Assembly (NCBI GenBank): GCA_028716845.1
Contig: JAQUPF010000017.1
Span: 1-48,361, forward strand
Source: a bacterium
GTDB lineage: Bacteria; Auribacterota; Tritonobacteria; UBA1439
DNA length: 48,361 bases
Direction of reading: 5' to 3'
This document shows positions 1 to 48,361 of the stretch, piece by piece. The notes beneath the pieces were generated by a model, which worked only from the letters and a program-made list of their open reading frames with translations, did no database searches and had not been told where the DNA came from. Position 1 is the stretch's first letter. Each line of letters starts with the position of its first letter. Both the position numbers and the translations under genes were made by a program.

Positions 1-2
1 TC

Positions 3-875
3 CCCGTCGGCGGGATCGTCCCGCTCTGCCGCGAGGCCGCCCGCCGCGGCATCGGCGGCGTCCTCCTCTTCGGCGTGCCCGCCGCGAAGGACCCGCTCGG
101 CAGCGGGGCGTACGCGGACGACGGCGTCGTCCCGTCGGCGGTGCGGGCGGTCAAGCGGGGCGTCCCGGGCCTCGTCGTCGTCACGGACGTCTGCCTCTGC
201 GCGTACACGGACCACGGGCACTGCGGCGTGGCGAGGCGGGGTCCCTCCTCGCGCGGATACCGGATCGACAACGACGCCACGCTCGAGCTCCTCGCGCGGA
301 CGGCGGTCGCGCACGCCCGCGCCGGGGCGGACATGGTGGCCCCGAGCGACATGATGGACGGCCGCGTCGGGGCGATCCGCGCGGCCCTCGACGGGAGCGG
401 GTTTTCCGACGTCGCCATCATGTCGTACGCCGCCAAGTACGCCTCCGCGCTCTACGCGCCGTTCCGCGACGCCGCCGGATCGGCGCCCGCCTTCGGCGAC
501 CGGCGCTCCTACCAGATGGACCCGACGAACGCCGCGGAGGCGCTCCGCGAGGCCGCGGCGGACGTCGGGGAGGGGGCGGACATCGTCATGGTGAAACCGG
601 CGTTCGGCTACGGCGACGTCATCCGCGCGATCAGGGACGCCCTCCGCGTGCCCGTGGCCGCCTACAGCGTGAGCGGCGAGTACGCGATGGTGAAGGCGGC
701 GGCGGCCCGGGGGTGGATCGACGAGCGTTCGGTCGCCATGGAGCTGCTGGCCGGCGCGCACCGGGCGGGGGCGGGCATCATCGTCACCTACTGGGCGATG
801 GAGGCGGCCGGCTGGCTGGCGGCCGAGGAACGGGGGGAGGGGTCCGGGGCGGCGGGGAGATCCCGTAGGACCTGA
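3..875 (+). CDS. hemB: Delta-aminolevulinic acid dehydratase (porphobilinogen synthase), 5' truncated by window edge
   Basis: HemB condenses two 5-aminolevulinate molecules to porphobilinogen in the cytoplasm (tetrapyrrole synthesis). The reading frame is open from base 3, so the N-terminus lies outside the window. Family marks seen: the cysteine-rich metal site TDVCLCAYTDHGHCG, the first active-site lysine in SYAAKYAS, and the Schiff-base lysine in MVKPAFGYGD. The C-terminal AYSVSGEYAMVKAAA stretch is also typical. The three cysteines indicate a zinc-type enzyme (known for the family). The last 20 or so residues are a Gly/Arg-rich extension that overlaps the convergent regulator gene by 92 bp. 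Identity is secure; only the start is missing. Confidence 0.96.
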   Translation, partial: PVGGIVPLCREAARRGIGGVLLFGVPAAKDPLGSGAYADDGVVPSAVRAVKRGVPGLVVVTDVCLCAYTDHGHCGVARRGPSSRGYRIDNDATLELLARTAVAHARAGADMVAPSDMMDGRVGAIRAALDGSGFSDVAIMSYAAKYASALYAPFRDAAGSAPAFGDRRSYQMDPTNAAEALREAAADVGEGADIVMVKPAFGYGDVIRAIRDALRVPVAAYSVSGEYAMVKAAAARGWIDERSVAMELLAGAHRAGAGIIVTYWAMEAAGWLAAEERGEGSGAAGRSRRT

Positions 876-2349
876 TCTTCCGCTCGAGCCGGTTGCGGGA
901 GACGCCGAGCGTCCTCGCCGCGCGGCTCTTGTTCCAGCCGGCGCGCTCGAGGACGAGGAGGATGCGCTCCCGCTCGGCATCCCCGAGCGTGAGGCCGCCG
1001 GCGCCGGGCGCGGCGCCGCGCATCTCGGGCGGCAGGTGCTCGGGCAGGATCGCCTCCCCGCTGCCGAGGACGATCGCCCGCTCGATGGTGTTCCGCAGCT
1101 CGCGCACGTTCCCCGGCCACGCCCACGCCTCGAGGAGCCGCATCGCCTCCGGGCTCACCGCGGTGACCCTCCTGCCGGCGTGCGCCGCCTCACGGCGGAG
1201 GAAATGGAGGGCGAGCGCCGGGATGTCCTCCGGTCGCTCCCGGAGCGGAGGGGCGACGATCTCGATGACCTTCAGCCGGTAGTAGAGGTCCTCCCGGAAC
1301 CGCCCCTCCCCGATCGCCGCCTCGAGGTCCTCGTTCGTCGCCGCGATGACGCGCACGTCCGCCCGGATCGTCTCCGAGCCGCCGAGCCGCTCGAACTCCC
1401 GCTGATCGAGGACGCGCAGGAGCTTGAGCTGCGCCCCGGGGGAGACGCTCCCCACCTCGTCGAGGAAGACGGTGCCGCCGTCCGAACCCTCGAAGCGGCC
1501 GGCGCGGCGCCTCGAGGCGCCGGTGAACGCCCCCCGCTCGTGGCCGAACAGCTCGCTCTCGATGAGCGTCTCGCTGAAGAGGGTGCAGTTCACGCAGGTG
1601 AACGGCTTCGCCCGCCGGCGCGAGTTGTAGTGGAGCGCCCGCGCGATGAGCTCCTTCCCCGTCCCGCTCTCGCCGCGGAGGAGGACCGTGGCGTCGGTCG
1701 GCGCGACCTTTCGGATGACCTCGATCAGCGCCGCGATCTGCGGGCTCGGGCCGACGATGTCGTCCCCGAGGCGGATCTCCTCGATGAGCGCCGCCGCGTC
1801 CCGCTCGAGCTCCCCGTGGCGGCGGGCGTTCCGGATCGCCGCGGCGGCGAGGTCGGCGAGCGCGCCGAGCATCGCCCCGTCGGCCTCGCCGAAGGGGCGT
1901 CCGTCCGTCGTGTTGATCGCCTCGACCGCCCCGATCGTCACGCCGCCGCAGATGACGGGGACGCAGAGGATCGAACGGGTGGGGAAGTCGAGGCGCGCGG
2001 CGATGTCGCCGGCCCACCGCGGATCCGCGGCGACGTCCTCGACGGTGCACGGCTCGCCGCGGGCGATGACCCAGCCGGCGATCCCCTCGCCGGGGGAGAG
2101 CGTACAGTCCATGACCTCGCGCGCCCGCTCGCCGACGCTCGCGCGGAAGCGGAGCCGCTCCCGCCGCTCGTCGAGGAGGATGATGGAGCTCGCCTCCGTC
2201 CGGAGGAGCCGGTTGGTGAGCTCGAGCAGCCGTCCGAGGACGGCGTCGCAGTCGAGCGTGGAGGCGAGGAGACGGCCTGCCCGGAGCAGGTCGGCGAGCT
2301 GCCCCCTGTCGAGGAGATCGAGCCGCGGTTCCTCGGGCCGTGTCGGCAT
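784..2349 (-). CDS. Sigma-54-dependent transcriptional activator (GAF, AAA+, Fis-type HTH)
   Basis: A 521-aa enhancer-binding protein. A GAF sensor spans roughly residues 25-175. The AAA+ sigma-54 interaction domain spans about 195-425, with Walker A GESGTGKE, the sigma-54 contact loop GAFTGA and Walker B GGTVFLDEVG. A Fis-type helix-turn-helix lies near 455-500 (NKSRAARTLGVSRNRLERK), followed by a Pro/Arg-rich tail. The layout is that of NifA/NorR/FhlA-like activators, in which the GAF domain senses a small molecule or interacts with a partner. I start at ATG 2347-2349; a longer in-frame start at 2406 would run into an intergenic repeat and the predicted promoter. No cognate kinase or obvious sigma-54 target is adjacent, so its regulon cannot be told. 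It converges on hemB. Confidence 0.92.
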   Translation of the reverse strand: MPTRPEEPRLDLLDRGQLADLLRAGRLLASTLDCDAVLGRLLELTNRLLRTEASSIILLDERRERLRFRASVGERAREVMDCTLSPGEGIAGWVIARGEPCTVEDVAADPRWAGDIAARLDFPTRSILCVPVICGGVTIGAVEAINTTDGRPFGEADGAMLGALADLAAAAIRNARRHGELERDAAALIEEIRLGDDIVGPSPQIAALIEVIRKVAPTDATVLLRGESGTGKELIARALHYNSRRRAKPFTCVNCTLFSETLIESELFGHERGAFTGASRRRAGRFEGSDGGTVFLDEVGSVSPGAQLKLLRVLDQREFERLGGSETIRADVRVIAATNEDLEAAIGEGRFREDLYYRLKVIEIVAPPLRERPEDIPALALHFLRREAAHAGRRVTAVSPEAMRLLEAWAWPGNVRELRNTIERAIVLGSGEAILPEHLPPEMRGAAPGAGGLTLGDAERERILLVLERAGWNKSRAARTLGVSRNRLERKIRSYGISPPPRTPPPVPRPPASRPPPSPSR

Positions 2350-2358
2350 GGCACCCCG

Positions 2359-2388
2359 ACTATAGCACAGTCGGATGCGAAGAACCAA
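2359..2388 (-). promoter_or_regulatory. Candidate sigma-70 promoter for the sigma-54 activator gene
   Basis: On the minus strand, TTGGTT (2383-2388) is followed after 18 nt by TATAGT (2359-2364), with a TGC immediately before the -10 (extended -10). The transcript would begin about 10 nt before the ATG at 2349, so the leader would be very short. The -35 falls on the edge of the CGGAT repeat element. Confidence 0.4.
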
Positions 2389-2490
2389 TCGACCGCGGAT
2401 TGACACGGATTTTTGCGGATCATCACTGCTGCCGGAGATGGAGAATCAGTGGAGATCCGTCAATGATCCGCGGAGATCCGCGGCTGTTTG
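2381..2490. repeat. CGGAT decamer palindromic intergenic element, copy A
   Basis: The left arm has RCGGAT units beginning at 2395, 2405 and 2415, exactly 10 bp apart. The right arm has the reverse complement ATCCGY at 2455, 2466 and 2476. The two arms could fold into a long hairpin. The same architecture recurs at 9376-9470, 27246-27400 and 28135-28240, with one-armed versions elsewhere. The remainder of the gap to 2722 holds only the promoter candidate listed separately. Confidence 0.85.
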
Positions 2491-2665
2491 TTCCTTTCGA
2501 TCGCGGGGGCGTGTCTGTGCCGATACGGCGCACCACCCGCCCGGGTGGCACGTCCCGGAACAGGCCGCGACCGTCCGCCTCCCCGGTCGCGCGGGACGGG
2601 GAACAATCATACCCTCGTCGCGGGGTGGATTCGGGGCGGATCATATGACCGTCGGGTTCTCGCTG

Positions 2666-2695
2666 TTGCGGCGGCATCGAAGTTGCTAGTATATG
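2666..2695 (+). promoter_or_regulatory. Candidate promoter of the CsgG/LPP20 envelope operon
   Basis: TTGCGG (2666-2671), an 18-nt spacer, then TATATG (2690-2695), 28 nt before the GTG start at 2723. This is a locally AT-rich patch in an otherwise GC-rich leader. The match is moderate, and no operator is recognisable. Confidence 0.35.
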
Positions 2696-2722
2696 CCGAT
2701 AGCCGCGAACGGAGGATGACGG

Positions 2723-3241
2723 GTGTCCTGGTATCGGTTGCCGGTGCTGATCGCCGTCGCCGCGCTCCTCCCGGGAGCGGTTGCCCCGTCGCCGGCCGAG
2801 CCGGTGCTGACGGCCACGGGGAGGGGGCGCGCGCCGGCGCGGGCTGCGGGCGACGCCCGGGCGATGCTGATGGCGAGGCGCGCGGCGATGCTGGAGGCGT
2901 ACAAGAACCTCTCGGCGGCCCTCGGCATGGGACGATCCACGGTGCGCGGCGGGACGGGGCACGAGACCGTGAGCGGTTTCCTGCAGGGGGTCAGGGTCCT
3001 GGAGACGCGGTACTACGAGAACGGCGACGTGGAGGTCGATGTCGAGGCGCCCGTTCCCCCGGGCGGGATGACGGGGGCCACGGCCGGCGGGGCCGGCGCG
3101 CCGCGCGAGCGGCGGCTGCTCCTCGTGGAGCGAGACGGCGGTGTCGTGGACGAGTCCGAGTGGCGGGAGCTCTTCGGGGCGGCGACCGCGCCGGCCCCCG
3201 GGCGTCCCGCCGGGAGCGCGGAAGGGAGGGAGGAGCGATGA
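2723..3241 (+). CDS. LPP20-like exported protein, single domain
   Basis: A 172-aa protein with an N-terminal signal sequence (residues 1 to about 25, no convincing lipobox). One LPP20/FlgP-like domain follows at about 28-112. It has the family pattern of an Ala/Arg-rich helix (ARAMLMARRAAMLEAYKNL), then a segment ending in a beta strand of the YENGDVEVDVEAPVP type. The Pro/Ala/Gly-rich tail is probably disordered. The start is GTG 2723, chosen for GGAGGA 7 nt upstream. The stop overlaps the next ATG by 4 bp (ATGA), indicating translational coupling. LPP20-like domains occur in outer-membrane or periplasmic accessory proteins; the precise role here is unknown. It is the first gene of the operon. 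Confidence 0.8.
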   Translation: MSWYRLPVLIAVAALLPGAVAPSPAEPVLTATGRGRAPARAAGDARAMLMARRAAMLEAYKNLSAALGMGRSTVRGGTGHETVSGFLQGVRVLETRYYENGDVEVDVEAPVPPGGMTGATAGGAGAPRERRLLLVERDGGVVDESEWRELFGAATAPAPGRPAGSAEGREER

Positions 3242-4557
3242 AGAGGATGCTGCTGCGGGCGGGGGCCGTCGCGTGCGCGGCCTGTGTCGCCGCGCCGGCG
3301 ATGGCGCAGGCGCCGCTCTCGCCGGGGCAGGAGCGGCTCATGGCGAAGCGGGCCGCGCAGGTCGACGCCTACCGGAAGCTGACGGAGGAGATCAAGGGGC
3401 TCAGGATCGACTCGAACACCTTCGTCCGTGATTTCGTGGCGGAGAGCGACCAGATCAACACCGCCCTGAACGAGTTCATCAAGGGGCTCAAGGTGGACGG
3501 CCCGCCGCGCCACATGCCCGACGGCACGTGCGAGGTGGACGTGAAGGTGACGCTCCAGCAGATCATGCAGTGCCTGAAGCGGATCAACCTGGAGTACCCC
3601 GACAGGAAGCGGACGACGATGAGCTTCGACCAGATGGGGCAGTACACGAAGAAGACGGTCTTCTCGGCGACCGGCGTGGGGCTGCCCCCGGGGATGAAGT
3701 CCGAGTCGACCGCCCCGAAGGGGGCGGACCTCAGGACCGCCGGCATCCCCGGATGGGAGGGGGTGACGCCGCAGGGGAGGCTCCTCGCCGAGCGGGGCGC
3801 GCTCACCGACGCGCGCCGCAACCTCGCCGAGACGGTGCACGGGCTGCGCATCACGGGGAACACGTACGTGCGCGACTTCGCGGTGGTGAGCGACCAGGTG
3901 CAGACGAGCCTGGGCACCTTCATCAACGGCGTCAAGGAGGCGGGGCCGTACCGCTACCTGCCGGACGGCGTCTGCGAGGTCGACGTCGAGGTGACGCTCC
4001 AGGACGTCATCAAGCAGCTCAACACCATCCGGCAGCAGTACTACGCCGGGTGGCCCCCCACGCTCATCTTCCGCGAGATCCAGTTCGAGCGGATCATCGA
4101 CTGGGGCCCGCCGCGGGTCATCCGGGCGACCGGCAACGGCGCCGTCCCCGCGAGGGGCTACCTGAAGGGGGCCGCCGCCCCGGCCGCGGGGGGCGGAGCC
4201 CCGTCCGCGCCGCCGTGGTCGTCGCAGGTCGCCACGGCCACGGGAACCGGCGTGCCGAGGGAGGGCGAGGCGGGCGCCGTCGCCCGCCTGAACGCGGAGC
4301 GGGCGGCGGAGGCGGTCGCGCGGCGGAACCTCGCCGAGAAGGTCTACGGCGTGCGCATCGACGCGTCGACGACCGTGCGGGATTTCGTGACGGTGGACGA
4401 TCAGGTGAAGGCGGCGGTGGAGCGCTACCTCGCCGGCGCCCGGGTCGCGGGGGAGCCGGTCGTGATGCCCGACGGCACCGTCGAGGTCACGATGGAGCTG
4501 CCGCTCGACGGGGTGTGGCGGATCATGGCCGACGACCGGATCGCGCGGGTCGACTGA
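3238..4557 (+). CDS. Exported protein with three LPP20-like repeats
   Basis: A 439-aa protein with a clear signal peptide ending near AMAQA (residues 20-24). Three homologous modules of about 85 residues follow, roughly 30-125, 175-270 and 340-435. Each contains a helix of the RRNLAE or YRKLTE type, then xGLRIxxNTxVRDFxxxSDQ, and ends in MPDGTxEVDVxVTL. The first two modules are closest; the third is more diverged (VRDFVTVDDQ, MPDGTVEVTMELPL). Gly/Pro/Ala-rich linkers separate modules 2 and 3. The start at ATG 3238 overlaps the preceding stop. A triplicated LPP20-type protein suggests a periplasmic scaffold or ring component, but that is inference. Confidence 0.82.
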   Translation: MKRMLLRAGAVACAACVAAPAMAQAPLSPGQERLMAKRAAQVDAYRKLTEEIKGLRIDSNTFVRDFVAESDQINTALNEFIKGLKVDGPPRHMPDGTCEVDVKVTLQQIMQCLKRINLEYPDRKRTTMSFDQMGQYTKKTVFSATGVGLPPGMKSESTAPKGADLRTAGIPGWEGVTPQGRLLAERGALTDARRNLAETVHGLRITGNTYVRDFAVVSDQVQTSLGTFINGVKEAGPYRYLPDGVCEVDVEVTLQDVIKQLNTIRQQYYAGWPPTLIFREIQFERIIDWGPPRVIRATGNGAVPARGYLKGAAAPAAGGGAPSAPPWSSQVATATGTGVPREGEAGAVARLNAERAAEAVARRNLAEKVYGVRIDASTTVRDFVTVDDQVKAAVERYLAGARVAGEPVVMPDGTVEVTMELPLDGVWRIMADDRIARVD

Positions 4558-4592
4558 CCCCGCGGGGCCGTCGGGAGAGGAGGGACGAGGGG

Positions 4593-4742
4593 ATGAGGCG
4601 TCTGTTCGGATGGTGCGCGGTGGCGGCGGCCGTCGGCGCGGTGCTCGCGGCCGGCGGGTGCACGAAGCGGTACATCCCGAGGGTGACGGAGGAGATCATC
4701 GATCCGGGCGTCCCCGTCTACTCCGAGACGATCGTCGAGTGA
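4593..4742 (+). CDS. Very small putative lipoprotein (49 aa)
   Basis: It is preceded by a purine-rich ribosome-binding region (GGGAGAGGAGGG). The hydrophobic leader ends in LAAGGC-TKRYIPRV, so the mature lipoprotein would be only about 27 residues (Cys23 onward). The lipobox is weak at -3 (Ala). The mature part is charged and has no recognisable domain. It lies in line with two further small lipoprotein genes, with a similar Cys-X-K/R-X-Tyr/Ile start after the leader, as in the next gene (GC-RKVYMV). No function can be assigned. Confidence 0.6.
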   Translation: MRRLFGWCAVAAAVGAVLAAGGCTKRYIPRVTEEIIDPGVPVYSETIVE

Positions 4743-4784
4743 GGCGGGCGGCCGCCCGGGGGGCGCGCCGGAGAGGAGGGCGAC

Positions 4785-4961
4785 ATGGCGGGGAAGGTGA
4801 TCGCGATCGTGGCGGCCTGCGCCGCGGCGGCGGCGTTCGCCGGCTGCAGGAAGGTGTACATGGTCCCGACGCCGCAGGGCTGGATGGAGATGGAGTCCAG
4901 GAAGGGCGGCGACGAGCTCAAGTTCAGGCCGGCGGAGAAGGTCGAGATGCAGGTGAGATGA
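4785..4961 (+). CDS. Small putative lipoprotein (58 aa)
   Basis: The ATG at 4785 follows GAGAGGAGGG. The leader AAAAFAGC leads to Cys21, giving a mature peptide of about 38 residues beginning CRKVYMVPTPQGW. The mature part is rich in Met, Glu and Lys and has no known domain. The third codon positions are almost all G or C, like the neighbouring genes, which supports real coding despite the length. It ends 13 bp before the next start. The resemblance of its mature N-terminus to the preceding gene (charged residue, then Y-hydrophobic-P) may reflect a common origin. Confidence 0.62.
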   Translation: MAGKVIAIVAACAAAAAFAGCRKVYMVPTPQGWMEMESRKGGDELKFRPAEKVEMQVR

Positions 4962-4974
4962 GGAGGGGGAACTG

Positions 4975-5313
4975 ATGCGCACAACAGTCGCGGCGCTCGG
5001 GGGGGTGCTGATCGTCGGGCTCCTCGCCGCCGGGTGCAGCAGGGACATCATGTACGGCCCGCGCGGCGAGGTGGTGAAGATGAAATCGCCCGACCGGACG
5101 ATGAAGGTCAAGGTGAAGGGCGAGACGGTGCAGATAGAGGGGGCGAAGGGCATCGGGGGCCGCTCCCGCGTCGCGCCGCTCCCGGTCGAGACGGAGCGCG
5201 ACGTCGGCATCCGGGGCGTCCCCGTCCCGCCGCCGGCGGGGCACATCGTCCCGGCGCCGGCCGCCCCGGTGGAGTCGCGGACGGTCACGGAGGAGACGAC
5301 GGTCGTCCGCTGA
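4975..5313 (+). CDS. Putative lipoprotein (112 aa)
   Basis: The signal sequence carries the lipobox LLAAGC (Cys21). A region that begins SRDIMYGPRGEVVKMKSP follows, then basic beta-like stretches, and a Pro/Ala-rich C-terminal third ending in Thr/Val residues. The mature start (MYGPRGE) resembles the preceding small lipoprotein (YMVPTPQG), so the three small lipoproteins may be related. RBS GGAGGGGG. The product is likely anchored in the outer or inner membrane. No family recognised. Confidence 0.75.
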   Translation: MRTTVAALGGVLIVGLLAAGCSRDIMYGPRGEVVKMKSPDRTMKVKVKGETVQIEGAKGIGGRSRVAPLPVETERDVGIRGVPVPPPAGHIVPAPAAPVESRTVTEETTVVR

Positions 5314-5339
5314 GCGGCCGCGGGGAGGGAACGGGTGCG

Positions 5340-6188
5340 ATGAGACCGACGGGGTGGTGTGTCGCCCTCGCCGCCGCGCTCCTCTTCGGCGCGGCCGCCG
5401 CCGCGGCGGGCGGGCGGGAGGTGACCGCGCGCGGCGAGGCGGCGGTCAGGGGCGAGGGGGCCGAGGCGCTCCTCCTCGCCCGCGAGGAGGCGGTCAACCG
5501 GGCGCTCCGGCGCGCCATCGAGCAGGGGGTCGGCACGGTCATCGACTCCGAGACGCTCGTGGAGAACTTCCAGCTCCTCGACGACAAGGTCCTCTCCCAG
5601 GTGAAGGGGTACGTCACCGGCTTCGAGGTGACGGACGACAACGGGGGCGAGGGGGGCGTCTACGGCGTGACCGTGCGGGCGACGGTCGCCATGGCGCGCC
5701 TCGAGAAGGACGTCCGCGCCCTCAACATCATCAGGGAGAAGAAGCGGAACCCGCGGATCATGGTGATGATCCGGGAGTACTTCGAGGACCCGGTCTTCGG
5801 GGCGGACTTCGCCAAGGCCGGCGAGGTCGTCCAGTCCGCGGTCGAGAAGGAGTTCCTCCGGCTCTCCTTCCCCCTCGTGGACAGGGGGCAGACGGAGGCG
5901 ATCGCCGCGCGCGACGAGGCGGTCGCCTTCGACGACCCCGCCCGGGCCGCCGCCCTCGGGAGGCGGTTCGGGGCGGAGATCGTCATCGTGGGGGAGGCGA
6001 CGAGCGCCCAGATGGACCGGAGCGCGCCGCACGGCGTCGCGGTCTTCCACTGCGACGCCCAGGTGTCGGCGAAGGCGGTGAAGACCGACACGGGGCAGAT
6101 CATCGCGCGGGAGAGCGTCAACTCGGGGCGGGTGGTGCGGGGGGGGCGGGCGACCGCGGCGAAGGAGGCCCTCGGGATCGCCGGCTAG
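5340..6188 (+). CDS. FlgT-like exported protein, N-terminal part, ended by in-frame amber codon
   Basis: 282 residues: a signal peptide (about 1-23), then a FlgT-N/LPP20-like domain at about 25-115 (AREEAVNRALRRAIEQGVG, LVENFQLLDDKVLS, KGYVTGFEV). A second domain at about 130-270 has a TolB/FlgO-like pattern, including RFGAEIVIVGEA and a conserved SAKAVKTDTGQIIA. The frame stops at TAG 6186-6188 but continues in the same phase for another 120 codons of fully native codon usage to 6548. I therefore read this as one gene of about 402 codons interrupted by a nonsense codon. FlgT/FlgO-type proteins sit in the periplasm or outer membrane; with no flagellar genes nearby, a non-flagellar role is likely. 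Confidence 0.75.
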   Translation: MRPTGWCVALAAALLFGAAAAAAGGREVTARGEAAVRGEGAEALLLAREEAVNRALRRAIEQGVGTVIDSETLVENFQLLDDKVLSQVKGYVTGFEVTDDNGGEGGVYGVTVRATVAMARLEKDVRALNIIREKKRNPRIMVMIREYFEDPVFGADFAKAGEVVQSAVEKEFLRLSFPLVDRGQTEAIAARDEAVAFDDPARAAALGRRFGAEIVIVGEATSAQMDRSAPHGVAVFHCDAQVSAKAVKTDTGQIIARESVNSGRVVRGGRATAAKEALGIAG

Positions 6189-6548
6189 CGGCTCGCGCTC
6201 GCGATGCGCGACGGGATACTGGAGAGCTGGCGGAGCGAGACGTTCAACACCGTCGCGGTGCAGGTCGTCGCCGCGGAGGCGACGAACGAGCGCCGGCGCG
6301 CCCTCCGGGAGGATCTCGCGTCCATCCGCGGCGTCCGGAACGTCACCGAGCGGAGCTGGACGAACCGGGTGCTCGAGCTCGACCTCGAGATCGACGGGGC
6401 GCTCTGGGGGGATTTCGACCGCCGGATGGAGGAACTCCCCGGCGTGGGCGTGGAGCTCACCGGCAGGACGGGGAACCGCATCGACCTCCGGCTCTCGGAC
6501 AAGGCCGGGCCCGCGGAGGAGGCGGGAACGGGAGGAAGGAAGAGATGA
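6189..6548 (+). pseudogene. C-terminal continuation of the FlgT-like gene beyond the amber codon
   Basis: The same reading frame as the gene before it resumes directly after TAG 6186-6188 (RLALAMRDGILESW...). Its first ATG is at 6204, giving 114 residues if translated separately. No Shine-Dalgarno sequence precedes that ATG, and the protein would lack a signal peptide. G/C-ending codons remain dominant. Its stop overlaps the next start as ATGA, as for an intact operon gene. A single-base change (for example GAG to TAG) explains the break best; readthrough or a sequencing error are alternatives. TAG is an ordinary stop elsewhere in this window (ftsA, ftsL and the receiver gene). Confidence 0.6.
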
Positions 6549-7861
6549 AGGACACCTTCGGTGTGCGCGCGATCGCCGCCGCGGCGGCGCTCGCGATCAT
6601 GGCGGGGACGGCCTCCGCGCAGAAGTGCAGGATCAACAAGGAGATGCTCACCTTCACCCCGATGAGCAACATCGGGCAGTACGTCATCGCCGGCACGCCG
6701 GGGAGCGTGACCGGCGCGCATCCGATCAGGCTCATCGCCCTCGACAGGGACACCGCCGAGAAGGCGGAGGCGGCGGTCAACCCTGACGGCAGCTTCTCCG
6801 TCACCGTGGACGCCACCCAGGGGGACAAGATCAAGCTCACCGCCTTCGATTCCGCCGGCGGCAAGAAGAGCGCCTCGGTGCGGATCCCCATCATGCAGCA
6901 GCGCTCGCTCCTCGACGGGGAGCAGAAAACGGTGGACCGCCGGGGCGAGACGCCCGGCGGCCCCGCCGCGCCGGCGGTCGCCGCCGGCCTCCCCGAGGGC
7001 GCGCCGCCGCCGGGGCCGCGCAATTTGCGGAAGATCGTCGCCGTCGCGAAGTTCGACAACAAGGCGAACGTCGCCTCGCGTTTCGATCTCGGCACCGGGA
7101 TGCAGGCGCAGCTCATCAACGCGCTCAAGCGCAGCGACCGCTTCGTCGTCCGGGAGCAGGAGCTCCTGCGGGACGTCTTCGGCGAGCAGGACCTCGCCCA
7201 GAGCGGCCGGATGGCGGAGAGCCGGACGGCGGAGATCGGGAAGGCGCTCACCGCCCAGTACCTCGTCCGCGGCACGGTGACCGAGTTCGACGAGGCGGAA
7301 TTCTCCGACAGCAAGGGCTTCAGCATGTACGGGGTCGGCGTGAAGGGCGGCAAGTCCCGCGCCCACATGGCGGTGGTCATCGACCTCATCGACACGACCT
7401 CGGGCACCGTCATCGCCTCGCAGCGGATGGAGGGGAAGGCGGAGGGGCGCGGCGCCGGGGGCGGCCTTTCGGTTCCCCATGTCTCCGGGGGCCGGATCGA
7501 GCACGGCAAGCAGAAGCACACGCCGGTCAACAAGGCGATGCAGGTGTGCATCGACAACACGGTCTACTTCATCATGCAGGAGCTTGACCGGCAGCCGTGG
7601 AGCTCGGCGATCGTGAAGGCGGACGGCGAGGGCCCGATCGTCATCCGGGGCGGCACGGAGGACGGCATGGAGCCGGGCTACCGGTTCGGCGTGTACCGGC
7701 GGGGCGAGGATCTCCGGGACCCGACGACCGGCGAGCTCCTCGACGTGGAGCGGAAGAAGCTGGGGGCCATCGAGGTGACGCAGGTGCGGGAGAAGATCGC
7801 CTTCGCTACCCCCGTCGTCGGCTCGGGGTTCCAGGCCGGCGACCTCGTCATGCCCGAATGA
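6545..7861 (+). CDS. CsgG-family protein with extra N-terminal beta domain and FlgT-C-like tail
   Basis: A 438-aa protein with a signal peptide ending near TASAQ (residue 25); there is no lipobox, unlike classical CsgG. Residues about 40-120 form a domain also found in the protein encoded at 8653-9153 (GTPGSVTG, NPDGSFSV, KLTAFDSAGGK). A Pro/Ala-rich linker follows. The CsgG domain (about 160-345) includes IVAVAKFDNKA, GTGMQAQLINALKRSDRF and LVRGTVTEFDEAEF. The C-terminal part (about 365-438) resembles FlgT-C (IVIRGG, DGMEPGYRFGVYRRGE, DPTTGELLDVE). CsgG forms the outer-membrane curli export pore; many CsgG-like proteins serve other envelope functions. It is the last gene of the operon and starts within the previous stop. 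Confidence 0.85.
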   Translation: MKDTFGVRAIAAAAALAIMAGTASAQKCRINKEMLTFTPMSNIGQYVIAGTPGSVTGAHPIRLIALDRDTAEKAEAAVNPDGSFSVTVDATQGDKIKLTAFDSAGGKKSASVRIPIMQQRSLLDGEQKTVDRRGETPGGPAAPAVAAGLPEGAPPPGPRNLRKIVAVAKFDNKANVASRFDLGTGMQAQLINALKRSDRFVVREQELLRDVFGEQDLAQSGRMAESRTAEIGKALTAQYLVRGTVTEFDEAEFSDSKGFSMYGVGVKGGKSRAHMAVVIDLIDTTSGTVIASQRMEGKAEGRGAGGGLSVPHVSGGRIEHGKQKHTPVNKAMQVCIDNTVYFIMQELDRQPWSSAIVKADGEGPIVIRGGTEDGMEPGYRFGVYRRGEDLRDPTTGELLDVERKKLGAIEVTQVREKIAFATPVVGSGFQAGDLVMPE

Positions 7862-7889
7862 GCCGACGGGAAGACAAGGAACGCATTCA

Positions 7890-7920
7890 CCACGGATGCC
7901 CGCGGATCATCACGGATGCA
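7890..7920. repeat. CGGAT decamer array, copy B (one arm only)
   Basis: RCGGAT units begin at 7892, 7902 and 7912, exactly 10 bp apart, between the CsgG-like gene and the next gene. No inverted arm follows, so this looks like a truncated element. Confidence 0.7.
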
Positions 7921-7979
7921 ACGGCAAATCGGTATCGCGGCCGCGGGTCGGTGGCGGGCGGTATAACCGGGAGGGTGCC

Positions 7980-8213
7980 ATGGCCGTACGGGCGTACATC
8001 TTTGTCGAGGCGACGCAGGGCAGGGCGATCGACATCTGCGGCGAGATCGCGCGCGTCAAGGGGGTGGTCTCCGCCCACGCGGTGACGGGCCCCCATGACA
8101 TCATCGCGCTCGTGGAGGCGGATGACGTGAACGAGCTCGGCGAGTTCATCGTCTCGCGGATCCAGAACGTCGCCGGCGTCATCCGCACGATGACCAATAT
8201 CGTCGTGGAGTGA
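7980..8213 (+). CDS. Stand-alone Lrp/AsnC ligand-binding (RAM) domain protein
   Basis: 77 aa consisting only of the alpha/beta RAM domain of Lrp/AsnC regulators: an AYIFVEA strand, GRAIDICGEIARVKGVVSAHAVTG and GPHDIIALVEADD, with a final strand RTMTNIVVE. There is no DNA-binding helix-turn-helix. Such stand-alone domains (SraA/RAM type) oligomerise and bind amino acids (known for the family); the target here is unknown. ATG 7980 is preceded by GGGAGG. Frame-compatible sequence upstream is repeat DNA, so I exclude it. Followed by the BamE-like gene after 18 bp. Confidence 0.88.
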   Translation: MAVRAYIFVEATQGRAIDICGEIARVKGVVSAHAVTGPHDIIALVEADDVNELGEFIVSRIQNVAGVIRTMTNIVVE

Positions 8214-8231
8214 CCCCGCGCGGAGCCGTCC

Positions 8232-8624
8232 ATGCGCGCACGAATCCTCCGATCCCCGGCGGCGCTCCTCGCGCTCCTCGCCGCGGCGCTCCTCGCCCTG
8301 CCCGGCTGCGAGCGGGTGGAGGAGGCCGTCCGGGAGATCGCCGGCCGGCTCCGCCCCCCGCGGCGGGGCGGGACGTCGATGACGGACGCCGACCGGATCA
8401 TCAGGAAGTTCGGCCAGCCGAGGCAACGGGTCGGCGTCGGCAGGGGGGCGCACACCGAGCACGGGATACGGCACAACCGGAAATGGTACTACTACTACGC
8501 GAGCCCCGGGGGCGCGGGCGAGACCGTCAGGATCGTCTACTTCATGGACGACCGGTTCGCCGGCTCGGTGATCCAGCGGCCGGACGGGACGCTCATCAGG
8601 GAGAGAATCACGTTCCCGTTCTGA
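8232..8624 (+). CDS. Putative lipoprotein with BamE/SmpA-like fold
   Basis: 130 aa. The hydrophobic leader ends in LALPGC (Cys27). After a basic linker, the mature domain has the pattern of BamE/SmpA-type lipoproteins: SMTDADRIIRKFGQPRQRV (helix ending in FGxPxxx), then a KWYYYYA strand and VRIVYFMDDRFAGSVI. BamE stabilises the outer-membrane protein insertion machinery; many homologues have unrelated or unknown roles, so the assignment is fold-level only. It is probably co-transcribed with the preceding RAM-domain gene and converges on the gene ending at 8653. Confidence 0.65.
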   Translation: MRARILRSPAALLALLAAALLALPGCERVEEAVREIAGRLRPPRRGGTSMTDADRIIRKFGQPRQRVGVGRGAHTEHGIRHNRKWYYYYASPGGAGETVRIVYFMDDRFAGSVIQRPDGTLIRERITFPF

Positions 8625-8652
8625 ACGGCGCCCCCGCCGACGGGCCCTCCGA

Positions 8653-9153
8653 TCACTCGATGACGCCGGCCGCGCCGAGTTCCGCCTCGCCGCGGATGAT
8701 CAGTTCGTCGCCCGCCGTCGGCGGTGCGTACGGCGGCGCGGCGGGGACGCCCGACGGGACCGTCAATGTCTCGGTCCGGAGTTCGGTGCGGACGGGCGCC
8801 GGGAAGGAGAGGACGGCCTCGGGGACCTTCACCTTGACGTCCTTCTTCCTGCCGTCCGCCCCGATGAAGGTGAGCTTGAGCGTGTCCTTCGGCCGCGCCG
8901 GGATGAGCACCTGGAAGCTCCCGTCGGCGGCGACCGCCCCCGCAACCGTCAGGTCGGACTTCCTGTTCCGCGCGACGACCTGCATCGGCTGAAGGCCCGT
9001 GACGCATCCCGGCGGGCCGGAGACCGCGATCGTCCCCTGCAGGTCGGCGGGGGCGACGGCGATCGCGTGCCGGTTCACCTTCACGCTGATTCCTCCCGCC
9101 GCCGCCTCGCCGGCGAGGACGAGGATCGAGAGCGCGAGCGCGAGCCGCTTCAT
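8653..9153 (-). CDS. Secreted protein sharing the N-terminal domain of the CsgG-like protein
   Basis: 166 aa with a signal peptide (MKRLALALSILVLAGEAAAG). A domain at about residues 35-115 aligns with residues 40-120 of the CsgG-like protein: GPPGCVTGLQP, ARNRKSDL, AADGSFQVLIP, LKLTFIGADGRKK. The Pro-rich C-terminal part is acidic at the end. I start at ATG 9151-9153, preceded by AGGAGGTG at 8-nt spacing. The frame stays open upstream to ATG 9309, adding 52 residues with a transmembrane segment and equally biased codons, and the predicted promoter lies before that. The longer form is therefore possible. Function unknown, but the shared domain suggests a partner of the CsgG operon. Confidence 0.72.
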   Translation of the reverse strand: MKRLALALSILVLAGEAAAGGISVKVNRHAIAVAPADLQGTIAVSGPPGCVTGLQPMQVVARNRKSDLTVAGAVAADGSFQVLIPARPKDTLKLTFIGADGRKKDVKVKVPEAVLSFPAPVRTELRTETLTVPSGVPAAPPYAPPTAGDELIIRGEAELGAAGVIE

Positions 9154-9338
9154 GCGGGACACCTCCTGTGGGCGCCGCGGCGAGGACAGCCCCCTGACGA
9201 TGCGGCGCATGCGGAACTGCCAGAGGATGTCGGAGCAGTAGGCGATGAAGAGGCAGGCGTAGATGGCGACCGGGACGGAGAGAATGAGGACGGCGTATCG
9301 CATGGGCATTCGGCCGGAGACACGGCCCACCTGCACGC

Positions 9339-9366
9339 AGTATACTACACGCCGCCGGGGATACAA
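9339..9366 (-). promoter_or_regulatory. Promoter for the secreted CsgG-partner-like gene
   Basis: On the minus strand, TTGTAT (9361-9366), 16 nt, TATACT (9339-9344). Transcription would begin near 9332, leaving a 180-nt leader if translation begins at 9153, or about 23 nt if it begins at 9309. In the 9154-9519 gap I otherwise see the upstream open frame to 9309 and one CGGAT element. Confidence 0.5.
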
Positions 9367-9375
9367 GGCAACAAT

Positions 9376-9475
9376 TGACCGCGGATTGTCACGGATCGAT
9401 GCGGATTTCCACGGATAACCCCGGGAGGGAATCCGCGCATATCCGTCAGTGATCCGTGGAGATCCGCGGCCGGGA
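9376..9475. repeat. CGGAT decamer palindromic intergenic element, copy C
   Basis: The left arm has RCGGAT units beginning at 9381, 9391, 9401 and 9411 (strict 10-bp period). The right arm has ATCCGY at 9431, 9441, 9452 and 9462. This is the most regular two-armed copy in the window. Confidence 0.88.
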
Positions 9476-9519
9476 GCACATGAATTCTTCGGGGATGCCG
9501 AATGAGAGGACGGTGCGGG

Positions 9520-9867
9520 ATGCGCGACGAACGGTGCACGGTCGAGCGGATCAAGCGGGAGGTCTCGCGGTTCATCGCGGAGCGGGACTGGGAGCAGTTC
9601 CATTCGCCGAAGAACCTCAGCATGGCGATCACGATCGAGTCGGCCGAGCTCATGGAGCTCTTCCAGTGGATGGAGGTCGATGAGGCGCGGCGGAAGTCGG
9701 GCCGGCCGCGCCTGCGCAGGCGGATCGAGGAGGAGATCGCCGACATCGCCATCTTCACACTGAGTCTGTGCAATACGCTCGGCATCGACCTGAGCGCCTC
9801 CGTGAAGGCGAAGCTCGTGAAGAACCGCAGGAAATACCCCGCCGCGCGATACAGGGGAAGCTGGTAG
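9520..9867 (+). CDS. MazG-like nucleotide pyrophosphohydrolase (dCTPase/RS21-C6 type)
   Basis: 115 aa, all-alpha NTP pyrophosphohydrolase. The metal-binding EXXE/EXXD arrangement is visible: ESAELMELFQW, then EEEIADIAIF. HSPKNLSMAI is typical of the RS21-C6/dCTP pyrophosphatase branch. It would hydrolyse (d)NTPs to NMP plus pyrophosphate, as house-cleaning. I chose ATG 9520 (GAGAGGA 9 nt upstream); ATG 9502 in the same frame would add six residues. It is monocistronic, since about 260 bp separate it from mraZ. A GC-rich hairpin at 9885-9902 follows but has no T tract. Confidence 0.85.
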   Translation: MRDERCTVERIKREVSRFIAERDWEQFHSPKNLSMAITIESAELMELFQWMEVDEARRKSGRPRLRRRIEEEIADIAIFTLSLCNTLGIDLSASVKAKLVKNRRKYPAARYRGSW

Positions 9868-9996
9868 GAATCCCCCTCCACGCCGGCGGCGCGACGGCCG
9901 CCGTCGCGATCCTCGCGTAAATACACCCCATGCCGGTCATCCGGTCGACCGGACCGCCCCACCGTGACATACCGACATAATGGGATTGTGATGCAA

Positions 9997-10022
9997 TTTT
10001 TTTTTGGAAAATCGGATTTTCC
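9997..10022. promoter_or_regulatory. A/T tract and perfect palindrome directly upstream of the dcw promoter
   Basis: A run of nine T (9997-10005) is followed by the perfect inverted repeat GGAAAATC-G-GATTTTCC (10006-10022), which ends 2 nt before the -35 box. It could be an operator for a dimeric regulator or an UP-like element. It is unlikely to be a terminator, because the T tract precedes the hairpin on the plus strand. Confidence 0.45.
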
Positions 10023-10024
10023 CA

Positions 10025-10053
10025 TTGACAGAATGGGTGGTGGTGTATATATT
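10025..10053 (+). promoter_or_regulatory. dcw operon promoter (near-consensus sigma-70)
   Basis: TTGACA (10025-10030), 17 nt, TATATT (10048-10053). This is the best promoter match in the window and stands in a conspicuously AT-rich patch. The predicted start is near 10060, inside the MraZ boxes, so MraZ binding would block initiation. Confidence 0.8.
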
Positions 10054-10054
10054 G

Positions 10055-10089
10055 TGGCGCATAGTGGAATAATGTGGTGAATAGTGGGG
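10055..10089 (+). promoter_or_regulatory. MraZ operator: four TGG boxes at 10-bp spacing
   Basis: TGGCG, TGGAA, TGGTG and TGGGG begin at 10055, 10065, 10075 and 10085, each preceded by G, exactly 10 bp apart. MraZ is known to bind tandem TGGGN boxes separated by 5-nt spacers upstream of its own gene, so this array fits autoregulation of the operon. An additional TGGGTGG lies within the promoter spacer. Confidence 0.75.
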
Positions 10090-10125
10090 TAAAATTATTT
10101 TAACATTATAGGTCAACACAACCAC

Positions 10126-10569
10126 ATGTTCTACGGCGAATATCAGCACACGGTCGACGGCAAGGGAAGGCTCACGATCCCCGCGCGGCTGCGGGAGACG
10201 CTCCGTGAGAACTTCATCGACAAGTTCTACATCACGCGCGGCCTCGACCGGTGCCTCTTCGTCTTCACGCCGAACGACTGGAAATCCCTCGTCGCCAAGT
10301 TCAGGGACCAGCCGCTCACGCGGGCGAAGGCGAGGGAGTTCATGCGCATCTTCTTCGCCGGCGCCTCCGAGGTCGAGTGCGACAAGCAGGGCCGCATCAT
10401 GATCCCGCAGAACCTCATCAAGTGGGCCGGCATCCAGAAGGACGTGGTCGTCGTCGGCCTGGTGAACCGCCTCGAGATATGGGACGAGGCGACGTGGCGG
10501 CGGTTCGAGTCCGAGAAGGGGAGCGTCTACGAGGAGATCGCCGAGACGCTCATCGATGCGGGATTCTGA
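10126..10569 (+). CDS. mraZ: Transcriptional regulator MraZ
   Basis: 147 aa, the usual length, with two AbrB-like half-domains. The first contains DGKGRLTIPARLRE (about residues 11-24) and the second DKQGRIMIPQNL (about 86-97). MraZ forms a ring-shaped oligomer that binds DNA boxes at its own promoter and controls the division/cell-wall cluster. It is the first gene of the dcw operon here, directly behind its box array. The leader is AT-rich and lacks a strong Shine-Dalgarno sequence, in contrast to most genes in the window. Confidence 0.96.
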   Translation: MFYGEYQHTVDGKGRLTIPARLRETLRENFIDKFYITRGLDRCLFVFTPNDWKSLVAKFRDQPLTRAKAREFMRIFFAGASEVECDKQGRIMIPQNLIKWAGIQKDVVVVGLVNRLEIWDEATWRRFESEKGSVYEEIAETLIDAGF

Positions 10570-10602
10570 CGCGCCCCGGACGAGGCGGAAAGGAGCCCGG
10601 AG

Positions 10603-10881
10603 ATGGTGATCGAGAGCAGGACGATCGAGTGGGGGAGGTTGAACTTCGGGAGGGGAGACCGCATGAACCCACTGGGTGTCCGAAGGCCGTTCGCGGAGCG
10701 GGTGATCGTTCGATGCCCGCGGCTCGCGTCGATCCTCAGCGCGGTCGGCGCCAGGAGCGTGCCGTCCGACGGCGGCCCGCCGGCCGGCAGACTCGCCGCG
10801 ATGATGACGGCGAGCCGGAGCATCGACATCGGCCGCGGCCAGCGGCGGAACTACCGCTTCTACATCCGGCCGATGTCCTGA
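10603..10881 (+). CDS. Hypothetical protein between mraZ and rsmH
   Basis: 92 aa, basic, with no recognised domain, signal peptide or clear membrane segment. It ends in RRNYRFYIRPMS. Its stop overlaps the rsmH start (TGATG at 10879-10883), and a GGAGCCCGGAG stretch precedes the ATG, both consistent with a translated operon gene. Codon third positions are GC-rich but less strictly than in neighbours, so coding status is likely rather than certain. It could be a lineage-specific dcw gene or a leader whose translation couples to rsmH. Confidence 0.5.
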   Translation: MVIESRTIEWGRLNFGRGDRMNPLGVRRPFAERVIVRCPRLASILSAVGARSVPSDGGPPAGRLAAMMTASRSIDIGRGQRRNYRFYIRPMS

Positions 10882-11810
10882 TGTCCGGGCCCCACGTCCC
10901 CGTGATGCCGGGGGAGGTGCTCCGATTTCTCCGGCCGGAGCGGGGGATGGTCGTGGTGGACGCCACGGTGGGGTGCGGCGGCCACGCGGCGGCGATCGCG
11001 GCGCGCATCATGCCGGGAGGGGTGCTCGTCGGGATCGACTGGGACGATGCGGCGCTCGAGGTCGCCCGGCGGGCGATCGGCGTCGCGGGGTGGGACGTGC
11101 GGCTCCGGCGGCGGAACTTCGCGGAGATCGGAAACGTGCTCGCGGAAGAGGGACTGGAGAGGGCGGACGCGGTGCTCTTCGACCTCGGCGTGTCGGGGCT
11201 CCAGCTCGGCTCGGCGGCGCGCGGCTTCTCGTTCGCCGCCGCCGGCCCGCTCGACATGCGGATGGACCGCCGGCGGGCGCTCACGGCGGCCTCGATCCTC
11301 GGGCGGTCCCGCCCCGGGGAACTCGAGCGGGTCTTCAGGCTGTACGGCGAGGAGCCGCTCGCCCGGCCGATCGCCCGGGCGGTCGCACGACGGGGCGTCC
11401 CGCCGGACACGTCGGGGCTCGCCGCGCTCGTCCGCGGGGTCTACGCGCGGGCCGGGATGCGGCCGCGGCGGACGGACCCGTCGACGCGGGTCTTCCAGGC
11501 CCTCCGGATCGCCGTCAACGACGAGCTCGAGAACCTGCGGGCGGCGCTCCCCGCCGCGGTCGGGGCGCTCGCGAGAGGGGGGAGGATCGTCGTCATCAGC
11601 TTCCACTCCCTCGAGGACAGGATCGTGAAGGGGACCTTCGCGCGGGAGGCGAAGGGGTGCGTCTGCCCCCCGGACGCGCCGGCGTGCGGTTGCGGGGGGA
11701 CGCCGCGGCTCGTGCCGCTCACGAAGCGACCGGTGCGGCCGACGGAGGAGGAGGTCGCGAGGAATCCACGCTCGCGCAGCGCGCGTCTGCGCGCCGCCGA
11801 GCGCACATGA
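10881..11810 (+). CDS. rsmH: 16S rRNA (cytosine(1402)-N(4))-methyltransferase
   Basis: 309 aa, typical length. It methylates N4 of C1402 in the 30S decoding centre using SAM. It shows the SAM-binding start DATVGCGGHA, VLFDLGVSGLQL, the GPLDMRMD motif, STRVFQALRIAVNDEL, and the C-terminal ISFHSLEDRIVK typical of RsmH/MraW. Cys-rich CVCPPDAPACGC occurs near the end, as in many homologues. ATG 10881 overlaps the stop of the preceding small ORF. Confidence 0.96.
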   Translation: MSGPHVPVMPGEVLRFLRPERGMVVVDATVGCGGHAAAIAARIMPGGVLVGIDWDDAALEVARRAIGVAGWDVRLRRRNFAEIGNVLAEEGLERADAVLFDLGVSGLQLGSAARGFSFAAAGPLDMRMDRRRALTAASILGRSRPGELERVFRLYGEEPLARPIARAVARRGVPPDTSGLAALVRGVYARAGMRPRRTDPSTRVFQALRIAVNDELENLRAALPAAVGALARGGRIVVISFHSLEDRIVKGTFAREAKGCVCPPDAPACGCGGTPRLVPLTKRPVRPTEEEVARNPRSRSARLRAAERT

Positions 11811-11873
11811 GAAATGCGGGGGGAGGTCGGGGCACGGCCGGTTCGTCCTTTACATGCATTCATTGGACAAGGC

Positions 11874-11903
11874 CATTGAGCTGCGCGGTGCAGCTCTTCA
11901 ATG
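11874..11903 (+). promoter_or_regulatory. Hairpin in the leader of the receiver-domain gene
   Basis: CATTGAGCTGC (11874-11884) can pair with GCAGCTC-T-TCAATG (11890-11903) around a GCGGT loop. It lies in the only sizeable gap (149 bp, 11811-11959) of the first half of the dcw operon. No T tract follows, so it is better read as an RNA-processing or attenuation structure than as a terminator. Confidence 0.45.
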
Positions 11904-11959
11904 ATGCACCTCCAACCCTAAAGGCCCCGGCCCCCGGCCTTCCCCCGCGGGAACAAACC

Positions 11960-12304
11960 ATGAAACGCGTGCTCGTCGTGGACGATGAACCGGTCATGCG
12001 GAAGCTGATCGGCTGCCTGCTGCGCGGCCGCTACCTCATCGACGAGGCGGAGGACGGGGAGAAGGCGCTCACGAAGGCCTCGCGGGAGCAGTACGACTGC
12101 GTGATCACCGACGTGCAGATGCCGCGCATGAGCGGGCTCCACCTCCTCGGGGAGATCAAGCGGCGGCGTCCCCAGACGGCGGTGATCGTGATGTCGGCGC
12201 TCGGCGAGGCGTACGCCTCGGCGGCGATGGCGGGAGGGGCGAGCTCGTTCCTCGCGAAGCCGTTCCCCGGCGACGCCCTCCGCAGCGCCCTGCAGTGCGT
12301 GTAG
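11960..12304 (+). CDS. Single-domain response regulator (CheY-like receiver)
   Basis: 114 aa, just a receiver domain. The acidic pocket is DDE (residues 9-11), the phospho-acceptor Asp is in CVITDVQMPRMSG, the conserved Thr/Ser position is VMSAL and the Lys is in FLAKPF. No output domain is present. It lies between rsmH and ftsL in the dcw operon, which is not a usual place for a receiver. A role in tuning division in response to a kinase, or in polar/pilus functions, is conjecture. TAG stop; ftsL begins 10 bp later. No histidine kinase is encoded in the window. Confidence 0.93.
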   Translation: MKRVLVVDDEPVMRKLIGCLLRGRYLIDEAEDGEKALTKASREQYDCVITDVQMPRMSGLHLLGEIKRRRPQTAVIVMSALGEAYASAAMAGGASSFLAKPFPGDALRSALQCV

Positions 12305-12314
12305 GGAGGGGACG

Positions 12315-12734
12315 ATGGCGAAACGGAACCGGCGCCGCCGCGAGGGGCGGTCCATGGCGTCCCTCACGGGGAGGTGGGTCGCCATCGCCGCGGTGGCCGT
12401 CTGCCTCTCCCTCCTCTACGTCTGGCAGCACGTGCAGCTCGTCCGCGCCGGCTACGCCATCAGGGCCATGGAGCGGGAGCTTGAGCAGCGGCGGAAGGCG
12501 AACGAGGTCGCCGCGATCTCGAACGAGCGGTTGAAGAACCCCAACCGCATCGAGCGCGCGCTCGGCGAGCGGAATCTCGGCCTCGCCTCTCCGCCCGGGA
12601 GGAACATCGTCCGGCTCCGCAATCCGACCCCCGCGGGAACGGAACGCGAGGAGGAATCGGGGAGCAGTGGGGGCACCGATACACTCTTGAGCTACGCGGG
12701 GAGGAGGATCGGAGCCGGACGCAATCAGCTGTAG
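12315..12734 (+). CDS. ftsL: Cell division protein FtsL-like (septum initiator)
   Basis: 139 aa bitopic inner-membrane protein. It has a basic cytoplasmic N-terminus (KRNRRRREGR), one membrane span (about residues 19-40, VAIAAVAVCLSLLYVW), then a coiled-coil (AMERELEQRRKANE) with a short periplasmic tail. Sequence conservation in FtsL is poor; assignment rests on topology, the leucine-zipper-like helix and position before ftsI. It would form the FtsQLB-type complex with FtsQ (23859-24746); no ftsB is seen here. RBS GGGAGGGG. TAG stop. Confidence 0.85.
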   Translation: MAKRNRRRREGRSMASLTGRWVAIAAVAVCLSLLYVWQHVQLVRAGYAIRAMERELEQRRKANEVAAISNERLKNPNRIERALGERNLGLASPPGRNIVRLRNPTPAGTEREEESGSSGGTDTLLSYAGRRIGAGRNQL

Positions 12735-12772
12735 GTTCGCAGGGGCGGCGCGTCGCAAAAGGCGAGTATGTT

Positions 12773-14506
12773 GTGATCAGCAACGGCTGCAGGTTCCGGG
12801 CGTCGTTCGTCTACGCCTTCTTCCTGCTCAGCTTCGGCCTCCTCTATACGCGGCTCGTCACCCTCCAGGTCTTCCGGCACGAGGATCTCCTCCGGAGGGG
12901 GCTCGACCTCCACCGCCTCAACCTCAAGATCGATCCGCGGCGCGGGAGGATCCTCGACTGCCGCGGGCGCCCGTTCGCGATGAGCGAGCGCGTCCCCTCC
13001 CTCTACGCGGTCCCCGAGAAGATCGGTGACCCCGCCGCCGTCGCGCGCGCGCTCCGCCCGTACGTGCCGCTTCCCGACGAGGAGCTCCTCGACCGGCTGC
13101 GGCGCCGGAAGAAGTTCGTCTGGCTCGCGCGGAAGCTCGACGCGGACGCCGCGGCGAAGATCGAACGGCTGGGCCTGGAGGGGATCGGCTTCCGGGAGGA
13201 GACGAGGCGGGTGTACCCCCAGGGCGGGCTGCTCGCCCACGTCATCGGGTTCACGGACGTGGACAACAAGGGGCTCGAGGGGATCGAGCTCTCGGCGGAC
13301 GAGCACCTCCGCGGCCAGGCGGGATGGATGGCGTCCCACCGGGACCGGAAGGGTCGAGAGATCATGACCCTCCGGCGGCAGGAGGTCCCGCCGATCGACG
13401 GCTACGACGTCGTCCTCACGGTGGATTCCGTCATCCAGCACATCGCCGAGAGCGAGCTCGAGGAGGCCTGCGCGCGGCACAACGCGATCGCGGGGTGCCT
13501 CATCGTCATGGAGCCGGGGACGGGGGCGGTCCTCGCCCTCGCCAACTGGCCGTCGTACGACCCGAACGAGCCGGCCCGCTCCCCGCAGGACCACCGGCGC
13601 AACCGGTGCGTGACGGACGTCTACGAGCCCGGCTCCACGTTCAAGATCGTCACGGTGGGGGTGGCCCTCGACGAGGGCGCGGTGACGCTCGCGGACACCG
13701 TCTTCTGCGAGAACGGGGCGTTCCGCGTCGGCCGGCACACGCTCCATGACGTGCACGCCTACGGGACACTCACGACGGCCGAGGTGGTGCAGAAGTCGAG
13801 CAACATCGGGGCGGTGAAGATCGCCATGAAGCTCGGGGAGCGGCGGCTCCACGGCGGGATCGAACGCTTCGGCTTCGGCGCGCCGACCGGGATCGGCCTG
13901 CCGGGGGAGGTGAGCGGCATGCTGCACCCGCCGCACCGCTGGTCGGGGCTCTCGATCGCGGCGGTCCCGATGGGGCACGAGGTGGGGGTCACGCCGATCC
14001 AGATGGCGGCGGCGGCCGCGGCAATCGCGAACGGCGGCCTCGCGATGCGGCCGTACATCGTGCGGGAGATCCTGGACGCCTCGGGGGGGGCCGTCCGGAC
14101 GTTCCTGCCCCAGCCGCGGGGGAGGGTCATGAGCGAGGCGGCGGCGGCGGCGCTCGTCTCGGCGATGGAGCGGGTGGCGAGCCGCGAGGGCACCGCGGCG
14201 AGGGCGGCGCTGGAGGAGTACACCGTGGCGGGGAAGACGGGGACATCGCAGAAGATCGATCCGGGCGGCCGGTATTCGCGCTCGCGGTTCATCGGGTCGT
14301 TCCTCGGCTTCGCGCCGGCGCGGGACCCCTCGATCCTCGTCCTCGCGGTGCTCGACGAGCCGAGGCCGGCGTACTACGGCGGCGTCGTCGCCGCCCCCGT
14401 CTTCAAGGCGGTGGCGGCGCGGACGCTCAAATACCTCGGCGTCCCCCCCGACCGGCAGCCGGCAGACGCCACGGCGCTGCGCCGGGCGGCCGCGTCGGGC
14501 GGGTGA
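12773..14506 (+). CDS. ftsI: Septal peptidoglycan transpeptidase (PBP3/FtsI, class B PBP)
   Basis: 577 aa: a short cytoplasmic start, one membrane anchor (about 10-30), a PBP dimerisation domain (DPRRGRILDCRGRP) and a transpeptidase domain. Catalytic motifs: STFK with Ser288, SSN at 342-344, KTGT at 488-491. It crosslinks glycan-strand peptides at the septum. The start is GTG 12773; an ATG five bases upstream is out of frame with an immediate stop. No PASTA domains, unlike Gram-positive homologues. It lies between ftsL and murE as in the standard dcw order. Confidence 0.95.
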   Translation: MISNGCRFRASFVYAFFLLSFGLLYTRLVTLQVFRHEDLLRRGLDLHRLNLKIDPRRGRILDCRGRPFAMSERVPSLYAVPEKIGDPAAVARALRPYVPLPDEELLDRLRRRKKFVWLARKLDADAAAKIERLGLEGIGFREETRRVYPQGGLLAHVIGFTDVDNKGLEGIELSADEHLRGQAGWMASHRDRKGREIMTLRRQEVPPIDGYDVVLTVDSVIQHIAESELEEACARHNAIAGCLIVMEPGTGAVLALANWPSYDPNEPARSPQDHRRNRCVTDVYEPGSTFKIVTVGVALDEGAVTLADTVFCENGAFRVGRHTLHDVHAYGTLTTAEVVQKSSNIGAVKIAMKLGERRLHGGIERFGFGAPTGIGLPGEVSGMLHPPHRWSGLSIAAVPMGHEVGVTPIQMAAAAAAIANGGLAMRPYIVREILDASGGAVRTFLPQPRGRVMSEAAAAALVSAMERVASREGTAARAALEEYTVAGKTGTSQKIDPGGRYSRSRFIGSFLGFAPARDPSILVLAVLDEPRPAYYGGVVAAPVFKAVAARTLKYLGVPPDRQPADATALRRAAASGG

Positions 14507-14522
14507 ACGGAGGGAGACCGCC

Positions 14523-16010
14523 ATGCGGCTCGAGGAACTCATCGCGGCGCTCCCCGGATGCCGCGTGCGCGGGAGGCGCGACGCCGAGATCACCGGCATC
14601 ACGCTCGATTCCCGCACGGTGCGGCCGGGCAACCTCTTCGCCGCCCTGCCGGGTCGCCGCGGCGACGGCCACGATCACGCGGCGGAGGCGCGCGGGCGCG
14701 GCGCGGCGGCGATCCTCGCCCAGCGGGAGGTCCCGAACGGGGGGAGGATGACCGTCGTCCTCGTCGAGGACAGCCGGGCGGCGCTCGCGGTCCTCGCCGA
14801 CCGGTTCTGGGCCGCCCCATCGAGGGAACTGGAGGTCATCGGCGTGACGGGGACGAACGGCAAGACGACCGTCTGCTACCTCACGAGGGACCTTCTCCGC
14901 GCGGCGGGCCGGCGCCCCGCCCTCATCGGCACGATCGAGTACCTGGTCGGCGCGCGGTCGATACCGGCCGAGCGGACGACGCCGGAGGCCCCGATGCTCC
15001 AGGCGCTCATGCGCGAGGCGGTCCTCGGCGGGTGCGACTCCCTCGTCATGGAGGTCTCCTCCCACGCGCTCGCGCAGCACCGGGTCGACTGCGTCCTGTT
15101 CCGCGTCGCCGTCTTCACGAACCTGGGCGGCGACCACCTGGACTTCCACGGCGGCCGGGAGGAGTACCTCGCCGCCAAGGCCTCGCTCTTCCGGTCGCCG
15201 TCGCTCGCGGGCGCGATCGTCAACGCCGACGACGGCTTCGCGGCGGCGATCGCCGACGGGATCGCGGCCCCGGTCCTCACCTACGGCATCGCCGCCGCCG
15301 CGTCGCTGCGGGCGACGTCGATCGAGCGGACGCCGCGGGGGAGCCGGTTCACGATCGAGCGCGGGGACGAGCGGGCGGCGGTCGACCTCCCGCTCCTCGG
15401 CCTGCACAACGTCATGAACGCCCTCGCCGCCGCCGGCGCGGCCGCCGCGGCCGGCATGGGGCTCCCGGAGGCCGCGGCCGCCCTCTCCTCGGCGCGCCCG
15501 GTGCCGGGCCGGCTCGAGGAGGTCGCCGTCGGCGCCGCCCCCTTCAGGGTGTTCATCGACTACGCCCACACGGCGGAGGCCCTCGAGAATGCCCTCCTCG
15601 CCGTCCGCGGCGTCTGCCGCGGGAGGCTCATCGCCGTCTTCGGCTGCGGGGGGGACAGGGACAGGAGCAAGCGCCTCCCGATGGGGCGGGTCGCCGCCCG
15701 GTGCGCGGACGAGGCGATCATCACCTCCGACAACCCGAGGGGCGAGGACCCGGCGGCGATCATCGAGGAGATCGCGCGGGGGTTCGCCGGGACCGGGGGG
15801 CGGGCGGACGCGATCCCGGACCGGCGGGAGGCGATCGCGGCGGCGATCGGGCGGGCGGGGCCGGGCGACGTCGTCCTCGTCGCCGGCAAGGGGCACGAGT
15901 CGACGCAGGAGTTCGCGAACACGGTGGTCCCGTTCAGCGACCGGGATGTCGTGCGGGACCTGGCGGCGCGGCGGGGCGGCGCATCGGATGGATCCGATAC
16001 GGGTCACTGA
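14523..16010 (+). CDS. murE: UDP-N-acetylmuramoyl-L-alanyl-D-glutamate ligase (meso-DAP adding)
   Basis: 495 aa, usual Mur ligase length and three-domain plan. N-terminal DSRTVRPGNLFAALPG binds the UDP moiety. The P-loop GVTGTNGKTTVCYL lies near residue 108. EVSSHALAQHRVD and YAHTAEALENAL follow. The substrate-selecting DNPR (residues 403-406, DNPRGEDP) is the mark of enzymes that add meso-diaminopimelate rather than lysine. ATG 14523, RBS GGAGGGAG. The last 23 bp overlap murF. Confidence 0.96.
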   Translation: MRLEELIAALPGCRVRGRRDAEITGITLDSRTVRPGNLFAALPGRRGDGHDHAAEARGRGAAAILAQREVPNGGRMTVVLVEDSRAALAVLADRFWAAPSRELEVIGVTGTNGKTTVCYLTRDLLRAAGRRPALIGTIEYLVGARSIPAERTTPEAPMLQALMREAVLGGCDSLVMEVSSHALAQHRVDCVLFRVAVFTNLGGDHLDFHGGREEYLAAKASLFRSPSLAGAIVNADDGFAAAIADGIAAPVLTYGIAAAASLRATSIERTPRGSRFTIERGDERAAVDLPLLGLHNVMNALAAAGAAAAAGMGLPEAAAALSSARPVPGRLEEVAVGAAPFRVFIDYAHTAEALENALLAVRGVCRGRLIAVFGCGGDRDRSKRLPMGRVAARCADEAIITSDNPRGEDPAAIIEEIARGFAGTGGRADAIPDRREAIAAAIGRAGPGDVVLVAGKGHESTQEFANTVVPFSDRDVVRDLAARRGGASDGSDTGH

Positions 16011-17406
16011 GGCGGTGCAGGCGATCTCGGGGGAGCTTGTCGCCCCGGGCGGCGCGTCCCTCGTGCGGTCGATCTCGACCGACACGCGGCGCGTCGCGCC
16101 GGGCGCCTTCTTCGTCGCGCTCCGCGGCCCCCGGCACGACGGCCACGACCACCTGGCGGAGGCGGTCGAGGCGGGGGCGGCGGGCCTGATCGTCTCCCGC
16201 CTCCCCGCCGGGGCGGCGGCGGAGCGATGGGCGGCGGAAGGGGTGGCCATCGTGAGGGTCGGGGACACGCTCGCGGCGCTCGCGGACCTCGCCCGGTGGT
16301 ACCGCTCGCGCTTCCCGATCCCCGTCGTGGCCGTGACCGGCTCGAACGGCAAGACGACCACGAAGGAGATGATCGCCGCGATCGCCTCGACGCGCCTCGC
16401 CGTGCACGCGAGCGAGGGGACGCTCAACAACCAGGTCGGCGTGCCGCTCACCGTCCTCGGGATCGAGCGGCGGCACGCCCTCGCCGTCGTGGAGATGGGG
16501 ATGAACGCGCGGGGGGAGATCGCCCACCTCGCCCGGATCGCGGAGCCGGACGTGGGGGTCATCACGAACGTCGGGCCCGCCCACCTCGAGTTCCTCGGCT
16601 CGCTCGAGGAGGTCGCGGCGGCCAAGGCCGAGCTCCTCGCGGTCATGTCGGGGGGGGGGAACGGCGCCCGCGCCGCGGTCCTCAACCGCGACGACCCCCG
16701 CGTGGCGGCCATGGCGGGGATGTTCCGGCTGCGCGTCCGGACCTTCGGCATGGGCGCGGAGGCCGACGTCCGGGCGGTCGACGTGCGGTTCACGCGGCGC
16801 GGGGCGCGCTTCACGATCCGCTTCGCCCGCTCGGGGCGGGGTGTGCGGGCCGCCGCCCCGTTCATGGGTATCCACAACGTCATGAACGCCCTCGCGGCGG
16901 CGGCGGCGTGCGAGGAGATCGGGATGGCGGTCGAGGATATCGCCGCCGGGCTCGGCGCGGTCCGGCTCCCCCCCCTCCGGATGGAGCGGGCCGAGCGGGA
17001 CGGCGTCACCGTCGTCAACGACGCCTACAACGCGAACCCCGCCTCGATGCGCGCGGCGATCGACACGGTCGCCGGGATGGCGGTGCGCGGCGCGCGGATC
17101 CTCGTCATGGGCGACATGCTGGAGCTGGGGGAGGCGGCCCCCGCCGCGCACCGGGAGGCGGGGCGCCACGCGGCGGCGCGCGGCTTCCGCGCCCTCATCG
17201 CCGTCGGCGAGCACGCGGCGGAGGCCGCGGCGGGGGCGCGCGAGGGGGGGATGGAGCCGGGGAGGATCGTCGTCTGCCGGGACGTGGACGCGGCGGCGGC
17301 GGCGCTCCGCGAGACAGCGCGGGCCGGTGACTGCGCGCTCCTGAAGGCGTCCCGCCGCGTCGGACTCGAGCGGGTCATCATGGAGCGGGAGGCGGCCGGG
17401 TGCTGA
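15988..17406 (+). CDS. murF: UDP-N-acetylmuramoyl-tripeptide--D-alanyl-D-alanine ligase
   Basis: 472 aa. MurF adds D-Ala-D-Ala to the UDP-MurNAc tripeptide. It shows STDTRRVAPGAFFVAL, the ATP loop AVTGSNGKTTTKEM (about 116-129), EMGMNARGEIAHLA, NVGPAHLEFLGS and NDAYNANPASM, all typical of MurF. I start at ATG 15988, overlapping the murE stop, rather than the longer frame-open extension inside murE. The supplier of D-Ala-D-Ala (ddl) is not in the window. Confidence 0.96.
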   Translation: MDPIRVTEAVQAISGELVAPGGASLVRSISTDTRRVAPGAFFVALRGPRHDGHDHLAEAVEAGAAGLIVSRLPAGAAAERWAAEGVAIVRVGDTLAALADLARWYRSRFPIPVVAVTGSNGKTTTKEMIAAIASTRLAVHASEGTLNNQVGVPLTVLGIERRHALAVVEMGMNARGEIAHLARIAEPDVGVITNVGPAHLEFLGSLEEVAAAKAELLAVMSGGGNGARAAVLNRDDPRVAAMAGMFRLRVRTFGMGAEADVRAVDVRFTRRGARFTIRFARSGRGVRAAAPFMGIHNVMNALAAAAACEEIGMAVEDIAAGLGAVRLPPLRMERAERDGVTVVNDAYNANPASMRAAIDTVAGMAVRGARILVMGDMLELGEAAPAAHREAGRHAAARGFRALIAVGEHAAEAAAGAREGGMEPGRIVVCRDVDAAAAALRETARAGDCALLKASRRVGLERVIMEREAAGC

Positions 17407-17437
17407 CGGCCACGCGGTCGGAAAACGGGGTGTCCTG

Positions 17438-18535
17438 ATGCTCTACTACCTGCTGTACCCGCTCAGGGAGCAGTTCTTCGGCTTCAACGTCGTCCGCTAC
17501 ATCACCTTCCGGGCGGCGGCCGCCGCGGTGACGGCGTTCCTGGTGAGCATCGTCGCCGGCCCCCCGGTCATCCGCCGCATGCGCGCGCTCGGGGTCGGGG
17601 GGAAGGTGCGGCGCGACTGGTTCCCGCTCCACGACCGGCACCGGGGCAAGGACGGGACGCCGACGATGGGCGGCGTCCTCGTCATCCTCGCCGTCATTGT
17701 CTCCTCGCTCCTCTGGGCGGACATCCTCAACCGCTTCGTCCTGCTGCTCCTCCTCTCGCTCGTCTGGCTCGGGGCGATCGGCTTCGTCGACGACTGGCTG
17801 AAGGTCCGGAAGGGCGACCCGCGCGGGATGCGGGCGAAGGTGAAGTTCACCGGCCAGGTCGCGCTCGGCCTGTTCGTGGGGGCGTACCTCCTCCTCCACC
17901 CGGAGACGGCGCCGTTCGCGGGGGAGGTCGCCGTGCCGTTCTACAAGCAGCCGATCATCGCCGATCTCGGCGTCTTCTACGCCCTCTTCGCCGCCCTCGT
18001 CATCGTGGGGAGCTCGAACGCCGTCAACCTCACCGACGGCCTCGACGGCCTCGCGATCGGCTGCGTCATCATCGCGGCGCTCGCCTACTCGGTGATGACC
18101 TACGTGAGCGGCCACGCGGTCTTCGCCCGGTACCTCCAGATCCGCTACATCCCCGGCAGCGGGGAGCTCGCCGTCACCTGCGCGGCGATCGTGGGAGCGG
18201 GGCTCGGCTTCCTCTGGTACAACGCCCACCCGGCCGAAATCTTCATGGGGGACACCGGCTCGCTCGCCCTCGGCGGGGCGGTGGGGCTCACGGCGCTCCT
18301 CATCAAGAAGGAGATCGCCCTCCTCCTCGTCGGCGGCGTCTTCGTCATGGAGGCCGTCTCCGTCATCCTCCAGGTCGCCTCGTTCAAGCTCACCGGCAGG
18401 CGGATCTTCCTGATGGCGCCGCTCCACCACCATTGCGAGATGAAGGGATGGTCCGAGACGAAGGTGACGGTGCGGTTCTGGATCATGGCGCTCATCTTCA
18501 GCCTTGTCGGCCTGGGGGCGCTGAAACTGCAATGA
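17438..18535 (+). CDS. mraY: Phospho-N-acetylmuramoyl-pentapeptide transferase
   Basis: 365 aa polytopic inner-membrane enzyme that makes lipid I from undecaprenyl phosphate and UDP-MurNAc-pentapeptide. Conserved features: GTPTMGG (about residues 71-77), the Asp pair in FVDDWLK, NAVNLTDGLDGLA, FMGDTGSLALGG and the HHHCE loop near the C-terminus. About ten hydrophobic spans. The stop overlaps the murD start (ATGA). Confidence 0.97.
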   Translation: MLYYLLYPLREQFFGFNVVRYITFRAAAAAVTAFLVSIVAGPPVIRRMRALGVGGKVRRDWFPLHDRHRGKDGTPTMGGVLVILAVIVSSLLWADILNRFVLLLLLSLVWLGAIGFVDDWLKVRKGDPRGMRAKVKFTGQVALGLFVGAYLLLHPETAPFAGEVAVPFYKQPIIADLGVFYALFAALVIVGSSNAVNLTDGLDGLAIGCVIIAALAYSVMTYVSGHAVFARYLQIRYIPGSGELAVTCAAIVGAGLGFLWYNAHPAEIFMGDTGSLALGGAVGLTALLIKKEIALLLVGGVFVMEAVSVILQVASFKLTGRRIFLMAPLHHHCEMKGWSETKVTVRFWIMALIFSLVGLGALKLQ

Positions 18536-19932
18536 GGAGCGTCGAGGGGGGCGCGCGCGGGGCGTCGGCGGCGTTCGCCGGCAGGGAGGTCCTCGTCCTC
18601 GGCGTCGGGCGGAGCGGGACGGCGGCGGCGGTCCTCCTCCTCCGCGCGGGCGCGCGGGTGCGGGCGAGCGACAGCGGCTCGGGGGCGGAGACGGCGCGTC
18701 GGGCGGCCGCCCTGGAGCGGATGGGGTGCCGGGTGGAGATCGGCGGGCACACGGATCGGTTCGCGCGGGGCGCCGCGGCGGTCGTCGCGAGCCCCGGCGT
18801 GCCGCCGTCCGCCCCGGTCGTGCGGGCAGCGCTCGCGGCGGGCGTTCCCGTCATGAGCGAGATCGAGCTCGCGGACCGGTTCTGCGGGGGGGAGGTCGCC
18901 GCCGTGACGGGCACGAACGGGAAGACGACGACGGTGACGCTCCTCCAGCGGATGCTCGCGGCGGCGGGCCTCCGCGCCGTCGCCTGCGGCAACATCGGGC
19001 GCCCGTTCTCCGAGTGCGCGGCGGACCCGGCGCGCCACGATCTGTTCGTCGTCGAGGTGAGCTCCTTCCAGCTCGAGCTCGTGCGGGAGTTCAGGCCGCG
19101 CGTCGCGGCGCTGCTGAACATCTCGCCGGACCACCTGGACCGCCACGGCTCGATGGAGGCGTACGCGGCGGCGAAGGCGGCCCTCTTCCGTCGCCAGGGC
19201 GCGGGCGATTGGGCGATCGTGCGCGACGACGAGCGGGAGGCCTGGCTGCGGCGGGGGATCCTGCACGGGCAGGCGCTCCGCACCTTCGGGCGGTCGCCGG
19301 CGGCGGGGGAGGGGGCCCGCCTGGAGAACGGCACCCTCCTGCTCGAGACGCGGCGGGGGAGGGAGGAGATATGCGGGGAGGATGAGATACGGCTCGCGGG
19401 CAGGCATAACGTCGAGAACGTCCTCGCGGCGGCGGCGGCCGCCGCCGCCCTCGGCGCGGGCGTCGACGCGATCCGGGGGGCGGCGACCGCATTCGGCGGC
19501 CTCCCGCACCGGATGGAGCCCGCCGGGGAGCGCGGCGGGGTGCGCTTCATCAACGATTCGAAGGCCACCAACCCGGACGCGGTGCGCCGGGCCCTCGGCG
19601 CCGTCGACGGCGGGGTGATCCTCATCGCGGGCGGGAGGGACAAGGGGTTCGATTACTCGGTTCTCCGCGGGGAGGTGGCGCGGCGCGCGCGCGCGGTGGT
19701 GCTCATCGGCGAGGCCGCCGGCGCGATCGGGCGCGCACTCGCGGGGGCGGCGAAGATCATCTCCGCCCCCGACATGGACGCCGCGGTCCGCGCGGCGACG
19801 GCCGAGGCGGCGCCGGGGGAGACGGTCCTCCTGTCGCCGGCCTGCTCGAGCCACGACATGTTCAGGGACTACGAGGAGCGGGGAGAGGCGTTCAGGCGTG
19901 CGGTCGGTCGGCTGATGGCCGAGGCCGCCTGA
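18532..19932 (+). CDS. murD: UDP-N-acetylmuramoyl-L-alanine--D-glutamate ligase
   Basis: 466 aa. MurD adds D-glutamate. The N-terminal Rossmann-like region contains VLVLGVGRSGTAAA, the P-loop is TGTNGKTTTVTLLQ (about 125-138), and EVSSFQLELV, NISPDHLDRHGSMEAY, FINDSKATNPDA and LLSPACSSHDMF follow, all MurD hallmarks. ATG 18532 is inside the mraY stop; frame-open sequence farther upstream is within mraY and is not used. The murF-mraY-murD order is standard. Confidence 0.96.
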   Translation: MRSVEGGARGASAAFAGREVLVLGVGRSGTAAAVLLLRAGARVRASDSGSGAETARRAAALERMGCRVEIGGHTDRFARGAAAVVASPGVPPSAPVVRAALAAGVPVMSEIELADRFCGGEVAAVTGTNGKTTTVTLLQRMLAAAGLRAVACGNIGRPFSECAADPARHDLFVVEVSSFQLELVREFRPRVAALLNISPDHLDRHGSMEAYAAAKAALFRRQGAGDWAIVRDDEREAWLRRGILHGQALRTFGRSPAAGEGARLENGTLLLETRRGREEICGEDEIRLAGRHNVENVLAAAAAAAALGAGVDAIRGAATAFGGLPHRMEPAGERGGVRFINDSKATNPDAVRRALGAVDGGVILIAGGRDKGFDYSVLRGEVARRARAVVLIGEAAGAIGRALAGAAKIISAPDMDAAVRAATAEAAPGETVLLSPACSSHDMFRDYEERGEAFRRAVGRLMAEAA

Positions 19933-19974
19933 GGCGGCGGTCGGCAGCGGGTATCATCGGGAAGGGAGGTTCGC

Positions 19975-20682
19975 ATGAGCAGGCGGGACATCGTCGTCAC
20001 GGTCGTGGCGGGGCACGCGTGCGTGCTCGGCCTCGCGGTGCTCTTCGGCGGCTGCGCGAGGCAGCGGCGGGATGTGAAGCTCACGGCGGCGGCCCCGGTC
20101 GGGGAGATCAGGGCGCCCGAGGGGGAGCCGGAGGCGATCCTCGAGCCGAAGGGGCTCGCCGAGGAGACGGACCTGCTCGTGTCGCGCGCGCCGGAGATCA
20201 TTCCTGCGGCGCCCCCCCCGGCGGCGGCGCCCGAGCCGGCGCCCGCCGCGGTCGCGCGGGAGGAACGGGCGCCGGTCGTGCCGGAGATCAGGCCCCCCGC
20301 CGAGGCGCCGGCGGCCGGGCCGGCGGTCGCGGCGAGGACCCACAGGGTCGCCCCCGGCGAGAGCCTCTGGAAGATCGGCCGGATGTACGGCATCTCCGTC
20401 GCCGCCCTCGCGAGGGCCAACGACATTCCGCCGGACAGCCGCCTCCGCGTCGGCCAGCTCCTCTCCCTGCCGGAGGGTGCGGCCGTCAGGGATGAGGCCC
20501 CTCCCCGCGAGGCGCCCCCGACGGCGCCCGAGGCGGGGACGAGGCACCTGGTCCGGAAGGGCGAGTCGCTCTGGATGATCGCCAGGCAGCACCGGGTTTC
20601 GCTCGCGCGGCTCATCGAGGCGAACCGGATCGAGGACCCCTCGAAGATCAGGGAGGGGCAGATCCTCGTCATTCCCCGCTGA
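19975..20682 (+). CDS. Lipoprotein with two LysM domains
   Basis: 235 aa. The signal peptide ends in VLFGGC (Cys27), followed by a long Pro/Ala/Glu-rich region (about 30-120) that may span the envelope. LysM 1 is at about 122-166 (PGESLWKIGRMYGI, LRVGQLLSLP) and LysM 2 at about 190-234 (KGESLWMIARQHRV, IREGQILVIP). LysM binds N-acetylglucosamine in peptidoglycan. It lies between murD and ftsW, so it may link the divisome to the wall or outer membrane (inference). No catalytic peptidase or amidase domain is seen. RBS GGGAGGT. Confidence 0.9.
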   Translation: MSRRDIVVTVVAGHACVLGLAVLFGGCARQRRDVKLTAAAPVGEIRAPEGEPEAILEPKGLAEETDLLVSRAPEIIPAAPPPAAAPEPAPAAVAREERAPVVPEIRPPAEAPAAGPAVAARTHRVAPGESLWKIGRMYGISVAALARANDIPPDSRLRVGQLLSLPEGAAVRDEAPPREAPPTAPEAGTRHLVRKGESLWMIARQHRVSLARLIEANRIEDPSKIREGQILVIPR

Positions 20683-20708
20683 CGGGCGTGCGGAAGGGAG
20701 GGGTCGCG

Positions 20709-21845
20709 GTGCAGTGCCGAACGCTGCTGTTCCTGACGGTCGTCGTGCTCCTGAGCATCGGCGTCGTCATGATCTACTCGACGAGCGCCGTCTTCGCGCA
20801 GGAGTCGTTCAACGACAGCTACTATTTCCTCAAGCGGCAGGCGGCCTGGATCGCGATCGGCCTGGCGGGCTTCGCGCTCGCCGTCAACACCGACTACCAC
20901 TCCCTCCGCGAGCGAAGCCTGCCGCTGCTGCTCGCGAGCATCGTCCTCCTCGCCCTCGTGTTCGTCCCCGGGATCGGGAGGGCCGCGGGAGGGGCGAGCA
21001 GGTGGATCCGGCTGGGGACGTTCAGCCTCCAGCCCTCGGAGATGGCGAAGTTCACGCTCGTCCTCTACCTGGCGGACGCGATGGCGAGGAAACAGCGCCG
21101 GATCGACCGCTTCTGGAAGGGGCTCGCCCCGCCGCTCGCCCTCGCCCTCGTCGTCCTCGGCCTCATCATCGCCCAGCCCGACCTCGGGACGACCGTCCTC
21201 ATCGCCTCCGTCGCCGTCATCATGCTCTTCGTCGCGGGCGCGCGGCTCCGCCTGCTCGTCCCGCTCGCCCTCGCGGCGGTGCCGGCCGTCTACGCCCTCG
21301 TCTTCAGCTCCGCCTACCGGCGCCGCCGGATCATCGCCTTCCTCAACCCGTGGGCCGACCCGGAGGGGACCGGCTTTCAGATCATCCAGTCGTTCATCGC
21401 CCTCGGCTCGGGCGGGATCGCCGGCCTGGGGCTCGCCCAGAGCAGGCAGAAGTTCTACTACCTGCCGGCGGCGCACACCGACTTCATCTTCTCCATCATC
21501 GGCGAGGAGCTCGGCGTCATCGGGTCCGCCGCGATCGTGACGCTCTTCCTCGTCCTCCTCATCTGCGGGATGCGGATCTGCAGGAACGCGATCGACGTGT
21601 ACGGCCAGCTCCTCGCCCTCGGGATCGTGTCGCTCATCGGCCTCCAGACGATCATCAACATCGCGGTGGTGACCGGCGCCGTCCCGACGAAGGGCCTCCC
21701 GCTGCCGTTCATCAGCTTCGGGGGATCGAGCATGGTGTTCAATCTGTTCGCGGTCGGGGTCCTGATGAACGTCGGCAGGCACATGGACACCGACACGGCC
21801 GCCCATTACCTGGAGCGGCACGCGGGGAGGACGATGCGGGTATGA
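20709..21845 (+). CDS. ftsW: Lipid II polymerase FtsW (SEDS family)
   Basis: 378 aa, about ten membrane spans. SEDS marks: GGASRWIRLGTFSLQPSEMAK, AQPDLGT, SRQKFYYLPAAHTDFIFSIIGEELG and PFISFGGSSM. FtsW polymerises septal glycan together with the class B PBP FtsI. I favour GTG 20709 (GGGAGGGG a few bases upstream) over GTG 20688, which lies before that Shine-Dalgarno. RodA is the alternative family member, but the dcw context indicates FtsW. The stop overlaps murG. Confidence 0.94.
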   Translation: MQCRTLLFLTVVVLLSIGVVMIYSTSAVFAQESFNDSYYFLKRQAAWIAIGLAGFALAVNTDYHSLRERSLPLLLASIVLLALVFVPGIGRAAGGASRWIRLGTFSLQPSEMAKFTLVLYLADAMARKQRRIDRFWKGLAPPLALALVVLGLIIAQPDLGTTVLIASVAVIMLFVAGARLRLLVPLALAAVPAVYALVFSSAYRRRRIIAFLNPWADPEGTGFQIIQSFIALGSGGIAGLGLAQSRQKFYYLPAAHTDFIFSIIGEELGVIGSAAIVTLFLVLLICGMRICRNAIDVYGQLLALGIVSLIGLQTIINIAVVTGAVPTKGLPLPFISFGGSSMVFNLFAVGVLMNVGRHMDTDTAAHYLERHAGRTMRV

Positions 21846-22933
21846 GGATCGCCTTCGCCGCGGGAGGGACGGGCGGGCACCTGTATCCGGCGCTCGCCGC
21901 CGCGGAGGACCTGCGGGGGCGGGATGCGTCCTTCGAGGCGCTCTTCTTCGTGTCGCGGCGGCCGCGCGACGGCGAGACCGTCGGGCGGAGCGGGTTCCCG
22001 TTCCGGCCGCTGCCCGGGCGGGGCCTCGGCGGCGGCCCGGCCGGGGCGCTCGCGGCCGCCCTCGGCGCGGCGGGCGCCTGGGCGGCGTCGGCGTCGGTCA
22101 TGCGGCGGCGGAGGATCGAGGCGGTCGCCGGGTTCGGGGCGTACGTCTCGGTCGGCCCGGTGCTCGCCGCCCGGACGCTCGGCCTCGGGATCGTCGTCCA
22201 CGAGCAGAACGCGCTCATGGGAAGGGCGAACAGGCGCCTCGCGCGCTGGGCGGACGGCGTGGCCCGCGGCCTGCCGCCGGCGGAGGGCCTCCGGCGGGGG
22301 CACGTGCTCACCGGGGTGCCCGTGCGGCCGTCGGTGCTCTCACCGCCGGGGAGGGAGGAGGCGCGCGCGCGCCTGGGCCTCGAGGGGAACCGGTTCACGC
22401 TCCTCGTCATGGGGGGGAGCCAGGGCGCGCGCGCGCTGAACGAGGCCGCGGCCGCCGACGCGCCGCTCCTCGCCCGCGGGGGGGGCGTCCAGGTCGTGCA
22501 CCTGAGCGGCGCGGAGGGATGCGGGATGGTGCGCGCGGCGTACGGGGGCGCGGGCCTGCCGGCGGCGGTGTTCGCGTACCTCGAGGAAATCGAGTGGGCG
22601 TACGCGGCGGCGGACCTCGCGGTCTGCCGGTGCGGGGCGATGACGCTCGCGGAGATCGCGGCGTCGGGGCTGCCGGCGGTCCTCGTGCCGTTCCCGCGCG
22701 CGGCGGACGACCACCAGGCCGTGAACGCCCGGGTCTTCGAGGCGGCGGGGGCGGCGGTCGTGCGGCCGGAGGCGGGTCTCCGGCCCGGCGCGCTCGCCGG
22801 CCTCGTCCGATCGCTGATGGACGATCCCGGCGCCCGACGGCGGATGGGGACGGCGGCGCGGTCGCTCGCGGTGCCGGACGCCGCCCGGCGGCTCGCCGAC
22901 CTGATCGCCCGGGCGGCGGGAAGGAAGCGGTGA
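21842..22933 (+). CDS. murG: UDP-N-acetylglucosamine--lipid I GlcNAc transferase
   Basis: 363 aa GT-B enzyme making lipid II at the inner face of the membrane. It shows AAGGTGGHLYPALA at the N-terminus, GFGAYVSVGP, VHEQNALMGRANR, the middle loop MGGSQGARALN, and RCGAMTLAEIAASG (Cys in place of the usual Ser in RSGAMT). The UDP-binding loop is PFPRAADDHQAVNA. ATG 21842 overlaps the ftsW stop, and the stop overlaps murB. murC, which commonly follows murG, is absent here. Confidence 0.95.
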   Translation: MRIAFAAGGTGGHLYPALAAAEDLRGRDASFEALFFVSRRPRDGETVGRSGFPFRPLPGRGLGGGPAGALAAALGAAGAWAASASVMRRRRIEAVAGFGAYVSVGPVLAARTLGLGIVVHEQNALMGRANRRLARWADGVARGLPPAEGLRRGHVLTGVPVRPSVLSPPGREEARARLGLEGNRFTLLVMGGSQGARALNEAAAADAPLLARGGGVQVVHLSGAEGCGMVRAAYGGAGLPAAVFAYLEEIEWAYAAADLAVCRCGAMTLAEIAASGLPAVLVPFPRAADDHQAVNARVFEAAGAAVVRPEAGLRPGALAGLVRSLMDDPGARRRMGTAARSLAVPDAARRLADLIARAAGRKR

Positions 22934-23862
22934 CGGGGGCGGTGCGGGAGCGCCTGCGGCGGCTCGCCGGCGCGGCGGTGCGGTTCGACGAGCCGCTCGA
23001 GGCGCACACGAGCATGCGGGTGGGGGGGGCGGCGGATGCGTTCGCGGAGGTCCTCGACGAGCGCGCGCTCTCCCGGCTCCTGCGGCTCTGCGCGGAGACG
23101 GGCGTCCCGCTGTTCGTCCTGGGGGGCGGCACCAACGTCATCGCGCCGGACGGGGGATGGCGCGGGGTCGTCGTGCGCCTCGCGGGCGAACGGTTCGAGC
23201 GGATCGCCGCGCGCGGCGAGCGGGTGCGCGCGGGGGCGGCCGCGCGGCTCCCGGCGCTCGTCGACGAGGCGGTCCGCCGGTCGCTCGCCGGCATCGAGTG
23301 CCTCGCCGGGATACCGGGGACCGTCGGGGGGGCGGTCAGGATGAACGCGGGAACGGCGGGCGGCTGCATCGGCGACGCGGTCGAGTCGGCGAGGCTCATG
23401 GACCGCGCGGGGGCGGTCCGGGAGGCGGAGCGCGCGCGGATGGGCTTCGGCTACCGGCGCTCGGCCGCCGCGGAGGCGGCGGTGGTCCTCGAGGTCACCC
23501 TCCGCCTGCGCCCGCGCGAGGCCGGGGCGGTCGGGGAGGAGGTCAGGCGCGCGATCGAGCGACGCGCGGCGTGGCTCCCCGATGCGCCGAGCGCCGGGTG
23601 CGTTTTCCGGAACCCGCCCGGCGGCGCGACGGCGGGGGAGCTCATCGACCGGATCGGCCTCCGGGGCGCCCGGTCGGGCGGCGCGGCGGTCCACGACCGG
23701 CACGCGAACGTGATCGTGAATACGGGCGGGGCGCGCGCGCGCGACGTCCTCCGCCTCATGGACCTCGTGCGGGACCGCGTGCGGGCGGCGACGGGGATCG
23801 ACCTCGCGCCCGAGGTCGTGGTCATGGGGGAGGGGGCGGGGAGGGAGGGGACGACGGCATGA
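22930..23862 (+). CDS. murB: UDP-N-acetylenolpyruvoylglucosamine reductase
   Basis: 310 aa FAD enzyme reducing enolpyruvyl-UDP-GlcNAc with NADPH. FAD-binding part: HTSMRVGGAAD, VLGGGTNVIAPD, LAGIPGTVGGAVRMNAG. The catalytic loop reads SAGCVFRNPP, with Cys at the proton-donor position that is Ser in E. coli MurB; Cys there is a recurrent natural variant. The short type II form fits (it lacks the extra E. coli-type insertion). Start GTG 22930 overlaps the murG stop, and the stop overlaps ftsQ. Confidence 0.95.
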   Translation: MTGAVRERLRRLAGAAVRFDEPLEAHTSMRVGGAADAFAEVLDERALSRLLRLCAETGVPLFVLGGGTNVIAPDGGWRGVVVRLAGERFERIAARGERVRAGAAARLPALVDEAVRRSLAGIECLAGIPGTVGGAVRMNAGTAGGCIGDAVESARLMDRAGAVREAERARMGFGYRRSAAAEAAVVLEVTLRLRPREAGAVGEEVRRAIERRAAWLPDAPSAGCVFRNPPGGATAGELIDRIGLRGARSGGAAVHDRHANVIVNTGGARARDVLRLMDLVRDRVRAATGIDLAPEVVVMGEGAGREGTTA

Positions 23863-24746
23863 TGCGGCGGCGCAATCACAGGATCGGGCGGCGGCGGCGC
23901 AGGATCGTCCTCAACGTGGACGTGGCGCCGCGGCGGCGGGCCGCGGGGGCGGGCGACGGTCTCCGGCGCCGGGTGGGGATACCGGCGGCGGCGGCGGCGC
24001 TCGCGCTCCTGGCGGCGGTCGTCCTCCCCGGGTCCCCGCGCGGGTTCATGCGCCCGACCGGCTTCACCCTCCGCTGGATCGAGGTCCGGAACGCGGATCT
24101 CCTCGGGCGGGAGGAGATCGTCTCCCTCGCCGGGCTGAAGGTCGGCGACGACCTGCTCGCGGCGGACATCCGCTCGATCCGGGAGCGGCTCCGCTCCCAC
24201 CCCGACATCCGGGACGCGGTGGTGCGCAGGCGGATCCCGGGGACGGTCTCCATCCGGGTCGTGGAGCGCGTCCCCGTCGCCGCCGTCTGCCGCCCGGAGG
24301 GGGGGCAGCCCGCCGGCGCGGACCGGCGGCGGGCCGTCGTGGACGAGGAGGGGATCGTGCTGAGCGCGGCCAAGGAGCGCGCGCACCGCTCGCTGCCGGT
24401 CCTCCTGGGGCTCGCGGACGACGCGCTCCGCCCGGGGGAGCGGCTCGCCTCGCCGGGCGCCCGGCGGGCGCTCGAGGTGGTGCGGGCCTACCGGGAGTCG
24501 GACCTGCCGCGCCAGATCGAGCTTGTGGGGGTGGACGTGAGCGACCCCTCCAACTGCGTGCTGCGGTCCCGGAGCATCGCCGAGATCAGGCTCGGCGGCG
24601 AACGGCTCCCGGAGCGGCTCCGCCTCCTCTCGTACATCCTCGCGCAGCGTTCGTCGCGCGGGCTCGCCGGCCCCGCGAGCTACCTCGACCTCCGGTGGAG
24701 GGATGTCGCGGAGATGCCGCTCGGCGGCGGGCCGCCGAGCGGGTGA
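23859..24746 (+). CDS. ftsQ: Cell division protein FtsQ
   Basis: 295 aa. A very basic cytoplasmic N-terminus (RRRNHRIGRRRRR) precedes one membrane span (about 42-58). The POTRA domain (FTLRWIEVRNADLLGREEI, HPDIRDAVVRRRIPGTVSIRVVERVPVA) and the FtsQ-beta domain follow, with VDEEGIV and a LPVLLGL segment. FtsQ recruits FtsL/FtsB and the septal synthases in the periplasm. The start ATG 23859 overlaps murB. ddl, often found between murB and ftsQ, is absent. Confidence 0.92.
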   Translation: MMRRRNHRIGRRRRRIVLNVDVAPRRRAAGAGDGLRRRVGIPAAAAALALLAAVVLPGSPRGFMRPTGFTLRWIEVRNADLLGREEIVSLAGLKVGDDLLAADIRSIRERLRSHPDIRDAVVRRRIPGTVSIRVVERVPVAAVCRPEGGQPAGADRRRAVVDEEGIVLSAAKERAHRSLPVLLGLADDALRPGERLASPGARRALEVVRAYRESDLPRQIELVGVDVSDPSNCVLRSRSIAEIRLGGERLPERLRLLSYILAQRSSRGLAGPASYLDLRWRDVAEMPLGGGPPSG

Positions 24747-24766
24747 GGCGCGGCGGGGGGGACTCT

Positions 24767-26005
24767 ATGAAGAACCGGACGGACCTTATCGTCGGAATCG
24801 ACGTGGGGACCACGAAGATCTGCACGATCGTCGCGGAGGCGGGGGGGGCGTCGGAGGGACTCCGCGTCATCGGCGTCGGCCGGGTCCCCTCCCGCGGCCT
24901 CCAGAAGGGGGTCGTCACGGACATGGACGCGGCGGTGGCGGCGATCACCGCCTCGGTCGAGGACGCCGAGAAGATGGCGGACGCCGAGATCTACACGGTC
25001 TTCACCGGCATCACCGGGGGGCACATCGCGAGCTTCAACAGCCGCGGCGTGTCGGCGGTCGCCGACGGGAGCGGGATCACGGCGCGGGACATCGAGCGGG
25101 CGATCGACGCGGCCCGCGCCGTGTCGCTCCCCGCCGACCGGGAGGTCCTCCACACCATCCCGATCGAGTTCGCCGTGGACGGCCAGGCGGGCATCCGGGA
25201 TCCGAAGGGGATGACCGGCGTCCGGCTGGAGGCGGAGGCGCACATCGTGACCGGCGCGATCACCGCGGCGCAGAACATCATCAGGGGCGTCAACGGGGCG
25301 GGCTTCGAGGTCGAGGACATCGTGCTCCAGGCGCTCGCCTCGAGCGTCGCCGTCCTCGACGACGATGCGCGGGGCGCGGGCGTCCTCCTCATCGACCTCG
25401 GCGGCGGCACGACCGACGCGGCGGTCTTCCACCGCGGCGCCGTCCGGCACTCGCACGTCCTCGCGGTCGGCGGCGACCACGTGACGAACGACATCTCGGT
25501 GGCCCTCAGGATACCGGTGCCGGCCGCGGAGGAGATCAAGCGGGAGCGGGGATGCGCGATCGCGGAGCGCGTCGACCCGGAGGAGGAGTTCGAGATTCCC
25601 GCCTCCGCGGGGCGGATGCCGCTGCGCTGCCGCAGGAGGGATCTCGCGCGGGTGATCGGCCTCCGCATGGAGGAGACGCTCACCCTCGTGCGGCGGCAGG
25701 TGGAGCGCTCCGGCCTCCTCGGCCTCCTCGGCGCCGGCGTCGTCCTGACGGGCGGGGGGGCGCTCACGGACGGCGCGGCGGAGCTCGCGGAGCGCATCTT
25801 CCGCCTGCCGGCGCGCGTGGGCAGGCCCTCGGGGCTCGCGGGCGTCACGGAGGTCATCGACGGCCCCGACTACGCGGCCGCGGCGGGCCTCGTCATCTAC
25901 GGCCGCCGGGGAAGGCTCACCGGGAAGGTCTCCCGGTTCAGAAAGGTGGGGAGGATCGAGCGGATCGCGGGCCGGCTGCGCGCCTGGATCGGCGGCCGCT
26001 TCTAG
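24767..26005 (+). CDS. ftsA: Cell division protein FtsA (actin-like FtsZ anchor)
   Basis: 412 aa actin-fold ATPase that tethers FtsZ to the membrane. Phosphate-1 motif VGIDVGTTKICTIV, connecting region RGLQKGVVTDMDAAV, GITGGHIASFNSRG typical of the FtsA 1C domain, phosphate-2 IDLGGGTTDAAVF and adenosine motif LTGGGALTDG. The basic C-terminus (RIERIAGRLRAWIGGRF) is the membrane-targeting amphipathic helix. Start ATG 24767 after a weak GGGGGG. TAG stop 28 bp before ftsZ. Confidence 0.96.
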   Translation: MKNRTDLIVGIDVGTTKICTIVAEAGGASEGLRVIGVGRVPSRGLQKGVVTDMDAAVAAITASVEDAEKMADAEIYTVFTGITGGHIASFNSRGVSAVADGSGITARDIERAIDAARAVSLPADREVLHTIPIEFAVDGQAGIRDPKGMTGVRLEAEAHIVTGAITAAQNIIRGVNGAGFEVEDIVLQALASSVAVLDDDARGAGVLLIDLGGGTTDAAVFHRGAVRHSHVLAVGGDHVTNDISVALRIPVPAAEEIKRERGCAIAERVDPEEEFEIPASAGRMPLRCRRRDLARVIGLRMEETLTLVRRQVERSGLLGLLGAGVVLTGGGALTDGAAELAERIFRLPARVGRPSGLAGVTEVIDGPDYAAAAGLVIYGRRGRLTGKVSRFRKVGRIERIAGRLRAWIGGRF

Positions 26006-26033
26006 CAGCGCGCGCGGGACGGGGGGACGGGGG

Positions 26034-27161
26034 ATGATAGCGGACAGAGTCGAGCCGATCCGGATCAGGGTCCTCGGCATCGGCGGGGCGGGATCGAACG
26101 CCGTCGACCAGATGCTGAAGGGCGGCGTGGAGCAGATCGACTACGTCGCCGTCAACACGGACATGCAGGCGCTCCGGCGCTCGTCGGCGCCGCGGAAGAT
26201 CCACATCGGGGAGCGCGTCACGAACGGCCTCGGCGCCGGCGGCGATCCCGAGGTCGGGCGGCGGGCCGCCATGGACTCCGTCGCGGAGCTCGAGGAGGCG
26301 GTGGCGGGGTGCGACATGCTCTTCGTCGTCGCGGGGTTCGGCGGCGGGACCGGCACCGGCGCCTCGCCCGTCGTCGCGCGGCTCGCCCGCGAGCGCGGCG
26401 TGCTGACGGTCTGCATCGCCACGACCCCGTTCGAGTTCGAGGGGCGCAAGCGGCGGGCCCAGGCGGCGGAGGGGATCGAGCGGATGGAGGAGTTCGTCGA
26501 CACGGTGATCGCCGTCTCCAACGACAGCCTGTTCGACGTCGCCGACATGAACCTCTCCATGATGGACGCCTTCGCCTTCGCCAACGACGTCCTCTCGGAG
26601 GGCGTGCAGTGCATCGCGCGGCTCATCAACCGGACCGGGCTCATCAACCTCGATTTCGCCGACGTCCGGACGATCATGTCGAACGGCGGGCGGGCGGCGC
26701 TCGGCTTCTCGGCGGGCCGGGGGGAGGGGAGCGCCGTCGACGCCGCCCGCAGGGCGCTCGACTGCCCCCTCTTCGATCGCGCCGCCCTGCCGCGCGCCCG
26801 CGGCCTCCTCATCAGCATCATGGGGGGGGACGACCTCGGCCTGCGGGAGGTCAGGGACGCCGCGGCGGCCATCAGCGAGCTCTCCTCGGGGAGCGCGCAC
26901 GTGATCTTCGGCGCCCTGGCGGACGAGGAGTTCAGGGGGCAGCGGCTCGTCACCGTCCTCGCCACCAGCCTCGACGGGGACGGCGCCGAGGCGGCCCTTG
27001 CGGCCGCCGCGGGCAGGCGGGCCGAGCAGACGCTCATCGATTTCGACGCCGCGGGGGGGGAGGGGTTCGAGCGGACCGACCCCACCATCATCGACGGCGT
27101 GAACTATGACGTGCCGACGTTCATGCGGCGGGGCGTGCACGTGAGCCCCGCCGCCGCGTGA
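26034..27161 (+). CDS. ftsZ: Cell division GTPase FtsZ
   Basis: 375 aa tubulin homologue forming the Z-ring. N-terminal IGGAGSNAVDQM, tubulin signature GGGTGTGASPVVA (about 102-114), T7 loop NLDFADVRTIM that activates GTP hydrolysis. After a short linker, the C-terminal peptide VPTFMRRG matches the D-(I/V)-P-x-F/Y-(L/M)-R motif that binds FtsA. Last gene of the dcw operon. The following 272-bp gap holds repeats and the next promoter; no T-tract terminator is visible. Confidence 0.97.
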   Translation: MIADRVEPIRIRVLGIGGAGSNAVDQMLKGGVEQIDYVAVNTDMQALRRSSAPRKIHIGERVTNGLGAGGDPEVGRRAAMDSVAELEEAVAGCDMLFVVAGFGGGTGTGASPVVARLARERGVLTVCIATTPFEFEGRKRRAQAAEGIERMEEFVDTVIAVSNDSLFDVADMNLSMMDAFAFANDVLSEGVQCIARLINRTGLINLDFADVRTIMSNGGRAALGFSAGRGEGSAVDAARRALDCPLFDRAALPRARGLLISIMGGDDLGLREVRDAAAAISELSSGSAHVIFGALADEEFRGQRLVTVLATSLDGDGAEAALAAAAGRRAEQTLIDFDAAGGEGFERTDPTIIDGVNYDVPTFMRRGVHVSPAAA

Positions 27162-27245
27162 CGGCAGCGGCGTGAAGGGCGGCGGCCGGCCGGCCCCTGC
27201 GAAGGACTCGCCTTTCGGTCGGTCCGTCGCCCTTCCGCCCCGGCA

Positions 27246-27400
27246 TGAAGCACCAATCGACCGCGGATTCGCGCGGATCACAACTACAGTTGAAAGTTCA
27301 AAGTGAAAAGGAATGGCGTTTCTGCCGCAGATTACCGCAGATATTACGCAGTTTGAACTGTTGTTTCATCCGTCAATGATCAGTGGTGATCCGTGGTAAT
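27246..27400. repeat. CGGAT element, copy D, with embedded heptad and GCAGAT repeats
   Basis: GCGGAT at 27263 and 27273 (10-bp period); inverted ATCCGT at 27368 and 27389, with a degenerate unit between. The middle contains TTGAAAG-TTCAAAG-TGAAAAG heptads (27290-27310), the same heptad family as 46355-46389 on the other strand. A second 10-bp-period motif, GCAGAT, lies at 27327 and 27337. It looks like a composite of several repeat types. Confidence 0.75.
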
Positions 27401-27407
27401 GGGTACA

Positions 27408-27416
27408 TGGTATAAT
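27408..27416 (+). promoter_or_regulatory. Extended -10 promoter for the HExxH membrane protein gene
   Basis: TGGTATAAT: a consensus -10 TATAAT (27411-27416) with the extended TGn element. No good -35 lies 17 nt upstream, where the repeat arm is. GGGAGGGGG and ATG 27434 follow, so the leader is very short. Confidence 0.5.
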
Positions 27417-27433
27417 CCGCGACGGGAGGGGGC

Positions 27434-28117
27434 ATGAAGCTCTTCCAGTTCCTCGTTCGGCTCGCGAAATTCCTCGCGGGCCTCGCGCTCATCCCCGCCT
27501 GCCACGGGGCGACGCTCGCCTTCGGCCGCGACCTCCTCGGCGAGATCGCCTCCCAGACATGGTTCGTCGCGGGGATGGCCGCCTTCGTCCTCCTCTTCGC
27601 AGTCTTCCAGCAGCCGATCAGGACCTACGTCTTCGGGCACGAGCTCACCCACGCGATCTGGATGCTCCTCTTCCAGGGGAAGGTGACGGCCTTCTCGGCC
27701 TCCGCGAAGGGGGGCAAGGTGGAGGGGACGAAGGGAAACTTCCTCATCGCCCTCTCCCCCTACTTCTTCCCCGTCTACACCATCCTCCTCATCGCCGTCT
27801 ATCTCCTCGGGAAGCTCTTCTGGGAGCCGGGGCGGTTCACCGGCGCCTTCGTCTTTCTCATCGGCTTCACCTGGGCCTTCCACGCCGTCCTCACCGTCTC
27901 GGTGCTCCTGAAGGGGCAGGCGGAGGTGAAGCGGAACGGCTACCTCTTCTCCGCCGCGGTCATCTACCTCATGAACATGGCGGTCCTCGGCCTCATCCTC
28001 ACGTTCATCTGCCCCGCCTTCTCCCTCGCCGACCTCGCGGAGGCGTTCCGTTCGTGCATCGCCGAGAGCTACGGGCGCTTCCTCGACGCCGCCGGTTCGT
28101 TCATGGGCAGCTTCTGA
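27434..28117 (+). CDS. Polytopic membrane protein with HExxH motif (M50-like putative metalloprotease)
   Basis: 227 aa with about six hydrophobic segments. FGHELTHAIW near residue 75 contains HExxH, the zinc-binding signature of metalloproteases, placed at a membrane segment as in M50 intramembrane peptidases. A clear second M50 motif (NxxPxPxLDG-type) is not evident; FLIALSPYFFPVYTILL might take its place. It could be a divergent site-2-type protease or a non-catalytic relative. Monocistronic between two repeat elements, with its own promoter. It could process exported or lipid-anchored substrates, but no target is indicated. Confidence 0.7.
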   Translation: MKLFQFLVRLAKFLAGLALIPACHGATLAFGRDLLGEIASQTWFVAGMAAFVLLFAVFQQPIRTYVFGHELTHAIWMLLFQGKVTAFSASAKGGKVEGTKGNFLIALSPYFFPVYTILLIAVYLLGKLFWEPGRFTGAFVFLIGFTWAFHAVLTVSVLLKGQAEVKRNGYLFSAAVIYLMNMAVLGLILTFICPAFSLADLAEAFRSCIAESYGRFLDAAGSFMGSF

Positions 28118-28134
28118 CCCTGTGGGAAATAATG

Positions 28135-28245
28135 GACCACGCACCGCGGATCTCCGCGGATCATTGACCGATATGCACGGACCCTCCATTCGAATTATCC
28201 GTGGTGATCCGTAATGATCCGTGCGAATCCGCGGTCGATTGTTGC
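28135..28245. repeat. CGGAT decamer palindromic intergenic element, copy E
   Basis: Left arm GCGGAT at 28146 and 28156. Right arm ATCCGY at 28197, 28207, 28217 and 28227, exactly 10 bp apart. The outer ends (ACCGCGGAT / ATCCGCGGTCGATTG) are complementary to each other and to copies A, C and D. Confidence 0.85.
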
Positions 28246-28261
28246 TTCTTGCAGGAGGCGC

Positions 28262-28291
28262 TTGCGCCCGGCGCGCCCCCGGGGCTATAAT
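28262..28291 (+). promoter_or_regulatory. Promoter for lipoprotein gene 28322
   Basis: TTGCGC (28262-28267), 18 nt, TATAAT (28286-28291), followed by GAGGAGG and ATG 28322. The -35 begins shortly after the CGGAT element ends. Confidence 0.6.
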
Positions 28292-28321
28292 GGCGCTCCG
28301 GCAACAACGAGGAGGTCGGCC

Positions 28322-28897
28322 ATGAAGCTGTTCCCGTCCGTCCCGGCGCTCGCCCTCGCGGCGGCCGTCTGCGCCGGCTGCGCCGCCGTCGTGGAGCCGT
28401 ACCGCGCGGCGTCGACCGGCTTCCACATCGCCTCGGTCAAGCGGGAGGACAAGCTCCTCGCCATCGACGGCCAGTCGCGGCTCGTCGACGCCCGCGGCAT
28501 CAACGCCCGCGGGTCGAGGGGCTCCGGAAAGTTCACGGGCCTCGGCGGGCTGGACAAGTGGCGCTACGACGCGCGCCTCCTCCCACCCGAGATGCAGGGC
28601 GAGGAGTATGTCGTCGTCTTCACGGTGAAGGGGCCGGAGCCGGTCCTCGCGGCGCCGCTCACCCTCCGCTTCGAGTACATGTACCCGGCGGGGGTCGAGG
28701 TCCACCGAACGGAGAAGGTGTTCGAGGGCCTCCCCCGCGGCCGGCACAAGTACGTCTGGAAGAACCTCGGCGAACAGAACGTGCGGAACGGCAACATCGT
28801 CGGGTGGCGCGTCTCGCTCGAGCACGAGGGGGCCGAGGTCGCCTCGATGCACTCCGCGCTCTGGCGGCCGTGGGGCAGGGTGGTCCTCGACGACTGA
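28322..28897 (+). CDS. Putative lipoprotein of unknown function (191 aa)
   Basis: The signal sequence ends at AAAVCAGC (Cys17 or Cys20; the second fits a lipobox ending CAGC). The mature part is mostly beta-rich: HIASVKREDKLLAIDG, EEYVVVFTVKGPEPVL, TLRFEYMYPAGVEV and HKYVWKNLGEQN, suggesting a single beta-sandwich. No family recognised. Strong RBS GAGGAGG. It may be co-transcribed with the acyl-CoA synthetase 27 bp downstream. Confidence 0.75.
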   Translation: MKLFPSVPALALAAAVCAGCAAVVEPYRAASTGFHIASVKREDKLLAIDGQSRLVDARGINARGSRGSGKFTGLGGLDKWRYDARLLPPEMQGEEYVVVFTVKGPEPVLAAPLTLRFEYMYPAGVEVHRTEKVFEGLPRGRHKYVWKNLGEQNVRNGNIVGWRVSLEHEGAEVASMHSALWRPWGRVVLDD

Positions 28898-28924
28898 TCC
28901 CGCCGCCGGGCGCGACCGGACAGC

Positions 28925-30490
28925 ATGGCAGCGACCGACCCCCTCACCGCCCTCGACCGCTGCGAGAGCCTCGGGCGGATGCTCGAGGTGACCGCCGGGC
29001 GCCATCCGCGCCGGAAGGCGGTCATCGCCGACGAGGGGGGCATCCGGTACCGCGAGCTCGACCGGGCCGCGAACCGCATGGCGCACGCCCTCGACCGGCG
29101 CGCGGGCGTCCGCCCGGGCGACAGGGTCGCCATCCTCCTCGGCAACGGCGTGCCGTTCGTCGAGGCCGCCTTCGGGGCGCTCAAGGCGGGCGCGGTCGTC
29201 ATCCCCCTCAACACCTACCTCACCGCGCCGGAGCTGCGCTACATCCTCTCCGATGGCGGGGCCTCGGTCCTCGTCTCCTCGGACCGGTTCGCGCGGACGG
29301 TGCGGAGGTTCTCGGGGGATCTCCCCTCGCTCAGGACGCTCGTGACCGCCGGGAGGGAGGACCTGGGCGGCGACACCCGGCTCCGCGAGGAGTTCATCCG
29401 GGGCATGCCGGCCTCGTCCCCCGACCGCCATCCGCGGCGGGACGACCTCTCGATCCTCATCTACACCTCCGGGACGACGGGGAGGCCGAAGGGGGCGATG
29501 CTCACCCACGGGAACATCCTCTCGAACGTCGCCGGCTCCGGGCGGGCCATCGAGATCCGCGGGCGGGACCGCCTCCTCCTCGTCCTCCCGATGTTCCACT
29601 CCTTCACGCTCACCGCCTGCATCTTCATGCCCGTCGCCGTCGGCGCCCGCGTCATCGTCGTGGAGAGGGTCCGCTCGCTGCGGCACCTCCTCGCGCGGCT
29701 CATCATGCGGCGCGTGACCCTCTTCATCGGCATCCCGCACCTCTACGACATGATCGCCGCCTCCGGCCTGCCGTTCTGGGCCAGGCCCCTCCTCCGCCTC
29801 CGCCTCTGCGTGTCGGGGGCCGCGCCGCTCTCGGCGGCCACGCTCGAGCGATTCGCCGCGCGCGTGCGCATCCCGCTCCTCGAGGGGTACGGCCTCTCCG
29901 AGACGTCGCCGGTCGTCTCGATCAACCCGCTCCGCGGCGTGCGCAAGGCCGGCTCCGTGGGCAGGCCGATCCCCGGCGTCGACGTCAGGATCGTGGACGG
30001 GGAGGGACGGGAACTGCCGCCGAACGAGTCGGGGGAGATCGCGGTGCGGGGACCGAACGTCATGCGGGGCTACCACAACCTCCCCCGCGAAACGAAGGAG
30101 ACGATCCGGGACGGCTGGCTGCGGACGGGGGACATCGGGAAGATGGACGAGGACGGCTACATCTTCATCCTCGACCGGAAGAAGGAGATGATCCTCTTCC
30201 ACGGGATGAACGTCTACCCGCGGGAGATCGAGGAGGTCCTCTACGCCCACCCGGACGTCGCCGAGGCGGCGGTGGTGGGCAGGAGCGACCGGCACCGCGG
30301 GGAGGTCCCGGTCGCCTTCGTCTCGCTGAAGGAGGGAGGGAGGGCCCGGCCGGCCGACCTCGTGGCGCACTGCCGGGAGTCGCTCGCCTCCTACAAGGTC
30401 CCCCACCGCATGACCATCATGGAGCGGCTGCCGAGGACGAGCACCGGGAAGATACTGAAGCGGGAGCTGAAAAACGGCCCTCAAGATTGA
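28925..30490 (+). CDS. AMP-forming acyl-CoA synthetase (FadD-like)
   Basis: 521 aa ANL-superfamily adenylating enzyme. AMP-binding P-loop-like IYTSGTTGRPKGAMLTHGNI (about 178-197), LEGYGLSETSPVVS, GWLRTGDIGKMDEDGYIFI, then DRKKEMILFHGMNVYPREIE and the catalytic Lys in RTSTGKILKREL. It activates a carboxylic acid, most likely a medium- or long-chain fatty acid, to acyl-CoA via acyl-AMP. Chain length cannot be read from sequence alone. No beta-oxidation genes nearby, so a phospholipid or fatty-acid recycling role is equally possible. Confidence 0.9.
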   Translation: MAATDPLTALDRCESLGRMLEVTAGRHPRRKAVIADEGGIRYRELDRAANRMAHALDRRAGVRPGDRVAILLGNGVPFVEAAFGALKAGAVVIPLNTYLTAPELRYILSDGGASVLVSSDRFARTVRRFSGDLPSLRTLVTAGREDLGGDTRLREEFIRGMPASSPDRHPRRDDLSILIYTSGTTGRPKGAMLTHGNILSNVAGSGRAIEIRGRDRLLLVLPMFHSFTLTACIFMPVAVGARVIVVERVRSLRHLLARLIMRRVTLFIGIPHLYDMIAASGLPFWARPLLRLRLCVSGAAPLSAATLERFAARVRIPLLEGYGLSETSPVVSINPLRGVRKAGSVGRPIPGVDVRIVDGEGRELPPNESGEIAVRGPNVMRGYHNLPRETKETIRDGWLRTGDIGKMDEDGYIFILDRKKEMILFHGMNVYPREIEEVLYAHPDVAEAAVVGRSDRHRGEVPVAFVSLKEGGRARPADLVAHCRESLASYKVPHRMTIMERLPRTSTGKILKRELKNGPQD

Positions 30491-30515
30491 CGTATATTCC
30501 TAAATGTGCTATATA
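30487..30515 (+). promoter_or_regulatory. Promoter of the PilZ-PilT operon
   Basis: TTGACG (30487-30492), 17 nt, TATATA (30510-30515), with TGC before the -10. It overlaps the end of the acyl-CoA synthetase gene. The predicted transcription start near 30522 lies a few bases before the possible starts of the PilZ gene, so the leader is extremely short. Confidence 0.7.
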
Positions 30516-30538
30516 AGACTCGTACGATGGTGGTGAGA

Positions 30539-31309
30539 ATGCGCTCAGCCAAAAAGCGACAATCCCCGCGGGAGCGGCGCTGCGCCCCGCGCGCCGAGGC
30601 GAAGATCCCCGTCCGGATCGGGCGGGCGCGGGGCATCGTCAGCGGGCGGACGACGAACATCAGCTCGACGGGGGCCTACTGCCTCTCGGAGAAGTTCATT
30701 CCGATCAACACCGAGCTCGACGTGTCGCTCCTCGTGCCCGCGCGCGCCCGCGGCCGGCGGAAGGCGGTGCGGAAGGTCGCCTGCCGGGGAATCGTCGTGC
30801 GCAACCAGCCCGAGGGAACGAGGCCCCGGGAACATCTGTACGGCCTCGCCATCCACTTCACCGACATCGCCCGGGGCGGACGGCGGGACCTCGACGAGTA
30901 CGTCCGCGCGCACCTCGACCCCGGCGAGCGGCGGGAATTCGAGGGGCGCGGGAAGAGGGCGCGTGCGTACGAACCGGGGGAGGTGTACTCGACCGGCGCC
31001 GCCGGGCGCGGGGCGTTCAGGATCAACTCCTCCAACTTCCGCGTCTTCGGCGACGACCTGAGCCTGAGCAAGAACGGCCTCTGCTGCAAGACCGACCGGG
31101 ACATCCCCCTCTTCAGGGAGATCGCCGTGAACCTCCTCCTGCCGCCGCCGCGCGGCGAGCGCGAGGCGGAGGCGCTCCAGTGCAGCGCCGTGGTCGTCGG
31201 CTGCGCGCGCATCCCGAAGAGCGGCCGGTACAACCTGGCGGCGTATTTCATCGGGCTGTCGAGGGAGCAGAAGGCGCGGCTCGACGACTGCCTGCGGGGC
31301 ATCGTCTGA
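30539..31309 (+). CDS. Protein with two PilZ domains
   Basis: 256 aa. The N-terminal half (about 10-110) begins RERRCAPRAEAKIPVRIG and contains TTNISSTGAYCLSEK. The C-terminal half (about 150-250) contains FRVFGDDLSLSKNGLCCKTD and YNLAAYFIGLS. Both follow the PilZ barrel pattern (N-terminal RxxxR, then D/NxSxxG), where the arginines and the DxSxxG-like loop bind cyclic di-GMP. Motif 1 in the second half is degenerate. I chose ATG 30539 (GGTGGTGAG upstream); ATG 30527 and two GTGs are alternatives. Its place before pilT suggests c-di-GMP control of pilus retraction (inference). Confidence 0.82.
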   Translation: MRSAKKRQSPRERRCAPRAEAKIPVRIGRARGIVSGRTTNISSTGAYCLSEKFIPINTELDVSLLVPARARGRRKAVRKVACRGIVVRNQPEGTRPREHLYGLAIHFTDIARGGRRDLDEYVRAHLDPGERREFEGRGKRARAYEPGEVYSTGAAGRGAFRINSSNFRVFGDDLSLSKNGLCCKTDRDIPLFREIAVNLLLPPPRGEREAEALQCSAVVVGCARIPKSGRYNLAAYFIGLSREQKARLDDCLRGIV

Positions 31310-31337
31310 TGCGCCGCGGGGCGGCGGGGGCGGCCGG

Positions 31338-32435
31338 ATGATCGACCTGGCGACGATCCTCGGGGAGGCCGTCTCGCGCGGCGCCTCCGACGTCCACCTC
31401 AAGGTCGGCTCCCCCCCCGTCATGCGCGTGAGCACCCGGCTCATCTCCATGGACGCCCCCCCCCTCACGACCGCCGACACGGAGGCGGCGGCGCGCACCA
31501 TCCTGAGCGAGCGGCTGTGGATGCAGTGCCGGCGGCGGGGGGAGATCGACACCGCGTACCTGCTCGAGGGGGTGGGAAGGTTCCGCTCGAACGTCTTCTT
31601 CCAGCGGGACCAGGTCGGCGTGGTGATGCGCCATGTGAAGACCGTCATCCCGGGCTTCCGGGAGCTCGGTCTCCCCGGCGTGCTCGAGAAGATCGCCCTC
31701 GCCGGGCGCGGCATCATCATCGTGAGCGGGGCGACCGGGAGCGGGAAGTCGACCACGCTCGCCGCCATGATCGACTGCATCAACTCCCGCGAGCGCCAGC
31801 ACATCGTCACGATCGAGGACCCGATCGAGTTCTTCCACCCCGACAAGCAGTCGATCGTCGACCAGCGGGAGGTGGGGATCGACACCCGCACCTTCGCCGC
31901 GGCGCTCCGCTCCGTCATGCGGCAGGACCCGGACATCATCATGGTCGGCGAGATGCGCGACCGGGAGAGCTTCCAGGCGGCGCTCAGCGCCGCCGACGTC
32001 GGCTGCCTCGTCCTCGCGACGCTCCACTCCCCCGACGCCGCGCAGGTCATGCTCCGCATCGTGGACTTCTTCCCCCCCGTCGAGCGGGAGCAGGCGCGGA
32101 TGCAGTTCGCCGCGAGCGTCGTCGCCGTCATCTGCCAGCGCCTCATGCCGCGGGCGGACGGCAGCGGCATGACCCCCGCCGTCGAGATCATGCTCGGCAC
32201 GCCGACCGTGCGGAAGCTCATCCGCGCCAACAGTATCGACAAGCTCTCCGCCGCCATCCTCGACGGGGCCGACGACGGGATGCAGACGTTCAACCAGTCG
32301 ATGGTGGCGCTCGTGCAGGCCGGCCTCGTCACCGAGGAGACGGCGCTCGCCCACGCGACCAACCCCGAGGCCCTCCGGATGAATCTCCAGGGGATCTACC
32401 TGGACGAGTCCCGCCAGATCCTCGGGACCGACTGA
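31338..32435 (+). CDS. pilT: Type IV pilus twitching-motility ATPase (PilT/PilU family)
   Basis: 365 aa secretion ATPase powering pilus retraction. N-terminal SDVHLKVGSPPVMRV; Walker A SGATGSGKSTT (about 129-139); Asp box IVTIEDPIEF; Walker B DPDIIMVGEMRD; His box LATLHSPDAAQ. The C-terminal segment PTVRKLIRANSIDKL is close to, but not the same as, the AIRNLIRE motif of PilT, so PilU is a possible label. No other pilus genes are in the window. Followed by a radical SAM gene after 14 bp. Confidence 0.93.
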   Translation: MIDLATILGEAVSRGASDVHLKVGSPPVMRVSTRLISMDAPPLTTADTEAAARTILSERLWMQCRRRGEIDTAYLLEGVGRFRSNVFFQRDQVGVVMRHVKTVIPGFRELGLPGVLEKIALAGRGIIIVSGATGSGKSTTLAAMIDCINSRERQHIVTIEDPIEFFHPDKQSIVDQREVGIDTRTFAAALRSVMRQDPDIIMVGEMRDRESFQAALSAADVGCLVLATLHSPDAAQVMLRIVDFFPPVEREQARMQFAASVVAVICQRLMPRADGSGMTPAVEIMLGTPTVRKLIRANSIDKLSAAILDGADDGMQTFNQSMVALVQAGLVTEETALAHATNPEALRMNLQGIYLDESRQILGTD

Positions 32436-32449
32436 TCCCCGGTCCCCCG

Positions 32450-34048
32450 ATGGACCGCCGCGCCCCGGCCGATCTCGTGCGCATCAGGGCACTCGAGCGC
32501 GGCGCGGCCGCCCGCCCCGCGGCCCGGCACGCGGTCGCCCTCGTCTACCCGAACAGCTACCATGTGGGCATGAGCAGCATGGGGTTCCAGCTCGTCTACG
32601 CCCTCCTCAACTCCCTTCCCGGCGTGCGCTGCGAGCGGGGCTTCCTCATGCCCGAGGGTCCGACCCGCACGGTCGAGGGGCTCGCCCCCCTCCGCGACTT
32701 CGACATCGTCGGATTCTCCCTCTCCTGCGAGACGGACTACCCGCGGGCCGTGGAGATCCTGCGCCGCGCCGGGATCCCGCCCCTCGCACCCGAGCGGGAC
32801 GACCGCCATCCGCTCGTCATCGCCGGCGGCCTCTGCGCCTGGCTCAACCCGGAGCCGCTCGCCGACATCGCCGACCTGTTCGTCCTGGGGGAGGCGGAGG
32901 CGGTCCTCCCGGCGCTCTTCCGGCGCCTCTCCGGGGAGGAGGGCGTCCCGCGCGGCCGGCTCCTCGCGTCGCTCGCGGAACTCCCCGGCGTCTATGTCCC
33001 GCGCCCCCCCCCGGCGCGCGGCGTCGCGGCGGTCCGCCAATGGGTCCCCGACCTCGACCGGTGGCCCGCCCTCGCCCCGATCACGACGCCGCGCGCGGCG
33101 TTCGGCGGGCGTGCCATGGTGGAGGTGATGCGCGGCTGCGGCAGGCAGTGCCGGTTCTGCGTCACCGACTACGGCTACCGCCCCCCGCGGTCGAGGAGCC
33201 TCGGGGCGGTCATGCGGGCGGCGGAGGAGGGGATGGCGCGCGTCCGCTCGGTCGCGCTCCTCGGTGCGTCGCTCACCGACTGGCCGCACCTGGAGGAGGC
33301 GTGCGGGCGGATCGTCGGACGCGGCGGGCGGATCTCCGTCTCGAGCGTCCGGGCGGACGGCGTCGGCGCCGGCCTCCTCGAGCGCCTCGCCGCGGGCGGC
33401 CTCCGGAGCCTCACGATCGCGCCCGAAACGCCCGCCGCGCGCCTCCAGCGCCGGCTCAACAAGCGGGTCGCCGCCGGGCTCGTCCTCGAGGCGGCGGAGC
33501 GGGCGGCGGAGGCCGGCTTCGCCGAGCTCAAGCTCTACTACCTCGTCGGCGTCGAGGGGGAGACGGACGGGGATATCGAGGCGATCGCGGACGAGGTGCG
33601 GGCCGTGGCCGGGCGCATCCCGGTCAGCGTGAGCGTCGGCCCGCTCGTGCCGAAGCCGCGGACGCCGATGCAGTGGGCGCCGATGGCGCCCGAGCCGGAG
33701 CTGCGGCGCGCGTACGGGATCCTCAGGAAGCGCCTCTCTGGGGTCCCCGGCGTGCGGCTGGGCCTCGGGAGCATCCGTGCGGCGATCCTCGAGGCGACGC
33801 TCTCCCGGGGCGACCGGTCGCTCGGCCGCGCCCTCGTCGAGGGGCGCGTCCCGCGCGCCGCGAGGGAGGCGTTCGCCCTCCGGCGGCGCGGGCCGGAGGA
33901 GTCCCTCCCCTGGGAGCGCATCGACGCCGGCGCCGGCAGGGAGTATCTCTGGAATGAGTACGAGCGGTTCAGGCGCGGCGAGCCGACGCCGCCCTGCCGG
34001 CCGGCGTCGTGCGCCGCGTGCGGCGTCTGCGGCGGGGAGGGGCGATGA
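32450..34048 (+). CDS. B12-binding radical SAM protein (TIGR03960-like)
   Basis: 532 aa. The N-terminal cobalamin-binding-like domain (VALVYPNSYHVGMSSMGFQ, VGFSLSCETDYP) lacks the classic DxHxxG. The radical SAM core has RGCGRQCRFC (Cys230, 234 and 237; CxxxCxxC) binding a 4Fe-4S cluster and SAM. Then come LTIAPETPAARLQRRLNK and KLYYLVGVEGETDGDI. The C-terminal tail has a small Cys cluster (CRPASCAACGVC), possibly an additional metal site. Homologues are widespread beside rRNA or tRNA modification genes, but the substrate is unknown. The associated TIGR03936-type domain is not present here. The stop overlaps the next gene. Confidence 0.85.
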   Translation: MDRRAPADLVRIRALERGAAARPAARHAVALVYPNSYHVGMSSMGFQLVYALLNSLPGVRCERGFLMPEGPTRTVEGLAPLRDFDIVGFSLSCETDYPRAVEILRRAGIPPLAPERDDRHPLVIAGGLCAWLNPEPLADIADLFVLGEAEAVLPALFRRLSGEEGVPRGRLLASLAELPGVYVPRPPPARGVAAVRQWVPDLDRWPALAPITTPRAAFGGRAMVEVMRGCGRQCRFCVTDYGYRPPRSRSLGAVMRAAEEGMARVRSVALLGASLTDWPHLEEACGRIVGRGGRISVSSVRADGVGAGLLERLAAGGLRSLTIAPETPAARLQRRLNKRVAAGLVLEAAERAAEAGFAELKLYYLVGVEGETDGDIEAIADEVRAVAGRIPVSVSVGPLVPKPRTPMQWAPMAPEPELRRAYGILRKRLSGVPGVRLGLGSIRAAILEATLSRGDRSLGRALVEGRVPRAAREAFALRRRGPEESLPWERIDAGAGREYLWNEYERFRRGEPTPPCRPASCAACGVCGGEGR

Positions 34049-34731
34049 GGACGGCCGGCCCCCTCCTCGTCTTCGACGGCCTCGGCGGGATCGGCTGGCT
34101 CGCGCACTGTTTCACGACGAGGGCGTTCGAGGAATCGCCGCCGCCCGCCGGCCGGAACATGGAGGCGCTCGCGCGCCGCCTGCGGGACGCGCGCTTCCCC
34201 TCGGCGAGGGCGGTCGTCTGGGGCGAGCAGGTCCACGGCCGCGGCGTGGCCGTCGCGGGGGCGTCCGCGGAGGGGTTCGCGGAGGCGCCCGGCGCCGACG
34301 CCGTCGCCACCGCGGTCCCCGGCGTCCTGCTCCTGGCCCGGGGGGCCGACTGCCCCGTCGTCTTCATCGCCGATCTCCGGCGGCGCGCCGTCGCCCTCGT
34401 CCACTCGGGGAGGAGGGGGACCGGGATGCGCGCCGCCTCCGCCGTCCTCGCCGCCATGGGCGATTCGTTCGGCACCGTCCCCGCGGACTGCCGCGCCGCC
34501 ATCGGCCCCTCCATCGGCCCGTGCTGCTACCCGGCGGACCTGTGGGGGATGCTGGAGGAGGAGCTCCGCGGCCTGGGCGTGGCCGCGGTCGAGAATCCGC
34601 GCCTCTGCACCGCCTGCCGCCCGGACCTGTTCTTTTCCCACCGGCGCGACCGGGGGGCGCCGGGGCGGATGCTCGCCGCCGCCATGCTCAAAGACGTATT
34701 ATGCAATTCATTGGAACACAACAGGATATAA
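34045..34731 (+). CDS. Multicopper polyphenol oxidase/laccase-domain protein (PgeF/YfiH family)
   Basis: 228 aa. Metal-site motifs of the family: GEQVHG, GADCPVVF, ALVHSGRRGTGM, and IGPSIGPCCYPA. Members act as purine nucleoside phosphorylase/adenosine deaminase in vitro or as peptidoglycan-editing factor (PgeF). Given the wall-synthesis neighbourhood, PgeF is attractive but unproven. ATG 34045 is inside the stop of the radical SAM gene. The last 15 codons (about 34690-34731) switch abruptly to AT-rich codons (LCNSLEHNRI), coinciding with the start of an AT-rich island, so the natural C-terminus may have been replaced. Confidence 0.88.
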   Translation: MRTAGPLLVFDGLGGIGWLAHCFTTRAFEESPPPAGRNMEALARRLRDARFPSARAVVWGEQVHGRGVAVAGASAEGFAEAPGADAVATAVPGVLLLARGADCPVVFIADLRRRAVALVHSGRRGTGMRAASAVLAAMGDSFGTVPADCRAAIGPSIGPCCYPADLWGMLEEELRGLGVAAVENPRLCTACRPDLFFSHRRDRGAPGRMLAAAMLKDVLCNSLEHNRI

Positions 34732-35073
34732 CATATTTCCGCCATACAGCTCAAGTTGCTGGTTGAAATGAAATGCAATAAAACGCAATAGAACCACTTT
34801 CTTCTCCCGCTGCCTTCGACTTCCCATGAGCCATTTTGGCCATTGTATAATTACAACCGGAATCAAAAGGATTTGTGGCTACCAGGATATGAGGGGCGAT
34901 TACGATCTTTCCGCTCACTCTATCCCGGTCAATAGAGGGCTCGTGGGAAACGCCAACGGGGGGAATATATTCACGCGAACATCAACTGTTTGCGAGGGGG
35001 GCCTGCGTTTCCGGGCGGGATCTGGAAATCCATCCGTCCCTGATCCCCGTTTTTATGTACAATAATCCGTCAC
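34732..35073. other. AT-rich intergenic island, no supported gene
   Basis: This 342-bp stretch is visibly richer in A/T than anything around it apart from the mraZ leader and the window end. It contains a direct repeat GCAATAAAAC/GCAATAGAAC (34775-34794), TATAAT at 34846 and TACAAT at 35054, but no well-spaced -35. An open frame at 34826-35065 (79 codons) has unbiased third positions and no similarity I recognise, so I do not call it. It could hold a remnant of inserted DNA or an untranslated RNA. Confidence 0.6.
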
Positions 35074-35775
35074 ATGGGAGCGATCGGAGATAATCTCAGG
35101 AGTGTGGCGGAGCGGGTGGCGGCCGCCGCCGGGCGGGCGGGGAGATCCCCCGACGACGTCGAGATCGTCCTCGCCACGAAGGGCCGTTCGATCGCCGAGA
35201 TCGATGAGGCGATCCGGGCGGGGGCGCGCGTCATCGGCGAGAACCGGGTGCAGGAGGCCCGCGAGAAGCACCCGCGCCTCGCCGGACGGGTCGCGATGCA
35301 CATGATCGGGCACCTCCAGCGGAACAAGGCGCGGGAGGCGCTCGCCCTCTTCTCCATGATCCACTCGGTGGACAGCCTCCGGCTCGCCGCGGAGATCGAC
35401 CGCGTTGCCGCGCGGGCGGGGAGGTCGGTCCCCATGCTCCTGGAGGTGAACGTCTCCGGCGAGGGGAGCAAGTACGGCATCGCGCCGGACGAGCTCCCCG
35501 CCGCCGTCGCGGCGCTCGGCGCGATGCGCTTCGTCCAGCTCGAGGGGCTCATGGCGATGACGCCGCTCGCGGCGGACCCCGGCGAATCGCGCCCCCTGTT
35601 CGCCGCCCTCCGCCGCCTCGCCGAGGAGGCCGACCGGCTCGCGGTCCCCGGCGTCCGCATGCGGCACCTCTCGATGGGGATGTCGCAGGATTTCGAGGTC
35701 GCGGTCGAGGAGGGGGCGACGATGGTGCGCGTCGGATCGGCCGTCTTCGGAGCGGCCGCCGCGCGGGGAGGATGA
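35074..35775 (+). CDS. yggS: PLP homeostasis protein (YggS/PROSC/YlmE family)
   Basis: 233 aa single TIM-barrel PLP-binding protein. The PLP lysine is in VLATKGRS (near residue 37). Also IGENRVQEAREK, HMIGHLQRNK, HSVDSLRLA, LLEVNVSGEGSKYGI, LSMGMSQDFEVAVEEGATMVRVGSAVFG, all typical. It keeps vitamin B6 and amino-acid pools balanced and has no known enzymatic reaction. It opens the second operon (yggS-proC-DUF167), as ylmE does downstream of ftsZ in many bacteria. Confidence 0.95.
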   Translation: MGAIGDNLRSVAERVAAAAGRAGRSPDDVEIVLATKGRSIAEIDEAIRAGARVIGENRVQEAREKHPRLAGRVAMHMIGHLQRNKAREALALFSMIHSVDSLRLAAEIDRVAARAGRSVPMLLEVNVSGEGSKYGIAPDELPAAVAALGAMRFVQLEGLMAMTPLAADPGESRPLFAALRRLAEEADRLAVPGVRMRHLSMGMSQDFEVAVEEGATMVRVGSAVFGAAAARGG

Positions 35776-35776
35776 G

Positions 35777-36598
35777 ATGGCGCACAGGCACGACCGGCGG
35801 ATCGGGTTCGTGGGCGGCGGGAACATGGCCGAGGCGTTCGTCCACGCCCTCCTCAAGGCGGGGTGCTGCCTCGCCTCTGACATCTGCGTGAGCGACACGA
35901 GGAGGGACCGGGTCGAGCACATGCGCGGGACCTTCGGCCTCCGGCACGCCGCCTCCAACGCCTCGTGCGCCGAGGCGAGCGACGTCATCATCATCGCGGT
36001 CAAGCCGCAGAACATGGCCGAGGCGCTCGACGATCTCGCCGGGGGAAAGACGGAGGGGAAGCTCTTCCTCTCCATCGCGGCCGGATTCCCCACCGCCCGC
36101 ATCGAGGAGGCGCTCGGCGCGGGTGCCGGGGTGATCCGGGCGATGCCGAACACGCCCGCCCTCATCGGCGAGGGCCTCACGATCTGGGCGCGGGGCGCCC
36201 ACGCCCGCGACGACGACGTCAACTACGCCCGCTTCCTCCTCGGCGCCCTCGGCAAGGAGCTCGAGGTCGGCGAGGAGCTCATGAACGCCGCCACGGCCCT
36301 CTCCGGGAGCGGCCCCGCCTACGTCTTCTACCTGCTCGAGGCGATGACGGCGGCCGGCGCGGAGCTCGGCTTCACGCCGGAGCAGGCGCTCTCGATCGCG
36401 GTCCAGACCGCCATCGGCGCGAGCAAGCTCGCCGAGGCGACCGGCCAGTCGCCCGAGGAGCTGCGCCGGCGGGTCACCTCCCCCGGCGGGACGACGGCGG
36501 CCGCGATCGGCGTGATGGAGGCCCGGGGCGTGCGGAAGGCCGTCATCGCCGCGATCAGGGCCGCCTGCCTCCGGGCCGCCGAGCTCGCCGGGAAATGA
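35777..36598 (+). CDS. proC: Pyrroline-5-carboxylate reductase
   Basis: 273 aa NAD(P)H enzyme for the last step of proline synthesis. N-terminal Rossmann GFVGGGNMAEAF, VIIIAVKPQNM, IRAMPNTPALIGEG, then the signature ALSGSGPAYVFYLLEAM and VTSPGGTTAAAIGVME. It starts 1 bp after the yggS stop and ends overlapping the DUF167 gene. Confidence 0.97.
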   Translation: MAHRHDRRIGFVGGGNMAEAFVHALLKAGCCLASDICVSDTRRDRVEHMRGTFGLRHAASNASCAEASDVIIIAVKPQNMAEALDDLAGGKTEGKLFLSIAAGFPTARIEEALGAGAGVIRAMPNTPALIGEGLTIWARGAHARDDDVNYARFLLGALGKELEVGEELMNAATALSGSGPAYVFYLLEAMTAAGAELGFTPEQALSIAVQTAIGASKLAEATGQSPEELRRRVTSPGGTTAAAIGVMEARGVRKAVIAAIRAACLRAAELAGK

Positions 36599-36894
36599 GC
36601 GGCGGGGCGCTCCGTGGCGACGTTCTCATCCGGGTCCGGCTGCGCCCGTCCGCCCGCCGGAACGCCCTCGCCGGCGAGCGGGGCGGCGCGCTCCTCGCGG
36701 ACGTGACCGCGCCCCCCGAGCGGGGCAAGGCGAACCGGGCGCTCGTCGCGCTCCTGGCGGACGCGCTCGGCCTGCCGCGTTCCGCGGTCGCCGTCGTGCG
36801 GGGGGCGCATGTGAGGGACAAGACCGTCGCGATCAGGGGGGTGCGGAAAGAGGACCTCCTGCGGGCGCCGGGGATCGGCGCGTTTTTCCGTTGA
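36595..36894 (+). CDS. yggU: DUF167 (YggU) family protein
   Basis: 99 aa. Family pattern: VRLRPSARRNALAGE, then ADVTAPPERGKANRALVALLADAL (the PPxxGKANxAL core) and VVRGAHVRDKTVAI. Small alpha/beta protein of unknown biochemical role, commonly co-located with yggS/yggT and proC. ATG 36595 overlaps the proC stop. Confidence 0.93.
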   Translation: MSGGALRGDVLIRVRLRPSARRNALAGERGGALLADVTAPPERGKANRALVALLADALGLPRSAVAVVRGAHVRDKTVAIRGVRKEDLLRAPGIGAFFR

Positions 36895-36919
36895 TTCGGG
36901 CCGGCGCCCCTGCTATCCT
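36891..36919 (+). promoter_or_regulatory. Candidate ileS promoter
   Basis: TTGATT (36891-36896), 17 nt, TATCCT (36914-36919), overlapping the stop of the DUF167 gene. Transcription would start near 36926, at the foot of the hairpin described next. Confidence 0.5.
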
Positions 36920-36927
36920 CTCGCCTG

Positions 36928-36972
36928 AACCGGCTGGGGAGGCGCGTGCGCGCCTTCCACCAGTCGGTTTTT
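36928..36972 (+). terminator. Terminator-like hairpin with T5 in the ileS leader
   Basis: AACCGGCTGG (36928-36937) pairs with CCAGTCGGTT (36960-36969, one G-T wobble). The inner stem AGGCGCG/CGCGCCT is closed by a short loop, and TTTTT (36968-36972) follows. It lies between the candidate promoter and the ileS ATG (36990). It may therefore end the proC operon, or act as an attenuator for ileS. The leader is far too short for a T-box. Confidence 0.6.
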
Positions 36973-36989
36973 CCTCACGGGGGGATGCG

Positions 36990-39767
36990 ATGTCGCGCCG
37001 TGACTACAGGAAGACCCTCAATCTCCCGGCGACCGCCTTCCCGATGAAGGCGTCGCTGAGCGCCCGGGAGCCCCTCGCCCTCGAGGCGTGGGAGCGGGAG
37101 GGGCTCTACCGCCGCATCCTCGAGCGGCGGGCGGGCGCCCCCCGGTTCATCCTGCACGACGGCCCCCCGTACGCGAACGGCGACATCCACATGGGCCATG
37201 CGCTCAACAAGATCCTCAAGGACATCGTCGTCAAGTACAAGACGATGCGGGGCTTCGCGAGCCCGTTCGTCCCGGGGTGGGACTGCCACGGCCTGCCGGT
37301 CGAGCACCAGCTGTTCAAGGAGCTCGGCATCGGAAAACACGAGATCGGCCGGCGGGAGTTCAGGCGGCAGGCCAGCGACTACGCCCTCAGGTACGTCGCC
37401 GTCCAGCGGGAGCAGTTCAAGCGGCTCGGCATCTTCGGCGACTGGGACCGCCCCTACCTCACGCTCGACCCCGCCTACCAGGCGGCGATCGTCGAGTGCT
37501 TCGGCAGGCTCCACCTCGGCGGCTACGTCTACCGCGGCCTGAAGCCGATCCACTGGTGCGCGGCCTGCGAGACCGCGCTCGCGGAGGCGGAGGTGGAATA
37601 CGAGGAGCGCGAGTCGCCGTCGGTCTACGTCGCCTTCGAGGCGGCGGGGATCGGGGAGGCGCTGCCAGGCGCCGCCGGCGCCGCCTTCCTGATATGGACG
37701 ACGACGCCGTGGACGATCCCGGCCAACCGGGCCGTCGCGGTCAGGCCGGAGTTCCGGTACGTCGCCGCCCGGCTCGGCGGCCGCACGGTCATCGCGGCGC
37801 GGGAGCTCCTCGAGCGGGTCGCCGCCGGGATCGGCGGCGGGGAGCCGGTCGTGCTCGCCGCCTGCCGCGGGTCGGCGCTCGAGGGGGCCTCCGCCGTCCA
37901 CCCGCTCACCGGCCGTTCCGTCCCCGTCGTCGCCTCCGCACACGTCACGCTCGACCAGGGGACCGGCTGCGTGCACATCGCCCCCGGCCACGGCGAGGAG
38001 GACTACGCCATCGGCCGCCGCTGCGGCCTCGAGGTGTTCGCCCCCGTCGACGGAAAGGGGGCGTTCACCGCCGAGGCGGGCCCGTACGCCGGCCTCCCCG
38101 TGGAGGAGGCGAACGGCCGCATCGCGGCGGACCTCCGCGCCGCGGGGGCGCTCCTCGGCGAGGGGCGCATCCGGCACTCCTACCCGCACTGCTGGCGATG
38201 CAGGCGGCCGGTCATCTTCAGGGCGACCACGCAGTGGTTCCTCGGCGTCGACCGGCACGACCTCAGGCGGCGCGCGCTCGAGGCGGTGCGGAAGGTCCGG
38301 TGGGTGCCGGCGCGCGGCGAGAACCGGATCAGCGCCATGATCGAGGGGAGGCCGGACTGGTGCCTGTCGCGGCAGCGGTACTGGGGCGTGCCGCTCCCGA
38401 TGCTCTACTGCGCGCGCTGCGGCGAGGCCGCCCTGACGGCGGAGATCCTGTCACGGATCGTCGCGGCGACGGCCGCCCGCGGCGCGGACGTCTGGTTCGA
38501 GGAGCCGGCCGCCTCGTTCGTCCCCCCCGGCTTCGCCTGCCCGGCCTGCGGGGGCGCGGCGTTCCGCAAGGAGGAGGACATCCTCGACGTCTGGTTCGAC
38601 TCCGGCGTGAGCCATGAGGCGGTGCTCGCGCGCCGCGAGGAGCTCGGCTGCCCCTGCGCCCTCTACCTCGAGGGGAGCGACCAGCACCGGGGCTGGTTCC
38701 AGACTTCGCTCCTGACGGCGGTCGGCCTCCGGGGGGACGCCCCGTACGAGGGGGTGCTCACGCACGGCTTCATCACGGACGGCGAGGGGCGGAAGATGTC
38801 CAAGTCGGCGGGGAACGTCATCTCCCCGCAGCGCGTCATCGAGGAGCACGGCGCCGACATCCTGCGCCTCTGGGCGGCCTCCGTCGACTACACCGCCGAC
38901 GTCCGCATCTCGCCGGAGATCATCGGGCACCTCGTGGACGCCTACCGGCGGATCCGCAACACCTTCCGGTTCCTCCTCGGCAACCTGTCCGATTTCAGCC
39001 CGGGGCGGGACGCCGTGCCGGCCGGGCGGATGGACGAGATCGACCGGTGGATCATGGGCAGGCTCCAGCGGCTGGTCGGCGGCGTGACCGGCGCCTACGA
39101 GGCGTACGACTTCTGCCGCGCCACCCACGAGCTCCACACGTTCTGCGCCGTCGACCTCAGCAGCCTCTACCTCGACGTCCTCAAGGACCGGCTCTACACG
39201 CGCGGCGCCGCGTCGCCGGCGCGGCGGTCGTCGCAGACGGCGATGCGGGCGATCCTCGACGCCCTCATCCGCCTCGCCGCCCCCGTCCTCGCCTTCACCG
39301 CCGAGGAGGCGTGGCGCGCGGTCCCCGGCGGGGAGGCCCGCGGGAGCGTGCATCTCGCGGACTGGCCGGCGGCCGATCCCGGCCTCGTCGACGACGCCCT
39401 CGAGGCCGACTGGATGCGGCTCCTCGAGGTGCGGCGCCGCGTCTCGAAGGCGATCGAGGAGGCCCGCAGGGCCGGCCTGATCGGCACGTCGCTCGAGGCG
39501 GCGGTCACGATCGACTGCCCCGACGGGGCCGCGCTCGCCCTCCTCAGGTCGAGGGAGCGCCTGCTGCCGGAACTGTTCATCGTCTCGAGGGTCGCGCTGC
39601 GCGACGGCCGTGCCGACGCGGACGGCGGTCCGGCGGTGACCGTCGAGCGCGCCCCGGGGGCGAAGTGCCCCCGCTGCTGGCGCTACTGCACGGACATCGC
39701 GGGAGGCGGCGCCGACGCCGTCTGCGGCCGGTGCGCGGCCGTTCTGGAACGGGGAACGAACGACTGA
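36990..39767 (+). CDS. ileS: Isoleucyl-tRNA synthetase
   Basis: 925 aa class I synthetase charging tRNA-Ile. The HIGH-type motif is HMGH (67-70, in GDIHMGHALNKILKD). The editing domain contains WTTTPWTIPANRAVAV and HIAPGHGEEDY. WCLSRQRYWGVPLP, DVWFDSG and KMSKS (602-606) follow, then the anticodon-binding domain. The C-terminal zinc finger is CPRCWRYC...CGRC. ATG 36990 was chosen after GGGGGG; a nearby ATG at 36985 is in the wrong frame. Confidence 0.98.
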   Translation: MSRRDYRKTLNLPATAFPMKASLSAREPLALEAWEREGLYRRILERRAGAPRFILHDGPPYANGDIHMGHALNKILKDIVVKYKTMRGFASPFVPGWDCHGLPVEHQLFKELGIGKHEIGRREFRRQASDYALRYVAVQREQFKRLGIFGDWDRPYLTLDPAYQAAIVECFGRLHLGGYVYRGLKPIHWCAACETALAEAEVEYEERESPSVYVAFEAAGIGEALPGAAGAAFLIWTTTPWTIPANRAVAVRPEFRYVAARLGGRTVIAARELLERVAAGIGGGEPVVLAACRGSALEGASAVHPLTGRSVPVVASAHVTLDQGTGCVHIAPGHGEEDYAIGRRCGLEVFAPVDGKGAFTAEAGPYAGLPVEEANGRIAADLRAAGALLGEGRIRHSYPHCWRCRRPVIFRATTQWFLGVDRHDLRRRALEAVRKVRWVPARGENRISAMIEGRPDWCLSRQRYWGVPLPMLYCARCGEAALTAEILSRIVAATAARGADVWFEEPAASFVPPGFACPACGGAAFRKEEDILDVWFDSGVSHEAVLARREELGCPCALYLEGSDQHRGWFQTSLLTAVGLRGDAPYEGVLTHGFITDGEGRKMSKSAGNVISPQRVIEEHGADILRLWAASVDYTADVRISPEIIGHLVDAYRRIRNTFRFLLGNLSDFSPGRDAVPAGRMDEIDRWIMGRLQRLVGGVTGAYEAYDFCRATHELHTFCAVDLSSLYLDVLKDRLYTRGAASPARRSSQTAMRAILDALIRLAAPVLAFTAEEAWRAVPGGEARGSVHLADWPAADPGLVDDALEADWMRLLEVRRRVSKAIEEARRAGLIGTSLEAAVTIDCPDGAALALLRSRERLLPELFIVSRVALRDGRADADGGPAVTVERAPGAKCPRCWRYCTDIAGGGADAVCGRCAAVLERGTND

Positions 39768-39782
39768 GAGGAGGGATTCGCC

Positions 39783-40268
39783 ATGGCACGGAAACAGCCG
39801 ACCGGGAAGGGAAAGGCGCGGCCCGCGGCCCGGGCCGCACGGAAGACCGCCGCGGCGGGGAAGGCGCGCCGACGGCCGCCGGCGCTCCCGCGCGCCGAGC
39901 TGAAGAAGTTCAAGGAGCTCCTCCTCGTCCACAAGGACCGGCTCATGGGGAATTTCATGAGCCTCCGGCAGACCCACCTCCGGAGCTCCCAGCGCGAGGC
40001 GACCGGCGACCTCTCCGGCTACTCCCTCCACATGGCCGACATCGGCACCGACACCTACGACCGCGAGTTCGGCCTCGCCGTCGCCTCCACGGAGCAGGAC
40101 ACCCTCTACCGGATCGACGAGGCGCTCAAGCGGATCGAGGAGCGGACCTACGGCATCTGCGAGGGGTGCGAGAAACCGATCAAGGCCGCGCGGCTCAAGG
40201 CGGTCCCCTGGGAACCGCTCTGCATCAAGTGCAAGGAGGCGCTGGAGTCGGGGGAAGGGGAGTCCTGA
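39783..40268 (+). CDS. DksA/TraR-family zinc-finger protein
   Basis: 161 aa. A basic Ala/Lys/Arg-rich N-terminus (about 1-35) precedes the coiled-coil region (LKKFKELLLVHKDRLMGN) and DIGTDTYDREFGLAV. The C4 zinc finger is GICEGCEKPI...CIKC. DksA-type proteins bind RNA polymerase through the secondary channel; this short YteA/TraR-like form lies between ileS and lspA, as is often seen in other bacteria. The highly basic N-terminal tail is unusual for DksA. The stop abuts the lspA start. Confidence 0.9.
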   Translation: MARKQPTGKGKARPAARAARKTAAAGKARRRPPALPRAELKKFKELLLVHKDRLMGNFMSLRQTHLRSSQREATGDLSGYSLHMADIGTDTYDREFGLAVASTEQDTLYRIDEALKRIEERTYGICEGCEKPIKAARLKAVPWEPLCIKCKEALESGEGES

Positions 40269-40751
40269 ATGCTCACCGTCCTGACCGCCGCCGCGGTGCT
40301 CGTCGCGGACCAGGCGACGAAGGCGTGGATCCGGGGCACGTTCCAGGAGCATGAGGTCGTGGCGGTGCTGCGCGACTGCCTCAACATCACCTTCGTGCGG
40401 AACCGGGGGGGCGTCTTCGGCATCTTCCCGGAGCGACAGTCCCTTTTCCTCATCCTCTCGATCGCCACCATCGCCGCCATCGCGTACTTCCACCGCTCGT
40501 ACGCCGGCAGGGGGGCGGTCTGGCGGGCCTCCGTCGGCCTGATCCTCGGCGGCGCGGTCGGCAACCTGCTCGACCGCCTCTTCATGGACCCCGACGGCTG
40601 CGTCACCGACTGGATCGACGTCTACTGGGGGCGGTACCACTGGCCCGCCTTCAACATCGCCGACGCGGCGATCACCGTCGGCGTCGGCATCCTCGTCTGC
40701 CTGCTCCTGTCGGCGCCGGACGCCCGCGCCGGGGGCCCCGCGCCCTCCTGA
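40269..40751 (+). CDS. lspA: Lipoprotein signal peptidase (signal peptidase II)
   Basis: 160 aa inner-membrane aspartyl protease removing the signal peptide of prolipoproteins. Four hydrophobic spans; DQATKAWI at the N-terminus; NITFVRNRGGVFGIF; catalytic Asp residues in GNLLDRLF and FNIADAAI. It starts directly after the preceding TGA. With lgt next door it forms a lipoprotein-maturation unit, fitting the many lipoproteins predicted here. Confidence 0.97.
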   Translation: MLTVLTAAAVLVADQATKAWIRGTFQEHEVVAVLRDCLNITFVRNRGGVFGIFPERQSLFLILSIATIAAIAYFHRSYAGRGAVWRASVGLILGGAVGNLLDRLFMDPDGCVTDWIDVYWGRYHWPAFNIADAAITVGVGILVCLLLSAPDARAGGPAPS

Positions 40752-40753
40752 CC

Positions 40754-41584
40754 ATGCACCCGATCCTCATACAAATCGGCCCCCTGACGATCTACTCCTA
40801 CGGCGTCCTCGTGGCGGCCGCCTTCCTCGCGGCGGTGACGACGGCGGCCGCGCGGGCGCGCCGCGCCGGCTGGCCGGCCGATCTCGTCTACGACGCGAGC
40901 ATCGTCATCCTCGCCGGCTCGATCATCGGCTCGCGGATCCTCTATATCCTGGAGGAGCCGGCGGAGTTCGTCGGCCGCCCCCTCGAGGCGTTCATGATCT
41001 GGCGCGGGGGGCTCTCGTACTTCGGCGGCCTCCTCGGGGCGGTGATCGCGGCCGTCGTCTTCCTGAAGGTCCGCGGCCGGAACGTCGCCGCGGCGTTCGA
41101 CATCCTCGTCCCCTCGGTCGCCCTCGGCCACGCCATCGGCAGGATCGGCTGCCTCCTGAACGGCTGCTGCTTCGGCGCCGTCCCATCGAGACCGATTCCC
41201 TGGGCGGTCGTCTTCCCCGAGGGGAGCCTCGCCCATTCCCATCAGCTCTACGAGGCGGGGATCCTGCCGCCGGGGGCCGCGCTGAGCCTCCCCGTCCACC
41301 CGGTCCAGATCTACGAGGCCCTCGCGGAGCTCTGCATATTCGCGATCCTGGCCGCCCGCTTCCCGAGGAGGCGGTTCGACGGCGAGATCTTCTGCCTCTA
41401 CCTCCTCCTCTACGGCGCCGCCCGCTTCGCCCTCGAGTTCTTCCGGGCGGACAGCCCGGCGGCCGTTTTCGTGGGCGGCGCGGGCCTGACCCTTCCGCAG
41501 GCGTGGAGCCTCGCGGCGTTCCTCGTCGCCGCCGCCGTCCTCATCATCCGGCGGCCCGGACGGAGCGCGCGGCGCACGCCGTGA
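40754..41584 (+). CDS. lgt: Phosphatidylglycerol--prolipoprotein diacylglyceryl transferase
   Basis: 276 aa, about seven membrane spans. It transfers diacylglycerol to the lipobox cysteine. Lgt signature GRIGCLLNGCCFG (about 130-142), the YSYGVLVAAAF start, WRGGLSYFGGLLG and HPVQIYEAL. It acts before LspA on each prolipoprotein. It starts 2 bp after lspA. Confidence 0.97.
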   Translation: MHPILIQIGPLTIYSYGVLVAAAFLAAVTTAAARARRAGWPADLVYDASIVILAGSIIGSRILYILEEPAEFVGRPLEAFMIWRGGLSYFGGLLGAVIAAVVFLKVRGRNVAAAFDILVPSVALGHAIGRIGCLLNGCCFGAVPSRPIPWAVVFPEGSLAHSHQLYEAGILPPGAALSLPVHPVQIYEALAELCIFAILAARFPRRRFDGEIFCLYLLLYGAARFALEFFRADSPAAVFVGGAGLTLPQAWSLAAFLVAAAVLIIRRPGRSARRTP

Positions 41585-41589
41585 GGGGA

Positions 41590-42567
41590 ATGCACGCCAT
41601 GGGCGGGGCGGTCCGGGAAGAGGCGTGGGAGGCGGGTCCGGGGGACGACGGGATGCGGCTGGACATGTTCCTCGTCGGCCGGCTGCCCGATTGCTCGCGG
41701 GCGGCCGTCCAGCGGCTCATCGCCGACGGCCGCGTCGCCCTCGACGGGCGGGCGGCGAGGAGCCACCGCAGGGTCCGCTGCGGCGACCGGGTGGCGGTGG
41801 CCATCCCGCCGCCGGAAGCGCCGACCGTCGCGCCGGAGGAGCGGCCCCTCGAGGCGCTCCACGAGGACGCGGATCTCATCGTGATCAACAAGCCGGCGGG
41901 CATGATCGTCCATCCGGCGGGGCGCGTCACCGCCGGCACGCTCGTCAACGCCCTCCTCGGCAGGCGGACGGGCCTCTCGGGCGTCGGCGGCGTCCTCAAG
42001 CCCGGCATCGTCCACCGGCTCGACAAGGGGACGAGCGGCTGCATCCTCGTGGCGAAGAACGACCGCGCGCACCTCGGCCTCTCGGCGCAGTTCGCCCGGC
42101 GGGAGGTCTTCAAGGAGTACCTCGCCGTCGTCCACGGCGAGCCGCCGGCGGGGGGCGGGACGCTCGAGGGGCTCATCGGGAGGCACCCCGGCGACCGGAA
42201 GCGGATGGCGGTCCTCCGCGACCGGGGGAGGCGGGCGGTGACGCGCTTCGAGGTCCTCGAGCGGTTCGGGACCTGCGCCCTCGTGCGGCTCGAGCTCGAG
42301 ACCGGCCGCACGCACCAGATCAGGGTCCAGATGGCGCACCTCGGCTTCCCGGTCGTCGGCGACCCGGTCTACGGCCGGCGCCGGCCTCGGATCGTGGCGG
42401 GCGTCGAGGCCGCGAGGCCGATGCTCCACGCCGCCCGTATCGGCTTCGCGCACCCGCGGACCGGCCGTCGGCTGCTCGTCGGGGCGCCCCTCCCCGCCGA
42501 TTTCGAGCGGTTCCTCGCCGCCCTCCGCGGAGGGGGGGCGCGGGCCGCGGGAGGATGCGGCGCATGA
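41590..42567 (+). CDS. 23S rRNA pseudouridine synthase, RluD family
   Basis: 325 aa. The N-terminal S4 RNA-binding domain (about 15-75: MRLDMFLVGRLPDCSRAAVQRLI) is followed by the pseudouridine synthase domain with ADLIVINKPAGMIVHP and the catalytic Asp in HRLDKGTSG. Then come LELETGRTHQIRVQMAH and GDPVYG. RluD modifies U1911/1915/1917 of 23S rRNA; RluC-like specificity cannot be excluded. ATG 41590 is the first possible start, and ATG 41599 also fits. Overlaps manA by 4 bp. It follows lspA-lgt as in many genomes. Confidence 0.92.
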   Translation: MHAMGGAVREEAWEAGPGDDGMRLDMFLVGRLPDCSRAAVQRLIADGRVALDGRAARSHRRVRCGDRVAVAIPPPEAPTVAPEERPLEALHEDADLIVINKPAGMIVHPAGRVTAGTLVNALLGRRTGLSGVGGVLKPGIVHRLDKGTSGCILVAKNDRAHLGLSAQFARREVFKEYLAVVHGEPPAGGGTLEGLIGRHPGDRKRMAVLRDRGRRAVTRFEVLERFGTCALVRLELETGRTHQIRVQMAHLGFPVVGDPVYGRRRPRIVAGVEAARPMLHAARIGFAHPRTGRRLLVGAPLPADFERFLAALRGGGARAAGGCGA

Positions 42568-43559
42568 CGCTTCCCCCGCTGCGGTTCGGGCCGCTATACA
42601 AGGAGAAGGTCTGGGGCGGTCGACGGATGGCGGACCTCTGCGGGAGGCGGCTGCCGCCGGGCGCCCGCGTCGGCGAGTCATGGGAGATCGCCGACCACGG
42701 CCCGGACGTGAGCGTGGTGGACGGCGGCCCCCTCGACGGGATGTTTCTCCGAGACCTCGTCGCGGCGCGCCGCGAGGAGCTGCTCGGCGGATCAGCCGCG
42801 GCCGGCCCGCCGGACCGGTTCCCGCTCCTCGTGAAGCTCCTCGACGCCGCGGAGAACCTCTCCGTCCAGGTCCACCCCCCCGACGATTACGCGGCGCGGC
42901 ACGAGGGCGGGGAGCCGGGGAAGACGGAACTCTGGTACGTTCTCCACGCCGATCCCGGCGCCGAGCTCATCTGCGGCCTCGCCGGAGCGGTCGACCGGGA
43001 GACGTTCGCCCGGCGGATGGAGGCCGGCGACATCCTCGGCTGCCTCAGGCGATTCCCCGTCCGGAGCGGGGACGCGGTCTTCGTTCCAGCGGGGCGGGTC
43101 CACAGCATCTGCGCGGGGAGTCTCATCCTCGAGATCGAGCAGAACTCCGACGTCACCTACCGGCTCCACGACTGGGGGAGGGGAGGTGCCGGCGGGCCGG
43201 CGAGACCGCTCCACGGGGAGAAGGCGCTCGACGTCCTCGATTTCGGCGACCGCGGCGAGCCGCGCGTCGGGAAGCGGTGGCGGCGCGACGGGGGGGCCGC
43301 GCGGGCGGCGCTCGCCGACTGCCGCTATTTCAAGACGGAGGAGGTTGAGATCGCCGACCGCTGGGCGCCGCGCCTCGAGGGCGGCCGCCTCCGCGTCCTG
43401 TCGGCGGTCCGGGGGCGGGGGGCGCTCGCGTGCGCGGGGTGCGACGGCATGGAGCTCCGCCCCGGCGACAGCATCCTCCTCCCGGCGTCGCTCGGCGAAT
43501 GGGAGGTGCGCGCGGCCGCGGGCGGATGCGGCCTGCTCATCACGGAGGTCCCGTCATGA
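42564..43559 (+). CDS. manA: Mannose-6-phosphate isomerase, class I (short bacterial type)
   Basis: 331 aa cupin zinc enzyme interconverting fructose-6-P and mannose-6-P. Begins with KEKVWGGRRMADL; zinc-ligand segments are SVQVHPPDDYA, KTELWYVL and PAGRVHSI; EIEQNSDVTYRLHDWGR is typical of the short Bacillus-like branch. It supplies mannose-6-P for polysaccharide or nucleotide-sugar synthesis. Coupled to its neighbours at both ends (ATGA overlaps). Confidence 0.92.
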   Translation: MTLPPLRFGPLYKEKVWGGRRMADLCGRRLPPGARVGESWEIADHGPDVSVVDGGPLDGMFLRDLVAARREELLGGSAAAGPPDRFPLLVKLLDAAENLSVQVHPPDDYAARHEGGEPGKTELWYVLHADPGAELICGLAGAVDRETFARRMEAGDILGCLRRFPVRSGDAVFVPAGRVHSICAGSLILEIEQNSDVTYRLHDWGRGGAGGPARPLHGEKALDVLDFGDRGEPRVGKRWRRDGGAARAALADCRYFKTEEVEIADRWAPRLEGGRLRVLSAVRGRGALACAGCDGMELRPGDSILLPASLGEWEVRAAAGGCGLLITEVPS

Positions 43560-44431
43560 AGAGCATGACCGGTTTCGGCGAGGGGGAGGCGCGGGGCCCG
43601 CAGGGGCGCTGCGCCGTCCAGATCCAGAGCGTGAACGGCAAGTACGGGAAGATCACGGCGAACCTCCCCCGCGAGTTCGCCGCCCTCGAGCCGAGGGTGC
43701 GGGACCTCCTCCGGGAGCGGATCGGGCGGGGGCAGGTGACGGTGTCGGTCTCCCACGCGCCCCCGGGGGGGAGCGCCGAGCGGGCGACCGTGGACGAGGC
43801 CGCCTGCCGGCACCTCGCGTCGCAGCTCGGCAGGGTGCGCGCCGGGCTCCGCCTCGAGGGGCGGCTCGACCTCGCGACGCTCGTCGCGACCGGGGCCGTC
43901 GTCAGGCGCGAGTCGCTCGGCGTGCCGAGGCGGTCGGCGTGGGGGCTCCTCCGGCGGGCGCTCGAGGATGCGTGCGACGGCCTCGACCGGAGCCGTGCGC
44001 GGGAGGGGCGCGCCATCGCGCGCGACATCGCCCGCCGCCGGGGCCGCGTCGCCTCGCTCGTGGACGGGGTCGACCGGCTCCGGGGCCGCAGCGCGCGCGC
44101 CCACGAGGCGCGGATCCGCGGGAAGCTGCGGAGGCTCCTCGCGGGGGTCCCGGTCGACGAGGCGCGGCTCCTCGCCGAGGCGAGCGTCTACGCGGACCGG
44201 GTGGACATCACCGAGGAGATCGTCCGCCTCCGGGCGCACCTCGACCACTTCCGGGGACACCTCGCGGCGCGCGGCGAGATCGGCAAGCGGCTCGACTTCA
44301 CGGTCCAGGAGATGATGCGGGAGGCGAACACCTGCGCGAACAAGGCGTGCGACGCCCGGATCTCCCGGCTCGTCATCGGGATCAAGGCGGAGCTCGAGAA
44401 GATGCGGGAGCAGATCCAGAACGTGCAGTAG
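43556..44431 (+). CDS. yicC: YicC-family endoribonuclease
   Basis: 291 aa. Starts with the family-specific MKSMTGFG; IQSVNGKYGKI; basic central region; C-terminal ADRVDITEEIVRLRAHLDHF, KRLDFTVQEMMREANT and KACDARISRLVIGIKAELEKMREQIQNVQ (YicC and DUF1732 parts). YicC proteins are endoribonucleases involved in RNA turnover. It precedes gmk, the most common context of this family. Confidence 0.95.
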   Translation: MKSMTGFGEGEARGPQGRCAVQIQSVNGKYGKITANLPREFAALEPRVRDLLRERIGRGQVTVSVSHAPPGGSAERATVDEAACRHLASQLGRVRAGLRLEGRLDLATLVATGAVVRRESLGVPRRSAWGLLRRALEDACDGLDRSRAREGRAIARDIARRRGRVASLVDGVDRLRGRSARAHEARIRGKLRRLLAGVPVDEARLLAEASVYADRVDITEEIVRLRAHLDHFRGHLAARGEIGKRLDFTVQEMMREANTCANKACDARISRLVIGIKAELEKMREQIQNVQ

Positions 44432-44458
44432 AATACGGCCGGTGCGGGAGGGTCCGAC

Positions 44459-45076
44459 ATGAGGAAGGGGACGCTGTTCGTCGTCACCGCCCCGTCCGGG
44501 GCGGGCAAGACCACGCTCCTGGAGATGCTGCTCGGGTCGGTGCCGATGCTCGCCTATTCCGTCTCGGTGACGACCCGGGCCCCCCGGGAGGGGGAGGTGG
44601 ACGGGAAGTCGTACCATTTCACGACCCGGGAGGAGTTCGAGCGCCTCGTCGCCGCGGGGGAGTTCCTCGAGCACGCGACCGTGTACGGCCACCTCTACGG
44701 CACCCGGCGCCCCGTCATCGAGGAGGCGCTCGCGTCGGGGAGCGACGTCATCCTCGACATCGACGTCCGGGGGGCCCTCCAGGTCATGGAGTCGAGGTAC
44801 CCGGCGGTGTTCGTGTACATCCTTCCCCCCTCCCTCGCCGAGCTCGAGCGGCGGCTGCGGGGGAGGAAGACCGACGCCGAGGAGGTCATCCGGCGGCGGC
44901 TCTCGCTCGCGCGGGAGGAGATGGGGTACGCGGAGCGGTACGACTACGCGGTCGTCAACGACGTCCTCGAGGAGGCGTTCGCCGACCTGAAGGCGATCAT
45001 CCTCGCCGAGCGCCGCCGCGTCGGCCGGAACGTCGAGGCGATCAGGGCGATCAGGGAGGGGGGGGGCGGGAGATGA
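44459..45076 (+). CDS. gmk: Guanylate kinase
   Basis: 205 aa. It phosphorylates GMP to GDP. P-loop APSGAGKTTLLEML (about 10-23), SVTTRAPREGEVDGKSYHF (GMP-binding), FLEHATVYGHLYGT, ILDIDVRGALQV and YDYAVVND are all diagnostic. RBS GGGAGGG. The stop overlaps coaC, so there is no rpoZ at its usual place between the two. Confidence 0.97.
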   Translation: MRKGTLFVVTAPSGAGKTTLLEMLLGSVPMLAYSVSVTTRAPREGEVDGKSYHFTTREEFERLVAAGEFLEHATVYGHLYGTRRPVIEEALASGSDVILDIDVRGALQVMESRYPAVFVYILPPSLAELERRLRGRKTDAEEVIRRRLSLAREEMGYAERYDYAVVNDVLEEAFADLKAIILAERRRVGRNVEAIRAIREGGGGR

Positions 45077-45660
45077 AGAGACAGCGCGCGGGGCGGCTCG
45101 AGGGGCGGCGAATCATCCTGGGCGTGACCGGGTGCATCGCCGCGTACAAGGCGTGCGATCTCGCGAGCCGGCTGGTCCGGGCCGGGGCGGCCGTCCGGAC
45201 GGTGATGACGGGGGCGGCGCGGGAGTTCGTGGCGCCGCTCACCTTCAGGGTCCTCACGGGCGAGCCGGTCTTCACCGATATGTTCGAGACGCCGCGGGAG
45301 TTCGACCCGGCGCACGTGCGGCTCGCCGACTGGGCGGAGGCGGTCGTCATCGCCCCCGCGACGGCCAACAGCATCGGGAAGATCGCGGCGGGCCTCGCCG
45401 ACGACCTCCTCTCGTGCACGGTCATGGCGACGGAGGCGCCCGTCCTCATCGCCCCCGCGATGAACGCGCGGATGTGGGCGAACGCGGCGGTGCGGGCGAA
45501 CGTCCGGCGGCTGGAGATGCTGGGGTACCGCCTCGTCGGCCCCGACAGGGGCTACCTCGCCTGCGGCTGGGAGGGGATCGGGCGGCTCTCGGCCGTCGAG
45601 GAGATCATGGAGGCCGTCGAGGCCCTCTTCGCGCGGCGCGCGCGGCGGCGGGGGAAATGA
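45073..45660 (+). CDS. coaC: Phosphopantothenoylcysteine decarboxylase (CoaC, stand-alone)
   Basis: 195 aa flavoprotein domain: LGVTGCIAAYKACDLASRLVRAG, active-site His in HVRLADWAEAVVIAPATANSIGKIA, PAMNARMW, and the lid Cys region GYLACGWEGIGRL. It decarboxylates phosphopantothenoylcysteine in CoA synthesis. In most bacteria it is fused to CoaB as one CoaBC protein; here it ends with TGA inside the coaB start (ATGA), so the two are separate but coupled. Confidence 0.93.
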   Translation: MKRQRAGRLEGRRIILGVTGCIAAYKACDLASRLVRAGAAVRTVMTGAAREFVAPLTFRVLTGEPVFTDMFETPREFDPAHVRLADWAEAVVIAPATANSIGKIAAGLADDLLSCTVMATEAPVLIAPAMNARMWANAAVRANVRRLEMLGYRLVGPDRGYLACGWEGIGRLSAVEEIMEAVEALFARRARRRGK

Positions 45661-46367
45661 GGCCGTCCTTCCTCGTCACCGCCGGTCCCACCCGGGAGCA
45701 CCTCGACCCGGTCCGCTTCCTCTCGAACCCGTCCACCGGGCGGATGGGCTTCGCGCTCGCGCGCGCGGCGCGCGACGCGGGCGCCCGCGTGACGCTCGTG
45801 GCCGGCCCCGTCTCCCTCCGCCCCCCGGCGGGGGTGGGGCTCGTGCGCGTTCGGAGCGCCGAAGAGATGCGCCGCGAGGTCATGCGCCGGTACCGGGACG
45901 CCGACGTCGTCATCATGGCCGCGGCGGTCTCGGATTACCGCCCGCGCCGCCGGCTCGGGCGCAAGATGAAGAAGGGCGCGCCCTCGCTCGCCGTGCCGAT
46001 GGTGAGGACCGCGGACATCCTCGCGGGGCTCGGCCGGCGGAAGGGGGGGAGGATCCTCGTCGGCTTCGCGGCGGAGACCGGCGACCCGGCCGCCGGGGCG
46101 CGGCGGAAGCTGCGGGAGAAGAACCTCGACCTCGTCGTGGGAAACGACGTCTCGCGCGGGGACGCGGGCTTCGGGAGCGACCGCAACCGGGCCGTGCTCG
46201 TCTCCCGTGACGGCCCCGTCGGGCGGCTCCCGCTGATGCGGAAGGAACGGCTCGCGGCGATCATCGTCCGCCGCTGCCTCGCGATGGTCCGCCGCCCCCA
46301 ACCGCGCACATTCAGACAGCCCCGCCGCTATCCCGATAAGCCTTCGACTTCGAGCTTTAAACTTTGA
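45657..46367 (+). CDS. coaB: Phosphopantothenate--cysteine ligase (CoaB, stand-alone)
   Basis: 236 aa. VTAGPTREHLDPVRFLSNPSTGRMG is the typical CoaB start; then VIMAAAVSDYRP (Lys/Asn-rich loop), RKMKKG, LVGFAAETGD and KNLDLVVGNDVS. It joins cysteine to 4-phosphopantothenate (CTP-dependent in the bacterial form). It is in a different frame from coaC. The last residues (STSSFKL) and the stop codon are provided by the CTTTRAA heptad repeat at 46355, so the natural C-terminus may have been shortened or altered by repeat insertion. Confidence 0.93.
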   Translation: MRPSFLVTAGPTREHLDPVRFLSNPSTGRMGFALARAARDAGARVTLVAGPVSLRPPAGVGLVRVRSAEEMRREVMRRYRDADVVIMAAAVSDYRPRRRLGRKMKKGAPSLAVPMVRTADILAGLGRRKGGRILVGFAAETGDPAAGARRKLREKNLDLVVGNDVSRGDAGFGSDRNRAVLVSRDGPVGRLPLMRKERLAAIIVRRCLAMVRRPQPRTFRQPRRYPDKPSTSSFKL

Positions 46368-46389
46368 ACTTTAAACTTTGAACTTTGAA
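46355..46389. repeat. Five tandem CTTTRAA heptads
   Basis: CTTTAAA, CTTTGAA, CTTTAAA, CTTTGAA, CTTTGAA, units of exactly 7 bp. They lie between the coaB reading frame and the tRNA-Leu gene; the coaB stop is inside the second unit. The same heptads occur inverted at 27290-27310. Confidence 0.9.
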
Positions 46390-46398
46390 CGGTAGTTC

Positions 46399-46489
46399 TG
46401 GTGCCGGAGGCCGGTCTCGAACCGGCACGTCCGCGCATGCGGACCCGGGATTTTAAGTCCCGTGCGTCTGCCAATTCCGCCACTCCGGC
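46399..46489 (-). tRNA. tRNA-Leu (UAA anticodon)
   Basis: Minus strand, 91 nt including an encoded CCA end. Acceptor GCCGGAG pairs with CTCCGGC. D-arm contains TGGCAGACG. The anticodon loop CTTAAAA (46451-46457) gives UAA. Long variable arm as for class II tRNAs. T-arm GGTTCGAGACC. Complete and without intron. Confidence 0.97.
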
Positions 46490-46498
46490 GCGCGCTGA

Positions 46499-46527
46499 TT
46501 TATACCATCGCGGACAGGGCATTCCAA
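46499..46527 (-). promoter_or_regulatory. Promoter of tRNA-Leu
   Basis: On the minus strand, TTGGAA (46522-46527), 17 nt, TATAAA (46499-46504), with TGG before the -10. It ends 9 nt before the tRNA 5' end and lies within the 58-bp gap to the divergent gene at 46548. Confidence 0.6.
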
Positions 46528-46547
46528 GTCAATACGGAGCGCATTCG

Positions 46548-47663
46548 ATGGAACGGACCGACATCACCATCGTCGGGGCGGGGGCCGTGGGGCTCGCCTG
46601 CGCGGCCGGGCTCTCCGGCGCGGGGCTCGAGATCACCGTCGTCGAGCGGCACGACCGTTTCGGCCGCGAGACATCGAGTCGCAACAGCGAGGTGGTCCAC
46701 GCCGGCATCTACTACCCCGCCGGGTCGCTCAAGGCCTCCCTCTGCGTGGAGGGGAGGAGGGCGCTCTACGACCTCTGCCGCCGCGCCGGCATCCCGCACC
46801 GGAAGACCGGCAAGCTCATCGTCGCCCCGCAGGAATCCGATTTATCGCACATCGAGCGGCTGAAGGAGCGGGGGGAGGCGAACGGCGTCGAGGGGCTGCG
46901 CCTCCTCTCCCGGGACGAGGTCCGCCGCCTCGAGCCGGACGTGACGGCGGCCGGCGCCCTCCTCTCGCCGGAGACGGGGATATTCGACAGCCATTCGTTC
47001 ATGGCGCACCTCGATCGGGCGGCCGAGGCCGTCTTCGCCTACAACTGCGCCCTGGAGGGGCTCGCCCCCGCGGAGGGCGGCTGGCTCGTGCGGATCCGGG
47101 ACGCGGACGGGGAGTCGTTCGATTTCCTGAGCCGCGTCGTCATCAACGCCGCCGGCCTCGGCGCGGAGGCGGTCGCGCGGATGGCGGGGATCGACACGGC
47201 CGCGGCCGGCTACACCCTGTACCCCTGCAAGGGGGAGTATTTCCGGCTGCAGGCGCGGGGATGGCGCCGCCCCGAGCGCCTCGTCTACCCGCCGCCCACG
47301 GAGATCAGTCTCGGCATCCACACCGTCATCGATCTCCAGGGGGGGATGAAGCTGGGGCCGAACGCCTTCTACGTGGACGAGATCGAGTACTCGGTGGACG
47401 AGGGGCACCGGGAGGAGTTCTTCCGGGGCGCGCGGGAGTACCTGCCGCGCATCGAGGAGGAGGACCTGACGCCCGACATGGCCGGCATCAGGCCCAAGCT
47501 CTACCGGGAGGGGGAGCCGGTGCGGGATTTCGTCATCCGACACGAGGCGGACCGGGGGCTCCCGGGCCTCGTCGATCTCCTCGGGATCGAGTCGCCGGGA
47601 CTCACGGCCTCACCGGCCATCGGGAAGCTCGTCGCGGGGATGGCGCGCGAGGCCCTCCGATAG
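46548..47663 (+). CDS. lhgO: FAD-dependent oxidoreductase, L-2-hydroxyglutarate oxidase-like
   Basis: 371 aa DAO-family flavoenzyme. Dinucleotide-binding VGAGAVGLACAAGL (about 8-21), ETSSRNSEVVHAGIYYPAGSLKA (hallmark of the LhgO/L2HGDH group), a KTGKLIVA strand, VINAAGLGAEAVA, YPCKGEYFRL, and C-terminal LLGIESPGLTASPAIGKLVA. Predicted to oxidise L-2-hydroxyglutarate to 2-oxoglutarate. I start at ATG 46548; upstream in-frame sequence is the tRNA gene. TAG stop. Confidence 0.9.
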   Translation: MERTDITIVGAGAVGLACAAGLSGAGLEITVVERHDRFGRETSSRNSEVVHAGIYYPAGSLKASLCVEGRRALYDLCRRAGIPHRKTGKLIVAPQESDLSHIERLKERGEANGVEGLRLLSRDEVRRLEPDVTAAGALLSPETGIFDSHSFMAHLDRAAEAVFAYNCALEGLAPAEGGWLVRIRDADGESFDFLSRVVINAAGLGAEAVARMAGIDTAAAGYTLYPCKGEYFRLQARGWRRPERLVYPPPTEISLGIHTVIDLQGGMKLGPNAFYVDEIEYSVDEGHREEFFRGAREYLPRIEEEDLTPDMAGIRPKLYREGEPVRDFVIRHEADRGLPGLVDLLGIESPGLTASPAIGKLVAGMAREALR

Positions 47664-47674
47664 AGAGGCAGGGG

Positions 47675-47693
47675 GATCCGGCCGGGCCGGATC
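47675..47693. terminator. Perfect palindrome between convergent genes
   Basis: GATCCGGCC-G-GGCCGGATC (9-bp arms) between lhgO and the small lipoprotein gene, overlapping the latter's stop codon. Very stable stem without a T tract on either strand, so termination is possible but not certain. Confidence 0.4.
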
Positions 47694-47901
47694 ACTTGAT
47701 CCGGGACGGCGGCACGATGTCCTCGGGCGCCTCCTTGAGCGGAATGACGCCCTCGGGGAGGGCGATCACGTCGCCGTACGGCGCCCGCATGCCGGGCTCG
47801 AGGACGGGGATGCGCGGCGCGGCGACCTTCGCCGCGCAGCCGCCGGCGAGGAGGGCGGCGAGCGCACCTGCCGCCGCGCGCAGTCTTGCCGATCGCGTCA
47901 T
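47692..47901 (-). CDS. Very small putative lipoprotein (69 aa)
   Basis: The leader ALAALLAGGC reaches Cys24, followed by a mature part of about 45 residues, Pro-rich (APRIPVLEPGMRAPYGDVIAL, cut here by position: about 30-50). It shows no known domain. Start ATG 47899-47901 preceded by GAGGAG; an in-frame extension upstream would run across the tRNA-Cys gene and is rejected. Convergent with lhgO and downstream of tRNA-Cys on the same strand. Confidence 0.65.
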   Translation of the reverse strand: MTRSARLRAAAGALAALLAGGCAAKVAAPRIPVLEPGMRAPYGDVIALPEGVIPLKEAPEDIVPPSRIK

Positions 47902-47920
47902 GGTCTCCTCGATAAGATGA

Positions 47921-47996
47921 TGGAGGCGGCGGTCGGAGTTGAACCGACGAATAGAGGTTTTGCAGACCTCCGCCTTGGCCGCTTGGCTACGCCGCC
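47921..47996 (-). tRNA. tRNA-Cys (GCA anticodon)
   Basis: Minus strand, 76 nt with encoded CCA. Acceptor GGCGGCG/CGCCGCC, discriminator U (the known Cys identity base), D-arm TAGCCAAGCGGCCAAGGC, anticodon loop CTGCAAA giving GCA, T-arm GGTTCAACTCC. Complete. A weak extended -10 (TATGCT, minus strand 48019-48024) lies upstream. Confidence 0.97.
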
Positions 47997-48065
47997 GTTC
48001 GTTCCGATTGTGCGCACAGCATAGCACACCCCCGCCGCCTGGCACAACCGCAAAAGAACAAAGCC

Positions 48066-48106
48066 ACCACGGATTTCCACGGATCATTACGGATTATCAC
48101 GGATCT
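48066..48106. repeat. CGGAT decamer array, copy F (first part)
   Basis: ACGGAT units begin at 48069, 48079, 48089 and 48099, strict 10-bp period, same orientation throughout. A second group with GCGGAT at 48167, 48177 and 48187 follows after the heptad repeat. Neither has an inverted arm inside the window. Confidence 0.88.
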
Positions 48107-48112
48107 GAACAT

Positions 48113-48147
48113 GACGAAGTACGAAGTACGATGTACGAGCGACGAGC
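48113..48147. repeat. Five tandem heptads of the TACGAAG type
   Basis: GACGAAG, TACGAAG, TACGATG, TACGAGC, GACGAGC, each 7 bp, between the two CGGAT arrays of copy F. Confidence 0.85.
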
Positions 48148-48163
48148 TTGGAGTAATGTTTTC

Positions 48164-48196
48164 GCCGCGGATTGACGCGGATCACCGCGGATCCAG
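48164..48196. repeat. CGGAT decamer array, copy F (second part)
   Basis: GCGGAT at 48167, 48177 and 48187, exactly 10 bp apart. Confidence 0.85.
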
Positions 48197-48204
48197 CCGC
48201 AGCC

Positions 48205-48361
48205 AATAGCGATATCTTTCTTGATGATATAATATCAGTGCTGTCTAAAATAATCGGTTTTTCGGAATCCACCCGCTAGATTCTGGGGCTAAATCGCCGT
48301 TTAGGACAAATTCGCGCACGATTCATTTTGAGGTCTCCAAAAATGCTGTCCAAGATTTCAT
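48205..48361. other. AT-rich right edge with repeated GTCYWAA motifs, possible end of an inserted element
   Basis: The last 157 bases are markedly AT-rich. CTGTCTAAAATAATC (from 48240) recurs as CTGTCCAAGATTTC (from 48346), and the related inverted form TTTAGGACAAATTC lies between them (from about 48300). Repeated short motifs near a composition switch are seen at transposon ends, where transposase binds. No coding frame can be followed to the window edge, so no element family can be named. The remaining 48000-48204 holds only repeats and the weak tRNA-Cys promoter. Confidence 0.35.

Follow-up and report, generated by a model that had tools for sequence, protein, structure and literature searches.

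What would a set of FlgP-, FlgT- and CsgG-type proteins do in a bacterium that has neither a flagellum nor curlin repeats? The question is raised by seven genes, here called A to G, at positions 2723-7861 of the window, the 48,361-nt stretch of DNA analysed here, which is contig 17 of a 2.68-Mb MAG (95% complete) from Candidatus Auribacterota, a little-studied phylum. To our knowledge, work on FlgP, FlgT and CsgG has been confined almost entirely to flagella and curli. A preliminary description of the window had read the seven genes as an envelope system made up of exported proteins, and all seven are found on the plus strand where it had placed them. Genes A and B share 4 nt (ATGA), as do F and G, and the remaining intergenic gaps measure 13-42 nt, a pattern expected of a single transcript. 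Searches with tblastn matched every product, even those of 49 and 58 amino acids, in the same order in members of the same family, indicating that A to G are real genes. The window's own A, C-E and F give no Pfam match above the cut-off, and profiles from relatives were needed to classify them.

Gene A (2723-3241, plus strand, GTG start) and gene B (3238-4557, plus strand) both encode exported proteins; A has a single FlgP/LPP20-type (SHS2) domain and B has three. B matches Pfam LPP20 at 8.6e-12; A has no match in Pfam, and its homologues, which sit at the same place in relatives, were found by a profile from B's domains. Judged by this profile similarity, A shares the domain family of B, and the pair of LPP20-like proteins with one and three domains is as first described. 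The B profile matches five distinct FlgP-type PDB sequences, the best being C. jejuni FlgP (9hmf, 2.5e-11), and it matches Vibrio FlgP (8z5n) at 5.9e-8. The alignment with C. jejuni FlgP runs through the insertion, i.e., the stretch between the helix and the second strand, which correlates with ring formation in the FlgP/FlgT family (PMC12222027). By profile and fold, B groups with FlgP.

Three small lipoproteins are encoded downstream of B, all on the plus strand: C (4593-4742; 49 aa, mature CTKRYIP...SETIVE), D (4785-4961; 58 aa, mature CRKVYMVP) and E (4975-5313; 112 aa, mature CSRDIMYGP). As read from the sequences, lipoboxes are present in C, D and E and absent from A, B, F and G. Matches by tblastn in family members reach 1.5e-16 for C, and four members each match D (2e-10 to 2e-14) and E (2e-26 to 2e-37); the resemblance among the three mature N-termini that had been noticed earlier is also real. 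Across the phylum, the tiny lipoproteins resemble C, with lengths of about 41-80 aa, mature starts such as CTYNEHYY and CTEKYVV, and a frequent VVE end.

Gene F (5340-6548, plus strand) encodes a FlgT_N-like domain, a TolB_N/CsgG-like core and an extra alpha/beta domain. Its description as FlgT-like holds, since a FlgT_N match is present in 35 of 44 homologues, whereas an in-frame TAG at 6186-6188 had been overlooked; the gene reads from 5340 to 6185, meets this stop and then stays in frame as far as 6548. Full-length relatives (34-69% identity) are uninterrupted at this codon, where the alignment column is mostly Glu. Identity to family members is about 66-77% on either side of the TAG, so that the stop looks recent or may be an assembly error, and the ATG at 6204 could serve as a restart for the C-terminal domain. 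Reassignment of TAG was rejected in view of the mostly-glutamate column and the lack of internal stops in the other conserved genes found in the genome. A structure model made from the intact gene of a close relative (pLDDT 85) has FlgT of the LPHT ring as its top Foldseek match (8z5n_0, 4.1e-11), and the middle domain gives a tie among TolB, PelC, CsgG and FlgT by VIA-align (Z 10-11). An identity with DUF2066 was set aside, the match being sub-threshold and confined to single members.

Gene G (6545-7861, plus strand) encodes an Ig-like domain, a CsgG domain and a FlgT_C-like tail behind a signal peptide that ends ...GTASAQKC and carries no lipobox. Its reading as a CsgG protein with a FlgT_C-like tail is borne out by a Pfam CsgG match at 3.9e-31 and by the tail itself, whose nearest sequence match is FlgT_C of TsaP. 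Among 30 G homologues, Pfam CsgG is matched by all 30, FlgT_C by 19 and LpoB, weakly, by 24, while FlgO matches are weak and few (4/30 G homologues and 3/44 F homologues). The best full-length fold match of the G model (pLDDT 76) is LPHT-ring FlgT, with Z 18.9 over 260 residues, followed by crystal FlgT (Z 15.5) and CsgG (Z 14.3). By sequence and modelled fold, F and G group with FlgT from the LPHT ring of Vibrio, and G is CsgG-like as well. The suggestion of a ring in the preliminary description gains a line of descent, in which B is tied to FlgP, F and G to LPHT-ring FlgT, and G also to CsgG.

The same CsgG core underlies the main rival to a ring, namely that G forms a genuine secretion channel of the CsgG type in the outer membrane, for which A, B, F and the lipoproteins act as gate, chaperones or small substrates. 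Besides the Pfam match, the G profile aligns without gaps to E. coli CsgG through the first membrane hairpin, Auribacterota homologues have hairpin regions of CsgG length with a conserved alternating aromatic stretch in the second hairpin (e.g., GLGFGYAASDFDFF), and in some relatives the first gene of the operon encodes a small exported Tyr-rich protein. The window G, however, has a second hairpin that is weakly hydrophobic and modelled with low confidence, both hairpins are shortened in deltaproteobacterial homologues, the window genome lacks curlin repeats, G has no lipobox, and its best full-length fold match is FlgT rather than CsgG. On balance, we regard a secretion channel as unlikely.

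The preliminary description had made conservation beyond this genome the check on its proposal, and such conservation was found in the family, in the phylum and in other phyla. The seven-gene order is kept in all family members whose contigs span it. Across Candidatus Auribacterota, the arrangement consists of A, B, one to three tiny lipoproteins, F and then one or two copies of G; some lineages are without B or without the tiny lipoproteins. Beyond the phylum, F occurs in KSB1, Deltaproteobacteria, Nitrospirota, WOR-3, Fermentibacteria, Fibrobacteres and Spirochaetes, and in several of the other phyla it recurs with CsgG, LPP20, TPR/SLH or GNA1162-type genes. Among 138 same-strand neighbour proteins of F loci outside the phylum, the families are CsgG (25), TPR_2 (19), LpoB (13), LPP20 (12), SLH (11), GNA1162-like (9), FecR (8) and FlgT_C (6). 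The commonest 25 neighbour families of F loci include no flagellar or curli family besides these shared domains.

These neighbourhoods bear on two further explanations. The cluster might encode an LpoB/GNA1162-type regulator of peptidoglycan synthesis that spans from the outer membrane to the cell wall, as could be read from the LpoB matches of G homologues and from the GNA1162-like and SLH/TPR genes that adjoin F in other phyla. The LpoB matches, however, are accounted for by the shared fold, and no penicillin-binding-protein family is found among the common neighbours of F loci, which leaves this regulator a quite improbable candidate. Equally improbable is a TsaP-like collar accessory to some other machine that spans the envelope (a type IV pilus or type II secretin, for instance), to which the TsaP-like tail of G, the pilT gene adjoining F in Geobacteraceae and the secretins in 42 of 43 relatives would point. 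G nevertheless has no LysM, no pilus or secretin gene adjoins the cluster in Auribacterota, and genomes without the cluster have secretins just as well; neither secretins nor LptD show any pattern with respect to the cluster.

Flagella and curli were examined in the same relatives. F is present in 20 of 43 relatives' genomes (in one as a contig-end fragment only), and 14 of these 20, including the window genome, lack FlgH and flagellin. FlgH occurs in six of the 43 genomes and flagellin in seven; in all six FlgH-positive genomes, FlgH and the F cluster lie on separate contigs. A second small phylum has F in 4/4 genomes and FlgH in 0/4, these genomes being 63-85% complete. Curlin repeats (PF07012) are absent from the window genome and occur in one of the 43 relatives, and Pfam detects no CsgE or CsgF within the cluster. 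Linkage to curli or flagellar genes, which had been named as the finding that would speak against a separate system, was found in none of the relatives; the cluster is conserved outside its genome and unlinked to either set of genes, in agreement with the separate envelope system first proposed. On the other side, all FlgH-positive genomes carry F (6/6; Fisher p 0.006, confounded by lineage), so that F may serve the flagellum in these six.

The unit extends beyond the seven genes. The preliminary description was right about these genes but had overlooked two conserved elements outside their coordinates, a predicted sigma-54 promoter at 2672-2687 and a divergent activator gene at 784-2349, which are the new features reported here. 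The promoter lies on the plus strand, is of the -24/-12 type (CGGCAT-CGAAG-TTGCT; CGGCATCGAAGTTGCT), starts 51 nt before the start codon of A, and is the sole match to the pattern on both strands of the 48-kb window. Of 13 Auribacterota loci that have the A-B-F order, 12 carry the site, whereas chance would give about 0.1 over the full set of 16 loci tested. A looser promoter score, used first, had given many chance matches and the strict pattern was chosen afterwards, which makes these statistics post hoc. This is tempered by the rarity of the stricter form, with five occurrences in the 2.68 Mb of the genome; the other four strict sites show no common function. The activator gene, M (minus strand), encodes a GAF domain, a sigma-54 activator AAA+ domain and a Fis-type HTH (Pfam Sigma54_activat 3.6e-68, GAF_2 1.6e-17, HTH_8 5.5e-12), and its product carries GAFTGA. 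A full-length M homologue is divergent from the operon in eight relatives, whereas three of the 12 loci (G006, G011 and G025) have the site without an adjoining activator. The contig of one further locus (G018) ends too early for its activator neighbourhood to be judged. RpoN is present in the window genome. On this sequence conservation, the predicted promoter and M belong to the A-G unit, and expression of A to G would be expected to start from the promoter at 2672. In Vibrio, the H-ring genes are likewise sigma-54/FlrC-dependent (PMC6504787).

Taken together, these observations favour, at a probability of roughly 0.55, the reading of A to G as a sigma-54-switched, flagellum-independent outer-membrane collar that is related to the flagellar H-ring and incorporates a part of CsgG type. 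The GAF-AAA+ regulator M would sense a signal, typically starvation or envelope stress, and turn on the sigma-54 promoter. A and B, with their FlgP-type SHS2 domains and the ring-linked insertion, would polymerise along the inner side of the outer membrane, and the tiny lipoproteins C-E would serve as acyl anchors. F, with its FlgT_N domain and TolB_N/CsgG-like core, and G, with its CsgG core and FlgT_C domain, would join the A/B lattice to form a collar or ring. Such a collar would most likely stiffen or organise a site in the outer membrane, and in species whose G has hairpins of CsgG length it may frame a pore. Several points weigh against the collar: F is interrupted in this genome, A, B and F lack lipoboxes, the core of G would fit a secretion pore equally well, F is found in every FlgH-positive genome, and folds of the TolB_N/CsgG/LpoB type are common to many unrelated envelope proteins.

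A search of the open-access literature found no paper joining FlgT with CsgG, LPP20 with CsgG and FlgT, or the CsgG family with LPP20, and GNA1162 together with CsgG returned unrelated vaccine work only. A conserved and regulated set of FlgP-, FlgT- and CsgG-type parts in non-flagellates suggests that these parts serve another envelope structure, which they may even have served first. In Auribacterota without a flagellum or curli, the ring kit probably has another purpose at the cell surface. Genes A to G provide a concrete set for testing a non-flagellar role of these proteins, and the sigma-54 promoter with its dedicated activator offers a handle on the timing of their production. More tentatively, the cluster may represent a widespread and as yet undescribed envelope machine of several phyla, an autonomous ring or pore in the outer membrane, switched by sigma-54 and built of FlgP-, FlgT- and CsgG-type parts and tiny acyl-anchored lipoproteins, of which the flagellar H-ring is perhaps a specialised branch.

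Several known systems come close to the cluster. GNA1162, LpoB, TolB_N and PelC have the core fold common to F and G, which are larger, multi-domain and non-lipidated; a GNA1162-like gene adjoins F and G in other phyla and is absent from the window cluster. LipL46 of Leptospira (NF033164) is matched weakly by an F homologue, over nearly the whole of that homologue (1.8e-5, far below the cut-off); LipL46 is annotated as a lipoprotein whereas F has no lipobox, and membership is not claimed. TsaP combines LysM with FlgT_C, of which G has the FlgT_C-like tail alone. The curli channel CsgG shares with G the CsgG domain and, in Auribacterota, hairpin regions of similar length; G differs in its missing lipobox, its additional Ig-like and FlgT_C domains and its whole-protein match to FlgT, and the window genome differs from the curli system in lacking curlin repeats. 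In the flagellar H-ring (FlgO/FlgP/FlgT), a single FlgT carries the N, M and C domains, whereas here the FlgT_N-like domain resides in F and FlgT_C in G, each with its own TolB_N/CsgG-like core. The FlgP-type domains of B are triplicated and non-lipidated, in contrast to Vibrio FlgP, which has a lipobox, and the cluster adds tiny lipoproteins and its own divergent activator in a genome without a flagellum. What the cluster and the H-ring have in common are the FlgP-type SHS2 domains with the insertion, as found in B, the FlgT_N, FlgT_M-like and FlgT_C domains, and, as predicted for the cluster, sigma-54 control.

The FlgT-like gene F of the operon (5340-6548, +) is interrupted by an in-frame TAG at positions 6186-6188, where most relatives carry a glutamate codon at the same place. 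This TAG is a nonsense mutation, a strain polymorphism or an assembly error.

In several relatives, the first gene of the operon encodes a small exported tyrosine-rich protein of 105-133 aa (6440-6835 of locus L110; also in loci L108, L109, L074 and L076). No such tyrosine-rich operon-head protein is encoded in the window; in the relatives, it is possibly a surface component or cargo. Downstream of the operon, a small exported protein (8656-9153, -) contains an Ig-like domain related to the N-terminal domain of the CsgG-domain protein G, and several paralogues of this protein are found in genomes of the same family.

A further sigma-54 site with its genes is located at 316-8418 of locus L173 (contig 1 of genome G000). 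The site is preceded by an NtrC-type regulator; the genes that follow it encode one protein with a receiver domain, one with a PPC domain and a large peptidase of the C25 family that carries TSP3 repeats.

FecR-LPP20 fusion proteins are encoded on the minus strand at 7310-8740 of locus L094 and 14987-16354 of locus L103. Some relatives have such a fusion gene in convergent orientation to the operon, and fusions of this kind are also encoded elsewhere in the window's genome; in other phyla, FecR genes adjoin F. In Geobacteraceae loci such as L148 (8965-14390), F is flanked by pilT and alaS, and these loci also contain a TPR-CsgG lipoprotein, which is weakly TraC-like, and a CsgG-fn3 protein.
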